Source: Rhodoglobus vestalii (GTDB lineage: Bacteria; Actinomycetota; Actinomycetes; Actinomycetales; Microbacteriaceae). Taken from it: DNA of 64,000 bases. Both the position numbers and the translations under genes were made by a program. Positions within the stretch are counted from its first letter, which is position 1. The number at the start of each line of letters is the position of its first letter. The notes below the pieces were generated by a model. The model was not told the origin of the DNA. It ran no database searches and was given only the letters and a program-made list of their open reading frames with translations. This document shows positions 1-64,000 of the stretch, in pieces. The DNA is taken from the NCBI RefSeq assembly GCF_006788895.1, contig NZ_VFRA01000001.1, forward strand, positions 868,001 to 932,000. The letters run 5' to 3'.

Positions 1-900
1 GACCGCGGCGAAGTTCAGCGTTCCCTCTCAAGCAGTGAGCAGCCGGGTGGCAAGGGCGTGAATGTGTCTCGTGCACTGATTGCGTCAGGGCTGGATACGA
101 TCGCTATTCTGCCGGGCGAAGCATCCGATCCGATGTTGGTGGCGTTGCGTGCCGAGCACACCCCCACTGCAGGGCTGCCGATTTCCGGCCGCGTGCGTTC
201 GAATGTCACGATCACTGAACCTGATGGCACGACCACAAAGATCAATGAACCGGGGCCACAGCTCACCGCCGCCGACGATGCAGCACTTATCGATCTGGTG
301 GTGTCCCATGCTCGCCGGGCGGAATGGGTTGTGCTTGCCGGTTCGCTGCCTCCGGGGCTCAGTGCCGACTTCTATGTGCGAGTAATCAACGCAATTCGCC
401 ACGCTGCCGATGGCACCCCACCACGGGTCGCCGTTGACTCTTCGGGCGCCCCCATGCAGGCACTGATCGAGTCGGGTGTTGGCGTTGACCTCATCAAACC
501 CAACGCGGAAGAGCTCGCAGAGCTCACGGGTCTGCCCGACACCTTCGAAGAAGATACGGATGCGGCCGCCGCTGCGGCGCTCACTCTCGTGAACCGCGGC
601 TGTCGTACCGTGCTCGCCACTCTCGGGTCACGCGGGGCACTCCTCGTGACCGCCGACGAAACGTGGCGCGCAACAATGCCGCCCGTCGTCGCAAAAAGTA
701 CCGTCGGTGCCGGCGATGCCTCCCTGGCCGGCTACCTCTTGGGCGACCAGCGCGGCGCAGCACCCGAACGTCGCCTTGCTCAGGCTGTCGCTCACGGCAC
801 AGCCGCAGCATCCCTACCCGGCAGCACCATGCCGACCCCAGAACTTACCCACCCCGACTCTGCTGAGGTGCACTTGCTCAGCCGACCGGACAACCACTAA
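1..900 (+). CDS. fruK: 1-phosphofructokinase (PfkB family), 5' end cut by the window
   Basis: This enzyme would phosphorylate fructose 1-phosphate to fructose 1,6-bisphosphate in the cytoplasm, the step after PTS uptake of fructose. The frame is open from base 1, and the PfkB substrate-binding signature PGGKGVNVSRAL is read across bases 43-78, so the true start is upstream of the window and the GTG at 58 is internal. The second PfkB signature, STVGAGDASLAG, lies near the C-terminus (about 697-732) and contains the catalytic Asp. The gene stops 38 bases before fruA and both read the same way, which supports the fructose assignment over other PfkB sugars such as tagatose 6-phosphate. A regulator gene would be expected upstream but is outside the window. 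Confidence 0.9.
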   Translation, partial: DRGEVQRSLSSSEQPGGKGVNVSRALIASGLDTIAILPGEASDPMLVALRAEHTPTAGLPISGRVRSNVTITEPDGTTTKINEPGPQLTAADDAALIDLVVSHARRAEWVVLAGSLPPGLSADFYVRVINAIRHAADGTPPRVAVDSSGAPMQALIESGVGVDLIKPNAEELAELTGLPDTFEEDTDAAAAAALTLVNRGCRTVLATLGSRGALLVTADETWRATMPPVVAKSTVGAGDASLAGYLLGDQRGAAPERRLAQAVAHGTAAASLPGSTMPTPELTHPDSAEVHLLSRPDNH

Positions 901-938
901 ATCTCAGCACCACCGCTGCTGTCGACAAGGAGAAAGCA

Positions 939-2990
939 ATGTCGCAACTCATCACCACCGACCTCGTGCTGTTAGATGCCGATCTCGGCACCGACCGCGC
1001 CGGCGTCATCCGCGCGATGACCAAACTCGTCGCCGATCAGGGCCGTGCAACCAACGCGGAATCGCTTTTCGACGACGCGTGGGCACGCGAACAGCTGACC
1101 GATACCGGTGTTCCTGGCGGTATCGCTATTCCTCATTGCCGTTCGGAGGCGGTAACCGAAGCCACTCTCGTGATGGCTCGCCTTAAGCCCGCCGTCGACT
1201 TCGGGTCGCCGGATGCTCCTGCCGACCTCATCTTCCTCATCGCCGCTCCCAACGGCGCCGATAAGGAACACCTGACCCTGCTTTCCGCCCTCGCGCGTTC
1301 GCTAGTGAACCCCGAATTCGTCGACAGTCTCCGCTCTGCCGGCAGCCGAGAAGAGATTGTTGCTCTCGTCGAGCAGGCGACCGCACCAGAAGAGAAGGCA
1401 GCACCGGCAGCCGGTGTCAGTGCCAGTGCCAGTGCCAGTGCCGGTGCCGGTGAGGGACAGCAATCGACATCCGCGTCAGGCGACGCTGCTCGCCCCGTCA
1501 TTGTCGCCGTCACCGCGTGCCCCACGGGCATAGCCCACACCTATATGGCCGCCGATTCCCTCGCCGCCGCCGCGAAACGCGCTGGCGTCGAACTTCACGT
1601 CGAGACTCAAGGTTCGTCCGGGGCAACACCGATTGATCCTGCGATCATTGCTGCGGCATCCGCGGTCATCTTTGCTGTTGATGTGGATGTTCGCGACAAG
1701 GGTCGTTTCGCCGGCAAGCCACTGATTCAGTCGCCGGTGAAGCGCGGAATTGATGCCCCAGACGAGATGATCGCCGAAGCTATTGCCGCCGCAAGCGACC
1801 CCAACGCGGCCCGCGTCGCCGGTGGCGGAGCTGCCAGCGAGAGCACCCCCAGTACCAAGGACGAGCACTTCGGGCAGACCGTGAAGCGCGCACTACTCAC
1901 GGGTGTGAGCTACATGATCCCGTTCGTTGCTGGTGGCGGTCTGCTGATCGCGCTCGGCTTCTTACTGGGTGGATACCTCATCACTGAAACCGCGGGCGAC
2001 ATTGTCGTCGGCAACAGTCTCTGGAATCTGCCCGAGGGTGGTCTCGCCACCTACTTGGGCGCTGCCGCTTTCCAGATCGGTGCAGCCTCGATGGGCTTCC
2101 TCGTTCCTGCCCTTGCCGGCTACATTGCCTACGCGATTGCTGACCGCCCCGGTATCGCCCCCGGATTCACCGCCGGTGCCGTCGCTGGCCTCATGGGTGC
2201 AGGCTTCCTCGGCGGTATCGTCGGTGGACTGCTCGCCGGTGTTGCCGCTCACTGGCTCGCCCAGCGCAAGACCGCAGCCTGGTTCCGCGGCCTCATGCCT
2301 GTTGTTGTTATCCCGCTGCTGGCGTCGATCTTTGCCTCCGGCCTGATGGTGCTGATCCTCGGTGGACCGATCGCTTCGCTCACCGTTGCACTGAACAACT
2401 TCCTCAACGGCTTGAGTGGTGCATCCGCTGTCGTTCTTGGGCTCATCTTGGGCGCAATGATGGGCTTCGACCTCGGTGGCCCCGTCAACAAGGTCGCGTA
2501 CTCGTTCGCGGTAGCTGGCCTCGGTGCTGGTGCAATCGACAACCAGGGGCCGTGGATGATCATGGCTGCTGTGATGGCATCCGGAATGGTTGCCCCGCTG
2601 GCGATGGCTCTCGCTTCGACCGTTCTGGCTCGCCGCCTCTTCTCCCCCGTGGAAAAAGAAAATGGCAAGGCAGCGTGGTTGCTGGGCGCATCGTTTATTT
2701 CTGAGGGTGCTATCCCCTTCGCTGCTGCTGACCCGCTGCGGGTGATCCCGGCCAGCGCAATCGGCAGCGCGGTAACCGGCGGAATCATTATGGCTGCCGG
2801 TGTTACCTCACAGGCACCTCATGGCGGATTCTTCGTGTTCTTTGCGATCAACCCGTTCCTGATGTTCGTGGTCGCGATCCTTGCGGGCATGGTCGTCACA
2901 GCCCTGATTGTGGTTGCCCTCAAACGGTTCACCGTTCGCGACAACCGCACCGCTGTCCCCGAAACCGCGAAGGTTTCGGTCGCAGCCTAA
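939..2990 (+). CDS. fruA: PTS fructose transporter, fused IIA-IIB-IIC
   Basis: This 683-residue membrane protein imports fructose and phosphorylates it at C1. Domain order is IIA (residues 1-150, phospho-accepting His66 in IPHCRSE), a low-complexity Ala/Ser/Gly linker (about 151-183), IIB (from about 186, phospho-Cys194 in VTACPTGIAH), then a IIC membrane domain of about nine or ten segments from residue 310. All three phosphotransfer parts are intact. An AAGGAG-type ribosome site (AGGAGAAAGC) precedes the ATG. The IIA-IIB linker is encoded by a run of six-base repeats that could vary in length without shifting the frame. No HPr gene follows here, so HPr and enzyme I must be encoded elsewhere. 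Confidence 0.95.
   Translation: MSQLITTDLVLLDADLGTDRAGVIRAMTKLVADQGRATNAESLFDDAWAREQLTDTGVPGGIAIPHCRSEAVTEATLVMARLKPAVDFGSPDAPADLIFLIAAPNGADKEHLTLLSALARSLVNPEFVDSLRSAGSREEIVALVEQATAPEEKAAPAAGVSASASASAGAGEGQQSTSASGDAARPVIVAVTACPTGIAHTYMAADSLAAAAKRAGVELHVETQGSSGATPIDPAIIAAASAVIFAVDVDVRDKGRFAGKPLIQSPVKRGIDAPDEMIAEAIAAASDPNAARVAGGGAASESTPSTKDEHFGQTVKRALLTGVSYMIPFVAGGGLLIALGFLLGGYLITETAGDIVVGNSLWNLPEGGLATYLGAAAFQIGAASMGFLVPALAGYIAYAIADRPGIAPGFTAGAVAGLMGAGFLGGIVGGLLAGVAAHWLAQRKTAAWFRGLMPVVVIPLLASIFASGLMVLILGGPIASLTVALNNFLNGLSGASAVVLGLILGAMMGFDLGGPVNKVAYSFAVAGLGAGAIDNQGPWMIMAAVMASGMVAPLAMALASTVLARRLFSPVEKENGKAAWLLGASFISEGAIPFAAADPLRVIPASAIGSAVTGGIIMAAGVTSQAPHGGFFVFFAINPFLMFVVAILAGMVVTALIVVALKRFTVRDNRTAVPETAKVSVAA
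1413..1448 (+). repeat. In-frame hexanucleotide tandem repeat in the fruA linker
   Basis: Six consecutive six-base units of the type AGTGCC/GGTGCC/GGTGTC (four of them exactly AGTGCC) encode alternating Ser/Gly and Ala or Val in the IIA-IIB linker of FruA. A gain or loss of one unit keeps the frame, so copy number would only change linker length. Confidence 0.8.
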
Positions 2991-3003
2991 GCCTCCACCG
3001 CTG

Positions 3004-3034
3004 GTAGGCGCCATCGCCCGGGTCACACGCCTAC
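3004..3034. terminator. Inverted repeat between converging fruA and rsmI
   Basis: GTAGGCG (3004-3010) pairs with CGCCTAC (3028-3034) around a 17-base loop. It overlaps the rsmI stop codon and lies between two converging genes, so it may be a bidirectional terminator. There is no T-tract and the loop is long, so this is weak. Confidence 0.3.
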
Positions 3035-3840
3035 TTGGAGCGCAGTGCCGCCTCATACAGTTCGCGCTTACTCAATCCGGTCTGCTCGGCGACCTCGGTT
3101 GCGGCCTCTTTGAGTCGGGCACCGTCGGCGACGAGAGAGAGAACATAGGCCACCGCGGTGGGGAGATCGGATGTTGCGGGTGCGGCACCCTCGACGACGA
3201 GACAGATCTCGCCCCGAGCACCATCCTTAAACTTGGCGGCGAGCTCGGCGGCGGTGCCGCGCACAATTTCTTCATACATCTTGGTGAGTTCGCGGCACAC
3301 CACTGCACGGCGATCATCACCGAGTGCGGTGGCGAGGTCGGTGAGCGCCGCGGGCAACCGGTTGGGGCTTTCGAAGAACACCATTGTGCGTTCTTCGCGG
3401 GCGAGTGCCCGAAAGTAGGCAACCCGGCCTTTGCGCGGCAGGAAACCTTCGAAGCTGAAGCGGTCGGTGGGGAGGCCCGAAACGGCGAGCGCGGTGAGCA
3501 CGGCGCTTGGTCCGGGCAGAGCGGTGACGGTGACCCCGGCGGCGGCGGCGGCGGCGACGAGGGGAAATCCGGGGTCGCTGATGGCGGGCATCCCCGCGTC
3601 GCTCAGAACAAGCACGTCGGTGTCGCGCGCGAGTTCGACGATCTGGGCTGCTTTCTCGGACTCGTTGTGTTCGTGCAGTGGAATCAACCGCGGTCGATTG
3701 TCAATACCGAGGGCACGCATCAAATGGATGGTCGTTCGGGTGTCTTCGCTGGCGATCACCTCCGCGTTCGTGAGTGCCTCAACGAGGCGCCGAGAGGCAT
3801 CACCAAGATTGCCGATGGGGGTCGCAGCAAGAATGATCAC
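3031..3840 (-). CDS. rsmI: 16S rRNA (cytidine1402-2'-O)-methyltransferase RsmI
   Basis: RsmI uses S-adenosylmethionine to methylate the ribose of C1402 in the decoding centre of 16S rRNA. The protein belongs to the tetrapyrrole methylase fold: it opens with the N-terminal motif LAATPIGNLGD and continues with SEDTRTT, LSDAGMPAISDPG and ALPGPSA. The frame could open earlier at 3873, but conservation begins at VIILAATPIGN, so the GTG at 3840 with GAGCGG just upstream is preferred, giving 269 residues. It converges on fruA with about 40 bases between them. The dolichyl-phosphate-mannose-type transferase often found beside rsmI in actinobacteria is here about 5 kb away. Confidence 0.9.
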   Translation of the reverse strand: MIILAATPIGNLGDASRRLVEALTNAEVIASEDTRTTIHLMRALGIDNRPRLIPLHEHNESEKAAQIVELARDTDVLVLSDAGMPAISDPGFPLVAAAAAAGVTVTALPGPSAVLTALAVSGLPTDRFSFEGFLPRKGRVAYFRALAREERTMVFFESPNRLPAALTDLATALGDDRRAVVCRELTKMYEEIVRGTAAELAAKFKDGARGEICLVVEGAAPATSDLPTAVAYVLSLVADGARLKEAATEVAEQTGLSKRELYEAALRSK

Positions 3841-3906
3841 CCGCTCATTGTCGCACCCGCAGCACAGGTGCACTCGGCACCTCGATCGACGTCGTAGGGT
3901 TGCACT

Positions 3907-4821
3907 ATGTCGACTCCCCCACCCCTCAAGGGGACGCCACGGGGCGCCGTGATGCTCGTGGTGTTGGGGCTCACCTTTCAGGATGTCGGCGCATCGGTCG
4001 CAGTGCTGCTTTTTCCCGAGGTGGGGCCAGCCGGAATGGTCTCCCTCCGCCTCGTGTTCTCGGCCGCTATTCTGCTTGCCATCGCCCGTCCGAACCTGCG
4101 CGCCATCACGCCGCGCGCCTGGCTGATGGCCCTGATTTTCGGAATCTCGCTTGGCGGCATGAATCTCCTGTTCTATCAGGCACTTTCGCGTATCGATCTC
4201 GGCGCAACGGTCACAATCGAAGTGCTCGGGCCCCTTGTGCTCTCGGTAATCGTCGCTCGACGCGCAAGCGCCTGGTTGTGGGCGGTTCTTGCGTTTATTG
4301 GGGTCGCCTTTCTCAGTCTCGGCAGTGTTGGTGCGCTCGACCCCGTCGGTGTCGCCTTTGCGCTTGCCGCAGCAGTGTCGTGGGCGGGCTACATTTTGGC
4401 GTCACGCAAGACCGGGCAAGTCTTTGCCGGATTGGATGGTCTGGCCATCGCCATGGCAATCGGTGCGATCATCAGCCTGCCCTTCGGTATCGCCCAGGCG
4501 GGAAGCACACTGCTTGAACCCTCAATTCTGGTGCGCGGGCTCGGCGTAGCCATCTGCTCCTCGGCGATTCCCTACGCACTCGAACTGATCGCGCTGCGCC
4601 GCATCTCTGCCGCCGCCTTTTCGGTGCTCATGGCACTGGCGCCTGCCATTGCTACCGGGGCCGGATTCTTTGTGCTCGGGCAGAGCATCACCCTCCTGCA
4701 GGGCTTCGGAATTGCACTGGTGATTGCGGCATCCATTGGGGCGGTGCGGGCGGCATCCCGGGTGCCCGGCGAGCCGGGAGCGGGGCCCAACGCACTACTG
4801 TCCGGAGAAACACCGCTGTAG
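3907..4821 (+). CDS. EamA/DMT family transporter (RhtA-like exporter)
   Basis: A 304-residue integral membrane protein with about ten hydrophobic segments arranged as two EamA repeats (roughly residues 15-140 and 150-280), the layout of the drug/metabolite transporter superfamily. RhtA-type members export amino acids such as threonine and homoserine, but the substrate here cannot be told. TAGGGT (3895-3900) sits six bases before the ATG and no Shine-Dalgarno is visible, so the message may be leaderless. It is divergent from rsmI and converges on the MMPL gene. Confidence 0.8.
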   Translation: MSTPPPLKGTPRGAVMLVVLGLTFQDVGASVAVLLFPEVGPAGMVSLRLVFSAAILLAIARPNLRAITPRAWLMALIFGISLGGMNLLFYQALSRIDLGATVTIEVLGPLVLSVIVARRASAWLWAVLAFIGVAFLSLGSVGALDPVGVAFALAAAVSWAGYILASRKTGQVFAGLDGLAIAMAIGAIISLPFGIAQAGSTLLEPSILVRGLGVAICSSAIPYALELIALRRISAAAFSVLMALAPAIATGAGFFVLGQSITLLQGFGIALVIAASIGAVRAASRVPGEPGAGPNALLSGETPL

Positions 4822-4882
4822 GCGGCAGCCTCTCCGGGCAATGGTTGCGTGCTGGAGCGCTGGGCTCTGAGCGCTGGAGCCG

Positions 4883-7426
4883 TTAGCGGGCGGTCCTGAC
4901 CGGTGCCGCCTCGCTGGGGGTGGCATCCGAAGCTCCCGGATGCACGGGGTGGCTGCGCTCAAGCGCGGCACCCTCAACATCAACACTCGGCAGGATGCGG
5001 TCGAGCCACCGCGGTAGCCACCACACCGACGTGCCTAAGAGGTGCATCAGCGCCGGGATCAGCAGCATCCGCACCACGAAGGCATCGAAGAGCACACCGA
5101 TGGCAAGCCCGAAGCCGAGCGGTCGCACGATCGCAAGGTGGGAGAAGATGAACCCGCCGAAGACGGCAATCATGATGATCGCGGCCGCGGTTACAACGGC
5201 TCGTCCACTGCGTAATCCACTGATAACCGCGGTTCGTGCGGGCACACCGTGCACATAGGCTTCCCGCATTCCCGACACGAGGAACAGCTGATAGTCCATT
5301 GCGAGACCGAACAGCACACCCATGATGATGATCGGTGCAAAGTTTAGGAGTGGCCCAGGGTCGGTCACCCCGAAGAGTGCTCCCAACCATCCCCACTGGT
5401 AGACCGCGACCATCGCACCGAACGCTGCCAACAGCGACAGTACATAGCCGGCGGTGGCGATGATCGGCACCAGTAGCGAACGGAACACCAGAATCAGGAT
5501 GAGCAACGAGAGGCCAACGACCACGCCCAGGTAGAGCGGCAGCACAGAAGCAAGCTTCTCGGAGATGTCAATATTTCCACTGGCTGAACCGGCAACGCCA
5601 AGTGTGATGTCGCCGTCGAGCGGAGAGCTGGCGCGCAGTTCAGTCACGAGGATCTCGGTTGACTCACTCGAAGGGCCATCAATCGGAATCACCTGGAAGG
5701 CGAAATAATCGGACTCATCGGAGACACCGACGGGAGCAACCGCGACGACGCCGTCAAAGTCCATCAGCTGTTCGGCGAGTTCTGCCTGAGTCTTCACGAT
5801 CTGATCGTCCGAGACAGCATCCGACAGCCTTGCCGTGACCAGCAGGGCGCCATTTTGACCGGCACCAAACTCTTGTGCCACGGTGTTGTAGGTGCGGTAC
5901 TGGGTAGAGTCCGCAGGCTCAGAGGATCCGTCTGGTAGTCCCAAACGCATCGAGAGTGCCGGAATGGCAATGATCAGTAACCCGATGGTGGTCAATGCGA
6001 GGGTGGCCACTGCGCGCCCCGTGCGCATCGGCTTCACGGGTGCCAGGTGTTGCGCTTGGTGGCTAACCTTGTTTCGCGCACGACGCGAAAGAACTCGAGT
6101 GCCGAGCAAAGACAACAGCGCCGGAGTGAGGCTAATAGCGATGAGCACAGCGATAAACACGCACACCGCACCAACAGTTCCCATGACACCGAGGAAAGGA
6201 ACACCACTCACGTTGAGGGCAATCAGTGCGACCAACACCGTTGAGCCCGCAAACACCACAGCGTTACCGGAGGTTCCGTTGGCGAGGCCAATGGACTCTT
6301 GCAGGTCCATGCCCTCGGAGAGTTGCCGGCGGTGGCGCTGCACAATGAACAGCGTGTAGTCGATCCCCACGGCAAGGCCAAGCATTACACCAAGGATGGG
6401 AGTCACCGACGTCATATCTACGACATCGGAGAACGCAAGAGAACCGGCAACGCCGACGCCCACACCGATGATCGACGAGACGATCGGAAGAACGGCCGGC
6501 AAGAACGCCCGGAATAGCACCAGCAAGACAATGCCGGCCAAAAGTACACCGATGATTTCACCAACGCCCAAAAGACCATCAACCGAGGTCGCAATGGCGG
6601 CGGAATAGTTGACGCTCACCCCCGCAATATCGACGGCGTCAAGCTGGGAGGCGAGGGTGCTCTTTACTTCCTCGGAGAGATCGAAAAGATCGTTGTCGAA
6701 GGTGATGAGTCCCAGCGCGGTCGCCCCATCGTCGGAGACAGTGCTGATTCCTGCCGCGGCATCGATGAGGACCTCGCCGTATTCGAGTTGTTGCTGCTGC
6801 TCATCGAGCAGGGTCGCATTCTCGTCGAGCGTTGCCTGCTGAGTGTCAAGCTCGGCAGCTCCGGCATCAAGCTGAGCCTGCTGCGCCTCGAACTGGGCCA
6901 CGGAAGCCTCATAGAAGCCTGCCGCTTTCGCCTGCTCGATGGCCGCATCCAACTGTGCTTGACCGGCCGCAAGTTCTTGCTTCGCGGCATCCAACTGCGC
7001 TTTACCGTCAGTCAGTTGCTGTCGGCCTGCTTCGATTTGGTCACGGCCGTCAGAGATTTCTTGAGCCTGCTCGGCACGTTGAGCGTCTGTCTCGAAGGGG
7101 TCAATAACGCCGCTGACGCTGTCGACGGGGGTGAGAGCGGAAAGCGCATCGGTGATCTCGCTCTCCTGGCCCGCTGAGAACGCTGTGCCGTCATCGGAGG
7201 AGAAAACGACGGTAGCGGATGCTCCGCTTACGTCACTCAGCCGGTCGCTGAGTTCTGCAGATACGCGCTCGGTTTCGGTGCCCGGAATCGAAAACGTGGA
7301 GGATAGCGCCCCGCCAAAGACGGCAAAGCCGCCGACCGCTAAGCCAAGTACGGCGAGCCAGCTCACGATGACAAGCCAGGCGCGCCGAGCCGATAGACGA
7401 CCCAGGCGGTACAGGAGTTCAGCCAT
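4883..7426 (-). CDS. MMPL (RND superfamily) exporter with periplasmic-side coiled coil
   Basis: An 847-residue membrane exporter of the MMPL family, which moves lipids or other hydrophobic compounds across the membrane in actinobacteria. The start at MAELLYRLGRLSARR (7426) is chosen because GAGAGG lies about ten bases upstream and a basic stretch plus first membrane helix follow. The frame can be extended to 7609, but that would run through the operator and into the divergent gene. After helix 1 comes an unusual extracytoplasmic insert of about 110 residues with heptad-like QLDA/ELAAGQ repeats (about residues 125-235), as in YhgE/phage-infection-protein-like exporters. Two blocks of five to six helices follow. 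The divergent TetR gene probably represses it. The substrate is unknown. Confidence 0.88.
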   Translation of the reverse strand: MAELLYRLGRLSARRAWLVIVSWLAVLGLAVGGFAVFGGALSSTFSIPGTETERVSAELSDRLSDVSGASATVVFSSDDGTAFSAGQESEITDALSALTPVDSVSGVIDPFETDAQRAEQAQEISDGRDQIEAGRQQLTDGKAQLDAAKQELAAGQAQLDAAIEQAKAAGFYEASVAQFEAQQAQLDAGAAELDTQQATLDENATLLDEQQQQLEYGEVLIDAAAGISTVSDDGATALGLITFDNDLFDLSEEVKSTLASQLDAVDIAGVSVNYSAAIATSVDGLLGVGEIIGVLLAGIVLLVLFRAFLPAVLPIVSSIIGVGVGVAGSLAFSDVVDMTSVTPILGVMLGLAVGIDYTLFIVQRHRRQLSEGMDLQESIGLANGTSGNAVVFAGSTVLVALIALNVSGVPFLGVMGTVGAVCVFIAVLIAISLTPALLSLLGTRVLSRRARNKVSHQAQHLAPVKPMRTGRAVATLALTTIGLLIIAIPALSMRLGLPDGSSEPADSTQYRTYNTVAQEFGAGQNGALLVTARLSDAVSDDQIVKTQAELAEQLMDFDGVVAVAPVGVSDESDYFAFQVIPIDGPSSESTEILVTELRASSPLDGDITLGVAGSASGNIDISEKLASVLPLYLGVVVGLSLLILILVFRSLLVPIIATAGYVLSLLAAFGAMVAVYQWGWLGALFGVTDPGPLLNFAPIIIMGVLFGLAMDYQLFLVSGMREAYVHGVPARTAVISGLRSGRAVVTAAAIIMIAVFGGFIFSHLAIVRPLGFGLAIGVLFDAFVVRMLLIPALMHLLGTSVWWLPRWLDRILPSVDVEGAALERSHPVHPGASDATPSEAAPVRTAR

Positions 7427-7494
7427 GCCGAAGAAACCTCTCATAGAAGACAGAAAAAGAGCACTCCGTCGGGCCCGTGCCCATGGTATTCGGT

Positions 7495-7537
7495 GAAAAC
7501 TACTTTTCCAACAGTTGTCGGAAAACTCACGGTTTTC
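7495..7537. promoter_or_regulatory. Composite operator between the MMPL and tetR genes
   Basis: Nested inverted repeats fill the space between the divergent genes. GAAAA-ctac-TTTTC lies at 7495-7508, GAAAAC-tcacg-GTTTTC at 7521-7537, and the two are joined by a 22-base near-palindrome at 7504-7525 with TTTTCC and GGAAAA ends (18 of 22 positions symmetric). This is the expected place and form for a TetR-family operator controlling both genes. Binding is inferred. Confidence 0.6.
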
Positions 7538-7563
7538 TCGCCCACATCTGTCACAATCAACGA

Positions 7564-8139
7564 ATGGATGAACGAGTCGAACGAACTCGCCGGAGTCTGC
7601 AACAGGCACTCTTCGCGCTCACACAAGAACGGCCGCTCGACGAAGTGACCGTCGGAGATATCGTCGAACGCGCCGGGGTCAACCGCAGCAGCTTCTACCA
7701 GCACTTTGCCGACAAAGAGACCCTGCTGGCCTTCGCGATCGAATCCGCAGCAGACGACGCCGGAGTCGAACTAGTGAATCTCGACCCCCAGAGCACCGAA
7801 CCGCCGCCGGCCATCACCAGTTACCTCCGCCACATCAATGCCAACGCCGCCGTCTATGCCAGCGCGCTGGGCCCCCGGGGCTCCGCTTTGGTCTCCTCGC
7901 GCCTCCACGCCCGCCTCAATCTGATTGTGCGGAACGGCATTCTCAGCATCGGCAACCACCCCTTTGAGGGGCTGCCCGTAGAAATCGCCACCGCCAGCAT
8001 CACCGGTTCCACCTACGGCATCATCGTGGAGTGGCTCGGGATGGTTCCTCGCCCCCCGGCCGAGACCGCAGTGGCCTGGATCTGGCAGTCTTTTGGCACT
8101 CCGAGCGGGCGCTGGGGCGAGCCAGAAGACACCGCCTAG
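7564..8139 (+). CDS. TetR/AcrR family transcriptional regulator
   Basis: A 191-residue regulator. The N-terminal helix-turn-helix spans about residues 20-50 (VTVGDIVERAGVNRSSFYQHF, with the typical S/T-FYxHF end), followed by an all-helical ligand domain that I cannot assign to a ligand. The ATG at 7564 begins the conserved part. CACAAT lies six bases before it without a Shine-Dalgarno, so the message may be leaderless. Upstream start codons in the frame would place coding sequence over the operator. Being divergent from an MMPL exporter with repeats between them, it most likely represses the exporter and itself until a toxic or lipid ligand binds. Confidence 0.88.
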   Translation: MDERVERTRRSLQQALFALTQERPLDEVTVGDIVERAGVNRSSFYQHFADKETLLAFAIESAADDAGVELVNLDPQSTEPPPAITSYLRHINANAAVYASALGPRGSALVSSRLHARLNLIVRNGILSIGNHPFEGLPVEIATASITGSTYGIIVEWLGMVPRPPAETAVAWIWQSFGTPSGRWGEPEDTA

Positions 8140-8206
8140 TTCCGTTCTAACCGCGGCGCCGGGCGTTGCCTACTGCAGAGCGCTCTAACCTCAGTAACAT
8201 TGCGGG

Positions 8207-9847
8207 GTGAGCCAGACATCCGATCGTGATTTCGACGACCTCCTGTCGAGCTCCGAACCCTCGGCGCACCAGGTGACGGCGCGGGCGGGCGCGGAGGGCA
8301 CGCGCCTCGACCGGTGGTGGGCAACACGTAGCGCGTTCACGCGGCGATGGCTCGGATGGGCTGGGCCGGCGATTGTGGTGCTGGTCGCGGCTTTCACGCG
8401 ACTGGTGGGCCTGGGGCATCCAGCGACGCTCGTCTTTGATGAGACCTTCTATGTGAAGGACTCGTGGACGCTGGTCAATCGTGGGTATGAGGCGCAATGG
8501 CCGGCCGAAGCGGATGCGCTGTTTATCGGCGGCCAGGTCAATATTTTTCTCAGCGACCCCGCCTTCGTGGTGCATCCGCCGCTCGGCAAGTGGCTCATCG
8601 GCTTAGGAATGCTGCCCTCCGGAGGCGAAGACCCGTTCGGTTGGCGAATTGCCACCGCTCTCGTGGGCATTCTTGCGGTGATCGTGCTGATGCTGGTTGC
8701 CAAAAAGCTTTTCGGCTCGACCTTGCTCGCGACTCTCGCCGGGTTGCTGATGGCGATTGACGGCAATGCCATCGTGATGAGCCGGGTCGCCCTGCTCGAC
8801 AACTTCGTGATGATCTTCGCGCTGCTGGGGGTGGGAGCAATGCTGCTCGATCGGGAACATTCCGCGACCCGGTTGGCGCTGTGGATCAGCCGGCGCGGGC
8901 TGCGGGGTACAGCAACCGAGTGGGGCCCGGCACTGTCGTGGCGACCGTGGCTCATGCTGGCCGCTGTTGCGTTCGGTGCTGCTGCCGCCGTCAAATGGAA
9001 CGGCCTCTACTTTTTGGCCGCCTTCGCCGTCTACAGCCTGGTGGTGGATGCCCTGGCTCGTCGTCGAGCTGGCATCACGTTCTGGGGCTCCGGCACTCTC
9101 TTCAGGCAGGCCCCCGTCAGTTTCTTGTTGACGGTGCCGATTGCGCTGTTTGTGTATTTGAGTTCGTGGGCGGGGTGGTTTGCTGGCGATGGCGGCTACG
9201 ACCGACAGTGGGCTGAGAGCGACGGAAACGCGTGGTCTGGTGTGCTCAGTTGGGTGCCCCTTGACATCCAGAGCCTGTGGCACTTTCAGTCGAGCGTGTA
9301 CAGCTACCACGTGGGTGAGAGCCGACCCCACCCCTATCAGGCGAATCCGCTGACGTGGCTGCTGCTCATCCGCCCGACCAGCATGTTTTACGAAAACATT
9401 GCCCAGGGCGATGGTGGTTGTGTGGCGGATGCCTGTGGCGCCTCCATTTCGGGAGTAGCCAACCCCATTATTTGGTGGGCGGCAACCGCGGCTCTCGTGT
9501 ATCTCGTGTACCGGCTGGTGCGCTACCGGCAGTGGCAGACCGGCTTCATTCTGATGGGTGTCGCCGCCGGTTATCTGCCGTGGTTGCTGTATCTGAACCG
9601 CACCGTTTTTCAGTTCTACACAATCGTGTTCGAGCCGTACCTGATTTTGGCGCTTGTTGCCGCGCTCGGCGTGATTCTTGGCAGAGCCGATGATGATCGC
9701 GACCGTCGGCTCAGCGGCATCGGCGTTGTGGCTGTCTTCGTGACTTTCGCCATTGCGGTCAGTGTCTTCTTTTGGCCACTCTGGACCGGTCAAACCCTCG
9801 ACTACGATCTGCTGCGGTTGCGGTGGTGGTTGCCGAGCTGGGTTTAG
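8207..9847 (+). CDS. Dolichyl-phosphate-mannose--protein mannosyltransferase family protein
   Basis: A 546-residue GT39-type membrane glycosyltransferase. In actinobacteria this family transfers mannose from polyprenyl-phosphate-mannose to secreted proteins. After a hydrophilic N-terminus of about 45 residues, helix 1 leads into an outside loop with the conserved Asp-Glu pair in LVFDETFYVKD (about residues 73-83). Later come the KWNGLYF and HPYQANPLTWL segments and ten or more hydrophobic helices. The GTG start at 8207 lies seven bases after TAACAT with no clear Shine-Dalgarno. No other protein-glycosylation genes are adjacent. Confidence 0.88.
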   Translation: MSQTSDRDFDDLLSSSEPSAHQVTARAGAEGTRLDRWWATRSAFTRRWLGWAGPAIVVLVAAFTRLVGLGHPATLVFDETFYVKDSWTLVNRGYEAQWPAEADALFIGGQVNIFLSDPAFVVHPPLGKWLIGLGMLPSGGEDPFGWRIATALVGILAVIVLMLVAKKLFGSTLLATLAGLLMAIDGNAIVMSRVALLDNFVMIFALLGVGAMLLDREHSATRLALWISRRGLRGTATEWGPALSWRPWLMLAAVAFGAAAAVKWNGLYFLAAFAVYSLVVDALARRRAGITFWGSGTLFRQAPVSFLLTVPIALFVYLSSWAGWFAGDGGYDRQWAESDGNAWSGVLSWVPLDIQSLWHFQSSVYSYHVGESRPHPYQANPLTWLLLIRPTSMFYENIAQGDGGCVADACGASISGVANPIIWWAATAALVYLVYRLVRYRQWQTGFILMGVAAGYLPWLLYLNRTVFQFYTIVFEPYLILALVAALGVILGRADDDRDRRLSGIGVVAVFVTFAIAVSVFFWPLWTGQTLDYDLLRLRWWLPSWV

Positions 9848-9907
9848 CGTGGCGTCCTGTTTCTCTAGGAACTAGGGCTTCTTGGGACGAACACAGCAAC
9901 CCAACTA

Positions 9908-9936
9908 TGTACATTTCAGATTGTGAAATGTACAAT
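9908..9936 (+). promoter_or_regulatory. Promoter with embedded palindromic operator of the Phd/RelE pair
   Basis: A perfect inverted repeat, TGTACATTTCA (9908-9918) and TGAAATGTACA (9924-9934) with a 5-base spacer, covers a promoter whose -35 would be TGTACA (9908-9913) and -10 TACAAT (9931-9936), 17 bases apart. The TGTACA cores match the operator motif known for YefM-YoeB autoregulation. Transcription would begin at or next to the antitoxin ATG (9943), giving a leaderless message. Confidence 0.75.
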
Positions 9937-9942
9937 TTATCC

Positions 9943-10188
9943 ATGTCGACCACAAGCATCGCGAATGCCCGCAAGAACTTCTCCGAGGTGATCGCCACCT
10001 CCGAGCGCGAAGCTGTTTTTATCGAGCGTCGCGGACAGCGTGCGGCCGTTGTCGTTAGTCCAGAGCAGTATGAGCGCATGATGGACGCACTCGAAGATGC
10101 CGAAGACGTTGCTGCTTTTGACGAGGCGATGGCCCAAGAGGGCCCAAATATTCCCTGGGATCAGGTCAAGGCAGATTTGGGCTGGTAG
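9943..10188 (+). CDS. Type II antitoxin, Phd/YefM family
   Basis: An 81-residue antitoxin. The N-terminal half (MSTTSIANARKNFSEVI, then VFIERRGQRAAVVVSPEQYE) is the Phd/YefM DNA-binding and dimerisation domain. The acidic C-terminal half (DALEDAEDVAAFDEAMAQE) is the expected flexible toxin-binding tail. The start is fixed by a palindromic promoter that ends six bases upstream. An in-frame ATG lies inside that palindrome (9928) but is unlikely to be used. It overlaps the toxin start by one base (TAGTG), so the two proteins are translationally coupled. It should neutralise the toxin and, with it, repress the operon. Confidence 0.9.
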   Translation: MSTTSIANARKNFSEVIATSEREAVFIERRGQRAAVVVSPEQYERMMDALEDAEDVAAFDEAMAQEGPNIPWDQVKADLGW

Positions 10189-10445
10189 TGGCCCACCGGA
10201 TCGAAGTGACGCGCACTGCGGCGCGCGCACTCAAACGAGTCGATCATCACCATCGTGACCGAATCCGCGGTGCGATCGCCCTCCTGAGTGAAAACCCCCG
10301 ACCTCCGGGCGCGAAGGCGCTGCAGGGGCGGCCCGGGTTCCGCGTGCGCGTCGGCGACTACCGCATCGTCTACACGATTCAGGATGACGTGCTGCTCGTG
10401 GTTGTCGTGACGCTGGGCCATCGACGCGACATTTATGAGCGCTAG
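10188..10445 (+). CDS. Type II toxin, RelE/ParE superfamily mRNA interferase
   Basis: An 85-residue basic protein of the RelE fold. The sequence [17 protein letters not shown], then [20 protein letters not shown], then [12 protein letters not shown] matches the RelE pattern in which Arg and Lys residues contact ribosome-bound mRNA and a C-terminal HR..IY motif takes part in cleavage. The family cuts mRNA in the ribosomal A site and halts growth. The GTG start overlaps the antitoxin stop. The 3' end overlaps by four bases the stop of the opposing thioredoxin-domain gene. All key basic residues appear intact, so the toxin is probably functional. Confidence 0.9.
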
Positions 10446-12388
10446 CTCGAGATCAGCAACGCGGCAACTGCCGCACCGTCAGTAAGCGGCAGGCGGCACA
10501 CGAATTCCTCGCAGAGGTAGGCGGTGGGCTTGCCTTCGATCGCCGTGCGCGCCGCAAACAGTTCGAAACCGGATGCCGCGAAGGCTTCGGCTTGAGCCTG
10601 AGACACGACCGCGCCAATGCCTCCCGCGCGGTGCAGCTTTCGGGCAAGGCTCGTGAGTTCGTCACTCGATTCCGCATCCGCGGCATCCGCGGCATCCGCT
10701 GCATCGGGCGTCACGACGACGAGCTGCCGTAACGGTACACCCAGCTCCGACATGAGGGTGAGGGCGGTTCCGAACGAGATTGGTTGCTGGAAAGCGAGTT
10801 GGCCGACCAGTTTCATGGACGCTTCGGCGGCATCCCGGTACCGAGCATCGCCGGTGAGGGCGAAGAGGGTGAAGGCGGCCGAGGCCATGGCGCTGAGCCC
10901 GCTCGGGTGGGCACCGTCGCTGATGTCAGCCTCGGTGGAGAGGCCCTGGGCTGCGAGCACCGAGTCCGTGCCGCCGGGGAGACCGAAGGGCGAGCTTCCC
11001 GAACCGGCAGCACCTGCCGCGAGCGCCCCATCGACGAGGTCGCAGGCCGCGATGGCGTACCGAACTTCGCCGGCGGCGATCGACAGTTCGAGCAGGCCCT
11101 GAGCCAGCATCCCGCTGTCTTCGAGGGTCGCTGCCGCATCGGAGAGGATGCCGTCGATGGAGGTGCGCACGAGCCGCTCCCCTGAGTGCTCGGCTGGCAC
11201 GCGGACAGCAACCTCGCTCGCGTCGGCCATTCGTGCACCAAGCACATGCTCGGCGAGCAGGAAGTCGGCGGCACCGCGAGCGAGCGCGATCCACTCGGCG
11301 TTGCCGTGACGGGCGCCGGCGAGAGCGAGAGCTTCGATGGCGAGACCGTTCCACCCGGTGAGGATCTTGTTGTCGCGGGGCGGGGCTTCGACACGGGCGC
11401 GGCTTGCGGCATCCAGCGAATAGTAGAAGCCCTCAACACGTTTGCCGTCGACGGTGCTCTCCGAGTCGAGGCCCGAGGCGAACGCTCCGGAGGGCAGTCG
11501 CAGTTTGTCGCGCAAAAACTCGGCCACACCTGTGGCGGTTTCGGTACGGTCGGCGAGCGCATAGGACGCGAGCAGTTGGGCGTTGTCGTAGAGCATGCGT
11601 TCGTAGTGTGGGTCTGTCCAGTCGGCCTGGGTGGAGTAGCGGAAGAACCCGCCATCAACGGGGTCGCGCAGCGCGGAGCCCGCGATTGCCTCGAGGGTGC
11701 GGTCCGCGAGGCCGGCTGCCTCGAGCGAATGTTCGGCGTTGCGGGCGCCGCGGTCGAGGAGGAACCGCAGCACCGGGGTGACGGGGAATTTGGGGGCGTC
11801 GCCGAATCCGCCGTGTTCGAGATCTTCGGCGGCGGCGAGCGCATCGATCACGGGCGCAAAGTCTGCAACGAGGTCACTCTCCACACCGCGACTCTGGGCG
11901 AGCGCCTGCGCAATGGCGGCACCGCTCGTCTCGACCTGCTCGCGGCGTGTGCCCCACGCATCCGTCACTGACTCCAGCACTTGCCGGAAGGCCGGATGTT
12001 GCCCCACCGCGGTCGGTGGCCAGTACGTGCCAGCAAAGAAGGCTCGCCCCGCGGGCGTGACGAATACGTTCAGCGGCCAGCCCAGATTGGGGGTGAAGGC
12101 GGATGCCGCCGCCAAATACGTGGAGTCCACTTCGGCATGCTCTTCGCGGTCTACTTTGATCGCCACAAAGTTTTCGTTGAGGTAGGTGGCCAGCACGGGG
12201 TCGCTGAATGATTCGCGCGCCATGACATGACACCAGTGGCAGGTGGAGTAGCCAATGGAGACCAGCACGGGCACATCGCGGCGTTCAGCTTCAGCAAAAG
12301 CTTCAGCAGACCACTCCCACCAGTCGACCGGATTTGTGGCGTGAGATCTGAGGTATGGACTCGCAGCAGTTTCCAAACGATTGGGCAT
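10442..12388 (-). CDS. Thioredoxin domain-containing protein, YyaL/DUF255 family
   Basis: A 648-residue cytoplasmic protein with an N-terminal thioredoxin-like DUF255 domain (about residues 1-160; active-site-like C50-H-W-C53 in [15 protein letters not shown]) and a C-terminal six-hairpin glycosidase-like domain. The family's reaction is unsettled. Landmarks are NPVDWWEW near the start, FPVTPVLRF and [17 protein letters not shown]. The stretch between FYYSLDA and RDNKILTGW is shorter than in Bacillus YyaL, which I believe is usual in Microbacteriaceae. A nine-base tandem repeat encodes a [12 protein letters not shown] run near residue 565. Only 11 bases separate its ATG from the divergent MBL gene. 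Confidence 0.85.
10672..10707 (-). repeat. Nine-base tandem repeat in the YyaL-type gene
   Basis: Four nine-base units built on GCATCC (two identical, cggcatccg, flanked by two variants) encode an Ala-Asp-Ala repeat in the thioredoxin-domain protein. Copy number changes would stay in frame. Confidence 0.75.
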
Positions 12389-12399
12389 AGTCTCAGCGT

Positions 12400-13170
12400 A
12401 TGTCGAAGTTGACCGTTACCTACATTGGCGGCCCCACCGCGTTGCTCGAATATGCGGGATTGCGCATCGTGACCGATCCCACATTTGATGAGCCGCGCCT
12501 TTACCCCGACGAGGGCGGCGTGCCGTTGACCAAGACGCAGGGGCCAGCTCTGAGCCGTGCCGAGGTTGGCGCTGTCGATCTGGTGTTGCTGTCGCACCAT
12601 GAGCACGAAGACAACCTCGACTATGAGGGTCTAGAACTGCTCGCGACGGGGGTGCTGACGATCAGCACGATGAAGGCCAGCTCTGACCTGTTCGGTGGTG
12701 GCGTTGTCGGTCTCGACTCGTGGGAATCCTGTGAAGTCGGCGCTGTCACCATCACCGCGGTACCCGCGTTGCACGGCCCTCCCGGTGCTGAAGCGCTCGT
12801 GGGGCCAGTCACCGGTTTTGTGTTGCAGGCCGAGGGCGAACCGACCATTTACGTCAGCGGCGACAATGCCTCTCTGCCGCTCGTGCAGCAGATCGCGGGC
12901 CGCTTTCCCGACATCGATATTGCGGTGCTTTTCGCCGGCGCTGCCCGCATCTCTGCCGTCAACGGTCCGCTCACTTTGACCTCAGCGGATGCTGCAGAGG
13001 CCGCCCGAATCTTGGACGTTCACCGCGTGGTTGGCCTCCACACCGAAGGGTGGGAACACTTCACCGAGACCCTTGCCGACCTTGAGGCAGCCTTCGATGG
13101 GACTGGGTTACTCGTTGATACTCCGCCCGGTGTTGCGGTCAGCATTGAGCACTCCCCGATTTCCGGGTAG
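12400..13170 (+). CDS. MBL-fold metallo-hydrolase (UlaG-like)
   Basis: A 256-residue metallo-beta-lactamase-fold protein. The metal-binding motif reads [10 protein letters not shown] (about residues 65-74), that is HxHxDN in place of the usual HxHxDH, followed by a later His (LHGPPG), an Asp (YVSGDNAS) and a C-terminal His ([10 protein letters not shown]). It resembles UlaG-type hydrolases of unknown substrate rather than beta-lactamases. No Shine-Dalgarno is present. CATAGT (12386-12391) lies eight bases before the ATG, which suggests a leaderless message. It is divergent from the YyaL-type gene with an 11-base gap. Confidence 0.82.
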
Positions 13171-13190
13171 CGCCCAACGCTGACAGCTCT

Positions 13191-14051
<861 letters not shown>

Positions 14052-14057
14052 CTACTC

Positions 14058-15200
14058 CTAGCTAATGTGCCGTTCCTCAACCCCCGAGTAGGCTGCGAGC
14101 GGGCGAATGAGAGCGTTCGCGGCAGCCTGCTCCATGATGTGAGCAGTCCAGCCGGTGACACGGCTCGCAACGAACAGCGGCGTGAACATGTCGGTGTCGA
14201 ACCCGATGAGGTTGTAGGCAGGGCCACTCGGATAGTCGAGGTTCGGCTTGATGTTCTTACGGCTCGTCATTGCCATCTCCAGAGCGTCATACAGCTCCAT
14301 CATGTCGGGGCGATCAAACTTGGCAACGAGCGTTTCGAGCGCTGCCTTCATGGTGGGAACTCGTGAGTCACCGTTCTTGTAGACGCGGTGACCGAAGCCC
14401 ATAATCTTGCGCTTCTCAGCCAGAGCAGTCTCCAGCCACGCTTCAGCCCTATCTGCGGTACCGACCTCCTCAAGGACGTGCATTACCGCCTCATTGGCTC
14501 CACCATGCAGTGGGCCCTTGAGCGCACCGATTGCCCCGGTGACCGCGCTATAAAGGTCGCTGAGGGTGCTCGTGATTACCCGAGCGGTGAAGGTCGACGC
14601 ATTGAACGAGTGCTCGGCATACAAAATCATCGACACATCGAAAGCACTCACCACAACGAGGTCAGGAACCTCGCCAAAAGTCATGTGCAAGAAGTTTGCT
14701 GAATAGCTCAAGTCATCGCGCGGTTCCACGAGTTCCAGATCGCGGCGACGACGCTGGTCGTACGCGACGATCGCCGGCAACTTAGCCATCAACGTCAGCG
14801 AACGCTGCATGTTCAGGTCAGCATCAATCATGCTGGCAGAGTCGGTGAGGGTCTCATCCACAGCACCAATCACGCTGACGGCGGTGCGTACGACATCCAT
14901 CGGATGAGCAGAAAGCGGCAATTCATCGATCACACGCCTGGTGCCCGCGTCGAGGTGGCGCTGCGAACGCTCAAAGTTCTGAAATGCTTCCAGCTGCTCA
15001 CCAGTCGGCAGTTCACCGTGCCACAACAGGTAGGCGACCTCCTCAAAGGTGCACTTCTCGGCAAGCTCTTGCACGGGGTACCCGCGATACATTAGAGAGT
15101 TTGTCTCCGGGTTCACCTTTGAGATGGCAGTGGTGTCTGCCACTACTCCGGCCAAACCCTTGCGGATTTCGGTCTCTGGGGTGCCTGTTAGATCAGTCAT
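14058..15200 (-). CDS. prpC: 2-methylcitrate synthase (citrate synthase family)
   Basis: PrpC condenses propionyl-CoA with oxaloacetate to 2-methylcitrate, the first step of the methylcitrate cycle. At 380 residues it has the short citrate synthase form. Active-site motifs visible are the His in LKGPLHGGANE and the His/Arg in MGFGHRVYKNGDSR, with PNLDYPSGPAYNLIGFD near the end. The start at MTDLTGTPETEIRKGL (15200) is supported by GAGGAGC a few bases upstream; the frame is open further but that stretch is not conserved. It is the last gene of the gntR-prpDBC operon, 49 bases after prpB. It could also accept acetyl-CoA, but its operon argues for propionyl-CoA. Confidence 0.93.
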   Translation of the reverse strand: MTDLTGTPETEIRKGLAGVVADTTAISKVNPETNSLMYRGYPVQELAEKCTFEEVAYLLWHGELPTGEQLEAFQNFERSQRHLDAGTRRVIDELPLSAHPMDVVRTAVSVIGAVDETLTDSASMIDADLNMQRSLTLMAKLPAIVAYDQRRRRDLELVEPRDDLSYSANFLHMTFGEVPDLVVVSAFDVSMILYAEHSFNASTFTARVITSTLSDLYSAVTGAIGALKGPLHGGANEAVMHVLEEVGTADRAEAWLETALAEKRKIMGFGHRVYKNGDSRVPTMKAALETLVAKFDRPDMMELYDALEMAMTSRKNIKPNLDYPSGPAYNLIGFDTDMFTPLFVASRVTGWTAHIMEQAAANALIRPLAAYSGVEERHIS

Positions 15201-15249
15201 TGTGCTCCTCGGTGGTGGTATCGAGTCAAAGTTCGAGTGGGGTCTGAAG

Positions 15250-16155
15250 TTAGTGGTGGCTGTCGAGCGTGAAGTTGAAAACGGACGAATCGAAAGCGTT
15301 GTACCCCTCATAGTCGAGCAGTTCATACAGGCGTGCCCGCGTCTGCATCTCGGCCACAACCGACTGCTGGGTGCCGTCGGCGTTGATCGCATCGAGGGTG
15401 CGTTCTGCAGCCCCCATTGCACTACGCAACAGGGTAACGGGATAAATAACAATGTTTACACCGATATTGCTCAATTGCGTGGTCGTGAAGAGTTCGCTCT
15501 TACCGAACTCGGTCATGTTCGCCAAGATCGGCACCTCCACGGCCTCGCGCATCGCCTCGAACTCGCTGAGATCCCTCATAGCCTCGGGGAAAATGGCGTC
15601 AGCGCCGGCATCCACAAGCTGTTTCGCGCGGTCCATCGCCGCATCCAAACCGTCGACGGCGCGGATGTCGGTGCGGGCCATGATGAGGAGGTTCGGGTCG
15701 CGTCGCGCATCGGCCGCCGATCGGATGCGCTTGAGCGCGGTGTCGGTATCGACCACGGCTTTACCGTCGAGGTGCCCGCAACGCTTCGGGTTGACCTGGT
15801 CTTCAATGTGGAGGCCAGAGACCCCCGCATCCTCGAGAGACTGCACCGTGCGAGCCACGTTCATGGGTTCGCCAAAACCGGTGTCGGCGTCGACGAGAGT
15901 GGGCAGGTCGGTCATCCGCGAAATCTGCTGCGAACGACCAGCGACCTCGGTGAGCGTCGTCAGGCCAATGTCGGGCAGCCCCAGGTCGGCACTGATGACA
16001 GCGCCCGAAATGTAGACCCCGTCAAAGCCTTTGTCTTGGATGAGGCGCGCGCTCAGCGGGTTGAAAGCACCCGGCATGCGCAACAGTTCGCCGCTCGCCA
16101 GACGCTCACGAAACTGGGCGCGCTTGGTTGCGGGGTCGGTCTGTGAGTACAGCAT
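15250..16155 (-). CDS. prpB: Methylisocitrate lyase
   Basis: PrpB splits 2-methylisocitrate into pyruvate and succinate. The 301-residue protein carries the isocitrate lyase superfamily active-site loop KRCGH (residues 124-128, catalytic Cys126) and the metal-site acids in LVDADTGFGEP (about 88-97). GAFNPLSARL and MARTDIRAVDGLDAA are further family landmarks. Its ATG overlaps the prpD stop by one base (TAATG), so translation is coupled. Length and motifs are normal for PrpB rather than for isocitrate lyase, which is larger. Confidence 0.95.
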   Translation of the reverse strand: MLYSQTDPATKRAQFRERLASGELLRMPGAFNPLSARLIQDKGFDGVYISGAVISADLGLPDIGLTTLTEVAGRSQQISRMTDLPTLVDADTGFGEPMNVARTVQSLEDAGVSGLHIEDQVNPKRCGHLDGKAVVDTDTALKRIRSAADARRDPNLLIMARTDIRAVDGLDAAMDRAKQLVDAGADAIFPEAMRDLSEFEAMREAVEVPILANMTEFGKSELFTTTQLSNIGVNIVIYPVTLLRSAMGAAERTLDAINADGTQQSVVAEMQTRARLYELLDYEGYNAFDSSVFNFTLDSHH

Positions 16156-17663
16156 TAGAAGATTCCTTTGGCAGTGGTGGCGGGGAAGTTGCCGCGCACG
16201 GTCAGCTCACCCAGTTCGGATGCCGACAGCTCTGGCAGTCGCACGGCAGCAGCCAGGAAGCGCTCAATTTCGTCGCTCGCAAGCACACCATCGGCGAGGG
16301 TGCGGAACTTGGTGATGTACTGCTCGCGGGCAAACGGCCGAGCGCCGAGCGGATGCGCATCAGCAACGGCGATCTCTTCGACGATGCGGCTTCCATCGGT
16401 CATCTCAATCTCGACGCGACCACCGAAAGCTTTCTCGGCGGGGTCAATCGAGTGGTAACGACGCGTCCATTCGGCATCTTCCTGAGTGGTGACGCGCTTC
16501 CACAGCTCGACAGTGTCTGGGCGGTTGGCACGCTCGGGGGCATAGCTGTTGACGTGGTGCCACTCCTGGTCTTGCAGCGCCACAGTGAAGATGTAGGCAA
16601 TGGAGTGGTCGAGAGTTTCGCGGCTCGCGTTGGGGTCATACTTCTGCGGGTCGTTGGCGCCCGAGCCGATCACATAGTGCGTGTGGTGGCTCGTGTGAAG
16701 CACGATGCGGTTGATGTTGTCGACCGTGAGTTCCGGATGCTCGCGCCCTAGTTTGCGGGCGAGGTCGATCCACGCCTGCGCCTGATACTCAGCCGAATGC
16801 TCTTTCGTGTAGGAGTCAAGGATCGCCGTGCGCGGCTCCCCCAGCTCGGGAAGCGGCACCTCATAGTAAGCGTCGGGACCGTCGAGCATCCACGCAATTA
16901 TGCCGTCTTCACCTTCATAGATCGGGGTGGGGCTGGTCTGCCCGCGCATGGCACGGTCAACCGCTTCAACAGCCATCTTGCCAGCGAAAGCGGGGGCGTA
17001 AGCCTTCCACGTGGAGATCTCGCCCTTGCGCGACTGGCGGGTTGCGGTGGTCGTGTGGAGGGCTTGACCGACAGCCTGGAAGATGGTTTCGGTGTCGAGG
17101 CCGAGGAGGGTTCCGATGCCGGCGGCAGCGCTCGGGCCGAGGTGGGCAACGTGATCAATCTTGTGCTTGTGCAGGCAGATTGCCTTTACGAGATCAATCT
17201 GAATTTCGTAGCCCGTGACAATTCCGCGCAGCAGGTCAGCGCCTGTGCGTCCCGTGTGCTGGGCAACAGCGAGGATCGGCGGGATGTTGTCGCCGGGGTG
17301 CGAATAGTCCGCCGCCAAAAAAGTGTCGTGATAGTCGAGCTCGCGCACGGCGACCCCGTTGGCCCAGGCTGCCCACTCGGGGCTGACGCGCAAGTCGGAA
17401 CCGAAGACGGTGGATCCCGGCTCCGCGGGGTGACGCTCGGCTTGGGCGCGCGCAGACACCACCGGCGCGCGGGTGAGGGAAGCGGTAGCAACAGCAGCGT
17501 TATCGATCACACGGTTGATCACCATGTCCGTCACGGCATCCGTCGGTTCAAGCTGCTCGGAGGCAATCTCGGCAATCTTGTGCGCAAGCTGGCCTTCGCG
17601 GGCCAGATTTTCGTCGCTGCGGTAAACACGCAGGGAGTGGTTTTTCACGGTAGTGCCTTTCAC
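16155..17663 (-). CDS. prpD: 2-methylcitrate dehydratase (MmgE/PrpD family)
   Basis: PrpD dehydrates 2-methylcitrate toward 2-methyl-cis-aconitate. The 502-residue protein is full length for the family: an N-terminal helical domain ([31 protein letters not shown]) followed by the lid domain. The GTG start at 17663 overlaps the gntR stop by four bases (GTGA), and a second GTG five codons on is an alternative. In many bacteria an aconitase finishes the isomerisation; none is adjacent here, so a general aconitase would be needed for the hydration step. Confidence 0.93.
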
Positions 17664-18331
17664 TTGGCGGCGCGCAGGGGGGATTCTGCGGCCATGGCTA
17701 GTGCGCTGGTGAGCGCGTGGTGGAGATGAACGTGGGTGGCGTGGGCGGCAAGTTCGGGGTCGCTCGCCACGATCGCCTGCACAATGAGTAAGTGTTCTCG
17801 GGCGGCCGCGGCAAGGCGTTCCGGGTTGTCTTTGGCAAGCCGGCGCACGCGCACAAGGTGGGTGCGCAACGAGTTGAGCGCACCAATGAGGTAGTCATTG
17901 TCGACCGCGTCATCGACGGCATCATCGAAGCGGCGCACAAGATCGAAGTAGGCTCTGCGGTCGCTGTCATCGCGCGCCAGCAGATCGGGCACGGCCGCAA
18001 ACTCTCGTTCAAGATCGGTAAAGGTCGTGCCGGTGTGGTGCGCTGCGGCCAGTCTCACGGCCTTCACTTCGAGCGCCTTGCGAACGTCGAACAGTTCGCG
18101 GATGTTGTCAACAGAAACATCGGTAACGACCAGTCCGCGACCGGATTGGCTTGCCACCAGCCCATCAGCCATGAGCCGAGAGAGGGCTTCTCGCAGCGGC
18201 GTGCGGGACACCCCGAGTCGTGCTGCCTGCTCGACTTCGCCCAGAATGATGCCCGGCGCGATGCGCCACTCAACAATGTCGTCGCGGAGCGCCTGGTAGG
18301 CTCGCTCGCTAGCTCTCAAGGGTGTTGCCAT
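17660..18331 (-). CDS. GntR family (FadR subfamily) regulator of the prp operon
   Basis: A 223-residue regulator with an N-terminal winged helix (about residues 10-70; [19 protein letters not shown] is the recognition part) and a C-terminal all-helical FCD domain that binds a small acid ligand through metal-coordinating histidines. The ATG at 18331 is chosen because GGAGG sits five bases upstream; the frame can open at 18382, but that would run over an operator-like TGTATACA. It is first in the operon with prpD, prpB and prpC, so it probably senses a methylcitrate-cycle intermediate and controls its own operon. Confidence 0.9.
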
Positions 18332-18373
18332 GCGCACCTCCCCCGTCGCCTGCGCGGAGTCCCCGCGCCACTG

Positions 18374-18381
18374 TGTATACA
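18374..18381. promoter_or_regulatory. TGTATACA palindrome, candidate GntR operator (proximal)
   Basis: A perfect eight-base palindrome, TGTATACA, in the 5' region of gntR-prpDBC, 43 bases upstream of the gntR ATG. The same core recurs at 18435-18444. FadR-subfamily regulators commonly bind short T-GT-AC-A palindromes of this type. The role is inferred. Confidence 0.5.
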
Positions 18382-18434
18382 AGAACTCCAGCCTATGCCC
18401 AAATCAGAAGAAAACAAGCCGAATATCTGACCAA

Positions 18435-18444
18435 CTGTATACAG
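18435..18444. promoter_or_regulatory. CTGTATACAG palindrome, candidate GntR operator (distal)
   Basis: A perfect ten-base palindrome containing the same TGTATACA core as the site at 18374, with core centres 62 bases apart, in the 119-base gap between the SDR gene and gntR. Two equal sites flanking a probable promoter would allow looping or road-block repression. Confidence 0.5.
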
Positions 18445-18450
18445 TGAGCC

Positions 18451-19257
18451 CTAGCGCTGCGGACGAGCCTCGATATACCCTTCGAAGGCTTCACGGCTGG
18501 TTCGGTGGGGGGTGAAGCCAAAAACGTCTTTGAGCGCCGTGTTGTCCAGCACGGACCGGTAGCGCAAAAACTTCACCTGGGCGGGCCCGTGCGGTGTAAG
18601 TCGCAACGTGCGCCCCACCACATCATCCACGCGCACAAAAACGAACGGGCTTTCCGAGCCCACAATCGTCAGTACCCGACGTGCATCCCACAAAGCTGTG
18701 ATCTGGTTGTTGACGCCCGGCCCCAGAATCGTGCCGATGCGAAATAGAATCTGCGTGAGCTGGGGCGCCGTTTCACGCAACTCCGCAAGCATCTCCTCCA
18801 CCATGCACTTATGGCGACTGTAAGGAAAGTCGTCACTGCCGCGCAGAGGATCAGTTTCGGTCAACCACTCGGGGCTGTCGCGGTGATAGCCATACGCTGC
18901 CCCACTCGACGACACCACGACACGCTTGACCCCCACCTCAACACAGGCGTCAAAAACCGTGCGCGAACCCTCGACATCTACTGCGAACTCTTGCGCGACA
19001 GTTGTGTGCTTACCCGGGTTGACGATCGAGGCGAGATGCACGACCGTGTCGATGGCGTAACTGCGCAAGAGTTCCGGCAGCTCCGGGGCATCCGTCACAT
19101 CGAGCCGACCGTAGAGCACCCCGGGCACTCGCACCCAAGGACTTGGCCGTCGAATATCGGCACCGATAACAAATTCAACGTTCTCGGATGCAGCCAACCC
19201 GGCCACGACAGAAGAGCCCAAGAATCCGCTGCCACCGGTCACTAGTACCCGACTCAT
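18451..19257 (-). CDS. NAD-dependent epimerase/dehydratase (extended SDR)
   Basis: A 268-residue Rossmann-fold oxidoreductase. The nucleotide motif TGGSGFLGSS is at residues 7-16. An acidic/basic stretch, GADIRRP, follows strand 2. The catalytic pair is Ser in VVVSSSGAAYG and YxxxK in YSRHK. The substrate is unknown. It lies directly downstream of a broken flavin monooxygenase gene and overlaps it by four bases (ATGA), so the two once formed a translationally coupled pair, perhaps acting on the same small ketone or steroid-like substrate. With its partner disrupted, expression depends on whether ribosomes still reach the overlap. Confidence 0.78.
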   Translation of the reverse strand: MSRVLVTGGSGFLGSSVVAGLAASENVEFVIGADIRRPSPWVRVPGVLYGRLDVTDAPELPELLRSYAIDTVVHLASIVNPGKHTTVAQEFAVDVEGSRTVFDACVEVGVKRVVVSSSGAAYGYHRDSPEWLTETDPLRGSDDFPYSRHKCMVEEMLAELRETAPQLTQILFRIGTILGPGVNNQITALWDARRVLTIVGSESPFVFVRVDDVVGRTLRLTPHGPAQVKFLRYRSVLDNTALKDVFGFTPHRTSREAFEGYIEARPQR

Positions 19258-20057
19258 CCGCGTGCCTCCGCACCGCTCACGGGCACGCCGGAGTTTTGCC
19301 CCGAACCGTCATCGACACCCCGAACCTTTCGACGCCCCACCACGTGGCCAGCGCAAGCCATGCCACCAATGCCGCTGGCCTCGATCATCCCCATCACATA
19401 CAGACCATCGAAACTGGGCGGAAAAATATTCAGGTAGAGCTCGGGTTCCATCGGTGAAATGCACAGTGCTGCCATCGAGGCGAGTGGGCGCCGGAACAAT
19501 GCGCAAATCGCCCTGGCCCAGATGCCCCAGCACAAGGGTATTGACGATCGGGTGCGACTCATAGATGCGATAGTCAGGTCGCGGAAAACCAAACTTCATT
19601 GGGCCGCCAGTGAATACCTTCAGCACCCGGGTATCAATGAACTGTTTAATACGTGCCGGCAGCGGGCGTCCCTGGTTGAGGGTATCCGCCGGCTTACCGG
19701 ACAGATAGCGCAGAACAAAGTAGTAGCCGCGGCGCACACTCAGGTCGACGCTGTCGGCACGGTGCACGGCATCCACTGCAATGTCACATCCGCTGTTACC
19801 AGCACCAACAACCAACACTCGCTTGCCCGCAAACATTGTGGCCTTCTTGTACTGGCTCGAATGAATGATCTCGCCGGTAAATTCATCATCAAACTTCGGC
19901 ATGCTGGCATCGGCTAGCGTGCCATTTGCCAGAATCACCCCGTCATAGTGTTCGGTTGTTGACTCGTACCAACAAAGCGTACGCCCGCCTTATCGATAGC
20001 TCGGGCGGCGGCTAGCCCCGACGGCCCAGCCCCGATAATGGCGATCGTGACCGGCAT
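19254..20057 (-). pseudogene. Flavin-containing monooxygenase with two internal deletions
   Basis: The start is normal: an AAAGGA ribosome site, ATG at 20057 and an FAD-binding IGAGPSGLAAARAIDKAGV motif. After residue 30 the frame breaks and stops at 19935. The neighbouring frame resumes late in the protein (YDGVILANGTL), so roughly 100 residues that normally lie between are absent. The NADPH motif VVGAGNSGCDIA is present (about 19800-19825). Near 19440 a second frame change joins FTDGT directly to ELYLNIFPPSFDGL, skipping about 35-40 residues. The C-terminus then reads on to the overlap with the SDR gene. Two losses plus two frame changes make a functional enzyme very unlikely. Gap sizes are judged from family knowledge, not alignment. 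Confidence 0.8.
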
Positions 20058-20167
20058 ACGTTCCTTTCTCGGTGAACGACGATATTCACGGCGTTTGTTC
20101 AGCTTACTTGACGAATTGTGGGGGCAGACAGAGCTGTCGACGGCTATGCTATCTACGCCAACAGAAT

Positions 20168-20237
20168 TTCAGTCTCGACGACTGAACGATGCAAGATACC
20201 CGCCGGCCTCTACCCGAAAGATGCCGATCTTGCATCG
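20168..20237 (+). promoter_or_regulatory. Two abutting hairpins in the leader of the glycosyltransferase gene
   Basis: Hairpin 1 is TTCAGTC-tcgac-GACTGAA (20168-20186). Hairpin 2 begins at the very next base, with CGATGCAAGAT (20187-20197) pairing with ATCTTGCATCG (20227-20237) around a 29-base loop. Both stems are perfect. They end 15 bases before the chosen ATG at 20253. I recognise no known riboswitch class. A cis-regulatory RNA or a protein-binding site is possible. Confidence 0.5.
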
Positions 20238-20252
20238 GGGAATCTAACGAGC

Positions 20253-22565
20253 ATGCCGAAAAATCATTTAGACGCGCCATCACGGCGTCGACAGTGGGGC
20301 GCAGAAACCCGCCTCGAGCCACTCACCACGGTGCACGCAGCACCCAGCGACCGTAAGATCGCCCTCGCGCGCCTGGCGATTGTTGCCACGGTCGTCTTCT
20401 GGCTGACCTACGTGATTTACACGATTGTGCGCCAGTTCATCAACAACGGCACAGAGAGCTTTCGCTTTACCACCGAAGCTATTTCGTATGTGATCGTTGT
20501 CACCTTCCTCACCTTCTCGGCGCTCATGTACCTGATCGCTCGCCACGGCGCCTTCCAGCGCTTCCGTTCGCACACCCGCGTTCCGCGTGCCGAACTCGAT
20601 CGACACTTTACTGAGCACCAAGGCTCGATCACCGTGCTCGTGCCCAGCTACAGCGAAGAGCCAGACGTTGTGCGCGCCACCCTGTGGTCAGCATGCCTTC
20701 AGGAGTACCCCACGTTGCGTGTCGTGCTCCTCCTCGACGATCCACCATTTCCGACGAATCCGGATGCTGCGGCACAGTTGGCCGAATCGCGCTCGCTCGC
20801 AGAATCAATCCAGGCTGAACTTGCGGCTCCTCGCAAGCGTTTCACCGACGCTCTCGCTACGTTTGAACGGCGACTGGAGCTCGGTCGCACCGTGGGGCTG
20901 CTCGATCTGGAAGAACTTAACGAGCACTACGAGTGGGCAGCACAGTGGTTAGAGAACAAGGCCGCCACCGAGCAACGGATTGACCACGTCGATGAGTTCT
21001 TTGTCACCCAGGTGATTCAGGGGCTTGCTGGTGAGCTTCAACTCACGTCCAACGCTCTCGGCGCCGCTCACGCCGAGCGCATGGTTCCCCCGACCGCTCG
21101 GATGCATGAACTGTACCGTCGACTCGCGTGGACCTTCACCGCCGACCTCTCCACCTTCGAACGCAAGCTGTACGCCTCGGTGTCACACGAAGCGAACAAG
21201 GCCATGAACCTGAACGCCTACATTGGGCTCATGGGCGGCAACTATCGCCCCGAAGAAACCCCGACCGGCACGGTTCTTCGCCCCATCACGCAGGCAGAAG
21301 CTGGAGACCTATCGATTCCGGATTCGCAGTACCTACTGACGCTCGACGCTGACTCCCTGCTCTTGCGTGACTACTGCCTGCGTCTCGTTTATCTCCTCGA
21401 GCAGGCCGACAACTCACGGGTTGCGGTCACTCAAACGCCATATTCGTCGTTCCGTGGGGCCAACACACGTATTGAACGACTGGCCGGTGCGACTACCGAC
21501 CTGCAGCACATCCTCCACCAGGGCAAGTCCTACTACGGCGCAACATTCTGGGTCGGCGCCAATGCGGTCATTCGTAAGGCGGCTCTTGAGGACATCGTGG
21601 AGACGGAAACCGAAGGTGGTTTCACGGTAAAGCGCTACGTTCAGGACCGCACGGTGATTGAAGACACCGAGTCGAGCATCGACCTGGGCGCACACGGCTG
21701 GACACTCATGAACTATCCGGAGCGCCTCAGTTACAGTGCTACCCCTCCCGACTTTGGCTCGCTCGTTGTGCAGCGTCGCCGCTGGGCAAACGGTGGTCTA
21801 CTGATCATGCCCAAGCTGATGCGCCAGATGCGTGAGCGCAAGGCTCGCGGTGAGACAGTGCCGTGGACCGAGTTCTTCCTTCGGGTGAACTACATGACCT
21901 CGATCACGTGGGCAAGCTTCGGGCTCGTGTTCCTGCTGGCGTACCCGTACGACAGTCGGTTGCTCAGCCCGGTAGTGCTTCTGGCTGCCGTGCCATACTT
22001 CTGGGCCATGGGAAGCGACCTCCGCTACAGCGGTTACAAGTTCACCGATATCTTCCGCATCTATGGCTTCAACCTGATTTTGCTTCCCGTCAACCTCGCG
22101 GGAGTGTTCAAATCGATTGAACAGGCCATCACCAGCAAGAAGATTCCCTTCGCCCGAACCCCAAAAGTGCGAAACCGCACCTCTACCCCGCTGCTATACG
22201 TGCTCGCACCGCTCGTGATCATCACGTTCTCTGGATTCACATTCTGGCGCGACCTGAACGCCGGCAATTGGGGAAACGCAGCCTTCGCCGCGTTCAACAT
22301 GATTCTGGCCGGCCTCGCGGTCATCTCATATATCGGGCTCTGGAACACCGTCGTCGATATTTGGTTGGGTGTCACCCGTTCACTCTTCATCGAGCGCAAG
22401 CCTAAGGAGAAGAAAGAAACGGCCGCACCAGTACCCACCGAACTTGACTGGCGCTCAATCCTTTACTACGGAGACGACAGTGGATCGCACACGAAAGTGC
22501 GCGACTCCATCGTCTTTGCCGAAATGCTGCCCACCACCGAGACCGGAAGCGAGGTTCGATCATGA
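20253..22565 (+). CDS. Processive family 2 glycosyltransferase, membrane-bound (cellulose/chitin synthase-like)
   Basis: A 770-residue enzyme predicted to polymerise a sugar nucleotide into a beta-linked polysaccharide and pass it through the membrane. Two helices (about residues 38-65 and 75-95) precede a GT-A domain with TVLVPSYSEEPD, LLLDDP (160-163), DADS (365-368), ED (470-471) and QRRRW (507-511), the D, DxD, TED-like and Q(Q/R)xRW motifs of cellulose, chitin and PNAG synthases. Several helices follow from 545. A helical insert of roughly 150 residues (about 170-330) lies between the first Asp motif and DxD, which is unusual. The start is set where similarity begins. It overlaps the GH18-like gene by four bases (ATGA). 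The polymer is unknown. Confidence 0.85.
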   Translation: MPKNHLDAPSRRRQWGAETRLEPLTTVHAAPSDRKIALARLAIVATVVFWLTYVIYTIVRQFINNGTESFRFTTEAISYVIVVTFLTFSALMYLIARHGAFQRFRSHTRVPRAELDRHFTEHQGSITVLVPSYSEEPDVVRATLWSACLQEYPTLRVVLLLDDPPFPTNPDAAAQLAESRSLAESIQAELAAPRKRFTDALATFERRLELGRTVGLLDLEELNEHYEWAAQWLENKAATEQRIDHVDEFFVTQVIQGLAGELQLTSNALGAAHAERMVPPTARMHELYRRLAWTFTADLSTFERKLYASVSHEANKAMNLNAYIGLMGGNYRPEETPTGTVLRPITQAEAGDLSIPDSQYLLTLDADSLLLRDYCLRLVYLLEQADNSRVAVTQTPYSSFRGANTRIERLAGATTDLQHILHQGKSYYGATFWVGANAVIRKAALEDIVETETEGGFTVKRYVQDRTVIEDTESSIDLGAHGWTLMNYPERLSYSATPPDFGSLVVQRRRWANGGLLIMPKLMRQMRERKARGETVPWTEFFLRVNYMTSITWASFGLVFLLAYPYDSRLLSPVVLLAAVPYFWAMGSDLRYSGYKFTDIFRIYGFNLILLPVNLAGVFKSIEQAITSKKIPFARTPKVRNRTSTPLLYVLAPLVIITFSGFTFWRDLNAGNWGNAAFAAFNMILAGLAVISYIGLWNTVVDIWLGVTRSLFIERKPKEKKETAAPVPTELDWRSILYYGDDSGSHTKVRDSIVFAEMLPTTETGSEVRS

Positions 22566-24157
22566 GTTCCGCAACGCACCGAATCTCATTTCGTCGACTA
22601 GCCATGGCACTAGTTGTTGCTCTGGCCGTCACCGGCGGCGGACTCTTCGCCTACCAGGCATGGGCATCCAACCAGGCTGACCCCGCCCCTGACCCGTGGT
22701 TTGCCGCCTACGTGGATGTCACCGCGACCCCCAGCTATGAGTTCGAAGCCGCGACTAAAGAGAGCGGCAAGGAAGTCATGTTGTCGTTCATCGTTGCCGC
22801 AAAAAATGATGGCTGCACGCCTACCTGGGGCACCGCATACACAATGGATGAAGCGGCCGTGTCACTCGACCTCGACCGACGCATCGCGCGCCTGCAACAG
22901 CAGGGTGGCGATGTGGCGGTTTCGTTTGGCGGACTATTGAATAACGAGCTCTCTACTACCTGCACCGACAGCAGCCAGCTCGTGAACGCCTACGACTCAG
23001 TACTGGACCGCTACGCGTCAACCACAATCGACCTCGACATAGAGGGCCGAAACCTGAGCGACACCGCTGCCGGTGAGCGTCGCGCTGCGGCGATGGCCAC
23101 TTTGCAGCAGGCGCGACGCTCCGCTGGAGACGACCTTGCCGTCTGGCTCACCCTGCCCGCCGCCACCTTCGGTCTCACCGAGGAAGGCACCACCGCCGTC
23201 ACACAGATGCTCGACGCGGGGGTCGACCTCGCCGGCGTCAACATCATGACGATGAACTTCGGCCAGAGCCTGGCTGACGGTGAAACGAGCGGCGCAGCAT
23301 CCATTCGGTCACTTCAGGAAACCCACCGCCAGCTGGGTGTGCTGTACGACCTCGCCGGCATTGAACTGACGGATGGCACGATCTGGACCAAGCTCGGTGC
23401 AACACCCATGATCGGCCAAAACGACATCGAAGACGAAGTCTTCACCGTGAAAGACGCGGTAGCCCTCAACGAGTTCGCGCTTGAGGAGGGCATCGGCCGG
23501 ATGTCGATGTGGTCGCTCAACCGCGACATCACCTGCGGGCCCAACTATGCCGACGTGACGCGCGTCTCAGACGCGTGCAGCGGTGTCGCCCAGGGGGATC
23601 TGTTCTTCGCAGATGTTCTCGCTGAGGGCTTCGACGGTAAGGTTGCCAGCTCGGCAAAGACCATTACGACCGAGGAACCAACTGACCCTTCAGACCTCGT
23701 GGATGACCCCGCAACCAGCCCCTACGCGGTCTGGCAAGAAGACGCCAGCTACCTTGCCGGAACGAAGACCGTGTGGCATCGCAATGTCTACCAGGCAAAA
23801 TGGTGGACCCGCGGCGACCTCCCCGATAACCCGGTCCTGAACTCCTGGGAAACCCCGTGGACCCTTGTAGGGCCCGTGCTTGAGGGAGAAACTCCCATCA
23901 CGATGCCCACCCTGCCCGCCGGCACTTACCCCGGCTGGGATGGCGCGAGCATCTATGAAGAGGGCGACCGCGTGCTCTTCAGCGGTGTTCCCTATGAAGC
24001 AAAGTGGTGGAACCAGGGCGACAGCCCCGCTGCCTTCTCTTCGGACCCCGACGGCACACCGTGGATTCCGCTAACGACAGAAGAGATCGCCGCACTGGCG
24101 ACCGGTGGCGCGACGGGCGAAGAGTCTAATCTTGCCACTGCTGAGGCCCAAGGCTAA
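22562..24157 (+). CDS. Secreted or anchored GH18-like glycoside hydrolase with two CBM5/12-type modules
   Basis: A 531-residue protein with an N-terminal signal peptide or anchor (about residues 10-35). The catalytic barrel carries VSFGG (120-124) and DLDIE (157-161), the SxGG and DxxDxDxE-type motifs of family 18, with the acid Glu161 retained. Two C-terminal modules (about 388-438 and 456-504), each with a KWW-N/T-RGD-type aromatic core (YQAKWWTRGD, YEAKWWNQGD), match chitin-binding CBM5/12 domains. Chitinases usually degrade imported chitin, but translational coupling to a processive glycosyltransferase suggests a role in trimming or releasing the polymer that the neighbour makes. Both readings remain open. 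Confidence 0.85.
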   Translation: MSSATHRISFRRLAMALVVALAVTGGGLFAYQAWASNQADPAPDPWFAAYVDVTATPSYEFEAATKESGKEVMLSFIVAAKNDGCTPTWGTAYTMDEAAVSLDLDRRIARLQQQGGDVAVSFGGLLNNELSTTCTDSSQLVNAYDSVLDRYASTTIDLDIEGRNLSDTAAGERRAAAMATLQQARRSAGDDLAVWLTLPAATFGLTEEGTTAVTQMLDAGVDLAGVNIMTMNFGQSLADGETSGAASIRSLQETHRQLGVLYDLAGIELTDGTIWTKLGATPMIGQNDIEDEVFTVKDAVALNEFALEEGIGRMSMWSLNRDITCGPNYADVTRVSDACSGVAQGDLFFADVLAEGFDGKVASSAKTITTEEPTDPSDLVDDPATSPYAVWQEDASYLAGTKTVWHRNVYQAKWWTRGDLPDNPVLNSWETPWTLVGPVLEGETPITMPTLPAGTYPGWDGASIYEEGDRVLFSGVPYEAKWWNQGDSPAAFSSDPDGTPWIPLTTEEIAALATGGATGEESNLATAEAQG

Positions 24158-24186
24158 GCCCAGCCGTAAGCGTTACTGACGAGGTC

Positions 24187-24223
24187 GCCGTCATTCCTCA
24201 CGTTCGGGCTGAGGAATGGCGGC
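24187..24223 (+). terminator. Strong hairpin terminator after the GH18-like gene
   Basis: A 14-base-pair stem (24187-24200 with 24210-24223; one G-T wobble) and a nine-base loop, followed by gccAATTTCTT. It lies 30 bases after the stop of the glycosyltransferase/hydrolase pair and probably ends that transcript. Confidence 0.65.
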
Positions 24224-24329
24224 GCCAATTTCTTGGGGCTAGGGATCCCGTTGGGTTGCGGAGAAACCGCTGTCCTGCTGGGCTGGTAATCTTGCCGCAG
24301 GCAGCAGAGACGGAGTGCGCTGAGACCAC

Positions 24330-24902
24330 ATGGATAACACCCCCATCACCGTCTCTATTGAACGCACCGTCGACCCGGCTCGCATCGCCGAAGCAACCGC
24401 CTGGATGCAGACCGGCATCAACCTCGCCACCGGCTACCCTGGCTTCCTAGGCTCTGGCTGGGTGCGGGCCGGTCCGAACACCACAACGTGGCACATGCTC
24501 TACCGATTCACCGACGCCGCAGCACTGTCGCACTGGGAACAGTCTCCCGAGCGCGCTTGGTGGCTCCAGAGCGGCAGCGGGTTCGCTCGTGAAAAACGCA
24601 GTGAACGCCGCACCGGCATCGAAGGTTGGTTCGACGAACCCACCGAGGTCACGGTTGAGCATACCGGTGGCGTCGACGACGTACCACCGCGCTGGAAGCA
24701 AGCCGTCACGATCTGGCTTGGCTTCTTTCCCCTCAACCTTCTCTTCACGTACCTTGTCACGATGCTCGTGCCCGGCTGGGATCTGCTGCCGCTCGTGGTG
24801 CGCGTGCTGCTCACCACGGTGTGCCTCACCCCGGTGATGGTTTACGCGCTGCTGCCGCTGGTCACTCGAACGTTGCGGCGCTGGTTGACTCCCTCGCGCT
24901 AG
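24330..24902 (+). CDS. Antibiotic biosynthesis monooxygenase (ABM)-domain protein with C-terminal membrane helices
   Basis: A 190-residue protein. Residues 1-95 form a ferredoxin-like ABM domain (PITVSIERTVDP, then GYPGFLGSGWVR, then TTTWHMLYRFTDAAALSHWEQSPER), a fold shared by small monooxygenases and heme-degrading or stress proteins. After a charged linker, residues 120-185 contain two hydrophobic helices. This two-part layout is common in uncharacterised proteins. No substrate can be named. It stands alone, between the terminator of the GH18-like gene and hrpA. Confidence 0.75.
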   Translation: MDNTPITVSIERTVDPARIAEATAWMQTGINLATGYPGFLGSGWVRAGPNTTTWHMLYRFTDAAALSHWEQSPERAWWLQSGSGFAREKRSERRTGIEGWFDEPTEVTVEHTGGVDDVPPRWKQAVTIWLGFFPLNLLFTYLVTMLVPGWDLLPLVVRVLLTTVCLTPVMVYALLPLVTRTLRRWLTPSR

Positions 24903-24941
24903 CAGACTCCCAAGCAACAACAGCGCGTAAGCTGAAGGGCT

Positions 24942-27900
24942 ATGTCCGCCTCCGAGGTTCACTCCGCCAGCACCGCCAGCAATGCGGCACCGCGGAGTGC
25001 CGAGCTGGTTGTGACCTACCCGCCCGAGCTGCCCGTCAGCCAGCGCAAAGATGACATCGCCAAGGCCATCCGCGACAACCAGGTTGTCATCATTGCGGGC
25101 GCCACCGGCAGTGGAAAGACCACTCAGCTGCCGAAGATTCTGCTGGAACTGGGCAAAACATCCATTGGGCACACCCAACCTCGAAGAATCGCCGCCCGCA
25201 CCGTTGCGGAGCGCATCGCCGAAGAGCTCGGCAGCGAACTGGGCGATCTCGTCGGGTATCAGGTTCGATTCACCGACCGCGTGGGCAAAAATACGCGCGT
25301 GAAGTTGATGACCGACGGCATCCTGCTGAATGAAATCCACCGCGACCGCGACCTCAAAAAATACGACGCCATCATCATCGATGAGGCCCACGAACGCAGC
25401 CTCACCGTCGACTTTCTGCTCGGCTACCTGAAGCAGCTTCGCGCGCGTCGCCCCGACCTCAGCATCATCATTACCAGTGCCACTATCGACCCCGAAAGCT
25501 TCTCGAAGCACTTCGAGGGCGCCCCAATTATCGAGGTGTCGGGCCGCACCTACCCCGTCGAGATTCGCTACCGACCACTGGTCGCCGAAGATGGTGCCAG
25601 CGGCGAGCTGGAGGCTGAGGATGCCGAAGAGGCGGCGGCGAACCGTGCCGACCGCGACTACCTCGAAGGGATCAACGACGCTCTCGACGAACTTGCCCGC
25701 GAAAGCGACGGCGACGTGCTCGTCTTTCTCTCCGGTGAGACCGAGATTCGGGATGCCGAAGAAGCCATCCGCGGCCGCATCAACTCCGGCGGGATGCACG
25801 CCGGCACCGAAGTACTCCCCCTCTATGGGCGCCTGAGTTCCGCCGAACAGCACCGCGTCTTCGAGTCACGCCGCACCCCCGGCACGCGACGCCGTATCGT
25901 GCTCGCCACCAACGTTGCCGAAACCAGCCTGACCGTGCCCGGCATCCGCTACGTCATCGATGCCGGAACCGCACGCATCAGCCGGTACAGCACCCGCGCC
26001 AAAATTCAGCGCCTGCCCATTGAAGCGATTAGCCAGGCGAGCGCCAACCAGCGTTCCGGCCGTTCAGGGCGAACGAGTGACGGAATTGCAATCCGCCTCT
26101 ACTCCGAAGAAGACTTCACTGCGCGCCCCGAGTTCATGGAACCCGAGATTCTGCGCACCAACCTTGCCGCGGTCATCCTGCAGATGATCTCGCTCGGCCT
26201 CGGCAACATCGCCGACTTTCCGTTCCTGCAGCCACCAGACTCGCGCGGCATCAAAGATGGCCTTGACCTGCTCACCGAACTCGGGGCCGTCGAGAATGCG
26301 AAACCTGTCAAGGATGCGAAAGAGGCGGCCCCCCGCATCACCCAAATCGGTAAGCAACTCAGCCAACTGCCCATCGACCCACGGCTCGCCCGCATGGTGC
26401 TCGAATCGAAGCAGCACGGCACCACCCGCGAAGTCATGGCCATCGTGGCGGGCCTCAGCATCCAAGACCCCCGCGAACGCCCCCTCGATAAACGCCCGCA
26501 GGCAGACCAGCAGCACGCCCGTTTCATCGACCCGACGAGCGACTTCCTCACCCTCCTCAACCTCTGGAACTATCTCGAAGAGAAACAAAAAGAGCTCTCG
26601 GGCAACCAGTTCAGGCGTCTGTGCAAAAACGAATATCTCAACTATTTGCGGGTCCGCGAATGGCATGACGTCTACCGCCAGCTGAGCCGCCTAGCCAAGC
26701 CCCTCGGCCTCGTTATTGGCGATGCCCACTCGAACCCTGACGGCATCCATCGATCGCTGCTCGCCGGCCTGCTCAGCCACATTGGGCTGAAGGATGCCGC
26801 CAAGCGCGACTACATTGGCGCCCGTCAAACCCGGTTCGTCATCTTTCCCGGCTCAGCTCTTGCAAAGAAACAACCCAACGCGATCATGAGCGCCGAACTC
26901 GTCGAAACGAGCCGACTCTTTGCGCGTATGAATGCGTCGATTGATCCCGTGTGGGCCGAAAAGCTTGCCGGTGATCTCGTGAAACGCAGCTACTCCGAAC
27001 CCCACTGGGAGAAGAAACAGGGCGCCGCTGTCGCCTTCGAGAGGGTGACGCTCTACGGCGTCACGCTCGCCGCCCGCCGGCGCATCCAATTCTCCCGCGT
27101 CGATCTACCTGCGGCCCGCGAACTTTTCATTCGGCACGCCCTCGTTGAGGGCGAAGACGATCTCACCAAGCGCGACAAACGTGTGTGGGGATTCGACGCG
27201 AGCAACCGTGCACTGCGCCGCGACCTCGAACAGCTCGAAGAACGCAGCCGCCGCCGCGACATTTTGCACGACGACGAAACGATTTTCGAATTCTACGACC
27301 GTCGTGTGCCCGCTCACGTCGCATCGGTGCGCGACTTCGAGGGCTGGTGGAAGAAAGCCCGCCACGACTCCCCCGACCTACTGACCCTCACCATCAACGA
27401 TCTGCTCGAGAACGCGGATGACGCCGAAGTCGACCACACCAAATTCCCCACCACGTGGATGCGCGGCGACCAAACCCTCGCCCTCAGCTACCGTTTCGAG
27501 CCGGGCACCGACGATGATGGTGTGACCGTCGCCGTACCGCTGCCGCTGCTCGCCGGGTTGCGCCCCGAGGGCTTCGACTGGCAGGTACCCGGACTGCGCG
27601 ACGAGCTCGTGACAGCGCTGATCAAGTCGCTGCCGAAACCCATTCGGCGCAACGTTGTTCCGGCCGCCGACTGGGCCCGCCGTCTGCTCGAAGCTGCCCC
27701 CGCCGATCCGTCGACCGCAGCCCTCGACGACGGTGTCTCGCTGACCCAATTCCTCGCGAAAGAGATCGCGCGACTGACGTACGCGACCATTTCGGCATCC
27801 GACTTCGACCTCGAGCGTGTACCCGCACACCTGCGAGTGACCTTCGCCGTCATCGATGAGCGAGGCAAGAAAGTCGGCGCAAACAAGTCGTTGCGCAGCC

Positions 27901-28835
27901 TGCAGGCCAGCCTCAAGCCTGTCGCCCGCGAGAGTGTTGCGCGCGCCGTCGAGGGCGCTGTCGAACGCCCGACAGCGACTCTCGAACGCTCCGGCATCAC
28001 CAGCTGGGACTTTGGCGAACTCGACCGCTCACGCGATACCAAACACGGCGGCAACACCATTCGTGCCTACCCTGCGCTCGTCGACGACGGCGATTCAGTC
28101 TCGCTTCGCCTGATGTCAACACCGCACGACCAGGCCACCGCGCACCAGAGCGGGGTTCGTCGCCTGCTGCTGTTGGCGATTCCGTCGCCGCTCGGCTACA
28201 TCAACGAACACCTCACCGGCAACGAAAAACTCGTCCTCGCCCAAAGTCCGTACCGCTCAACAAACGCCCTCTTTGACGACTGTCTCCGCGCGTGCGTTGA
28301 CTCCGTGATGGGCGACCGCGAGATCTATGCCCAGAGCGAGTTCGAAGTGCTGCGCAACGAGATCTCGGCAGGGCTGGTTGAATCACTCTTTGACACCGTC
28401 TCGCTCGTGGCATCCATTGTTTCTGGCGCTCGCGCGGCAGACAAAGCGATACGTGCCGCCACAAGTATGCACCTGCTTGCGCCCCTCGGCGATGCTCGCG
28501 AACAGCTCGACGCGCTCGTATATCCGGGGTTCGTCTCCGCAATAGGGCTCGCCCAGTTGCGCCGCGTTCCCGTCTACCTCAAGGGCGTCGAACACCGCGT
28601 AACGAAACTCACCGAAAACCCGGGCAAAGACCGCGGCTGGATGTCCGAGGTCGAACTAGCGACCCGTCGCTACCGAGACGCGGGCGGCACTCTGCCGCTG
28701 CAACCACATCCCGAACCGCAGATTGCCCGAGCTCGATGGATGCTCGAAGAACTGCGTTTAAGTCTCTTTGCACAACATTTGGGAACAGCGGAGTCGGTGA
28801 GCGTGCAGCGCATCGGCAAAGTGCTGGCCTCCTAA
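24942..28835 (+). CDS. hrpA: ATP-dependent RNA helicase HrpA (DEAH box)
   Basis: A 1297-residue DEAH-box helicase, the full HrpA length. The Walker A motif GATGSGKTT is at residues 53-61, DEAH at 147-150, SAT (motif III) in IIITSATIDPESF, and motif VI in QRSGRSGRTSDG. Winged-helix, HA2, OB and long HrpA-specific C-terminal regions follow. In Escherichia coli HrpA rescues stalled ribosomes and processes mRNA. AAGGGCT directly before the ATG and TAAGCT a little upstream leave open whether the message is led or leaderless. It is a single-gene unit. Confidence 0.93.
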   Translation: MSASEVHSASTASNAAPRSAELVVTYPPELPVSQRKDDIAKAIRDNQVVIIAGATGSGKTTQLPKILLELGKTSIGHTQPRRIAARTVAERIAEELGSELGDLVGYQVRFTDRVGKNTRVKLMTDGILLNEIHRDRDLKKYDAIIIDEAHERSLTVDFLLGYLKQLRARRPDLSIIITSATIDPESFSKHFEGAPIIEVSGRTYPVEIRYRPLVAEDGASGELEAEDAEEAAANRADRDYLEGINDALDELARESDGDVLVFLSGETEIRDAEEAIRGRINSGGMHAGTEVLPLYGRLSSAEQHRVFESRRTPGTRRRIVLATNVAETSLTVPGIRYVIDAGTARISRYSTRAKIQRLPIEAISQASANQRSGRSGRTSDGIAIRLYSEEDFTARPEFMEPEILRTNLAAVILQMISLGLGNIADFPFLQPPDSRGIKDGLDLLTELGAVENAKPVKDAKEAAPRITQIGKQLSQLPIDPRLARMVLESKQHGTTREVMAIVAGLSIQDPRERPLDKRPQADQQHARFIDPTSDFLTLLNLWNYLEEKQKELSGNQFRRLCKNEYLNYLRVREWHDVYRQLSRLAKPLGLVIGDAHSNPDGIHRSLLAGLLSHIGLKDAAKRDYIGARQTRFVIFPGSALAKKQPNAIMSAELVETSRLFARMNASIDPVWAEKLAGDLVKRSYSEPHWEKKQGAAVAFERVTLYGVTLAARRRIQFSRVDLPAARELFIRHALVEGEDDLTKRDKRVWGFDASNRALRRDLEQLEERSRRRDILHDDETIFEFYDRRVPAHVASVRDFEGWWKKARHDSPDLLTLTINDLLENADDAEVDHTKFPTTWMRGDQTLALSYRFEPGTDDDGVTVAVPLPLLAGLRPEGFDWQVPGLRDELVTALIKSLPKPIRRNVVPAADWARRLLEAAPADPSTAALDDGVSLTQFLAKEIARLTYATISASDFDLERVPAHLRVTFAVIDERGKKVGANKSLRSLQASLKPVARESVARAVEGAVERPTATLERSGITSWDFGELDRSRDTKHGGNTIRAYPALVDDGDSVSLRLMSTPHDQATAHQSGVRRLLLLAIPSPLGYINEHLTGNEKLVLAQSPYRSTNALFDDCLRACVDSVMGDREIYAQSEFEVLRNEISAGLVESLFDTVSLVASIVSGARAADKAIRAATSMHLLAPLGDAREQLDALVYPGFVSAIGLAQLRRVPVYLKGVEHRVTKLTENPGKDRGWMSEVELATRRYRDAGGTLPLQPHPEPQIARARWMLEELRLSLFAQHLGTAESVSVQRIGKVLAS

Positions 28836-28933
28836 ACCGTACTTTTCGCCGCCACCCAGCCAGCAACCGATACCCTTGAGGCTGCGAGTGGCACGAGAAG
28901 GTCGCCTCTCTGATAACAGAAAGCAGCTATCGC

Positions 28934-29788
28934 GTGTCTGAAAGCACCACCGATCGTCCCACCACCCACGATGTTTCTGCAGAAATTGCGCGCTCCTGGC
29001 TTCTGGTGGCGGCAACCCGTCCCGAAGAGTTTGACCGCGCCGAACGGTCGCGTGCCGACCAAATCATTCTCGACATCGAAGACGCCGTTGACCCACGTCT
29101 CAAGTCGAGTGCTCGAGACGCGGTTGTCTCATGGCTAAGCCACGGCGGCAGCGGTTGGGTGCGCATCAATGACCGCACCTCTGACTTCTGGTCGGATGAT
29201 GTGGATGCGCTCGCCGGGCTCCCTGGCCTGCGCGGTGTCATGCTCGCCAAGGCTGAGGCAGCAGCTCATGTCTCCGAAACTTTCGACCGCCTTAAGGGTG
29301 CAACGCCGGTGATCGCCCTCGTCGAGTCCGCCCTCGGCATCGAAGAGGCGGCATCCATTGCTCGTGCCCGCGGCGCGTACCGCCTAGCCTTCGGCAGCGG
29401 TGACTATCGTCGCGACACCGGAACCAGCGCTGACGACTTAGCGATGGCCTATCCTCGCTCGCGCCTGGTAATCGCAAGCCGGGTTGGTAACCTGCCCGGC
29501 CCCATCGATGGCCCAACGGTCGGCACCAACCACCCGGTGTTGCGCGAACAGGGCGGTATGGCCGTAGCGCTCGGCATGACGGGAAAGCTGTGCCTCGACA
29601 TCGAACAGTTGCCCATCATCAACGAGGTCATCAGCCCCACCCGCTCAGATGTTGCGTGGGCGCGCGAATTCTTAGAGGACTTCGAGGCTCGTGGCCGCGT
29701 CATCCGCGACGGCAGCGACCTGCCGCGTCTCGGCCGCGCACAAAAGATCGACAAGCTTGCTCGCGCGTTTGGGGTCGAACCGGCCTAG
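28934..29788 (+). CDS. HpcH/HpaI aldolase/citrate lyase beta-like protein (CitE family)
   Basis: A 284-residue TIM-barrel protein of the CitE-like group, which cleaves or forms C-C bonds in acyl-CoA or malyl-CoA-type substrates with a divalent metal. Motifs are an early Arg in AERSRADQIILDIEDAVDP (metal-binding region, about residues 34-53), VRINDRTSDFW, MLAKAEAAAHV and ALVESALGIEEAA. The GTG start at 28934 is the first in frame. It is followed at 61 bases by a thiolase and an overlapping SDR, so the three may serve one acyl-CoA pathway. Stand-alone CitE-like proteins are diverse and the substrate is not clear. Confidence 0.8.
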   Translation: MSESTTDRPTTHDVSAEIARSWLLVAATRPEEFDRAERSRADQIILDIEDAVDPRLKSSARDAVVSWLSHGGSGWVRINDRTSDFWSDDVDALAGLPGLRGVMLAKAEAAAHVSETFDRLKGATPVIALVESALGIEEAASIARARGAYRLAFGSGDYRRDTGTSADDLAMAYPRSRLVIASRVGNLPGPIDGPTVGTNHPVLREQGGMAVALGMTGKLCLDIEQLPIINEVISPTRSDVAWAREFLEDFEARGRVIRDGSDLPRLGRAQKIDKLARAFGVEPA

Positions 29789-29849
29789 GTTTCCGGGCGC
29801 GGTTGCCGCCGCTCTTCCCCGCATCAGCGCGCGCGATTAGGGTTGAGGG

Positions 29850-31007
29850 ATGACAACGGCAGTCATCGTTGACGCGATTCGTACACCCTCGGGCCGAGGC
29901 AAACTGGGCGGCGCCCTCTCAGGCGAGAACCCGGTAGATCTGCTCGCTACGGTGCTGCGCAGCTTGGTCAGCAGGAACGACCTTGATCCGGCAATCATCG
30001 ATGATGTGATCGGCGGCTGCGTTACACAATCGGGTCAGCAGGCGGTGAACGTTACGCGGAATGCGGTGCTCGCAGCGGGATTCCCCGAGTCGGTGCCCGC
30101 AACCACGATTGACCGTCAGTGCGGGTCAAGCCAACAGGCAGCCCACTTTGCTGCCCAGTCGGTGATGGCGGGAGTGAACGACGTTGTGATCGCCGGCGGT
30201 GTTGAACTGATGAGTTCACACCCGATCGGGCAGGCAACACTCGGCCAAAGCACGATGAGCCCACTACTTCGCGAACGCTACCCCGAGGGGCTCGTCAATC
30301 AGGGAATCTCTGCTGAGCTGATCGCCGCACGCTGGCGTCTCGAACGCGACGATCTCGATGCCTTCGCCGCCGTCTCCCACGCCCGCGCCGCCCTTGCCGA
30401 CTTCAGCAGTGAGATCCTGCCCATCGGTGACCTGCGCCGTGACGAAACTATTCGCCCCGGCACCACCGCCGATGGCCTCTCTGGCCTCCCCCCAGCATTC
30501 TTCGACGAAGAAATCGCGGCACAGTTCCCAGAAATCGCGTGGCGTGTAACGGCGGGCAACTCGTCGCCGCTCACCGACGGCGCCTCCGCCGTGCTCATCA
30601 TGAGCGAAGAACGCGCCGCCGCCCTCGGCCTCACACCGCGCGCTCGCTTCCACTCATTCGCGGTGGTCGGTTCCGATCCCATTGAGATGCTGACCGGCAT
30701 CATTCCGGCGACGCATCGCGTGTTGGAGCGCAGCGGCATCCAGCTCAACCAGCTCGATAGCGTTGAGGTCAATGAAGCCTTCGCGTCGGTTGCTCTGGCG
30801 TGGTTACGAGAATTCCCCGTCGACCCCGCCATTGTGAACCCGCGCGGCGGTGCGATTGCACTCGGCCACGCCCTCGGCTCGTCGGGCACACGCCTGCTCA
30901 CAACCCTCGTCAATCAGCTCGAGACCACCGGCGGCCGCTACGGACTCCAGGTCATGTGCGAGGGCGGCGGCATGGCAAACGCAACACTCATTGAAAGGCT
31001 TGCATGA
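29850..31007 (+). CDS. Thiolase family acetyl-CoA acyltransferase
   Basis: A 385-residue thiolase. The acyl-accepting Cys lies in [16 protein letters not shown] (about residue 90), the GHAL His in [16 protein letters not shown], and the second catalytic Cys in [17 protein letters not shown] near the end. The three active-site residues are intact, so it should degrade or form 3-ketoacyl-CoA. It is coupled to the next SDR gene by an ATGA overlap. With an HSD10-type SDR as partner, 2-methylacetoacetyl-CoA thiolysis in isoleucine breakdown is one plausible role; general beta-oxidation is another. Confidence 0.9.
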
Positions 31008-31759
31008 AAATTCAGGATGCCGCAGCACTGATCACCGGTGGTGCCAGCGGACTCGGCCTGGCCACCGCTCGCGCCCTCGCCGCACAGGGTGCGAAGGTCA
31101 CCATCGCCGACCTCCCCAGCTCTCGTGGAGCCGAAATCGCCAAAGAACATGGCTTCCGGTTCGCACCCACCGATGTTCGCTCGGAGGCTGACGTTCAGGC
31201 TGCCGTCGCCCTCGCCAGCTCGGTCGGACCGCTGCGCATTGTTGTGAACTGCGCCGGCGTTGCCACCCCGGGCAAGACCCTTGGTCGCACGGGTGTCCTG
31301 GCACTGGAAACCTTCGAAACCGTGATCGGGATCAACCTCACGGGCACCTTCAATGTGATCCGTCTCGCTGCGGCAGCGATGGTCGAAACTGACCCCAGTG
31401 ACGGTGAGCGTGGCGTTATCGTCAATACGGCATCCGTCGCAGCATTCGACGGCCAGATCGGGCAACCCGCCTATGCCGCATCGAAAGCGGGCGTCGCCGG
31501 GATGACACTCCCCCTCGCCCGGGAATTCGCCGCATCATTGGTGCGCGTGATGACGATCGCCCCCGGCATCTTCGAGACGCCGATGATGGCCGGCCTACCC
31601 CAAGAAGCGCAGGATTCCCTCGGAGCCCAAGTGCCGCATCCGTCTCGCCTGGGTCGCCCCGACGAATATGCTGCCCTAGTGCAGCACATCATCGAAAACC
31701 CCATGCTCAATGGCGAAGTTATCCGCCTGGACGGTGCGATCCGGATGCAGCCGCGCTAG
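31004..31759 (+). CDS. SDR family 3-hydroxyacyl-CoA dehydrogenase (HSD17B10-like)
   Basis: A 251-residue classical short-chain dehydrogenase. [10 protein letters not shown] is the NAD motif (residues 10-19), with Asp-type NAD preference (TIADLPSS), NCAGVA, the catalytic Ser in [13 protein letters not shown] and YAASK (YxxxK). The order [33 protein letters not shown] and the C-terminal [18 protein letters not shown] pattern resemble type 2 3-hydroxyacyl-CoA dehydrogenases. Its ATG overlaps the thiolase stop, so oxidation of a 3-hydroxyacyl-CoA followed by thiolysis is the natural reading. Confidence 0.85.
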
Positions 31760-31784
31760 CTTGAGCATCCGGACCAACACTTGG

Positions 31785-32567
31785 CTACAACACCTTCGAG
31801 AGGAAGGCTTTCGTGCGCTGATGCTGGGGGTTACCCAGTACTTCGTCTGGATTGCCAGCCTCAACGACAACGCCGCCATCCATAAACACGAGCTGGTCAG
31901 CGACTTCTCGTGCAAAGCCCATCTCGTGAGTGACGACAATCATGGTCATGCCCGATTTTGCTAGGCCCTTCATAACATCGAGTACTTCACCAACCAGTTC
32001 AGGGTCGAGCGCGGATGTCGGCTCATCAAACAGCATGAGCTTCGGCTCCATGGCGAGTGCCCGAGCGATTGCTACCCGCTGTTGCTGACCTCCGGAGAGG
32101 TGCGCAGGGTAGGCGTCTTCCTTTTCGTCAAGGCCAACACGTGCGAGCAGTTCTCTGCCCCGCGCAACCGCATCATCCTTCGTTAACTTGTTAACACGCA
32201 TGGGTGCTTCGATGATGTTCTCCAGCGCTGTCATATGCGAGAAGAGGTTGAAGCGCTGGAACACCATTCCAATGTCGCGCCGCTGACGTGCAGCCTCGCG
32301 CGGTTTCAGTTCGTAGAGCTTGTCTCCGCGCTCCTCGTAACCAACCAGCACGCCGTCGACGCTGAGTCGTCCCGCATCCACACGCTCCAGATGGTTGATG
32401 CAGCGCAGGAAGGTCGACTTGCCGGACCCGCTGGGCCCGACTAAACACATTACTTCCCCACGCGGAACCGTGAGTGAGATGCCCTTCAGAACCTCGTTCG
32501 ATCCAAAACTCTTCGACACACGGTCAGCAAACACCATGGGCGTTTCGCTTGTGGCTGTCGTAGTCAT
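31785..32567 (-). CDS. Polar amino acid ABC transporter, ATP-binding protein
   Basis: A 260-residue ATPase of the glutamine/glutamate (GlnQ-like) group. Walker A is GPSGSGKST, the signature is [15 protein letters not shown], Walker B is [12 protein letters not shown] and the switch His follows in [11 protein letters not shown]. It overlaps the permease stop by four bases. With the permease and lipoprotein it forms a complete three-gene importer read leftward, ending 26 bases from the converging SDR gene. Confidence 0.93.
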
Positions 32568-33589
32568 CGGTGCCCCTTATCTGGCGCGTCGCTGTCGTTC
32601 CCGCGGTCGGAAGCTGCTGCGGATCCGGGGGTTGTAATGATTCCGGTCGTCAACGGAATGGTCCCCGTCCCAGTACCGTTCTTCTCCGGTCGCGCTTGCC
32701 CCACTCCACGCGAGAAACGCTTCTCCAAGAAGTACTGCCCCACCATCAGGATTGAGGTGAAGAGCAAATACCACGCCGACGCGACAAGCAGCAGTGGGAT
32801 CGGGTCAAAGATGACCGCGGAGATATCGCGTGATCGGCCATAGAGATCAAAGCTGAACGGTACCGCGGCCACCAGCGAAGTGGTCTTGAGCATCGAAATA
32901 ACTTCGTTTCCCGTTGGCGGGATGATGATGCGCATCGCCTGCGGAATGACAACGCGCGTCATCGTTTGCAGCCATGACATACCGAGGGCCGTCGCGGCTT
33001 CATCCTGTCCCTTGTCAACTGACAGGATGCCGGCGCGCACAATCTCTGCCATGTAGGCGGATTCGTTGAGCGCGAGCCCGATGACCGCGAGCCAGAAGAC
33101 ATCGAGGAAGTTGGCGGTATTTAGTGAAAGCCACGGCTCGGTAAAGGGGATTCCGATATCGATCGTCGAATAGATCGTTGCGAACAACCCCCAGAACACA
33201 AGCTGCACATACACGGGCGTTCCGCGGAACACCCAGAGATACAGCCAAGCGATTCCTTTGACTACAGGGTTATCAGAGAGGCGCATGACCGCAAGGGTGA
33301 CGCCAAGTAGGATCGCAATGATCATCGAGTAGACCGTCAGCAGCAGAGTGTATCCGGCAGCCTGAGAGATGCGTTGATCGAAGATGAACTTGGCGAAGTT
33401 GTCCCAGCTATATGCTTCCCGCTGAGAAGCATCAACCACGAACAGCACGAGGATTGCAACAAGAATGACAGCAATCACGTTGCGCCACGGGTGGCGAAGG
33501 CGGATCGCTGTGATCGCTTCTGCTTGTTGAGTGCCGTTCGGCGGCACGCTCGTGGGTGTCGCCGAACGGCCAGATTCTGACAAAGCCAT
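32564..33589 (-). CDS. Polar amino acid ABC transporter, permease
   Basis: A 341-residue HisM/GlnP-type permease. After a hydrophilic N-terminus of about 60 residues come five or more helices, and the coupling motif is [28 protein letters not shown], the EAA loop that contacts the ATPase. The start at [10 protein letters not shown] (33589) is supported by AGGGGGG directly upstream; an earlier start would run into the lipoprotein gene. The C-terminal tail is hydrophilic and rich in Thr, Gly and Asp. A single permease gene implies a homodimer in the complex. Confidence 0.92.
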
Positions 33590-33594
33590 CCCCC

Positions 33595-34485
33595 CTAGCC
33601 GGCGGTCGCCGCGTTGATGGTGATCTCCGAGATAGCGCCGCTGAAAACGCCCCACTCTTCGAGGATTGTCTTGTAGCTGCCGTCATCCATCATGGACTGC
33701 AACGCAGCCTGAAGAGCTGCCGCCAGCGGTGAATCCTTCTGGACAGCAATGCCGTACGGTGCGGTGTCGAATGACTCACCAGCCAACTCGATCTTGTCGC
33801 TGACCTTGCTCACCGCGTACTGGGTGATCGGCGAGTCAGCGCTCATGGCGTCGGCGCGACCGAGCGCGAGAGCATTGGTGGCCTCATCTTGCTTGTCAAA
33901 CTTCAGGATGTTGATCGGCTCTTTACCAGCGTCGGTACATTCCTTCGACTTTGCCGGAAGCTCATCGGTCTCTTCGTAGGTCGTGGTCTGCACGGCAACG
34001 ATCATGCCACAGGCATTAGCCGGGTCGACGTCTTTGCCGATCTGCTGAGCCCACTGAATGCCGGCCTCGTAGTAGTTGACGAAGTCGACACTCTTCTGGC
34101 GCTCTTCGTTGTCGGTGAACGACGACAATCCGATGTCGTAGCTGCCACCGGTAACACTCGGGATGATCTTGTCGAAGCTAGAGGTCTCATACTTCGTCTC
34201 AAGCCCAAGCTTTGCCGCCATGGCGTTTCCGAGGTCGACTTCCCAGCCGATCGGGTTGCCGGCATCGTCTTTGTACTCGTTCGGGGCATACGTCGGGTCG
34301 ATGCCAATCACCAGAATGCCGGACGCTTTCACGTCGTCGGGCAGCAGGGCTACTGCGGCTGAGTCAATCCCCACATCTACGGTTCCACCACCGCCGGTCT
34401 CTGTCACTGTGCTGTTGTCAACACAGCCTGACAGTGCCAAGGCCGTGACGATGACCAATGCTGGTATCGCGAAATTGATTCTCAT
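33595..34485 (-). CDS. Polar amino acid ABC transporter, substrate-binding lipoprotein
   Basis: A 296-residue lipoprotein. The signal peptide ends in the lipobox ALSGC (Cys about residue 20), so it is tethered outside the membrane. The mature part is the two-lobed SBP family 3 fold (ILVIGIDPTYAPNEYKDDAGNPIGWEVDLG, then SFDKIIPSVTGGSYDIGLSSFTDNEERQKSVDFVNYYEAG), typical of polar amino acid binding proteins. The start at MRINFAIPALV is chosen because the signal peptide begins there and AAAGG precedes it. The exact amino acid is unknown. Confidence 0.92.
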   Translation of the reverse strand: MRINFAIPALVIVTALALSGCVDNSTVTETGGGGTVDVGIDSAAVALLPDDVKASGILVIGIDPTYAPNEYKDDAGNPIGWEVDLGNAMAAKLGLETKYETSSFDKIIPSVTGGSYDIGLSSFTDNEERQKSVDFVNYYEAGIQWAQQIGKDVDPANACGMIVAVQTTTYEETDELPAKSKECTDAGKEPINILKFDKQDEATNALALGRADAMSADSPITQYAVSKVSDKIELAGESFDTAPYGIAVQKDSPLAAALQAALQSMMDDGSYKTILEEWGVFSGAISEITINAATAG

Positions 34486-34565
34486 GGTCCAACCTTTCCC
34501 TTTTCCCATTGAAAGCTCTTGTTGGTTCCATGACGTGAATCCCGAGGGGCGCACGTCGTTGAAAC

Positions 34566-34577
34566 GCCAACGTTGGC
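34566..34577. promoter_or_regulatory. Perfect 12-base palindrome upstream of the amino acid importer
   Basis: GCCAACGTTGGC lies 81 bases upstream of the lipoprotein ATG, in a 222-base region between the importer operon and the next leftward gene. It could be an operator for the importer. The binding protein is unknown. Confidence 0.4.
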
Positions 34578-34707
34578 AGCCTACCCCCGGGCGGGCGCAA
34601 TTTTCCGCCCCGGTGCGCCGTGTGGCTGCCAGACTCTGAGCAATGTGCCGAATATGTGATGTGGAGCGGAGAATATTGCTGCCCGCTTGTGCCGAAACCG
34701 GGTCGGT

Positions 34708-35235
34708 CTAGTACTCGCCCTGGGCTGCGGCCTCAAGTTCGGCAAAGTTGATGGTGTGCAGTTCGCGTAGTCGGCGCTTTTTTTGCGCCTCATACAGTGG
34801 GTCTTCCATCGGCAGGTAGGCGACACGAAGTTTGGCGATGATGGCGGTGCCAATCTCACTCCACGCGAGCTCGCGCGCCTCATCAATAATGTGTGAGATC
34901 AGTTCGCCATCCATGGATGCTTGGCGCAGTCCCTCAGCGAGCCCCTCTTGCACCGCGCGGTTGCGTGCGGTGTGCGTTACCCGAAGCAGGCGTTCCGCCT
35001 GTTCAGCGAGTTGGTCGAACTCGACGTGCACCATACCGGCCAGCGCTCCGTCGTCGTAGTCGAGGTGGTCGCGGGCGGCATCCACAATTATTCGGTTCTT
35101 GACTGCCATACGCACAGCGTTGCGGGCGATGAGCACACCCTCGTCGACCACACGATCAATGGGTGCCGCCTCGACAGGTTCTGGCGCCCTAAATTTGCCC
35201 AGATTGAGGCGCGGGCGCCGCCGAAAAAGTCTCAC
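34708..35235 (-). CDS. Conserved hypothetical protein, helical
   Basis: A 175-residue protein I do not recognise by function. It begins with a very basic stretch (MRLFRRRPRLNLGKF), then is mostly acidic and helical with few hydrophobic runs, so it is probably cytoplasmic. The composition and codon use are like those of its neighbours, and the coding frame is clean. It lies between the amino acid importer and the RNR/GNAT group, all on the same strand, with a 75-base gap upstream, so it is probably a single transcription unit. Confidence 0.65.
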   Translation of the reverse strand: MRLFRRRPRLNLGKFRAPEPVEAAPIDRVVDEGVLIARNAVRMAVKNRIIVDAARDHLDYDDGALAGMVHVEFDQLAEQAERLLRVTHTARNRAVQEGLAEGLRQASMDGELISHIIDEARELAWSEIGTAIIAKLRVAYLPMEDPLYEAQKKRRLRELHTINFAELEAAAQGEY

Positions 35236-35310
35236 AGTGCAATTGTTCCGGTTTAGATTGATGAACGGTATCCCCCGTGCAGTGAAGCATAGGCGGGCAA
35301 CCTGAACGAA

Positions 35311-35790
35311 CTACAACGTCTTCTCAAAACACACCCCGAAAGGGATCGCAGCGTAGTGGCCGAACGCATCAATTCGCCGGTAGCCAAGACTCTCATAGAG
35401 CGCCATTGCGGGCACCTGCACATGGCCGGTTTGAAGTACCAAAGAGTGTGCCTCAGCCTCGCGGGCAACACCCTCAAGCTCGTTCATGAGGAGGCGCGCG
35501 GCGCCCTTGCCCCGGTGACGCGAATCGACGAACACCTTCTTGACCTCGAATGACGCGCCAAAGGGCCGAAGAGCCGCATGCCCGATCACCACATCGGCAT
35601 CGAGCACCAACACCGTGTGGCTGACATCGGAGGGCGAGACCGTCAACGCAGCACTGACTGCGTTGCGGCCCGCCTCATCGAGTTCGGCCTGACGATCTGC
35701 ATACATTGCGGTCGTCTCGACCTCCATCAGTTCACGCTGCTGGACCGCCCGTGGATCTAGCCATCCAACCCACTCGACGGTCAGGCTCAC
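35311..35790 (-). CDS. GNAT family N-acetyltransferase
   Basis: A 159-residue acetyltransferase. The acetyl-CoA motif A is VKKVFVDSRHRGKGAARLLMNELE (about residues 83-106, with the R/Q-x-x-G-x-G/A signature as RHRGKGAA), followed by LVLQTGHVQVPAMALYESLGYRRI (motif B). The acceptor is unknown. Its GTG start overlaps the nrdB stop by one base (TAGTG), so it is translated with ribonucleotide reductase and probably shares NrdR control, an unusual link. Confidence 0.85.
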   Translation of the reverse strand: MSLTVEWVGWLDPRAVQQRELMEVETTAMYADRQAELDEAGRNAVSAALTVSPSDVSHTVLVLDADVVIGHAALRPFGASFEVKKVFVDSRHRGKGAARLLMNELEGVAREAEAHSLVLQTGHVQVPAMALYESLGYRRIDAFGHYAAIPFGVCFEKTL

Positions 35791-36797
35791 TAAACCTTGA
35801 CCTTGGTGGTTGCTGACGCGTTCGCCTCGTACGAGGTGTTGGTTGATTCGAAGAAGTTCACCAGCTCAAGAGTGTCGTTGGCGGTCGCCATCCACTTGGC
35901 TGGGTTCGTGACCTTGTAGTGGGCCTCAAATCCGAGCTCCTCTAGGCGGCGGTCAGCCAGGTACTTGACGTACTGGTTGATGTAGTTGGCGTTGAGTCCG
36001 AGGATGCCGCCGGGGAGCAGGTCGTGGTTGTAGGCCTCTTCCATTTCGACAGCATCCAAAATCATCTGGCGAATTTCGTCAGCGAACTCTTCCGTCTGGA
36101 TCTCAGGGTTCTCTTCGAGCACGGTGAGAATCAGGTTGATGCCGAATTTGAGGTGCAGGCTCTCATCACGAACAACCCAGTCCATGAGCGAACCGAAGTT
36201 GCGCAGCAGGTTGCGCTGGCGGAACGACAAAGCGACCATGAACCCTGAGTAGAACCAAATGCCCTCAAGAATCACGTTGTAGGCAACAAGGTTACGGATG
36301 AAGTCTTGCTTTCCCTGAATCGTGTCGATGTCGAGAGTCTGCTCCGTCATGCGCCGGATGTACTTCAACTCGAACTCCTCTTTGCGAGCCATCGACGGCA
36401 CATCAACGTGAGAGTTGTAGGCCGCTTCACGATCGATGGGGAAGGTTTCGAGTACATACTCGAAGCTCATGCAGTGGTTTGCTTCTTCCCACATCTGCTT
36501 GGCGAGATACAGCGAACACTCTGCCGCAGAGACGTAGGGGTACACACCAAAGGCGAGTGCCTTGTTGACGAGCAACTCGTTGGGGTTGAAGTAGCTCATG
36601 AGGAAGGTCACCGCGTGACGTTCCTCATCAGTCATCTTCTTGAAATCGGCGATGTCTTCGCCCAGCTGAATCTCGTTCGGGAACCAGGTGTTAGCGACGG
36701 CCTGGTCGTAGAGGTCCATTGCCCACTGGTACTTGATCGGCTTCAGCAGAAGGCCATCTTGCAGGCCTGTTCCTAAAATTCCCATTCTGTTGGTCAC
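35790..36797 (-). CDS. nrdB: Ribonucleotide reductase small subunit, class Ic-type (Phe at the radical site)
   Basis: This 335-residue subunit builds the metal cofactor that starts nucleotide reduction. Metal ligands are Glu74 (NPNELLV), Glu105 and His108 (EEANHCMSF), Glu178 (ILEG), Glu212 and His215 (DESLH). Where class Ia/Ib proteins have the radical Tyr, four residues after His108, this one has Phe112. Glu74 replaces the usual Asp. From memory the spacing equals Chlamydia trachomatis NrdB (E89, E120, H123, F127, E193, E227, H230), the Mn/Fe class Ic prototype. It follows nrdA and the detached tail ORF on the same strand and is followed by a coupled GNAT gene. Confidence 0.93.
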   Translation of the reverse strand: MTNRMGILGTGLQDGLLLKPIKYQWAMDLYDQAVANTWFPNEIQLGEDIADFKKMTDEERHAVTFLMSYFNPNELLVNKALAFGVYPYVSAAECSLYLAKQMWEEANHCMSFEYVLETFPIDREAAYNSHVDVPSMARKEEFELKYIRRMTEQTLDIDTIQGKQDFIRNLVAYNVILEGIWFYSGFMVALSFRQRNLLRNFGSLMDWVVRDESLHLKFGINLILTVLEENPEIQTEEFADEIRQMILDAVEMEEAYNHDLLPGGILGLNANYINQYVKYLADRRLEELGFEAHYKVTNPAKWMATANDTLELVNFFESTNTSYEANASATTKVKV

Positions 36798-36840
36798 TTC
36801 TCTCTTGATTGGTGCGGGATGAATTGTGGGGTAACTATTT

Positions 36841-36921
36841 TTACTGGCAGCTGTCGCACTGCAGGTCGTTCATCGGGTCAGACGGAACGAAGTAGTCGTC
36901 GATGGCGTTCTCGCGATTCAT
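36841..36921 (-). CDS. 26-residue peptide with CxxC: detached redox tail of NrdA
   Basis: The reading frame starts with an ATG that overlaps the nrdA stop by one base (TAATG) and ends before nrdB. The peptide is acidic, contains DDYFVPSDPMNDL and ends in CDSCQ (Cys22 and Cys25). Class I large subunits normally carry such a cysteine pair at their own C-terminus, where it re-reduces the active-site disulfide; NrdA here has none. Either the tail is made as a separate coupled peptide acting in trans, or a -1 frameshift fuses it to NrdA, or an indel split the gene. Only weak purine-rich sequence (AGAAAG) precedes the ATG. Confidence 0.7.
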   Translation of the reverse strand: MNRENAIDDYFVPSDPMNDLQCDSCQ

Positions 36922-39362
36922 TACGAGTCTGCTTTCTTGGAGAATCCGCCGAAGCCCTTGCGAGCAGGAGCGCTTCCCGCCGACGACGATCCAGCGCCCG
37001 CTGCCGCAGACTTGGTTGAAGAAATTTCTTCGGACTTGTTGACCTTCACGGTGGATTGCTCCGCTTGGTGGCGAGGCTTCATGTGCAGGTAGTAGGTGGT
37101 CTTGACTCCACGCGACCAGGCATCGAAGTAGATGTCCATCATGTCGCCCAGGTCACGAGTCTCGAGGTACATGTTGCGGCTGATGGCCTGATCGATCCAC
37201 TTCTGGGCACGAGCCGCAACCTCAAGGAAGGAGTACGGCGACAGCTGGAAACTTGTCTTGAATACAGCTTTGATGTCGTCGGGGATGCCGTCGATGTGTT
37301 GGATGTCGCCCTGGCTGCGCAGGATCACTTCACGGTTCTTCTCCCACAGGTCATGCTCCTGAAGTGTCTCAACGAGGTTGCGGTTCACTTCAAGAAATTT
37401 ACCGTTGGAGGTTGAGCGGCTAAAGATCTGCGAGAACTGTGGGTCAAGACCGGGCGTGGTGCCGGCAACCAGACCAATGGATGCGGTGGGCGCAATCGCC
37501 ATGAGCGTCGCGTTTCGCATTCCCCCCTTGACCTTCTCGCGCATGGCATCCCAGTCGAGCCGCGTCTTACGGTTGACTTTGATTTCCATGCCACGATCTT
37601 CTTCGGTGAGCGCAATGGAGTCGAGCGGCACGAGGCCCTTCGACCAGCCGCTGCCTTCGAAGTTGGTGTAGGCACCGCGCTCTTTGGCGAGCTCAGTGCT
37701 GGCGTCGATGGCGGCGTAGGAGACATGTTCCATAATTTCGTCGATGAGGTCGTACGCCTCTTCGCTCTCGTAGCTGTAGCCGAGCTTCTCGATGATGTCG
37801 GTGAAGCCCATTACTCCGAGGCCAACCGCACGGTTCTGCTCGTTGGAGAAGTCTGCTTCTTTCACGCTGGAGCGGGTGATGTCGATGAGGTTGTCGAGTT
37901 GACGTACGGCCAGTCGGGCGCTCTCGGCGATCTTTGCGAAGTCGACTCCACCTTCGGGCAGGAGGTGGCGTGACAGGTTGATCGATGCGAGGTTGCAGAC
38001 GGAGACGTTGTCTTCGTCTTGCGGGAGCGTGATCTCGGTGCACAGGTTGGAGAGGTGGATTGTTCCCGTGTTGTTGTTGAGGGCACGGTTGTTGATCGTG
38101 TCTTTCCAGGTCAGCCAAGGGTGGCTGGAGGTCTGCAGCGAGATGAGGATTGACTTGAACTGCTCGCGCGCACCGATTTTCTTGAACATGTGCATTTCGC
38201 CGGCTTCGGCCATGGCGACATATTCGTTGTAGCGCGCAGAGAACGCCTTGCCGTAGAGCTCGTTGAGGTCAGTGACCTCAAGCGGGTCGAAGAGGTACCA
38301 CGAGTCATCGTTTTGCACGCGCTTCATGAACTCATCGCTGATCCACACCGCCGTGTTGGCGGTGCGGGTGCGGCGGTAGGGGTCACCCGAGTTGCTGCGA
38401 AGTTCAAGGAACTCGGGGAAGTCCATGTGCCAGTTCTCCATGTAGAAGCAGAGGGCACCGAACTTCTTGCCACCCCGACTAACCGCACGCAGGATCGAGT
38501 CGATTGTGTGCATGAACGGGATGGGGCCGGTGGAGGTGGTGTTGTTGGAGCGGATCGGCGAACCCTGCGCACGCAGCTTGGTGACCGAGAGGCCAATTCC
38601 GCCGGTGCCCTTGGTAAGCCACATGACATCGCGAGTGGTCTTAGCGATGTGCTCCATGTCGTCTTGCATTTCCATGACGAAGCAGTTGGCAAGCTGCGGG
38701 TAGATGGTTCCCGCATTAACAAGGGTGGATCCGGCAGCCAAGTATTCGAGGCTGGACATCTTTTGGTAGAACTTGAGCGCCGCCTCGTTGGGGTTCGCTT
38801 CGTTGAGCGAGAGGCCCATCGCGATGCGCATCCAGAAGTACTGGGGAACCTCAAGAGCGTCGCCGTTGCGACCCTTGATGCCATAGCGGTTGTTGAGGGT
38901 AACAACACCGATGTACTTGAGAAGTTCGTCGTGCGCAGGCTCAAGGTGCTCGGAAAGAGCTTCAAGGTCGAACATCTCAACGAGGCGGGGGTCAAGCAGT
39001 CCCTCTTCAACGCCGCGTATGACATTGGGGCCAAAGTGCTCTTTGTGCAGCTTCTTGAGATCGGCAGCATCGGTGTAGTCACCGAGCACGCGCTTGTAGA
39101 TGGTCTTCAGCAGCAGTCGTGCAGCGACGGTGTCGAACGCGGGGTCATCTTTGACGTTTTGGAGGGCAACCTGAATGACTGCCTCGTCGAGCTGCTGGGT
39201 CGTGATGCCATCAAACAGCGTCAGTTCAAGCTCGGACGCGATCTGGGTAACCCACGTGATGTTCTCGTCGAGACCAACGCTGGCATCTTCAATTGCGAGG
39301 TTGATCTTGTTCGCATCGTACGGCTCCCGCGTGCCGTTGCGCTTGACGACTGTGATTGACAC
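36921..39362 (-). CDS. nrdA: Ribonucleotide reductase large subunit, class I, lacking its own C-terminal cysteine pair
   Basis: This 813-residue subunit reduces ribonucleoside diphosphates to deoxy forms. An N-terminal ATP-cone (VVKRNGTREPYDANKINLAI) gives overall activity control. Active-site residues are Cys227 (LANCFVM), Asn439/Cys441/Glu443 (SNLCTEI) and Cys456 (VCNLASINL); the radical-path tyrosines are Tyr757-Tyr758 (TTYYLHMKP). After these, about 55 residues of Ala/Ser/Gly-rich linker end in GFGGFSKKADS with no cysteine. The usual redox pair lies in the overlapping small frame. The GTG start has GAGGGAG upstream. Two NrdR boxes lie in the promoter region. Confidence 0.94.
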   Translation of the reverse strand: MSITVVKRNGTREPYDANKINLAIEDASVGLDENITWVTQIASELELTLFDGITTQQLDEAVIQVALQNVKDDPAFDTVAARLLLKTIYKRVLGDYTDAADLKKLHKEHFGPNVIRGVEEGLLDPRLVEMFDLEALSEHLEPAHDELLKYIGVVTLNNRYGIKGRNGDALEVPQYFWMRIAMGLSLNEANPNEAALKFYQKMSSLEYLAAGSTLVNAGTIYPQLANCFVMEMQDDMEHIAKTTRDVMWLTKGTGGIGLSVTKLRAQGSPIRSNNTTSTGPIPFMHTIDSILRAVSRGGKKFGALCFYMENWHMDFPEFLELRSNSGDPYRRTRTANTAVWISDEFMKRVQNDDSWYLFDPLEVTDLNELYGKAFSARYNEYVAMAEAGEMHMFKKIGAREQFKSILISLQTSSHPWLTWKDTINNRALNNNTGTIHLSNLCTEITLPQDEDNVSVCNLASINLSRHLLPEGGVDFAKIAESARLAVRQLDNLIDITRSSVKEADFSNEQNRAVGLGVMGFTDIIEKLGYSYESEEAYDLIDEIMEHVSYAAIDASTELAKERGAYTNFEGSGWSKGLVPLDSIALTEEDRGMEIKVNRKTRLDWDAMREKVKGGMRNATLMAIAPTASIGLVAGTTPGLDPQFSQIFSRSTSNGKFLEVNRNLVETLQEHDLWEKNREVILRSQGDIQHIDGIPDDIKAVFKTSFQLSPYSFLEVAARAQKWIDQAISRNMYLETRDLGDMMDIYFDAWSRGVKTTYYLHMKPRHQAEQSTVKVNKSEEISSTKSAAAGAGSSSAGSAPARKGFGGFSKKADS

Positions 39363-39423
39363 AAAAACTCCCTCAAAATAGCTAAAACGTGTTCTCCCCG
39401 CGACCCCCGGTCAAGCGGCTCTA

Positions 39424-39439
39424 CCACTATATATCGTGG
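39424..39439. promoter_or_regulatory. NrdR box 1 (proximal) upstream of nrdA
   Basis: CCACTATATATCGTGG is a near-perfect 16-base palindrome fitting the NrdR consensus (acaCwAtATaTwGtgt). On the nrdA strand TATATA inside it can act as a -10 with TTGGTT 17 bases upstream as -35, so NrdR-dATP/ATP binding would block the promoter. Confidence 0.8.
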
Positions 39440-39455
39440 GTGGCCGTTGCAACCA

Positions 39456-39471
39456 ACCCTAGATGTAGTGG
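39456..39471. promoter_or_regulatory. NrdR box 2 (distal) upstream of nrdA
   Basis: ACCCTAGATGTAGTGG matches box 1 at 11 of 16 positions and lies exactly 32 bases from it, about three DNA turns, the spacing known for paired NrdR boxes. It is weaker than box 1 but the phase supports a real pair. Confidence 0.65.
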
Positions 39472-39588
39472 GCGTGTCCTCCACAGGTGTGGATAACTTC
39501 GCGGACTTGTCCACAGCCTATGGATAACCTCTGACACTCGAAAAACCGCGGCAATCGGGACCCTTTCCGCCACTAAGCTGGAGAGACT

Positions 39589-40797
39589 GTGAACGCCTAC
39601 ATCGACCTGCTGAAAACTCCAGGTATTGCCAGAATCATCAGCGCACAACTCACCGCGCGCCTCCCCAGCGGCATGCTGTCACTGGCGATCCTTCTTCACG
39701 TCGAACAGATCCATAATTCCTACGCCGCCGCCGGGCTCGTACTCGCCGCCACCAGCGTCGGCCAAGCCGTTGCGGGCCCGCTGACGAGCCGCTGGATGGG
39801 CGTCTGGGGTATGCGAAAGGTGCTGATTCTCACCCTGGTGATCTCCGCATCCGCCATCTTCACCATCGCGCTTGCACCACTGAGCGTCGGCCTCTTCATG
39901 ATCGTCGGCCTCATCTCCGGGCTCAGCACACCACCCGTTCAGCCAGCGGTGCGCACCATCTACCCCAAAATGGTCAACTCCAAACAACTGACACCACTGT
40001 TCTCCCTGGATGCCTCCGCCCAAGAAATCATCTGGGTCGCAGGCCCCGTAGCCGCCACCTTTATTGCGGTTCAAATCTCAACCACGCTCGCCATCGTTGT
40101 TGCTGGCAGCTTTCTCATCCTTGGTGGGGCGTGGTTCATCTCAAGCCCCGAAGTCGGCCAAGTACGAATCCCCCGCAGCAAACGCTCCTTCGGGGCTGTG
40201 CTCCGCCACCGCCCCGTCGTGCTCGCCACCATCACCGGATTCCTTCTGGTCGGTTCGGCATCCGCGGTAGAGGTATCCGTCGTTGCCGTATTCGGTCACG
40301 GCGGGCCACAAGCCGGAATTGTGCTCGGCATCTGGGCGATCGGCTCGCTGGTCGGCGGGCTGTCCTTCGGCCACCTACCGATCGGCCCCTGGGCACTGGC
40401 CCGGCGCATGCTCATCGTCTTCGTGGGCATGGCGCTCGCCATGGTCTACCTCGACTTCTGGTGGCTCGCAATCATGCTGCTTGTTGCCGGAATCGGAATC
40501 GCACCCGCCTTCGCAGTGATCTTTGCCATCGTTTCTGCCAGCGTCAAGTTCAGCGAAACCGCTGAAGCCTACGGCTGGGTCGGCACCGGTCAACTCATCG
40601 GCGCCGCCCTCGGCTCCGCCGTCGCCGGCTTCCTGATCGACGCCAACGGACCGAGCGGTGGATTCTGGGCCGCCGCCGTCATCGCCGCCCTCGGCGTTCT
40701 CGTACCCACCGTGTTGCGCAGTTGGCATCCCGACCTGCGCGGCAAAGACCCCAGCCCCATCCCCGATACCGGGCCGATCAGCACGCTCAGCCAATAG
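39589..40797 (+). CDS. MFS transporter (12-helix)
   Basis: A 402-residue major facilitator protein with about twelve hydrophobic segments and the usual charged loop after helix 2 (GPLTSRWMGVWGMRKVLIL, a degenerate motif A). The start is GTG with GGAGAG seven to eight bases upstream and TAAGCT before it. No substrate can be inferred; this group is usually annotated as sugar or drug exporters. It is divergent from nrdA, with the NrdR boxes in the shared region, so NrdR might also affect it, though its start is about 120 bases from the boxes. Confidence 0.82.
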   Translation: MNAYIDLLKTPGIARIISAQLTARLPSGMLSLAILLHVEQIHNSYAAAGLVLAATSVGQAVAGPLTSRWMGVWGMRKVLILTLVISASAIFTIALAPLSVGLFMIVGLISGLSTPPVQPAVRTIYPKMVNSKQLTPLFSLDASAQEIIWVAGPVAATFIAVQISTTLAIVVAGSFLILGGAWFISSPEVGQVRIPRSKRSFGAVLRHRPVVLATITGFLLVGSASAVEVSVVAVFGHGGPQAGIVLGIWAIGSLVGGLSFGHLPIGPWALARRMLIVFVGMALAMVYLDFWWLAIMLLVAGIGIAPAFAVIFAIVSASVKFSETAEAYGWVGTGQLIGAALGSAVAGFLIDANGPSGGFWAAAVIAALGVLVPTVLRSWHPDLRGKDPSPIPDTGPISTLSQ

Positions 40798-40842
40798 CGG
40801 TCGCGTTTACGACTAGCGGCCGCGTTACCGCCGAAACAATAC

Positions 40843-41841
40843 CTACCAGCGTGGATGCACGGCCGCCCGAAAATGGCGATCGTAGATGTCACGGACTCCC
40901 TCGGTGAAGCCCGCGCTCAGCGTCGGTACGTCGCCAGCTCCAGCATTCGATTGAGCCTGCGCGATATTGCGCGCCCCCGGAATCACCGAACTCACTCCTG
41001 GTTGCTGCGCCACCCACGCCAGAGCAATTTGTGGCGTAGCGAATCCGGCCGCGTCGGGCTCGCCCGCGAGCAGAGCCGCGAACTCCTGAGCCGCCGCGAC
41101 TCCCATCTCGAAGTCAACGCCCGAGAAGGTCTCCCCCACATCGAATGCATCGCCTCCCCGGTTGAATGTGCGGTGGTCGTTCTCGGCAAACGTGGTGTCG
41201 ACGGTGTACTTGCCACTGAGCAGACCTGAAGCGAGAGGCACACGCGCAATGATCCCGACACCCGCATCGAGCGCTGCCGGAAGCACAGCGTCCAAGGGCT
41301 TGAGGCGGAACGCGTTGAGGATGATCTGCACGCTGGCAACGTTCGGTCGCGCTATTGCGGCGAGCGCCTCATCCGCAGTCTCGACACTTACTCCGTAGGA
41401 GGCAACGGCACCCGCAGCGACGAGAGCGTCAAGGTCATCAAAGACGGCATCCATGCTGAGCACGACAGTCGGCGGGCAGTGCAGTTGCACGAGGTCGAGA
41501 GTGTCAACACCGAGATTGCGACGCGAACGGTCGGTCCACTCACGAAAATTTTCACGGGTGAAGTTGGCGGGGTCTTGTGCCTCGCGGCGCCCCATCTTGG
41601 TCGCAACCGTGATGTCGAGTTCGGGCCGGTCGCCGAGATAACGACCGATGAGAGACTCACTTCGGCCATCACCGTACACGTCAGCGGTGTCGAAGAACGT
41701 GACTCCTCCATCGACAGCGGCATCAAGCACTCCGCGGGCATCCGCCTCGCTCACTTCCCCCCAGTCAGCGCCAAGCTGCCAGGTGCCGAGACCGATTGCC
41801 GAAACAGTGCGGCCCGTACGGCCGAAAGTGCGAAAGTCCAT
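40843..41841 (-). CDS. Aldo/keto reductase (oxidoreductase YajO/YhdN-like)
   Basis: A 332-residue (alpha/beta)8 NADP-dependent reductase. The catalytic Asp and Tyr lie in FFDTADVYGDGRSE, Lys in VATKMGRRE, and the His position is in VQLHCPPTVV. The C-terminal SSVIPGARNIAQAQSN is the typical NADP-phosphate loop of the larger AKR branch, distinct from the 276-residue enzyme at 13-14 kb. Substrate unknown. TAGCGT six bases before the ATG without Shine-Dalgarno suggests a leaderless message. Confidence 0.87.
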   Translation of the reverse strand: MDFRTFGRTGRTVSAIGLGTWQLGADWGEVSEADARGVLDAAVDGGVTFFDTADVYGDGRSESLIGRYLGDRPELDITVATKMGRREAQDPANFTRENFREWTDRSRRNLGVDTLDLVQLHCPPTVVLSMDAVFDDLDALVAAGAVASYGVSVETADEALAAIARPNVASVQIILNAFRLKPLDAVLPAALDAGVGIIARVPLASGLLSGKYTVDTTFAENDHRTFNRGGDAFDVGETFSGVDFEMGVAAAQEFAALLAGEPDAAGFATPQIALAWVAQQPGVSSVIPGARNIAQAQSNAGAGDVPTLSAGFTEGVRDIYDRHFRAAVHPRW

Positions 41842-41936
41842 AGGTCAACGCTACGCCCTCGCGGCTAGGCCAGAGACAGCTACAGGGTGGACGCGGAGAG
41901 CAGGGTCTTGCGGAGAGCAGGTGAGAGGATGCTCCT

Positions 41937-42650
41937 ATGGATGATTTTCTCGGCTCTCTTGCCCGCACCGCGCCCGTCGAGATCTCTCCAACTCTGCTGA
42001 TCGTCATCGTGGCCGCAGCAGCCGTGTTGAGCATTCCGCGGCCAATCTGGAAGTGGTTCGGGCTTTTCACGACGCTGGTGCACGAGTTGGGGCACGCCGT
42101 CGGCGCAATCCTGACCGGCCGCTTCGTGCACGGAATGAAGATTCGCATGAATCATTCGGGCGAGGCAGTCAGTAGCGGGCGAGGTGCTCTCGGGTCGGCG
42201 ATCAGTGGATCCCTCGGCTACCCGGCCCCCGCCATCGTCGGAGCCATTCAGCTGTGGTGCGTTGTGCAGGGCTATACAGCGCTGGCACTCTTCGTCGGGG
42301 GCATCATTCTCGTTCTCACTCTGCTCGTGATTCGCAATGCATTCGGATTCCTGGTCGTCGTTGTATCGTCCGCAGCCAGTGCAGCACTCTGGGTTTGGGC
42401 CAGCGATGCGGTGCAAAGTTATGTGCTGCTCGTTATCGCGATCGCACTGCTGGTGGGCAGCGTCCGCGGCCTCGCCACGGTGATCGGTGTGCACACCCGC
42501 CGGCGCGACCAGCTGAGCACCTCAGATGCATACCTACTTTTTAAGCGCACCGGCGTCCCCTCGGTTGTCTGGTTACTGCTCTTCGCTGCCCTCATCGGCG
42601 CGAGCGTGGTGTGGGCGGTTACCACGGTGCTCGAAACACCAAACCGATGA
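41937..42650 (+). CDS. M50-like (M50B) membrane metallopeptidase-type protein
   Basis: A 237-residue protein with about five to six hydrophobic segments. HELGH at residues 49-53 is the zinc-binding motif inside the membrane. The second site-2-protease motif (NPDG-like) is not evident, as in other M50B-type bacterial proteins of unknown role, so protease activity is not proven. GAGAGG eight bases before the ATG gives good start support. It stands between two opposite-strand genes and has a hairpin 80 bases downstream. Confidence 0.78.
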   Translation: MDDFLGSLARTAPVEISPTLLIVIVAAAAVLSIPRPIWKWFGLFTTLVHELGHAVGAILTGRFVHGMKIRMNHSGEAVSSGRGALGSAISGSLGYPAPAIVGAIQLWCVVQGYTALALFVGGIILVLTLLVIRNAFGFLVVVVSSAASAALWVWASDAVQSYVLLVIAIALLVGSVRGLATVIGVHTRRRDQLSTSDAYLLFKRTGVPSVVWLLLFAALIGASVVWAVTTVLETPNR

Positions 42651-42953
42651 TGCACTTCGATGCCGCCTTTCGGAAACTCAGGAAAAGTGCCCTTCCCGAC
42701 AGGAAGCCCCCGCTCGAAACAACCAGGGCTGGGGGCAGCCGCAAGCGGAGAACTGCCCCTAATATCCGCTCGACGTCAGACATCCGCTTTGTCAGTCGCA
42801 GCACCCCGAACCACAGCGCAGCACACCGCCTCCTCGATCATTTTCCTGAATTTCCGAATGAGCAAGCCCCTGCTTTGCGAGGCGGAAGCACGGAACGGGA
42901 ACGCGGAACGGCGACAACAATGGGGTGGCGCGCGGCGAGCGGGTTATTCCGAC
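42651..42953. other. 303-base gap with no supportable gene
   Basis: Open frames cross the gap but none has recognisable domains, a ribosome site or plausible composition. Apart from a 7-bp hairpin at 42732-42759 and a short cggaac-type repetition near 42890-42915 I see nothing. It separates the M50-like gene from the converging alpha/beta hydrolase gene and may hold remains of a lost gene. Confidence 0.5.
42732..42759 (+). terminator. Hairpin after the M50-like gene
   Basis: GGGGCAG (42732-42738) pairs with CTGCCCC (42753-42759), with an inner CCGC-aa-GCGG stem next to it, then TAATAT follows. Likely a terminator without a long T-tract. Confidence 0.4.
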
Positions 42954-43781
42954 TCAGGCTTCTTTCTCAACGCCTTTTCGGCCCGTGGCAACAACCTCGA
43001 CTAACCGCTTCGCCAATCGTCGGCGAACAAGATGATCGTTCGCCTCAACCCGGTGCATTGTTACGTGACGCATTTGTTCGATGATGCGCATCGTACCGGG
43101 GGCAATGAACTGATCGAGTGAACCATAAACGACATCGATGGGAACCCTGACCGAAGCAATATCGCTCACCGTCGTCTGAGATTCGATGCAATTCTGCAGA
43201 CTCAAAACGAATGCACGCCAGTTGCCCTCTGAAACATCAAGGATGTCGTCGAGCTGAAAGAGTCGCCGCAGCCTATCCACGGTCGCCATCGTGAACTCTT
43301 TGTTGGTGCGCAAAAACTCGTAGGCACGCAGGTAAGCGCCCACGCGCGCCCGGACGAGGGGGTCACCGATCTGCTCAGGGGGAACATAGATCGGTGGGCT
43401 CACCATAACGAGTCGGCTCACTCTGCTCGGGTACATTGCCGCAAATCGCGCCGCAAGCAGGCTGCCTAGGGAATGGCCTACGAGAATGAACGGAGCATCC
43501 AGCTTCAACGAATGAATGGTCGAATTGATTGCCGCGACGTGGTCTTCGATGGTGAAGTTTGATTCTGGGGGGCTCGGGGAGCCGCCAAACCCAAGAAGAT
43601 CAAGAGAAATGCAGCGGTATCGATCCGTCAGTTGCGGAATGACTCCCGCAAAGGTTGCCGCGGAGGAGGCGATGCCATGAAGGAAAATGATTACTGGCCC
43701 TTCGCCTTCGTCGGCCGCGATATTGAGCTTCGGCGACAACAACGGAAACACTCTCCGTCGAATGCTGCGCCAGATGCCCAT
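42954..43781 (-). CDS. Alpha/beta hydrolase
   Basis: A 275-residue alpha/beta-hydrolase fold protein. IIFLHGIASSAATF holds the oxyanion HG motif, the nucleophile is Ser in ILVGHSLGSLLAARF (GHSLG), the acid is Asp in VVYGSLDQFIAPG and the His is in VEANDHLVRRR. All triad members are present, so it is probably an active esterase, lipase or related enzyme. Substrate unknown. GATACT six bases before the ATG suggests a leaderless transcript. Confidence 0.85.
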   Translation of the reverse strand: MGIWRSIRRRVFPLLSPKLNIAADEGEGPVIIFLHGIASSAATFAGVIPQLTDRYRCISLDLLGFGGSPSPPESNFTIEDHVAAINSTIHSLKLDAPFILVGHSLGSLLAARFAAMYPSRVSRLVMVSPPIYVPPEQIGDPLVRARVGAYLRAYEFLRTNKEFTMATVDRLRRLFQLDDILDVSEGNWRAFVLSLQNCIESQTTVSDIASVRVPIDVVYGSLDQFIAPGTMRIIEQMRHVTMHRVEANDHLVRRRLAKRLVEVVATGRKGVEKEA

Positions 43782-43832
43782 GCGCCTAGTATCCCAGCCA
43801 CAGCGGCCAAGACACCGGTCGTGGAAGACTAA

Positions 43833-44045
43833 TTAGCGCAAGTCTTCCTTATATTCATTCTTCGCCTTCGTGGCTTCGCGCTCAGCTTCCGCGCGCTCAA
43901 GATCGGCCTGAGCCTTCGATACTTCACCGTCGGCCTCGGCCTGGTCCGCGGCGTCGCTTACGCGTTCTTTCGTGTCATCAACGAACTCACCAACCTTCTT
44001 GGCGGTTGCTTCGCCGGCATCTTTTGCGTTATCGATGAGACCCAT
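43833..44045 (-). CDS. Small CsbD-like stress protein
   Basis: A 70-residue, highly charged, Ala/Glu/Lys-rich helical protein (GLIDNAKDAGEATAKKVGEFVDDTKERV then a coiled-coil-like QADLERAEAEREATK). The composition resembles CsbD- and LEA-type proteins, which accumulate under general stress and whose role is unclear. A strong ribosome site (AGGAGGAATC before ATG) makes it a real and well-translated gene. It is just downstream of no other gene on its strand, so it has its own promoter in the 44046-44186 region. Confidence 0.7.
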   Translation of the reverse strand: MGLIDNAKDAGEATAKKVGEFVDDTKERVSDAADQAEADGEVSKAQADLERAEAEREATKAKNEYKEDLR

Positions 44046-44186
44046 GATTCCTCCTAATAGTTGGTTATCCGCGTCGTGCGGTGCCCAATGGTAGGCACAC
44101 CTGAACGGTACCGCTGTGGGGGTGACGCACGAATGGTGCGAAACGTTGGGTAGTTTTTACTGGTCTCGCGGTCCTACGGTGAGAGC

Positions 44187-45116
44187 ATGAGGCGCACACT
44201 ACTAATCACAACCGCACTTGCCGTGTCAGCATTCACACTTTCCGGGTGCTCGGCAGCAAGCAGCGATCTGGCCCCGGCCGAGTCGCAAGAGTACCTTGTC
44301 CAAGAGTCAGCGGACGGGGATTCTGGTTCGGCGGAGAGCCTGGCCGAGGGCGGAATCGCGTTAAACGATGCTCTAGCCGACACCGCTCGGGAGGTCATCA
44401 CCACCGGCTACATGTCGGTGACAGTGACGAGTCCGGATGAGGCGAGCAGCGACGCGATTCGCATCACTGAGTCGGTGGGTGGCCGCGTAGACGGACGCAG
44501 CGAATATGCACCAAATGAGGGCGATCGCGGGAGCGCAACGCTGACATTGAGGATCCCCTCCTCCGAGCTCACCGCCACTCTAGACAAGTTTAAAGAACTG
44601 GGAACGCTGCAAGAAGTCTCGATCAACTCCGTCGACGTCACGATGGAATCTCGCGACCTTGAGGCCCGCATTACAGCTCTCGACGCCTCCGTCGAACGCT
44701 TGCTTGCTCTGCTCAGCACAGCCGAAGATACCGACACGCTCATAAAGTTGGAGACCGCAATCTCCGACCGTCAGGGTGAACTCGAAAGTCTCAAGTCGCA
44801 GAAGCGTTATTTTGACGATCAGGTCGCCATGTCGACCCTCACGCTGAGCCTCGTCTCCGTCGCTGACGCGCCCACCGTCGAGCCTGACAATTTCTTCGCA
44901 GGCTTGATCGCCGGGTGGAACAGCTTTATCGCCTTCTTCGCCGGTCTGCTCATCACCCTCGGGGTGCTTGTGCCGTGGCTGATCCTCGCCGCAATCATCG
45001 CCGGGATCGTTGTGCTCATTGTGCGATCAAAGCGCAGAGCCCGGCGCAGCGCCGCAGCGACACCCCTCACCCCCGCTGAAATCCCGGAGCCATCACAAGC
45101 TCCAGCTGCCGACTAG
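44187..45116 (+). CDS. DUF4349 domain-containing lipoprotein
   Basis: A 309-residue envelope protein. The signal peptide ends in the lipobox TLSGC (Cys about residue 21). The DUF4349 core follows (VITTGYMSVTVTSPDEAS, then GGRVDGRSEY, then TLRIPSSELTATLDKFKELGTLQEVS) with a coiled coil (LEARITALDASVERLLALLSTAEDTDTLIKLETAISDRQGELESLK region) and a C-terminal membrane helix (about 245-275) with a basic cytoplasmic tail. Function is unknown in the family. A lipobox plus a C-terminal helix would pin it at both ends. TACGGT lies six bases before the ATG. Confidence 0.83.
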   Translation: MRRTLLITTALAVSAFTLSGCSAASSDLAPAESQEYLVQESADGDSGSAESLAEGGIALNDALADTAREVITTGYMSVTVTSPDEASSDAIRITESVGGRVDGRSEYAPNEGDRGSATLTLRIPSSELTATLDKFKELGTLQEVSINSVDVTMESRDLEARITALDASVERLLALLSTAEDTDTLIKLETAISDRQGELESLKSQKRYFDDQVAMSTLTLSLVSVADAPTVEPDNFFAGLIAGWNSFIAFFAGLLITLGVLVPWLILAAIIAGIVVLIVRSKRRARRSAAATPLTPAEIPEPSQAPAAD

Positions 45117-46153
45117 GAGGCGTCTGCTAGGAGTTCGCGCACGCGCGGAATCACTTGGGTGCCGTACAACTCAATGCTGCGCATCATCTTTTCGTGAGGC
45201 AGGGTGCCCGCACTGTACTTCATGTCGAATCGTTGGATGCCGAGAGCCAAGAAAGTCTTGGCCATCTTCTGGGCTACGGTTTCCGGCGATCCGGCGTACA
45301 TCGAACCGTGCTGCACTTCACCGATGAATTCTTCTTCAGTGGATGCCGGCCACCCCCGCTCGCGGCCGATGCGGTCACGCATCACCCGGTAGTGCGGCCA
45401 CAGTTCTTCGACAACATCGTCATCTGACTCGGTGATGTAGCCGGGCGAGTGCACCGCGATCGGCAGGTCGGGCTTGCCAAGCTCGGCAAGTGCGCGGTGG
45501 AAGAGTTCGGTGTAGGGCGCGAAACGTTCGGGTTGGCCACCGATAATGGCAAGCACCAGTGGCATCCCATAGCGGGCGGCGCGCACCACAGATTCGGGGC
45601 TTCCGCCCACACCAATCCAGGTGTTGAGCTTGCCCGACTCGGTGCGCGGAAAGACTTCCTGATTGTTGAGGTCCGCCCGCAGCGTTCCCTTCCATGTCAC
45701 CGGCTCTTCCTTGATGAGCTCAGAGAACAGGTCAAGCTTCTCTGAAAACAGCGTCTCGTAATCACCCAGGTTGTAGCCGAAGAGTGGGAACGATTCGGTG
45801 AACGACCCACGGCCGAGGATGATCTCTGCACGGCCGTTCGAGAGTGCATCAACAGTGGCAAATCGTTCGTAAACCCGCACCGGATCGTCTGAGCTGAGTA
45901 CCGTCACGGCCGAACCCAGCTGGATCTTGGTGGTCGCCATCGCGAGAGCTGCCAGCACCGTTTCCGGAGCGGAGATTGCGAAATCATCGCGATGGTGCTC
46001 TCCCACCCCGAAGTAGTCGATGCCGAGCTTGTCGGCCAAGACACCCTCAGCAACAACATTGCGGATGACCTGGGCTTGACTCAACAGCGTGCCACTTTCG
46101 CCTACCGTAACGTCGCCAAATGTGCCGAGGCCAAACTGAACCTGCTGATTCAC
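45113..46153 (-). CDS. LLM class flavin-dependent oxidoreductase
   Basis: A 346-residue luciferase-like TIM-barrel enzyme using FMN or F420. Family landmarks are GIDYFGVGEHHRDDFAISAPETVLAALA, IQLGSAVTVLSSDDPVRVYERFATVDALSNGRAEIILGRGSF and GGSPESVVRAARYG. It converges with the DUF4349 gene, overlapping its end by four bases. The reaction is unknown; this branch is often called an alkanal monooxygenase-like or N5,N10-methylene-H4MPT reductase-like protein. Confidence 0.88.
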   Translation of the reverse strand: MNQQVQFGLGTFGDVTVGESGTLLSQAQVIRNVVAEGVLADKLGIDYFGVGEHHRDDFAISAPETVLAALAMATTKIQLGSAVTVLSSDDPVRVYERFATVDALSNGRAEIILGRGSFTESFPLFGYNLGDYETLFSEKLDLFSELIKEEPVTWKGTLRADLNNQEVFPRTESGKLNTWIGVGGSPESVVRAARYGMPLVLAIIGGQPERFAPYTELFHRALAELGKPDLPIAVHSPGYITESDDDVVEELWPHYRVMRDRIGRERGWPASTEEEFIGEVQHGSMYAGSPETVAQKMAKTFLALGIQRFDMKYSAGTLPHEKMMRSIELYGTQVIPRVRELLADAS

Positions 46154-46286
46154 GAGCTTCCTTTCGCTGTGACGCAGTACGCGTCGTTAGCCAAAACCGA
46201 AGTCGCGCATCCGTTATTCCACGATGGCGACACTAATACCATCACACGGCGGAAAGGCCCTCTGGCGGAGATACGCCGCATGCAGC

Positions 46287-46315
46287 AGTGCCCCGGTCGT
46301 GGTGACCGGGGCACT
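46287..46315. terminator. Perfect 12-bp hairpin between the truncated membrane gene and the LLM gene
   Basis: AGTGCCCCGGTC (46287-46298) pairs with GACCGGGGCACT (46304-46315) around a five-base loop. It lies 36 bases past the end of the leftward membrane fragment and upstream of the LLM gene. There is no T-tract on the leftward strand, so it is a structural terminator of the actinobacterial kind at best. Confidence 0.55.
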
Positions 46316-46350
46316 TCTGTGGCTGCTTCTACGTGATCGGTTTCCTGTTC

Positions 46351-46959
46351 TTACGCTGCGGTGAGCGTGTTCGTCGCCGCGATGAGGGTAACGATGGCTG
46401 CGTTGATGAAGCCAGCAATATAAGGGTTGTTCGTCTCACGGTAAATCTTGCGTGTGAGAACTGCCGTCGCCGCCAGGATGACGACCACGGGGAACAGCCA
46501 GATGCTGAAGATGCCGGGGACGCCATCGATTGTGTCGCCCGTGACGAAGAACGTCGTGTACTGAGCAACCACGAGCACAAGCGGACCCAGGGCATTGAAG
46601 AACGCGAGCAGTGCCGTGTTGATCCACTCCTTGCCGCGAATGGAGAAACGGTTGAACGCGTTGATAGCCACGGAGTTCGCGAGGAAGTAGATACCAAACA
46701 GCGGCCGGAGCATCAGCGCGATTCCGATCTTGTCAGGCGTGAACGCCTTGACCGCGATAACCCACCAGCGGAAGTCGGTCTTGAAGAAGTAGTCGAGAAC
46801 GAATACGAGCCCGTACGCCGAAATGACCACGACAACACCGAGCCCGATGCCGTGGAAGAACTTCCTCCACCCCGGCAATACTCCGGATGCACGAAGGTTG
46901 AGGCCATTCTTGCGGCCAAAGATCAGGTAAGAGATCGTCATGATGATGATCGCCGCCAT
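46351..46959 (-). pseudogene. 3' fragment of a polytopic membrane protein gene, fused to glpK remnant
   Basis: About 202 residues with six or so hydrophobic segments (SYLIFGRKNG, KFFHGIGLGVVVVISAYGLVFVLDYFFKTDFRWWV, LRPLFGIYFLANSVAINAFNRF and GFINAAIVTLIAATN). It resembles the C-terminal membrane part of large alpha/beta-hydrolase-type membrane proteins, by memory only. Its 5' end is lost: immediately upstream the sequence is glpK in another frame, joined at 46951-46957 (GGCGGCG). An ATG at the junction opens the frame by chance, so a truncated product could still be made. Confidence 0.6.
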
Positions 46960-47989
46960 TGTCTTCGACTTCGAGGGCGAGGCGCTCAACATCGGGGGCG
47001 TCAGAGAACATGCCCAGGTTGTCGCGAAGCCACTGGATGAGCGATCCGGTAACAGCGATGGAACCTTCGAGCGCATACACCGGAGCGGCATCACCGATTT
47101 TGTAGCAGACGGTGGTGATGAGCCCGTTATTGCTGTGCACGCGCTTGGTTCCCGTGTTCAGCAGCAAGAAGTTGCCGGTGCCGTAGGTGTTCTTGGCCAT
47201 GCCCTCGCTGAAACAGACTTGCCCAAACGTGGCAGCCTGCTGGTCGCCAAGGATGCCCGCAATGGGAACCCCGCGCAGCGAACCGTGGTCACGGCAGTGG
47301 CCGAACAATTCGCTTGAGGAACGAATCTCGGGCAGCATCGACATCGGGATGCCCATGTCTGCGGCGATATCATCGCGCCACTGCAGGGTGTCGAGATCCA
47401 TCAGCATGGTGCGGGAAGCGTTGGTGACATCGGTCGCGCGCACTCCTCCGTCGATACCGCCGGTGAGGTTCCAGAGCAGCCAGGTGTCGATGGTTCCGAA
47501 CAGCAGGTCGCCGCGGTCGGCTGCCTCTTGAGCGCCATCGATGTACCGGAGAATCCAGGTGACCTTGGGGCAGGCAAAGTAGGGGTCCAACGGCAGCCCT
47601 GTGATGGCCTTGTATTTCTCAAGACCCTCCACGCCGGCCAGTTCGTTCACGATGTGCTGGGTGCTGGTGTCTTGCCACACAATTGCGTTGGTCACGGGTG
47701 TGGCGGTGAGTTTGTTCCGGACGACCGTGGTTTCGCGCTGGTTCGCGATGTCTACTGCGGCGATGTCTTGATAGGTCAGGTTGGTGCGAGCCAGGGAAAG
47801 GCTCACCGTTTCACGGACGTTGTACCAAATTTCGATCGGGTCATGTTCAACCCATCCGGCTCGCGGGAAAATCTCCTCATGTTCGAGCTGACCGCTCGAG
47901 ACAATACGCGCCTCATGATCAAAGATGATCGAGCGCGAACTCGTCGTTCCTTGGTCAATTCACAAAATGTACTGGGTCTTTTTCGGCAT
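46951..47989 (-). pseudogene. glpK: Glycerol kinase pseudogene (stop at codon 10, 3' end deleted)
   Basis: The reading begins MPKKTQYIL at 47989, then a TGA at 47960-47962, then continues in frame as IDQGTTSSRSIIFDHEARIVSSGQLEHE, the canonical glycerol kinase N-terminus. Everything matches glycerol kinase through QWRDDIAADMGIPMSMLPEI, CFSEGMAKNTYGTGNFLLLNTG and LALEVEDNGG, about residue 340 of roughly 500. There it is cut off and joined to a membrane protein gene. An Arg in TTVVRNK where Trp is usual is a further change. Kinase activity from this copy is not expected. It lies next to intact glpD, in the usual glp order. Confidence 0.85.
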
Positions 47990-48036
47990 GTCTCCATTGA
48001 TCGTCTGGGTGCGTTGTGGTGCTCGGAGTGCGAGTG

Positions 48037-49827
48037 TTACGACTGTTCGGCTTCAGCTTCAGTTGCGTCTTCGGTTGGTGTGGCAAGTGGCACAATCTGC
48101 GGCGCGGCCTCGCGAACTTCAGACGCGCTCTCGTCGTCGCGCTTCAGCGATGCGGCTGCTACAGCATCCACCATCTGGTGGTAGACGGCGACCTCGTGCG
48201 CGGTGGTCTGCTCACTCCAGCCGAGGAGGGGGGCGGCGATCTCGGCGACCTCGGGCACTGCCGCGATCCCTTCGTTGAGGTATTCGTAGTTCATCCGCGT
48301 GCGGCGAACCATGAGGTCTTCGAGGTGGAGTGCGCCCTCGTGGGTGATCGCATAGACAATCTCGACGCGGAGGTATGCGGATGCGTGGGCAAGGGGTTGT
48401 GACATGGTCGGTTCGGCATCAGCGATAGCGGCGATCTCAGCGATATTGGCACCGTAGCGGTGCAGCAGGTGGTCGATCATCTGGTCGTTCCACCCGAAGC
48501 GCTCACTCAATTCTCGCGTGTTGTCGCGTGCGTCGTCGAGGCCTTCAGCACCCAGCAGGGCGATGGATGCGGTGGTCGACGGGTTCGCTTTCGCGGCGAC
48601 TTTTCCGAGCGCAAAGTCGACCGCGTCTTTCGCCATCACGCGATAGGTGGTGAACTTTCCGCCAGCGATCACCGTGAGGCCTGGAATGGGCGAGGCAACG
48701 GTGTGCTCTCGCGAAACCTTCGCAGAGTTGGTGCCCTCCATCGTGCCGGGCTGCAGCAGCGGGCGAAGTCCAGCCCAGGTGCCGATCACGTCGGAGCGAT
48801 CGATGGGGTCGGCAAGCACGGCGTTCGCTTCGGCAATGACGTAGTCAATGTCATCCGCGGTGGCGGCGGGGTTGAGTAGATTCTCTTTCCACGGGGTGTC
48901 GGTGGTGCCAATAACCCAGTACCGCGACCACGGAATCACGAACAGGACGCTCGTGGAGGTTTGCAGAATCAGGCCAGCTTCACCCGAGATGCGTTCGCGA
49001 GGAACAACAATGTGGATGCCCTTGGACGCTAGCACTTTCAGTCCACCACTCTGGTGTGCCAGCGCCTGAGTTTCGCCCGTCCACACACCGGTGGAGTTGA
49101 TCACTGCGGTGGCCCGCACGGGGAACGTGGTTCCGGTCTCAAGATCGACGAGTACCGCGCCATTGACGACGCCATCGCCGTTCTTGGTGATCTCGACTAC
49201 CTGTGTGCGGCTAGCGGCATACGCGCCGTGAGTGTGCGCGGTACGAATCACATTAACGACATACCGGGCGTCGTCGACGTTGGCGTCCCAATACTCGATC
49301 GCACCGACGGCCGCATCATGGGCCAGCCCCGGAAAGCGAGCCGCGAGCTGCTTTCGCGAAAGGTGGCGGTGCCAGGGCACGCTGCGCTTGCCCTTCGCTT
49401 TGCCCGTGCTGACGGTGGCAAGAAAGTCGTAGAGCGCAATTCCTGCGCCAACGAAGGCACGCTCCCACACCCGGTGACGCAGCGGGTAAAGAAACGGAAG
49501 CGGGCGAACGAGGTGCGGGGCCACATTGTTCAGCAGAAGGTCCCGCTCGGTGAGTGCCTCGTGAACGAGCTTGAAGTCCAACATCTGCAGGTAGCGCAGT
49601 CCGCCGTGGATCAGTTTGCTTGCCCGGCTGGATGAGCCCGCCGCCCAGTCCTGCGCCTCAACAACGGCGGTTTCTAGGCCACGCGCCGCGGCATCCAAAG
49701 CAATGCCAGCACCGGTGATTCCGCCTCCAATGACCAATACGTCAAGCTCACGACCCGGCTGCGTGCTGTCGACGAGGCGCTGGATGGCGCTGTCACGGGT
49801 TTCTCGTGTGAGGGACTGATCATTCAT
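48037..49827 (-). CDS. glpD: Glycerol-3-phosphate dehydrogenase, FAD-dependent
   Basis: A 596-residue membrane-associated flavoenzyme oxidising glycerol 3-phosphate to dihydroxyacetone phosphate and feeding the quinone pool. The FAD motif DVLVIGGGITGAGIALDAAARG is at residues 30-51; SSRASKLIHGGLRYL, INSTGVWTGE and PWSRYWVIGTTDTPWKENL are family signatures, and the C-terminal helical domain is complete, with a 30-residue acidic, Ala-rich tail. The gene is intact although glpK behind it is broken, so it may serve G3P from lipids or uptake. A divergent SorC-type regulator lies 99 bases upstream. Confidence 0.94.
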   Translation of the reverse strand: MNDQSLTRETRDSAIQRLVDSTQPGRELDVLVIGGGITGAGIALDAAARGLETAVVEAQDWAAGSSSRASKLIHGGLRYLQMLDFKLVHEALTERDLLLNNVAPHLVRPLPFLYPLRHRVWERAFVGAGIALYDFLATVSTGKAKGKRSVPWHRHLSRKQLAARFPGLAHDAAVGAIEYWDANVDDARYVVNVIRTAHTHGAYAASRTQVVEITKNGDGVVNGAVLVDLETGTTFPVRATAVINSTGVWTGETQALAHQSGGLKVLASKGIHIVVPRERISGEAGLILQTSTSVLFVIPWSRYWVIGTTDTPWKENLLNPAATADDIDYVIAEANAVLADPIDRSDVIGTWAGLRPLLQPGTMEGTNSAKVSREHTVASPIPGLTVIAGGKFTTYRVMAKDAVDFALGKVAAKANPSTTASIALLGAEGLDDARDNTRELSERFGWNDQMIDHLLHRYGANIAEIAAIADAEPTMSQPLAHASAYLRVEIVYAITHEGALHLEDLMVRRTRMNYEYLNEGIAAVPEVAEIAAPLLGWSEQTTAHEVAVYHQMVDAVAAASLKRDDESASEVREAAPQIVPLATPTEDATEAEAEQS

Positions 49828-49926
49828 GAAAGCTAGGTTTCTTTCTGGTGGCGGTTGTCGACGGCGAGCCTGCGAATTTTCTGAGATAACCCACTGAAGA
49901 GCAGCGTATTACGTCGTGAGGGCCAA

Positions 49927-50979
49927 ATGGCAAACCAGGCAGCACATCTGCACGAACGTGCAAGGATGGAACCTATGGAACGTGAAGAGGCAATGCTGGC
50001 CGCATCATCGATGTACTACCTTCAGGACATCAAGATGGAGACCATCGCGAGTCGCCTGCACATGTCCCGCTCGAGTGTGTCTCGTTTGCTCCGTGACGCA
50101 CGCGAGAGTGGACTGGTAGAGATTTCGCTCCGGCCGACCCCCACGCGCGGACCTGGGCTCGCCAAAAAGATCGCGACATGTTTTGGGGTTGAGGCCCACG
50201 TTGTGCCGGTTGCCGATCTTGCTGATGAGCCCGAACGCCTCGATCAGGTCGCCAGAACCACCGCTCGAATCGTGACCGGGTGGTTCGATTCCGACATGAT
50301 TATGGGCGTCGCCTGGGGAACCACCCTGGCGGCAATTGCGCGGCATCTGGGTAAGAAACCGACACGAGGAAGTGCCATAGTGCAGCTCAACGGGGCGGCC
50401 AATGTGCGCACCTCAGGAGTCGAATACGCGGGCAGTCTGATCGCCGGATTCGGCGAAGCGTTCGACGCTCAGGTGCACCTATTCCCCGTTCCGGCATTCT
50501 TCGATTACGCCGAAACTCGCAACGCGATGTGGTCAGAACGGTCGATTGTGCGAGTGCTCGAATATCAGCGTCGAGCTGACATCGCCCTGTTCTCAATCGG
50601 CGCTATCGCGGGTGAAGTTCCCAGCCACGTTTACTCGGCTGGTTACCTCGAAGCCGCCGACATCCAGACGCTCGATAGCGAAGGGATTGTCGGTGACGTG
50701 TGCACCATCTTCTTGCGCAAAGATGGCACCTACGAAGACCTCTCGATGAACGCACGTGCAACGGGACCAACACCGGCTGAACTGCGCTCGATCCCCCGCC
50801 GCATTTGCGGGGTCGCCGGCGATAACAAGGTTGTACCCCTGCTGGCGGCACTGCGCGCCGGGGTCATCACTGACTTGGTAGTTGATGAACAGACCGCCAC
50901 AAAGCTGATCGAATATGTGCTGGCACTGAAAGATGACCCTGTTCCTGAGGCGGAAAGTGCCTTGCAAGTAGCCAATTAG
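49927..50979 (+). CDS. Sugar-binding transcriptional regulator, SorC/DeoR family
   Basis: A regulator of up to 350 residues. The helix-turn-helix is near the start (MYYLQDIKMETIASRLHMSRSSVSRLLRDARESGLVEI), followed by the SorC sugar-phosphate-binding domain (VAWGTTLAAIARHL, RRADIALFSIGAIAG, GVAGDNKVVPLLAALRAG). The ATG at 49927 has GAGGG four bases upstream. An ATG at 49975 has AAGGA at eight bases and a palindrome just upstream and is an equally good start (334 residues). Divergent from glpD, it probably controls glycerol 3-phosphate or a polyol pathway. It converges on lpdA with a four-base overlap. Confidence 0.85.
   Translation: MANQAAHLHERARMEPMEREEAMLAASSMYYLQDIKMETIASRLHMSRSSVSRLLRDARESGLVEISLRPTPTRGPGLAKKIATCFGVEAHVVPVADLADEPERLDQVARTTARIVTGWFDSDMIMGVAWGTTLAAIARHLGKKPTRGSAIVQLNGAANVRTSGVEYAGSLIAGFGEAFDAQVHLFPVPAFFDYAETRNAMWSERSIVRVLEYQRRADIALFSIGAIAGEVPSHVYSAGYLEAADIQTLDSEGIVGDVCTIFLRKDGTYEDLSMNARATGPTPAELRSIPRRICGVAGDNKVVPLLAALRAGVITDLVVDEQTATKLIEYVLALKDDPVPEAESALQVAN
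49949..49962. promoter_or_regulatory. TGCACG-AA-CGTGCA palindrome at the sorC-type gene start
   Basis: Six-base perfect arms around a central AA lie 12 bases upstream of the alternative ATG at 49975, inside the coding sequence if the 49927 start is used. A candidate autoregulatory operator, it favours the downstream start. Confidence 0.4.
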
Positions 50980-52412
50980 TGAACGATGTGCATGGCGCGC
51001 GCCGCATCCGTAATGCTGCCCGTCAGTGACGGGTAGACGGAGAATGCGCGAGCAATCTGGTCGACTGTTAGGCGGTGCTCCACCGCGAGCGCGACCGAAA
51101 TAATCAGCTCGGAGGCATTGGGCGCCACGATAACACCGCCGATGACAGTGCCCGAGCCGGTGCGGGCAAAAAGCTTCACGAAGCCGTCTTTGATGCCCAT
51201 CATCTTGGCGCGTGGGTTTGACGCCAGCGGCAGCTTATAGATCGTTCCCTGGACCAGCCCATCTTCGATCTGCTTTTGCGTCCACCCCACGGTGGCAATC
51301 TCTGGCTGGGTGAAAATATTGGAGGCTACGTTGCGCAATTCAATCGGCGTGACACCATCACCCATGGCATGGAAGACCGCGGTGCGGCCCTGCATCGATG
51401 CCACCGACGCCAGTGGGAAAAAGTCGGAACAGTCACCGGCCGCGTAAATTGACGGCATTGAGGTGCGAGCAACCCGATTGACACGGATGTGGCCAGACTC
51501 CGTCAGCTGCACACCCGCTTCTTCGAGCCCCAGATTTTCGGTGTTCGGCAGTGAACCAACCGCCATCAGGCAGTGGCTGCCGTCAACTGTGGTTCCGTCT
51601 TGCAGGGTAGCGACGACTCCGTCTTTTGTGGTCTTCACTGATTGAGCGCGCGACTTGGAGAGCACCGTCATACCGTTGCGCTTGAAGACATCTTCAATAA
51701 CGCGAGCGGCGTCTTCATCTTCTCCCGGCAGCACTCGGTCGCGCGACGAGATCAGGGTGACTTTGGCGCCAAGAGCCGTATACGCGGAGGCAAATTCGGC
51801 GCCGGTGACGCCCGAACCAACCACGATGAGGTGCTCCGGAGTTTGGTCGAGTGTGTAGAGCTGAGTCCAGGTGAGGATGCGCTTGCCGTCAGGCATCGCG
51901 GAGTCAAGCAACCGCGGGCGCGCGCCGACCGAAACAATCACCGTATCGGCGTCGATCTCGTCGAAATCAGTACCGGCAACGCCCTTACCCGTAGAAACGA
52001 CCAGTCGCTGGGGGCCATCAAGACGGCCCTCGCCTTCGATCACGCGCACGCCAGCTTTGATGAGTTGAGACTTCATATCGTCGGACTGCTGCTGAGCCAA
52101 CCGCATGAGCCGCGCGTTGACGGCAGCCAAGTTGACCGTGATTTCGGGCCGAACGATGCGGCCAGAGTCGCCACGAGAATAAAACTGCACGCCCAAATCG
52201 GCGGCACCTCGAATAGCATTCGTCGCCTCAGCGGTCGCGATCAGAGTCTTTGACGGAACGACATCCGTGAGTACCGCGGCCCCACCGACACCGGCACGTT
52301 CGACCAACGTCACCTCGGCCCCCAATTGCGCTCCCGCAAGGGCTGCTTCGTAGCCGCCGGGGCCACCGCCGAGTATTGCGATACGTTGCGTGCGCTCGAA
52401 CTCATAGGCCAT
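50976..52412 (-). CDS. lpdA: NAD(P)H-quinone dehydrogenase (LpdA-type flavoprotein)
   Basis: A 478-residue pyridine nucleotide-disulfide oxidoreductase-fold protein. The FAD motif AILGGGPGGYEAA is at residues 12-24. In place of the lipoamide dehydrogenase redox disulfide (GGTCLNVGCIPSK) it reads GGAAVLTDVVPSK with both cysteines absent, as in Mycobacterium tuberculosis LpdA (Rv3303c), which reduces quinones. The NAD motif is VVGSGVTGAEFASAY, and the C-terminal dimer domain is complete. GAGAAT lies six bases before the ATG. Confidence 0.85.
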   Translation of the reverse strand: MAYEFERTQRIAILGGGPGGYEAALAGAQLGAEVTLVERAGVGGAAVLTDVVPSKTLIATAEATNAIRGAADLGVQFYSRGDSGRIVRPEITVNLAAVNARLMRLAQQQSDDMKSQLIKAGVRVIEGEGRLDGPQRLVVSTGKGVAGTDFDEIDADTVIVSVGARPRLLDSAMPDGKRILTWTQLYTLDQTPEHLIVVGSGVTGAEFASAYTALGAKVTLISSRDRVLPGEDEDAARVIEDVFKRNGMTVLSKSRAQSVKTTKDGVVATLQDGTTVDGSHCLMAVGSLPNTENLGLEEAGVQLTESGHIRVNRVARTSMPSIYAAGDCSDFFPLASVASMQGRTAVFHAMGDGVTPIELRNVASNIFTQPEIATVGWTQKQIEDGLVQGTIYKLPLASNPRAKMMGIKDGFVKLFARTGSGTVIGGVIVAPNASELIISVALAVEHRLTVDQIARAFSVYPSLTGSITDAARAMHIVH

Positions 52413-52531
52413 AGGTCAATTCTCTCGCGCTTCTGCCCCAGCGACAAACCGCGCGCGAAAAATTGTGCACCGCTCAGATTCGCGTCGAACACAGAGGCGT
52501 GTCGCACTCCCCACCGTTTAGAGTGGATGCC

Positions 52532-53368
52532 ATGTCACAGTTGCCCACCACAAATCCTCTCGACGACCCCACCGCAGACCCATTCGCGATTGCGCAATTA
52601 GCCGCTGCAACGATCACAGACCTCACGGGAGTTGAGAAGCACGACATCGCTCTCACTCTGGGCAGCGGCTGGGGCAAGGCCGCCGATATCATCGGAGAAA
52701 CCACGGCGACCCTTGCTGCCGCTGACGTCCCCGGGTTCTCCAAGCCTGCGCTTGAAGGCCACGTTGGCACTATCCGATCCGTACTACTGCCGAACAACAA
52801 GCGTGCGCTCGTCATCGGTGCCCGCACGCATTACTACGAGAACCACGGCGTTCGTCGCGTGGTTCACTCGGTGCGCACCGCCGCTGCAACCGGCGCCAAG
52901 ACGATGATTCTCACCAACGGGGCCGGAGGCATCAAAGACACCTGGACACCGGGAACCCCCGTGCTGATCAGTGACCACCTCAACCTCACCGCCGACTCGC
53001 CACTGGAAGGCGCGACTTTCATCGACCTCACCGATCTTTACAGCAAGCGCCTGCGCGCGATCGCTCAGTCGATCGACCCCAGTCTCGATGAGGGTGTCTA
53101 CACCCAGTTCCGCGGCCCACACTACGAGACCCCCGCCGAAGTGCAGATGGCGAAAATCATGGGTGGCCACATTGTGGGAATGTCCACCGCACTTGAGGCC
53201 ATCGCCGCACGCCAGGCGGGTATGGAAATCTTAGGAATGTCGCTCATCACCAATCTGGCGGCCGGCATCCAGACCACGCCCCTCAGCCACGAAGAAGTCC
53301 TTCAGGCAGGTAAAGACGCTGAAGAACAGATCAGTGCCCTGCTCGCACAGATTGTGATCGCGCTATGA
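52532..53368 (+). CDS. Purine nucleoside phosphorylase (class II, trimeric type)
   Basis: A 278-residue enzyme cleaving inosine, guanosine or deoxy forms with phosphate to base and (deoxy)ribose 1-phosphate. Motifs are LGSGWGKAAD, a HYYENHG phosphate-loop, TNGAGGIKD and FRGPHYETPAEVQM (base-binding Glu). The start at MSQLPTTN is used since similarity begins here; TAGAGT lies seven bases before it. It overlaps the next phosphomutase gene by four bases (ATGA), so ribose 1-phosphate can be passed to it for conversion to the 5-phosphate. Confidence 0.92.
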   Translation: MSQLPTTNPLDDPTADPFAIAQLAAATITDLTGVEKHDIALTLGSGWGKAADIIGETTATLAAADVPGFSKPALEGHVGTIRSVLLPNNKRALVIGARTHYYENHGVRRVVHSVRTAAATGAKTMILTNGAGGIKDTWTPGTPVLISDHLNLTADSPLEGATFIDLTDLYSKRLRAIAQSIDPSLDEGVYTQFRGPHYETPAEVQMAKIMGGHIVGMSTALEAIAARQAGMEILGMSLITNLAAGIQTTPLSHEEVLQAGKDAEEQISALLAQIVIAL

Positions 53369-55032
53369 GCGCCGAAACTCTGAGCACCGCCCAACTGATC
53401 GACGCCGCCAATGCATGGCTCGAACAAGACCCTGACGCCGTCACCCATACCGAGCTTGAAGCTCTGATTGCGGATGCAAATAACGGCGACGTCAGGGCAA
53501 TCGCTGGTCTGCATCACCGCTTTGACTCGCGGCTCGCCTTTGGTACCGCGGGGTTGCGGGGCGAGTTGGGTGCTGGCCCCAATCGCATGAATCGGGTTTT
53601 GGTCACGCAAGCCGCTGCTGGACTTGCCGCCTACCTGTTGACGCATGAGCCCAGTCCGAGCATCGTGATCGGGTATGACGGCCGCACAAACTCAGAGGTT
53701 TTTGCTCGCGACACCGCAATGATCATGGCCGGCGCGGGGGTGCGTGCAACACTGCTGCCGCGACTGCTGCCCACCCCCGTGCTCGCATTTGCGGTGCGCC
53801 ACCTCGATGTCAGCGCCGGTGTGATGGTGACGGCGAGTCATAACCCCGCCAAAGACAATGGCTACAAGGTGTACCTCGGTGGCGACAACCACGGTTCGCA
53901 GATTGTGGCACCGGCAGACACCGACATCGCGCACGCCATCGATGTGGTCGCGAAGGGGTCGATCACCGAGCTTCCGCGGTCCACCGACTTCGTCACCACC
54001 GACGATGGGGTGGTTGATGAGTATATTGCGCGCACCGCCGCCGTTGCCGGGTCAGCCAAAGAGATCGTTTACACCTATACCGCGATGCACGGTGTCGGTT
54101 GGGACACCAGCAAGGCCGTATTCGCCGAGGCCGGATTCAGCACTCCCGTTCTTATCGAAGAACAGGCGCACCCTGACGCCGCTTTCCCCACCGTTGCGTT
54201 CCCGAACCCTGAAGAGCCCGGAGCGATGGACCTCAGCTATGCGAAAGCACGAGAGGTCGGAGCCGATCTGGCAATCGCGCATGATCCGGACGCCGATCGC
54301 CTCGCGGTCGCTGTTGCCGGCCGCGATGGTCAATGGCGTCGCCTCAGCGGAAACGAAGTGGGAATTCTGCTCGGCTGGCGTGCCGCCGAACGCTCGCACG
54401 GGGAGGGGGTGCTCGCGGCATCCATCGTCTCGTCACCGGCACTTCGCACAATTGCTGCCGAATATGGAATGGCCTATCAGGACACACTTACCGGATTTAA
54501 GTGGATCTCGCGGATCGATGGGCTCGCGTTTGGGTACGAAGAGGCACTCGGTTATCTCGTTGACCCTGACAAGGTTCGCGACAAAGATGGCATTTCTGCT
54601 TCGGTAGATTTCTTATCGCTGGCCGCCGAGCTCAAGGCTCAGGGAAAAAACGTTCTCGATCGGCTAGACGAGTTCACTGCACGATTCGGCGCTTTTGCCT
54701 CACGTCAGGTTTCGATGCGTTTTGACAAGGTTTCGCAGATCAGCGACATGATGATGCACGTACGCACCCATGCCCCCACCGCGGTCGGAGGGCTGTCCGT
54801 TACCTCGTTCGATGACTTCCAGAATGGGGTCGACGGCTTTGCCCCGAGTGACATTCTACGAATGGAGTTCGAGGGTGGTGCCCGCGTGATCGTTCGCCCC
54901 AGTGGAACCGAACCTAAACTCAAGTTCTATGTGGATGCATCGAGCACGGCGGGAGGCGTTGCCGACCGGCATGCGGCCGCAGAGGCTGTCGCTACCCAAC
55001 TTGAGACGGGGATGCGGCAGCTCTTAACCTAG
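53365..55032 (+). CDS. Phosphohexomutase/phosphopentomutase-type phospho-sugar mutase
   Basis: A 555-residue alpha-D-phosphohexomutase-family enzyme. The phospho-Ser is in TASHNPAKDNGYKVY, the metal loop is DPDADRLAV, the sugar-binding loop is in GFKWISRIDGLAFGYEEALG (GYEEA) and the phosphate-binding loop is RPSGTEPKLKFY. Family members named phosphoglucomutase act also on (deoxy)ribose phosphates, and coupling to purine nucleoside phosphorylase suggests exactly that. It ends overlapping by three bases the stop of the converging PTS gene. Confidence 0.9.
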   Translation: MSAETLSTAQLIDAANAWLEQDPDAVTHTELEALIADANNGDVRAIAGLHHRFDSRLAFGTAGLRGELGAGPNRMNRVLVTQAAAGLAAYLLTHEPSPSIVIGYDGRTNSEVFARDTAMIMAGAGVRATLLPRLLPTPVLAFAVRHLDVSAGVMVTASHNPAKDNGYKVYLGGDNHGSQIVAPADTDIAHAIDVVAKGSITELPRSTDFVTTDDGVVDEYIARTAAVAGSAKEIVYTYTAMHGVGWDTSKAVFAEAGFSTPVLIEEQAHPDAAFPTVAFPNPEEPGAMDLSYAKAREVGADLAIAHDPDADRLAVAVAGRDGQWRRLSGNEVGILLGWRAAERSHGEGVLAASIVSSPALRTIAAEYGMAYQDTLTGFKWISRIDGLAFGYEEALGYLVDPDKVRDKDGISASVDFLSLAAELKAQGKNVLDRLDEFTARFGAFASRQVSMRFDKVSQISDMMMHVRTHAPTAVGGLSVTSFDDFQNGVDGFAPSDILRMEFEGGARVIVRPSGTEPKLKFYVDASSTAGGVADRHAAAEAVATQLETGMRQLLT

Positions 55033-55301
55033 CCGAGGGCGTCGTTGAGTTTTTGTTTAAGCTCTGAGGTGTCGAAAAGATTGACGACCACGATGACGTC
55101 AGCATTGGTCTTTCCGATCGCTTCAACAAATTCTGCGCTCGTCAAGATGATTTGGGCGTCGGCCGCTACCGTGCGAACCGTGCTGATATCGGCGGCCACT
55201 ATTGAGGCGTCGAATCCCAGTGACCGAAGGGCTCGTTCTGCATTAACTTTGAGCACACCGGAGCTGCCGATTCCCGCCCCGCAAATGGTCACAATTTTCA
55301 T
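55029..55301 (-). CDS. PTS EIIB, ascorbate/mannitol-type, stand-alone
   Basis: A 90-residue soluble PTS domain. The phosphorylatable Cys is in VTICGAGIGSSGV (Cys8), followed by an alternating alpha/beta fold typical of UlaB- and cellobiose-type IIB proteins. It lies just downstream of the IIA gene with a four-base overlap. No IIC gene is nearby, so the partner membrane component is elsewhere or the pair phosphorylates a regulatory target. Confidence 0.85.
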   Translation of the reverse strand: MKIVTICGAGIGSSGVLKVNAERALRSLGFDASIVAADISTVRTVAADAQIILTSAEFVEAIGKTNADVIVVVNLFDTSELKQKLNDALG

Positions 55302-55747
55302 GACGAGCTGACCCCCATAATCTGTTGTACTTCTTCGGCAGAGGTCGCACTGGCGAGGCGGTCGATCGCCGAGGAGTCGTTGAAGATATTGGCCACGGCA
55401 GCGACGGCAGCGAGGTGTGCACCCCCTTCGGCGATGGCGAGTCCCAGCACGACCCGAACGGGATCGTTGTGGGCGTGGCCGAAGCTCACGGGTTCAGTGA
55501 GCGTCACGATTGAGAGCCCATTGGTGATCACCTGCGGCCCCGGGCGGGCATGTGCCAACGCGAGCCCCGGAGCGATCACTACGTATGGCCCGTGGTCTTC
55601 GATCATCCGAATCATTTCACCGGCGTAGCCGGGCTTTGCGGCACCAGAGCGCGCAAGAGCCGCACCAGACAGTGCGACCGCCGCACGCCAATCGGCGGCT
55701 GACGCGCCAATATCGATCGCAGATTGGGGAAGGGGAGGAAGTGGCAT
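55298..55747 (-). CDS. PTS EIIA, mannitol/fructose/ascorbate-type, stand-alone
   Basis: A 149-residue EIIA domain. The active His is in LALAHARPGPQV (about residue 65), with the second conserved His in VSFGHAHNDPVRVVLGL. It follows the adenosine deaminase gene by two bases and overlaps the IIB gene, so all three share an operon. With IIB but no IIC, the pair is orphaned in this window. Confidence 0.88.
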   Translation of the reverse strand: MPLPPLPQSAIDIGASAADWRAAVALSGAALARSGAAKPGYAGEMIRMIEDHGPYVVIAPGLALAHARPGPQVITNGLSIVTLTEPVSFGHAHNDPVRVVLGLAIAEGGAHLAAVAAVANIFNDSSAIDRLASATSAEEVQQIMGVSSS

Positions 55748-55749
55748 CG

Positions 55750-56871
55750 TTACGCTCGCTCGAATCCGACGCTAATCGCTTCGGAGAGTGCTTCGCGCTC
55801 CTCGATCGGCAAGAATGCTGCTGCAGCAGCGTTGATCTGAAAAATTTCGAGGTCGGTGAGGTCGTAGCCAAACGCTTCTGAGAGCAAGAAAAGTTCACGA
55901 CTGAGACTGGTTGCGCTCATGAGCCTGTTGTCGGTGTTGACGGTGACCCGAAATCCGAGCTGGTAGAGCAGGTCGAAGGGGTGATCGATCATTACGTCAC
56001 CCCACTGTTCGATGGCTCCTGTTTGCAGATTGGATGACGGGCTCAGTTCGAGCGCGATCTCACGATCTTTGACCCACTGGGCAAGATCTCCCAGAGAGAC
56101 GTAGGTATTTTCGTCATCTTCGCGTGCGGTGGTGATGTCTTCGGCAAGGCGCACGCCATGCCCCAGACGAAGCGCACGGCCATCAAAGAGCGCGCTGCGA
56201 ATGCTATCCAGTCCCGCGGCCTCACCGGCGTGCACCGTGGTGGGAAGGAAGTTGTGGGCCAGAAGGTCGTAGGCATCACGGGCGAGGCTGGAGGGAAAAC
56301 CTGCTTCGGGCCCCGCACTGTCGAACCCGACCACGCCGAGATCACGGTGGCGGATCGCCAGCTCAGCAATTTCTCGGCTGCGGTCGGTTTGCCGCATCGA
56401 CGTTATCAACTGGCCGACGCGGATGCTGCGCCCACTGGCGCGCACTAAGTCGACACCCTCTTCAAGGCCCCCCTGTGCTGCGCTCACAGCCTGGTCGAGA
56501 TCGAGGCCCTGCTGCAGGTGCTGTTCGGGCGCCCAGCGAACTTCGCCGTAGATCACGCCGTCATCGGCGAGGTCTTGCACAAACTCGCGAGCAACCCGGC
56601 GCAGGTTGTCTGCAGTCTGCATCACTGCGATGGTGACATCGAAGGTTCTGAGGTAGTGCACGAGTGATCCGGAATCGGCTTGCTCGGCAAACCAGGTGGT
56701 GAGTTTTGCTGGGTCGGTTTCGGGAAGTTCGTAGCCAATCTCTCCGGCAAGTTCAACGATCGTGTGCGGCCGTAATCCCCCATCGAGGTGATCATGCAGG
56801 GAGACTTTGGGGAGCGCGGTGATGCTGGCGCTGCCTCCGGGCATCAGGTAATTCTCAACAGCGGCGTTCAT
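55750..56871 (-). CDS. add: Adenosine deaminase
   Basis: A 373-residue TIM-barrel enzyme deaminating adenosine and deoxyadenosine to inosine forms. The metal-binding HxH motif is KVSLHDHLDGGLRP (HDH), with further motifs TVHAGEAAGLDS (His, Glu), LGHGVRL and NTDNRLMS (Asp). All are intact. Upstream, TAGATT lies seven bases before the ATG. It leads a unit add-EIIA-EIIB read leftward. Deaminated product can feed the phosphorylase gene on the other strand. Confidence 0.92.
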   Translation of the reverse strand: MNAAVENYLMPGGSASITALPKVSLHDHLDGGLRPHTIVELAGEIGYELPETDPAKLTTWFAEQADSGSLVHYLRTFDVTIAVMQTADNLRRVAREFVQDLADDGVIYGEVRWAPEQHLQQGLDLDQAVSAAQGGLEEGVDLVRASGRSIRVGQLITSMRQTDRSREIAELAIRHRDLGVVGFDSAGPEAGFPSSLARDAYDLLAHNFLPTTVHAGEAAGLDSIRSALFDGRALRLGHGVRLAEDITTAREDDENTYVSLGDLAQWVKDREIALELSPSSNLQTGAIEQWGDVMIDHPFDLLYQLGFRVTVNTDNRLMSATSLSRELFLLSEAFGYDLTDLEIFQINAAAAAFLPIEEREALSEAISVGFERA

Positions 56872-56928
56872 GCCCTCAAATCTACCGTGCCCTTCTCTGA
56901 AAGCCTCCCGAGGATTTGCTGGATGACG

Positions 56929-57600
56929 TTAAGTTCCTCTTAATGCTTCCGACCGGAGCACCTGCGAAATTTTCATCGCGGCGCGAGTCGCGAGGTGAAG
57001 CACTCGTTCCGCATCCACCTCGCTGAAGGTGGTTGCGACGTAGGGCACGGTGAGTGCGGCGATCGTGCCCGATGCATTTCGTACGGGAGCGACCACGTCG
57101 GTGATGCCCGGCTGCAGGGTGTCTGCTCGAACCAGTGGTACGTCACTATCAGTGCAGAGCACGGCGCCGGTGGCTGTGGTGGCGACACCAAACGTTGCTC
57201 CCACGCGCACCCGAAAGCCGAAGTCGGCGGGTGATTCCACCTGGGCGATTACGCGCACCTCGGTGCCGTCTAGCACGGCTAGGTTGCAGGACTGGCGTGC
57301 CTGTTGGGCAAGTTCTTGCATGATCGGCAGGGCGGCGCTGACGAGTCCGCGCAGCGGCGGATGCTGGTGCGCGAGTTCGAAGAGCTTCATGGCGAGCGAG
57401 TAAAGCCCGGATTGTTTGTCGCGGAACACGTAACCACGCCGTTCCAGTGTCGACAGCACACGAAAAATTTGGTTGGTGCTTCGCCCGGTTGCTTCGGCTA
57501 TTTCTGACTGGTTGAGAGCACCAGAGGTTCTGGCGAGCAGTTCCAGTATGTCGAGCCCTTTGTCGAGCGCGGGGGCTGCATATTCGGGGCCGGCGGTCAC
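56929..57600 (-). CDS. IclR family transcriptional regulator
   Basis: A 223-residue regulator with a winged helix at residues 10-70 (ALDKGLDILELLARTSGALNQSEIAEATGRSTNQIFRVLSTLERRGYV) and the C-terminal effector-binding domain, which is complete (LAVLDGTEVRVIAQVESP, TGAVLCTDSD). Its GTG overlaps the stop of the SAHH-like gene by one base (TAGTG), so it is translated with it. Given its neighbours, it may control nucleoside-related genes, including the divergent nucleoside hydrolase upstream. The effector is unknown. Confidence 0.88.
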   Translation of the reverse strand: MTAGPEYAAPALDKGLDILELLARTSGALNQSEIAEATGRSTNQIFRVLSTLERRGYVFRDKQSGLYSLAMKLFELAHQHPPLRGLVSAALPIMQELAQQARQSCNLAVLDGTEVRVIAQVESPADFGFRVRVGATFGVATTATGAVLCTDSDVPLVRADTLQPGITDVVAPVRNASGTIAALTVPYVATTFSEVDAERVLHLATRAAMKISQVLRSEALRGT

Positions 57601-58778
57601 TAGAGGTCGGCTTTCATTGTGGCGAGCATCCGTCGGGCAATGTCGCGGTTGATGGTGTCGGGGACCGGCTGTGCGCCGGGTTCGAGGGTTGTTGCCGCGG
57701 TCGCGACCCGCTCAAGCGAGAGTACTTGCAACAGAAACCCGAGGTCCATCGATTCGATGGAGTTGCCGCGTGGTTCGCGCCCCGCAAGGTTCATCATGCG
57801 CCCTTCAGCGATGAGGGTCACCTGGCGGTTACCCGGCAGATCGAAACGTTCGATCGCGATATCGATCTCTGTTGTGGAGGTTGCGAATGAGCGCAGTGCT
57901 GGCACATCAATTTCCCAGGGGAAGTGGCCGCAGTTCATCAGGATGGCGTTGTCGGCGACCATCTCGAAGAATTCAGTGCCCAGGATTTGTGGATGCCCGG
58001 TCGCGGTGATGAAGACGTCACCCCAGCCGGCGAGGTCGAGAATGTTTGCCACGCGGTAGCCGTCAAGCGCGGCTTCGAAGGCTTTGAGTTCATCCACTTC
58101 GACGACAGCGACTTTGCCGCCGAGCGCACGCAGGTAGTGGGCGACACCACGACCGCACCAACCGTAGCCCGCCACGACGAAGCGACGGCCGGGAACCATG
58201 AGGTTGGTGATGCGCATGAAGCTTTCCACCACAGACTGTCCAACAGCGTGCTTGTTTTCGCCGATCGCTTTCAGCGGGCTGTCATTGATAACGATCACCG
58301 GGAAGGGCACCTGACCGGCCATTTCATCGCGCAACCGGTAACCACCGGAGGTAGTTTCTTCGGTTCCGCCGACGATCTGACCCGCTTTCCCGGAAGCGAT
58401 GATCCCGGCGACAATATCTGCCCCGTTGTCGAGCAGGATGTCGGGCTTGGCGGCGACCACTGCCGCGACGTTGGCGTGATGCTGCTCAAGAGTGTCGTCT
58501 CGGGTGCCAAAGATGGTCATGCCCTGCTCTCGCAAAAACGCGACGACGTCGTCTTGGGTTGAGCCGTGATTTCCGGTGGCCACAATCTCTGCTCCGCCCG
58601 CGGCGAGCGTCTCTAGCAGCACCGCCGTCTTGGGCTCCAAGTGCAGCGACATTCCGATCCGATGGCCAGCAAAAGGTTGAGTGGTCGTGAGGTGCGCGCG
58701 TACATCAGCAAGCAGCGTCATGCGAGATCGAACCCAGGTGAGGCGGGCGGCGGCACGTGCGACGAGTTCGGTAGTCAT
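57600..58778 (-). CDS. Adenosylhomocysteinase-like protein with altered active-site residues
   Basis: A 392-residue member of the SAH hydrolase fold. The NAD motif is VVAGYGWCGRGVA (204-211 core) and STQDD, EETTSGG and NDSPLK (Lys170) are conserved. By memory of human SAHH, His55 corresponds to His46, Glu156 to Glu141, Lys186 to Lys170 and Asn191 to Asn175, all kept. But Asp131 is Asn118 (LLDNGAD) and Asp190 is Glu174 (IGENKH). The genuine enzyme in actinobacteria is about 480 residues, so this is a shorter paralogue, possibly acting on another nucleoside. It is divergent from a nucleoside hydrolase and coupled to IclR. Confidence 0.8.
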   Translation of the reverse strand: MTTELVARAAARLTWVRSRMTLLADVRAHLTTTQPFAGHRIGMSLHLEPKTAVLLETLAAGGAEIVATGNHGSTQDDVVAFLREQGMTIFGTRDDTLEQHHANVAAVVAAKPDILLDNGADIVAGIIASGKAGQIVGGTEETTSGGYRLRDEMAGQVPFPVIVINDSPLKAIGENKHAVGQSVVESFMRITNLMVPGRRFVVAGYGWCGRGVAHYLRALGGKVAVVEVDELKAFEAALDGYRVANILDLAGWGDVFITATGHPQILGTEFFEMVADNAILMNCGHFPWEIDVPALRSFATSTTEIDIAIERFDLPGNRQVTLIAEGRMMNLAGREPRGNSIESMDLGFLLQVLSLERVATAATTLEPGAQPVPDTINRDIARRMLATMKADL

Positions 58779-58792
58779 GCTGTCACCCTACA

Positions 58793-58817
58793 CATATAAA
58801 TTTAGTTTTCATATATG
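58793..58817. promoter_or_regulatory. AT-rich promoter/operator between the SAHH-like and nucleoside hydrolase genes
   Basis: CATATA (58793-58798) and TATATG (58812-58817) form an inverted repeat with a 13-base spacer, in a strikingly AT-rich 48-base intergenic stretch. The right arm includes the palindrome CATATATG, and TATGCT (58814-58819) could be the -10 for a leaderless nucleoside hydrolase message. The nearby IclR regulator is a candidate binder. Confidence 0.45.
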
Positions 58818-58826
58818 CTTTTGATC

Positions 58827-59774
58827 ATGGCTGAGAAAATTATCCTCGACTGCGATCCCGGGCATGACGATGCGATTGCGCTCCTTCTCGCCCACGGTAA
58901 CCCTGAGATCGAACTGCTCGGGGTGACAACCGTGATGGGCAATCAAACTATCGAGAAAGTCACCCGCAACGCGCTCGCCATTGCTCAAGTCGCTGGCATT
59001 ACCGATGTTCCCTTCGCCCGCGGGGCCCACCGCCCGCTCGTACGCCAAATTGAAGTCGCCGCCTCTATCCACGGCGAATCCGGTCTCGACGGCCCTGTGC
59101 TGCCCGATCCGACCATTGAGTTGGATGCCCGGCACGCCGTCGATTTCATCATCGATACCGTCATGGCGCATGAGCCTCACACCATAACCCTCGTACCCAC
59201 CGGCGCACTCACCAACATCGCCCTCGCGGTGCGCAAAGAACCGCGCATCGCCGAACGGGTCAAGCAGGTTGTACTCATGGGCGGCGGCGTCAACGTCGGC
59301 AACTGGAGCGCCACCAGCGAGTTCAATATTGTGATCGACCCCGAAGCCGCCCACATTGTCTTCAACGAGTGCTGGCCGCTCACGATGGTGGGCCTCGACC
59401 TCACCCATGAAGCTCTCGCGACCGACGAGGTTGCGGCATCCATCGCCGCCGTCGGCACGGGCCCCGCCCGCTTTGTCGGCGAACTGCTCGAGTTCTTTGG
59501 CGAGACCTACCGTGATGCCCAGGGCTTCGACCATCCGCCGGTACACGACCCCTGCGCCGTCGCCTTCGTCATCGATCCGACCGTCATGCAGGTCATTCGG
59601 GTGCCGCTGGATGTCGAACTCACCGGAACCCTCACGCTCGGCATGACGGTGGCTGATTTTCGCGCCCCGGCTCCCGTCGACTGCACAACTCAGGTTGCCC
59701 GCAACCTTGACCATCCCAAGTTTTGGGGAATGGTCGTTGATGCGCTGGAGCACATTGGAGATCCGCAGCTTTAG
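58827..59774 (+). CDS. Nucleoside hydrolase (inosine-uridine preferring type)
   Basis: A 315-residue nucleoside N-ribohydrolase releasing ribose from nucleosides. The Ca-binding DxDPGxDDA motif is at residues 8-17 (DCDPGHDDAIA), the substrate residues are seen in VTTVMGNQTIEKVTRNAL, and the LMGGGVNVGNWSATSEFNIVIDPEAA stretch carries the second acid motif; HDPCAVAFVID has the catalytic-site His/Asp. A start four codons earlier (58815) exists, but MAEKI fits the family. No Shine-Dalgarno is present. Confidence 0.92.
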   Translation: MAEKIILDCDPGHDDAIALLLAHGNPEIELLGVTTVMGNQTIEKVTRNALAIAQVAGITDVPFARGAHRPLVRQIEVAASIHGESGLDGPVLPDPTIELDARHAVDFIIDTVMAHEPHTITLVPTGALTNIALAVRKEPRIAERVKQVVLMGGGVNVGNWSATSEFNIVIDPEAAHIVFNECWPLTMVGLDLTHEALATDEVAASIAAVGTGPARFVGELLEFFGETYRDAQGFDHPPVHDPCAVAFVIDPTVMQVIRVPLDVELTGTLTLGMTVADFRAPAPVDCTTQVARNLDHPKFWGMVVDALEHIGDPQL

Positions 59775-59836
59775 AGGCGCACTCGCGCCGCCGCATCACC
59801 GCACCGCCAACATCACCGCATCGCCAGCTGCGGGGT

Positions 59837-61360
59837 CTAGGTCGCCCGCCGTGAGTCCACGGTGACCTGCCGTGCGCGACGCTTGCGGGCGCCTAGGTCT
59901 ACGACGCCGATCAGCATGGCGATCGAAAAGAACAGTGTTGTCGCGAGCATCCCTACACCGTACGCCTGATGGTACAGGTCAAGGTTGCTTTCGCCGCTGT
60001 TGCGCTCGTTGTAGAGAGTTGAGTAGAACAGCGAGAGTGCGACGGCGGTGCCGATCGCGGTGCCGATTCGCTGCCCCAGTTGACCAACGGAACCGGCAAG
60101 CCCACCCTCGTGCGGTGCAATGTCATGAAGCGTGAGCGTCTGGTTGGGCGAAATGACGAGTCCGCCGCCGGTGCCGCCGATGAACAGCGCGGCCGCCATA
60201 GCGTAGGGCGTGAGTGCGGGCGGGGTGAGAATCGCTGCTGCCATGAGAAGTCCGAGACCGACCAGAAGAATGGCGAGTCCGACGACAACGAGTGAGCGGC
60301 CATAGCGTTCTACCAAGATTCCACCGCGCCACGATGCGAGGGCGCTCGTTAGTGCGAATCCGATGGTCACCATTCCAGCGAAGACGGGTTCGAGCCCCAA
60401 ACCGAGTTGAAGGTAAAGCGTGGTGATCAAGAACATGGCTGGCATTGCCGCGAAGTAGGCGGTGGCGAGCAAGGTCCCATTGCGGTACGAGCTGATGCGA
60501 AAAAGCCTCAGCGACACCAGAGGCGCCCGACCTCCGGCAGCGTAGCGACGCTCCCAGCCTACGAATGCGGCGGCAGCCAACACGAACAGCACGAGCAGCC
60601 ACCAGCGATTGGGGTCATCCGTTGGTGCACCGGTCGTAAAGAGGAACGGCCACAGGAGCGCCAACACGGTAACACCGAAGATTGCGATACCAATCGGATC
60701 GAGATCTAAGCGCGCAAAGCTCGACTTGGAGGTGGCCGGCAAGATCCGCCACGCCAAAATGAGGGCGACGATACCGAGGGGAACGTTCATCCAGAAGATG
60801 TAACGCCAGCCGTCTTCGGCACCGCCGACGGCAATCATCAGACCGCCCAGAGTGGGGCCCAAGGCGGTTGCGACACCGATCATCGCACCAAACAGACCGA
60901 AGGCGCGACCTCGTTCTGGTCCGCGGAACAACTGCTGAATAAGCCCAAGAACCTGAGGCATCTGGATGCCCGCTGCAACACCCTGCAGCAGTCGCGAAAC
61001 CAGCAACAATTCGGCGGTCGGCGCAAGGGCACACGCAATGCTCGCGAGGGTGAAGACCGTCAGCCCCGTCAAAAACAGCGCCTTGCGTGAACGCTGATCA
61101 CCGAGGCGCCCCGCGGGCACGAGGATGAGCCCAAACGTCAGCACGTAGCCAGAAACAATGAGTTGGAGTTGGGTCGAGCTCGCTCCGAGCGCGTCTTCGA
61201 TCGAGGGAAGAGCAACGTTAATCTTTGAGAGATCAAGAATGGTGATCGCTGCGACCACAACACACACCCAGAAGGCACGCCACTTGTCTTTTTCGCTTCG
61301 GGCCTCGGTACCGCTCTGCGATGGGGAGGTGCCCGCCGCGGTCTCATCCGCTTTCGTCAT
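59837..61360 (-). CDS. MFS transporter, DHA2 (EmrB/QacA) family
   Basis: A 507-residue drug:H+ antiporter-type transporter with about fourteen hydrophobic segments. Landmarks are TILDLSKINVALPSIEDALGASSTQLQLIVSGYVL (helix 1 motif), GRLGDQRSRKALFLTGL (motif A) and FGAMIGVATALGPTLGGLMI (motif C, antiporter). Substrate unknown; the position in the nucleoside block allows a role in exporting nucleoside analogues. TAAAGT seven bases before the ATG suggests a leaderless message. Confidence 0.88.
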   Translation of the reverse strand: MTKADETAAGTSPSQSGTEARSEKDKWRAFWVCVVVAAITILDLSKINVALPSIEDALGASSTQLQLIVSGYVLTFGLILVPAGRLGDQRSRKALFLTGLTVFTLASIACALAPTAELLLVSRLLQGVAAGIQMPQVLGLIQQLFRGPERGRAFGLFGAMIGVATALGPTLGGLMIAVGGAEDGWRYIFWMNVPLGIVALILAWRILPATSKSSFARLDLDPIGIAIFGVTVLALLWPFLFTTGAPTDDPNRWWLLVLFVLAAAAFVGWERRYAAGGRAPLVSLRLFRISSYRNGTLLATAYFAAMPAMFLITTLYLQLGLGLEPVFAGMVTIGFALTSALASWRGGILVERYGRSLVVVGLAILLVGLGLLMAAAILTPPALTPYAMAAALFIGGTGGGLVISPNQTLTLHDIAPHEGGLAGSVGQLGQRIGTAIGTAVALSLFYSTLYNERNSGESNLDLYHQAYGVGMLATTLFFSIAMLIGVVDLGARKRRARQVTVDSRRAT

Positions 61361-61416
61361 TTGTCCAACTTTACGTCAGCCGATGACGCCCTCGGTTCAG
61401 TCTTTGCCCCGCAGCC

Positions 61417-62733
61417 CTAATCGATGCGCCCCGCGATCAGGGGTCCACCATCGTTGACCGCCTCGCCCGCGTCGCCGATGCGGTACGCGCCCTCAAGCGA
61501 CTCAAGGGCACGCTCAAACCGTGCGGGCTCATCCGCGTGCATCGTGAACAGCGGTTCGCCCTTGCGCACGGTGTCCCCCGGCTTCGCGTGCAAGTCGATT
61601 CCGGCAGCGTGCTGAACGGGATCCTGCTTGCGGGCACGACCGGCACCAAGACGCCACGCCGCGACGCCAAACGGTAGAGCATCTTGATCAACGAGAACAC
61701 CATCGCGGTCAGCAGTAACCACGTGGCTTTCTTTGGGCTGCGGCAGCGCGGCATCCGGGTCGCCACCCTGAGCTTGAATCATGCCGCGCCAGGCATCCAT
61801 CGCCTGACCGTTGTCGAGAGCGGCCTCAACATCGGCGTCTGGATGGCCGACAAGGGCAAGCATTTCCCGCGCAAGAGCGATCGTGAGTTCCCGCACATCG
61901 GCAGGTCCACCACCGGCAAGAATCTCAACTGATTCGCGCACCTCATTGGCGTTTCCGATAGTGAGACCCAGCGGAACGTTCATGTTTGTCAGCAGCGCAA
62001 CAGTATTGACGCCCGCATCTTTGCCGAGGCGAACCATGGTCTCAGCAAGCTCACGACTGCGCTCCGGGTTCTTCATGAAGGCGCCAGACCCGAACTTCAC
62101 ATCGAGAACCAGAGCAGAGGTGCCTTCTGCGATCTTCTTGCTCATGATCGACGAGGCGATCAGCGGGATGGCCTCCACCGTGCCGGTGATGTCGCGCAGG
62201 GCGTACAGTTTTTTGTCTGCCGGGGCGAGTCCAGATCCGGCGGCACAGATGACTCCACCGACTCCTCGCAGCTGCGCGTAGAACTCCTCATTGGTGAGGT
62301 CTGCGCGCCAACCGGGAATACTCTCCAGCTTGTCGAGTGTGCCTCCCGTGTGGCCCAGACCGCGGCCGGAAAGCTGCGGCACTGCAACACCAAACGACGC
62401 AACCAATGGCGCAAGCGGGAGGGTGATCTTGTCACCGACGCCACCGGTCGAGTGCTTATCGGTTGTTTCTTTGCCGAGTCCCTCAAAGCTGAGAGTCTCG
62501 CCGCTGGCGATCATCGCCAGCGTCAGGTCACGAATCTCTTCGCGCTCCATACCGTTGATGAAGATTGCCATCGTCATGGCAGCCATCTGCTCGTCACCAA
62601 CATAACCGCGAGTGTAGGCATCCACTAACCAGTTGATCTGGTCTGCCGTGAGTGTTCCTTTGTCTCGCTTCGTGTGGATGAGGTCGACAACGTCGAATCG
62701 TTCGACCAGCTTCGCTTCTGCGCTGTTATTCAC
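61417..62733 (-). CDS. deoA: Thymidine/pyrimidine-nucleoside phosphorylase
   Basis: A 438-residue glycosyltransferase family 3 enzyme cleaving thymidine, deoxyuridine or uridine with phosphate. The family signature is SGRGLGHTGGTLDKLESIPG (about residues 115-134), with KHSTGGVGDKITLPLAPLVA (phosphate binding) and a C-terminal lipoyl-like domain (GDTVRKGEPLFTMHAD). The GTG at 62733 has GAGGAG seven bases upstream and overlaps the cdd stop by eight bases; a start 15 bases earlier has no support. It is the last gene of the ABC-cdd-deoA unit. Confidence 0.93.
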   Translation of the reverse strand: MNNSAEAKLVERFDVVDLIHTKRDKGTLTADQINWLVDAYTRGYVGDEQMAAMTMAIFINGMEREEIRDLTLAMIASGETLSFEGLGKETTDKHSTGGVGDKITLPLAPLVASFGVAVPQLSGRGLGHTGGTLDKLESIPGWRADLTNEEFYAQLRGVGGVICAAGSGLAPADKKLYALRDITGTVEAIPLIASSIMSKKIAEGTSALVLDVKFGSGAFMKNPERSRELAETMVRLGKDAGVNTVALLTNMNVPLGLTIGNANEVRESVEILAGGGPADVRELTIALAREMLALVGHPDADVEAALDNGQAMDAWRGMIQAQGGDPDAALPQPKESHVVTADRDGVLVDQDALPFGVAAWRLGAGRARKQDPVQHAAGIDLHAKPGDTVRKGEPLFTMHADEPARFERALESLEGAYRIGDAGEAVNDGGPLIAGRID

Positions 62734-63142
62734 CGTGGTACTCCTCAAGCGTTCGTGGCCCGAATGCGTCGGGAATCACTTCGTCAATCGTTTTGATGCC
62801 AGAAACTGTTTCGAGCAGCATGCCTTCGGCCGAGTGTTCAAAGAGCAGCTGGCGGCAGCGCCCACACGGCATCAGGGCGTTGCCTTTACCGTCGATACAG
62901 GTGAAGGCGACCAGCTTGCCGCCACCGGTCATGTGCAGCGATGACACGAGCGCACATTCGGCGCACAGTGTCAGCCCGTAGGAGGCATTCTCAACATTAG
63001 CCCCCGAAATTACTCGGCCGTCGTCGACAATTGCCGCGACCCCAACCGGAAACTTCGAATAGGGAACGTAGGCGTGACTGAGGGCATCAGTGGCGACGAC
63101 CCTCAGCGCATCCCAGTCAATTGATTGCGGCTCGATCGTCAT
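62726..63142 (-). CDS. cdd: Cytidine deaminase
   Basis: A 138-residue tetrameric zinc enzyme converting cytidine and deoxycytidine to uridine forms. Zinc ligands and the catalytic Glu are in LCAECALVSS (Cys-Ala-Glu) and PCGRCRQLL (two Cys). The product is a substrate of the next gene, deoA, whose start it overlaps. It follows the ABC permease gene by four bases, so uptake, deamination and phosphorolysis of pyrimidine nucleosides are in one operon. Confidence 0.95.
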   Translation of the reverse strand: MTIEPQSIDWDALRVVATDALSHAYVPYSKFPVGVAAIVDDGRVISGANVENASYGLTLCAECALVSSLHMTGGGKLVAFTCIDGKGNALMPCGRCRQLLFEHSAEGMLLETVSGIKTIDEVIPDAFGPRTLEEYHGE

Positions 63143-63146
63143 AGCG

Positions 63147-64000
63147 TTACCCCTTTATATATGGTGTTCCGGATGCTGCTGGCGGCCTGGATTTTCCGAC
63201 CAGTCCGGCGACAGCAATGATCGTCACCACGTAGGGCAGCATAAGCATGAACTCGCTTGGCACCGGCGAACCCACAACGCTCAAAGCGTTTTGCAGGTTG
63301 CTGGCGAACCCGAACAACAGCGCGGCAAGGGTTGCTTTGATTGGATCCCAGCGCCCGAAAATCACGGCCGCAAGCGCGATAAAGCCGGCGCCAGCAGTGA
63401 CATCTTTACCGAATTGACCCGTCTGGCTCAGCGTGATGAACGCTCCACCGAGACCGGCGATTGCCCCGGCAAGGGCGACGTTCCAGAAGCGAGTGCGCGT
63501 GACATTGATGCCGACAGTGTCGGCAGCCTTGGGATGCTCTCCGACGGCACGCAAGCGCAGTCCCCAGCGAGTGCGATACATCGCAAAAGCCACGACCGCG
63601 ACGATCACGTAGAGCAGGTAGACGATCAACGTCTGCTTGAAGAGCACCGGCCCGATGAGGGGGATGCTGCTGAGGATAGGAATGGGGAGCTCCGAGAACC
63701 CTGCGGGGTTGTTCAACTGATCGGGGCTTTCTGCGAGCCACTGCGAGTAAAGGAATCCGGTGAGACCAGAGACCAACACGTTGATCACCACACCCACGAT
63801 TATCTGGTTGACGAGGTACTTAATCGAAAATACCGACAGCAGGAACGACACGAGCATTCCGGCAAGCGCGGCGGCAGCCAGGCCCGCAAATGGTGAAGCG
63901 GTAATGGTTCCCACGACGGCAGAAACGAATGCACCGGCCAGCAGTTGAGCTTCGATGGCGATGTTGACCACACCGACTCGCTCTGAAATAACGCCGCCAA
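63147..64000 (-). CDS. ABC transporter permease for nucleosides (simple-sugar type), 5' end cut by the window
   Basis: About 284 residues of a BmpA-associated, YufQ/NupQ-like permease are visible. The frame is open to base 64000 and reads GGVISERVGVVNIAIEA at the edge, a conserved family motif that normally follows the first helix, so roughly 30-40 residues are missing. About eight hydrophobic segments follow, with RAVGEHPKAADTVGINV (coupling motif) and FGRWDPIKATLAALLFG. The adjacent cdd and deoA genes point to nucleosides as substrate. The ATPase, other permease and lipoprotein should lie beyond the window. Confidence 0.9.
   Translation of the reverse strand, partial: GGVISERVGVVNIAIEAQLLAGAFVSAVVGTITASPFAGLAAAALAGMLVSFLLSVFSIKYLVNQIIVGVVINVLVSGLTGFLYSQWLAESPDQLNNPAGFSELPIPILSSIPLIGPVLFKQTLIVYLLYVIVAVVAFAMYRTRWGLRLRAVGEHPKAADTVGINVTRTRFWNVALAGAIAGLGGAFITLSQTGQFGKDVTAGAGFIALAAVIFGRWDPIKATLAALLFGFASNLQNALSVVGSPVPSEFMLMLPYVVTIIAVAGLVGKSRPPAASGTPYIKG

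Follow-up and report, generated by a model that had tools for sequence, protein, structure and literature searches.

The window analysed here, a stretch of 64,000 nucleotides from the single-contig 2.84 Mb genome of Rhodoglobus vestalii, carries on its minus strand a locus for class I ribonucleotide reductase (RNR), in which nrdA is followed by a short ORF and then by nrdB. The features are listed in window coordinates:

36921..39362, minus strand: nrdA, class I RNR catalytic subunit without a C-terminal Cys pair, 813 aa from GTG
36841..36921, minus strand: separate redox-tail ORF of 26 codons, MNRENAIDDYFVPSDPMNDLQCDSCQ, assigned from the reading of the window, purifying selection and its separateness in relatives
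36919..36923, minus strand: TAATG stop/start overlap of nrdA and the tail ORF, with one base in common (from the sequence)
36924..37080, minus strand: C-terminal region of NrdA with an Ala/Ser linker that ends PARKGFGGFSKKADS, cysteine-free (from the sequence)
35790..36785, minus strand: nrdB, encoding the radical-generating subunit, which is class Ic-like with Phe at the position of the radical Tyr; MGILGTG taken as the start
39424..39439, minus strand: NrdR-type box 2 upstream of nrdA, CCACGATATATAGTGG, assigned by resemblance to consensus
39456..39471, minus strand: NrdR-type box 1, CCACTACATCTAGGGT, also upstream of nrdA and separated by 32 bp from box 2

The initial annotation had reported that NrdA stops short of its cysteine pair and that a 26-codon ORF in the -1 frame, opening within TAATG, encodes that pair, and translation of the window confirms both. 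NrdA ends ...APARKGFGGFSKKADS* with no cysteine beyond YYLHMKPR, and the last A of its stop codon TAA (36923-36921) is also the A of the tail ATG, which sets the tail in the -1 (+2) frame. Such a C-terminal pair normally relays the electrons of redoxins to the active site of RNR, as described in PMC5704485 and PMC4520616. In class I the redox arm is generally placed on the catalytic chain itself, and a CXXC at the C-terminus is counted in 1737 of 2022 class I RNR sequences in the relevant part of PMC9531940. The tail peptide itself matched no Pfam or NCBIfam family.

Upstream of its truncated end the catalytic part of the window NrdA looks intact. Its domains are the ATP-cone (PF03477), all-alpha (PF00317) and barrel (PF02867) families of Pfam, and it scores over the PRK06539 cut-off. 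When it is aligned to structure 5im3, the segments LANCFV, SNLCTEITL and SVCNLAS, which we take to be the three active-site cysteine motifs, and KTTYYL, presumably the radical-path tyrosine pair, fall opposite their counterparts. The protein thus has the domains and active-site residues of class I catalytic subunits and lacks the C-terminal cysteine pair on the same chain. A genome search with PF02867, informative for classes I and II only, matched this nrdA alone, so that no other catalytic subunit of class I or II was seen. The nearest structure to the window NrdB is that of the Chlamydia R2 protein 1syy, which we assume to represent class Ic; because Phe replaces the radical Tyr at its usual position and 1syy is the closest structure, the NrdB cofactor probably differs from a simple Fe2-Tyr centre.

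Comparison of the 26 copies of the tail adjoining nrdA in the genus (25 of them distinct) indicates that its terminal 17 codons are evolving as protein: in the tail frame pS was 0.524 and pN 0.061, a ratio of 0.12, and over the same codons the other two frames gave pN/pS of 3.0 and 2.1. The window copy reads DPMND (36844-36879) at a site where the other 25 have DPMDD or DPMDE.

The arrangement was then followed through three sets of loci, from the genus, from the family and from named relatives, which overlap in part. This NrdA is encoded in 26 of 27 genomes of the genus, the exception (G007) having only a 30% relative. At each of these 26 loci, the window among them, an ORF of its own encodes the tail, 25 times in the -1 frame and once in the +1 frame. 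The junctions vary: TAATG, TGATG, TAATTATG, TGATCATG, TGACCATG, TAGTG and TGAAATG all occur. Across the family set (52 loci, L030-L081) a script recognized a separate adjacent tail at 49, with 37 in frame +2, five in frame +1 and seven in frame 0 after the stop; reading by hand located the tail ORF at L076, where the NrdA stop is displaced, and at L075 and L079 no tail lies beside nrdA. The named set draws on Salinibacterium, Clavibacter, Leifsonia, Cryobacterium, Naasia and Microcella together with metagenome-assembled genomes of broad label, one of them labelled Cellulomonadaceae; we take its members to be Microbacteriaceae. The closest of them to the window NrdA, at 96%, is marine actinobacterium PHSC20C1 (Salinibacterium). 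Of the 80 loci in this set, 76 have nrdA and a neighbouring tail as separate ORFs (frame +2 at 65, frame 0 at seven, frame +1 at four) and three are split with no tail within 700 nt of nrdA; the last ends at a contig edge, and no fused tail was found among the 79 that could be read. The first ATG or GTG lies at -1 to +2 of the nrdA stop in 57 of the 76, a spacing that is, by sequence, the geometry of termination-reinitiation, and some tails begin as far as about 60 nt beyond the stop.

At loci from other families the tail forms part of NrdA. A CxxC tail is fused in frame at all 21 of the order-level loci that the script could read (of 29) and at all 15 readable class-level loci (of 17, the other two ending at contig edges). 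The motif CPxDP[MQ]....C..CQ is present in 31 of these 36 fused tails (for example ..VDGVACPVDPMERLQCESCQ), and the remaining five, from NrdA proteins about 40% identical, end ..DPECEACQ. By sequence match the separate tail is homologous to this fused C-terminus of other families, and the simplest inference would be that the tail was split off in an ancestor of Microbacteriaceae. The initial annotation had named a tail fused in the same frame in close relatives as the sign of an indel; within the family this sign is absent, with none of the 79 readable named loci fused, and fusion was seen in other families alone.

Further copies of the tail stand apart from nrdA. Genomes were searched with a DNA pattern for which a reversed-pattern control gave zero matches in every genome listed. 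The Rhodoglobus vestalii genome contains, besides the window tail, four others: at C1:18068, at C1:1011818 (about 1 kb from murB), at C1:1246828, and a divergent copy about 540 nt from the last. At least two matches occur in each of the 26 genus genomes that encode this NrdA, and none in G007. Five genomes have a distant copy only: of the two from the family set, one (G079) has its single match on another contig, in the other (G041, 0.93 Mb) it lies 35 kb off between murB and a maoC-like gene, and each of three more has exactly one match elsewhere. These stand-alone genes read like MDNDNDTVGGYAVPVDPMDLLQCDSCQ, and a Shine-Dalgarno-like site precedes all 23 of the solo tails inspected, by a lenient test that allowed free choice among nearby start codons. 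One genome (G067) has six matches, one adjoining nrdA and five on three other contigs.

Tail and tail-less NrdA occur together. Within a set of 120 family genomes a tail match was obtained in 55 of 55 with this NrdA versus one of 65 without it (Fisher 9e-34, a value that ignores relatedness); the lone NrdA-negative genome with tail matches, G138, is 77% complete. None of 11 fused-tail genomes tested held a second copy, their sole match being the fused tail. The motif was also seen at the ends of two longer ORFs, one resembling SSB by eye (L161 7326-7370; the other at L159 6734-6778). A third such ORF (L163 541-585) appeared NrdH-like by eye, and a fusion to NrdH-redoxin was considered for it and dropped when no Pfam match was found.

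Many of these genes have similar upstream elements. The two boxes preceding the window nrdA are termed NrdR-type here because they resemble the NrdR-box consensus, and at this gene and at many solo tails the box starts are 32-33 bp apart. NrdR boxes are described, in the pertinent part of PMC9110341, as tandem palindromes lying upstream about three helix turns apart, to which the spacing of 32-33 bp comes close. A tandem-box pattern matched 40 times (37 distinct) in 1.84 Mb of cellular strand sequence, 21 times upstream of nrdA, 19 times upstream of a solo tail and nowhere else, in loci that had been chosen around nrdA and tails and from which the pattern itself was drawn. The pair was detected upstream of nrdA at 35 of the 78 named loci with upstream DNA (missed at 43), with no match anywhere else in the 1.27 Mb covered by all 80 named loci; among family nrdA loci at 19 of 30 (missed at 11); at 17 of 23 inspected solo tails (missed at L114, L115, L146 and L399-L401, with single-box matches present at L115); and at one of 46 outgroup loci with a fused or unread tail. 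The pattern is specific, yet many loci are missed. In 1.99 Mb of strand sequence around viral and plasmid tails it had no match. Where the pair is present, NrdR may bind at nrdA and solo tail alike. In three genomes with no tail beside nrdA the solo tails (L399, L400 and L401) have no tandem-box match, so their control may differ from that of the boxed copies.

The tail is also dispersed among mobile elements. Using a 27-residue query, tblastn retrieved it from six phage records with E-values of 0.01 to 0.2, namely Clavibacter phages CN1A and CMP1 (two records each), Pontimonas phage phiPsal1 and Pseudanabaena phage Pan2, and from 19 plasmid records (best E 4e-5) of Clavibacter (15), Leifsonia (3) and Gryllotalpicola (1). 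Five of the phage and five of the plasmid sites are unannotated. The tail is thereby seen in named phages, where it would be a candidate auxiliary metabolic gene of putative host origin. The 56 annotated features of phiPsal1 include no RNR. Pan2 (ON968453), recorded from a cyanobacterium, outside the expected host range, has a related small CDS (L402 2502-2585) whose frame reads MDDFDTIDGFACPNDPADLVSCESCQ from the first Met after a stop. One Leifsonia plasmid has a 33-residue product annotated as 'ribonucleotide-diphosphate reductase subunit beta'. On plasmid pCS1 of Clavibacter sepedonicus an unannotated tail ORF (L404 2525-2569) lies some 30 nt upstream of a gene for single-stranded DNA-binding protein, and one chromosomal copy (L156) adjoins a phage integrase.

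An exact scan of IMG/VR located the tail on at least 120 stretches. Among the matches listed, a start codon lies 20-36 codons ahead of the stop in 119, and 84 span 60 codons or fewer from stop to stop; a few are in longer ORFs. When the cysteine codons were left free, both cysteines were present in 120 of the 120 matches listed; 32 stretches were new and most overlap the first set. Neighbouring genes recur: among the listed matches with an upstream neighbour within 150 nt (61), 35 have a member of one cluster whose representative matches terminase large subunit, and among the 68 with a downstream neighbour, 33 have a member of one cluster whose representative matches portal protein. A protein scan of the same database yielded four relatives of NrdA. 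Three of them, tail-less and 73-74% identical, are encoded on contigs that also have a solo tail, in every case upstream of nrdA; the fourth relative (39%) is accompanied by no tail match. Between the solo tail and nrdA on two viral contigs are ORFs of about 320 residues with an intein-like start (L437 4012-4977; L438 4029-4976), the former with a LAGLIDADG_3 match just over cut-off, and the nrdA ORF of L439 runs to 1120 codons, suggesting an intein.

From these sequence comparisons we conclude that the arrangement is real and conserved, a class I RNR whose redox tail is encoded separately and also has mobile copies, and very probably one in which the tail acts in trans as a free peptide supplied by host genes and mobile elements alike. 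The split, the translational coupling and the trans action proposed in the initial annotation are supported to that extent. In Microbacteriaceae that rely on this RNR, which is class Ic-like, the arm that swings at the C-terminus of NrdA would have become a separate peptide, mostly of 22-30 residues. One copy would be made by translation of the nrdA message, with termination-reinitiation at its stop as the simplest route; the second has a gene to itself, which often shows a tandem pair of NrdR-type boxes and a Shine-Dalgarno-like site. The CxxC of the peptide would be reduced by thioredoxin or NrdH-type proteins, and the reduced peptide would then dock at the active site of NrdA, reduce its disulfide at each turnover and depart. 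An arm in the form of a peptide would require docking at the active-site cleft and a sufficient amount of peptide; reinitiation would give some with every nrdA transcript, and the stand-alone gene would add more, often under look-alike control. Copies on phages, plasmids and integrative elements would most simply raise dNTP supply during replication of the element itself, a benefit to be expected where the host RNR is limited by free tail; they might also have an inhibitory role.

Several other readings were weighed. The separate peptides could serve as regulators or inhibitors of RNR or of some other thiol protein, with NrdA reduced directly by a redoxin. Phage, plasmid and duplicate host copies would suit such a modulator, and a C-terminal RNR domain supplied in trans (UN-24) gives an incompatibility-like phenotype in yeast in the experiments of PMC3618301; but we regard this as improbable, given that both cysteines are kept in every listed IMG/VR match although their codons were left free, that every NrdA-positive genome examined with the pattern has at least one tail match, and that the 11 tested fused-tail genomes have no separate copy. 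Less probable still is programmed frameshifting or readthrough that joins the tail to NrdA so that the working enzyme is full length. The prevalence of the -1 frame near the stop (65 of 76 named loci) and the frequent openness of that frame upstream in genus loci would agree with it. However, tails are found in each of the three frames, the start of some is tens of nucleotides past the stop, some genomes have their tail only tens of kilobases away or on another contig, viral tails sit upstream of nrdA, and the clustering of start codons about the stop is what reinitiation would produce; the frameshift product that the initial annotation had left as an option is therefore disfavoured as a general mechanism. 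Covalent joining of the peptide to NrdA after translation, by ligation or trans-splicing, is very unlikely: the intein-like ORFs between tail and nrdA in L437 and L438, with the LAGLIDADG_3 match, point that way, but they occur in few viral loci, and at most host loci the stop of nrdA overlaps the start of the tail or almost reaches it, leaving no room for a splicing element. A sequencing error or recent indel, as which the window alone could be read, is refuted by the same arrangement in dozens of genomes and several genera with differing junctions, and by the solo copies.

If the tail is a free peptide acting in trans, a diffusible and exchangeable unit of about 25 residues would constitute the redox arm of an essential enzyme, encoded by at least two host genes and partly under NrdR control. 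We think it reasonably likely, on the evidence of the sequences, that this is so and that the phage, plasmid and integrative copies rank with the smallest of auxiliary metabolic genes, a single ORF of 25 codons sufficing in place of a whole RNR to boost or steer dNTP synthesis in the host. The prediction follows that phages of Microbacteriaceae, a family of soil, plant and water bacteria, influence dNTP supply through a gene of about 25 codons that annotation often misses. An arm carried on a free peptide would be experimentally separable, so that concentration, affinity, redox partner and active-site exchange could be titrated with synthetic peptides, and the system would show clearly how fission of a gene can yield a functional part no larger than a peptide.

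Among known systems, NrdH-redoxin, glutaredoxin and thioredoxin are, as the tail would be, small CxxC carriers that keep RNR reduced; they act upstream of the tail, whereas the window peptide corresponds to the tail itself. These redoxins are folded proteins of about 75-110 residues. The UN-24 C-terminal domain of Neurospora is likewise a piece of a class I large subunit, and complexes with yeast Rnr1p in trans, but what the relevant part of PMC3618301 describes is experimental expression of a 135-residue incompatibility domain. Phages also provide class I subunits made from two coding regions, as in the split nrdA of Aeromonas phage Aeh1 and Listeria phages A511 and P100; there, in the portion of PMC3653736 concerned, the breaks are attributed to inteins, introns or homing endonucleases, and the pieces do not amount to a conserved separate redox tail with dispersed copies. 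The view of the initial annotation that such a split had not been described holds for class I, for which we found no published description of a split tail in the titles and abstract openings of the open-licence papers searched; for RNR as a whole it needs qualification, since the class II pair NrdJa/NrdJb of Pseudomonas aeruginosa is known (PMC4520616, in part). An analysis of 2022 considered, in the passage concerned (PMC9669993), that split domains are perhaps distinct to class II; the present system, if the reading is true, would extend them to class I. According to the pertinent sections of PMC4520616, NrdJa/NrdJb resembles the tail in placing the redox cysteines on a separate polypeptide of one operon, and NrdJb mediates thiol-disulfide exchange and is required in vivo. 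The two systems differ in that NrdJa/NrdJb is an AdoCbl-dependent class II enzyme, and that of Microbacteriaceae a class I NrdA with adjacent NrdB; in that NrdJb is a 229-residue partner of 1:1 stoichiometry, and the tail a peptide of about 25 residues; and in that the tail, unlike NrdJb as there described, has several dispersed genes, partly with NrdR-type boxes, and copies on mobile elements.
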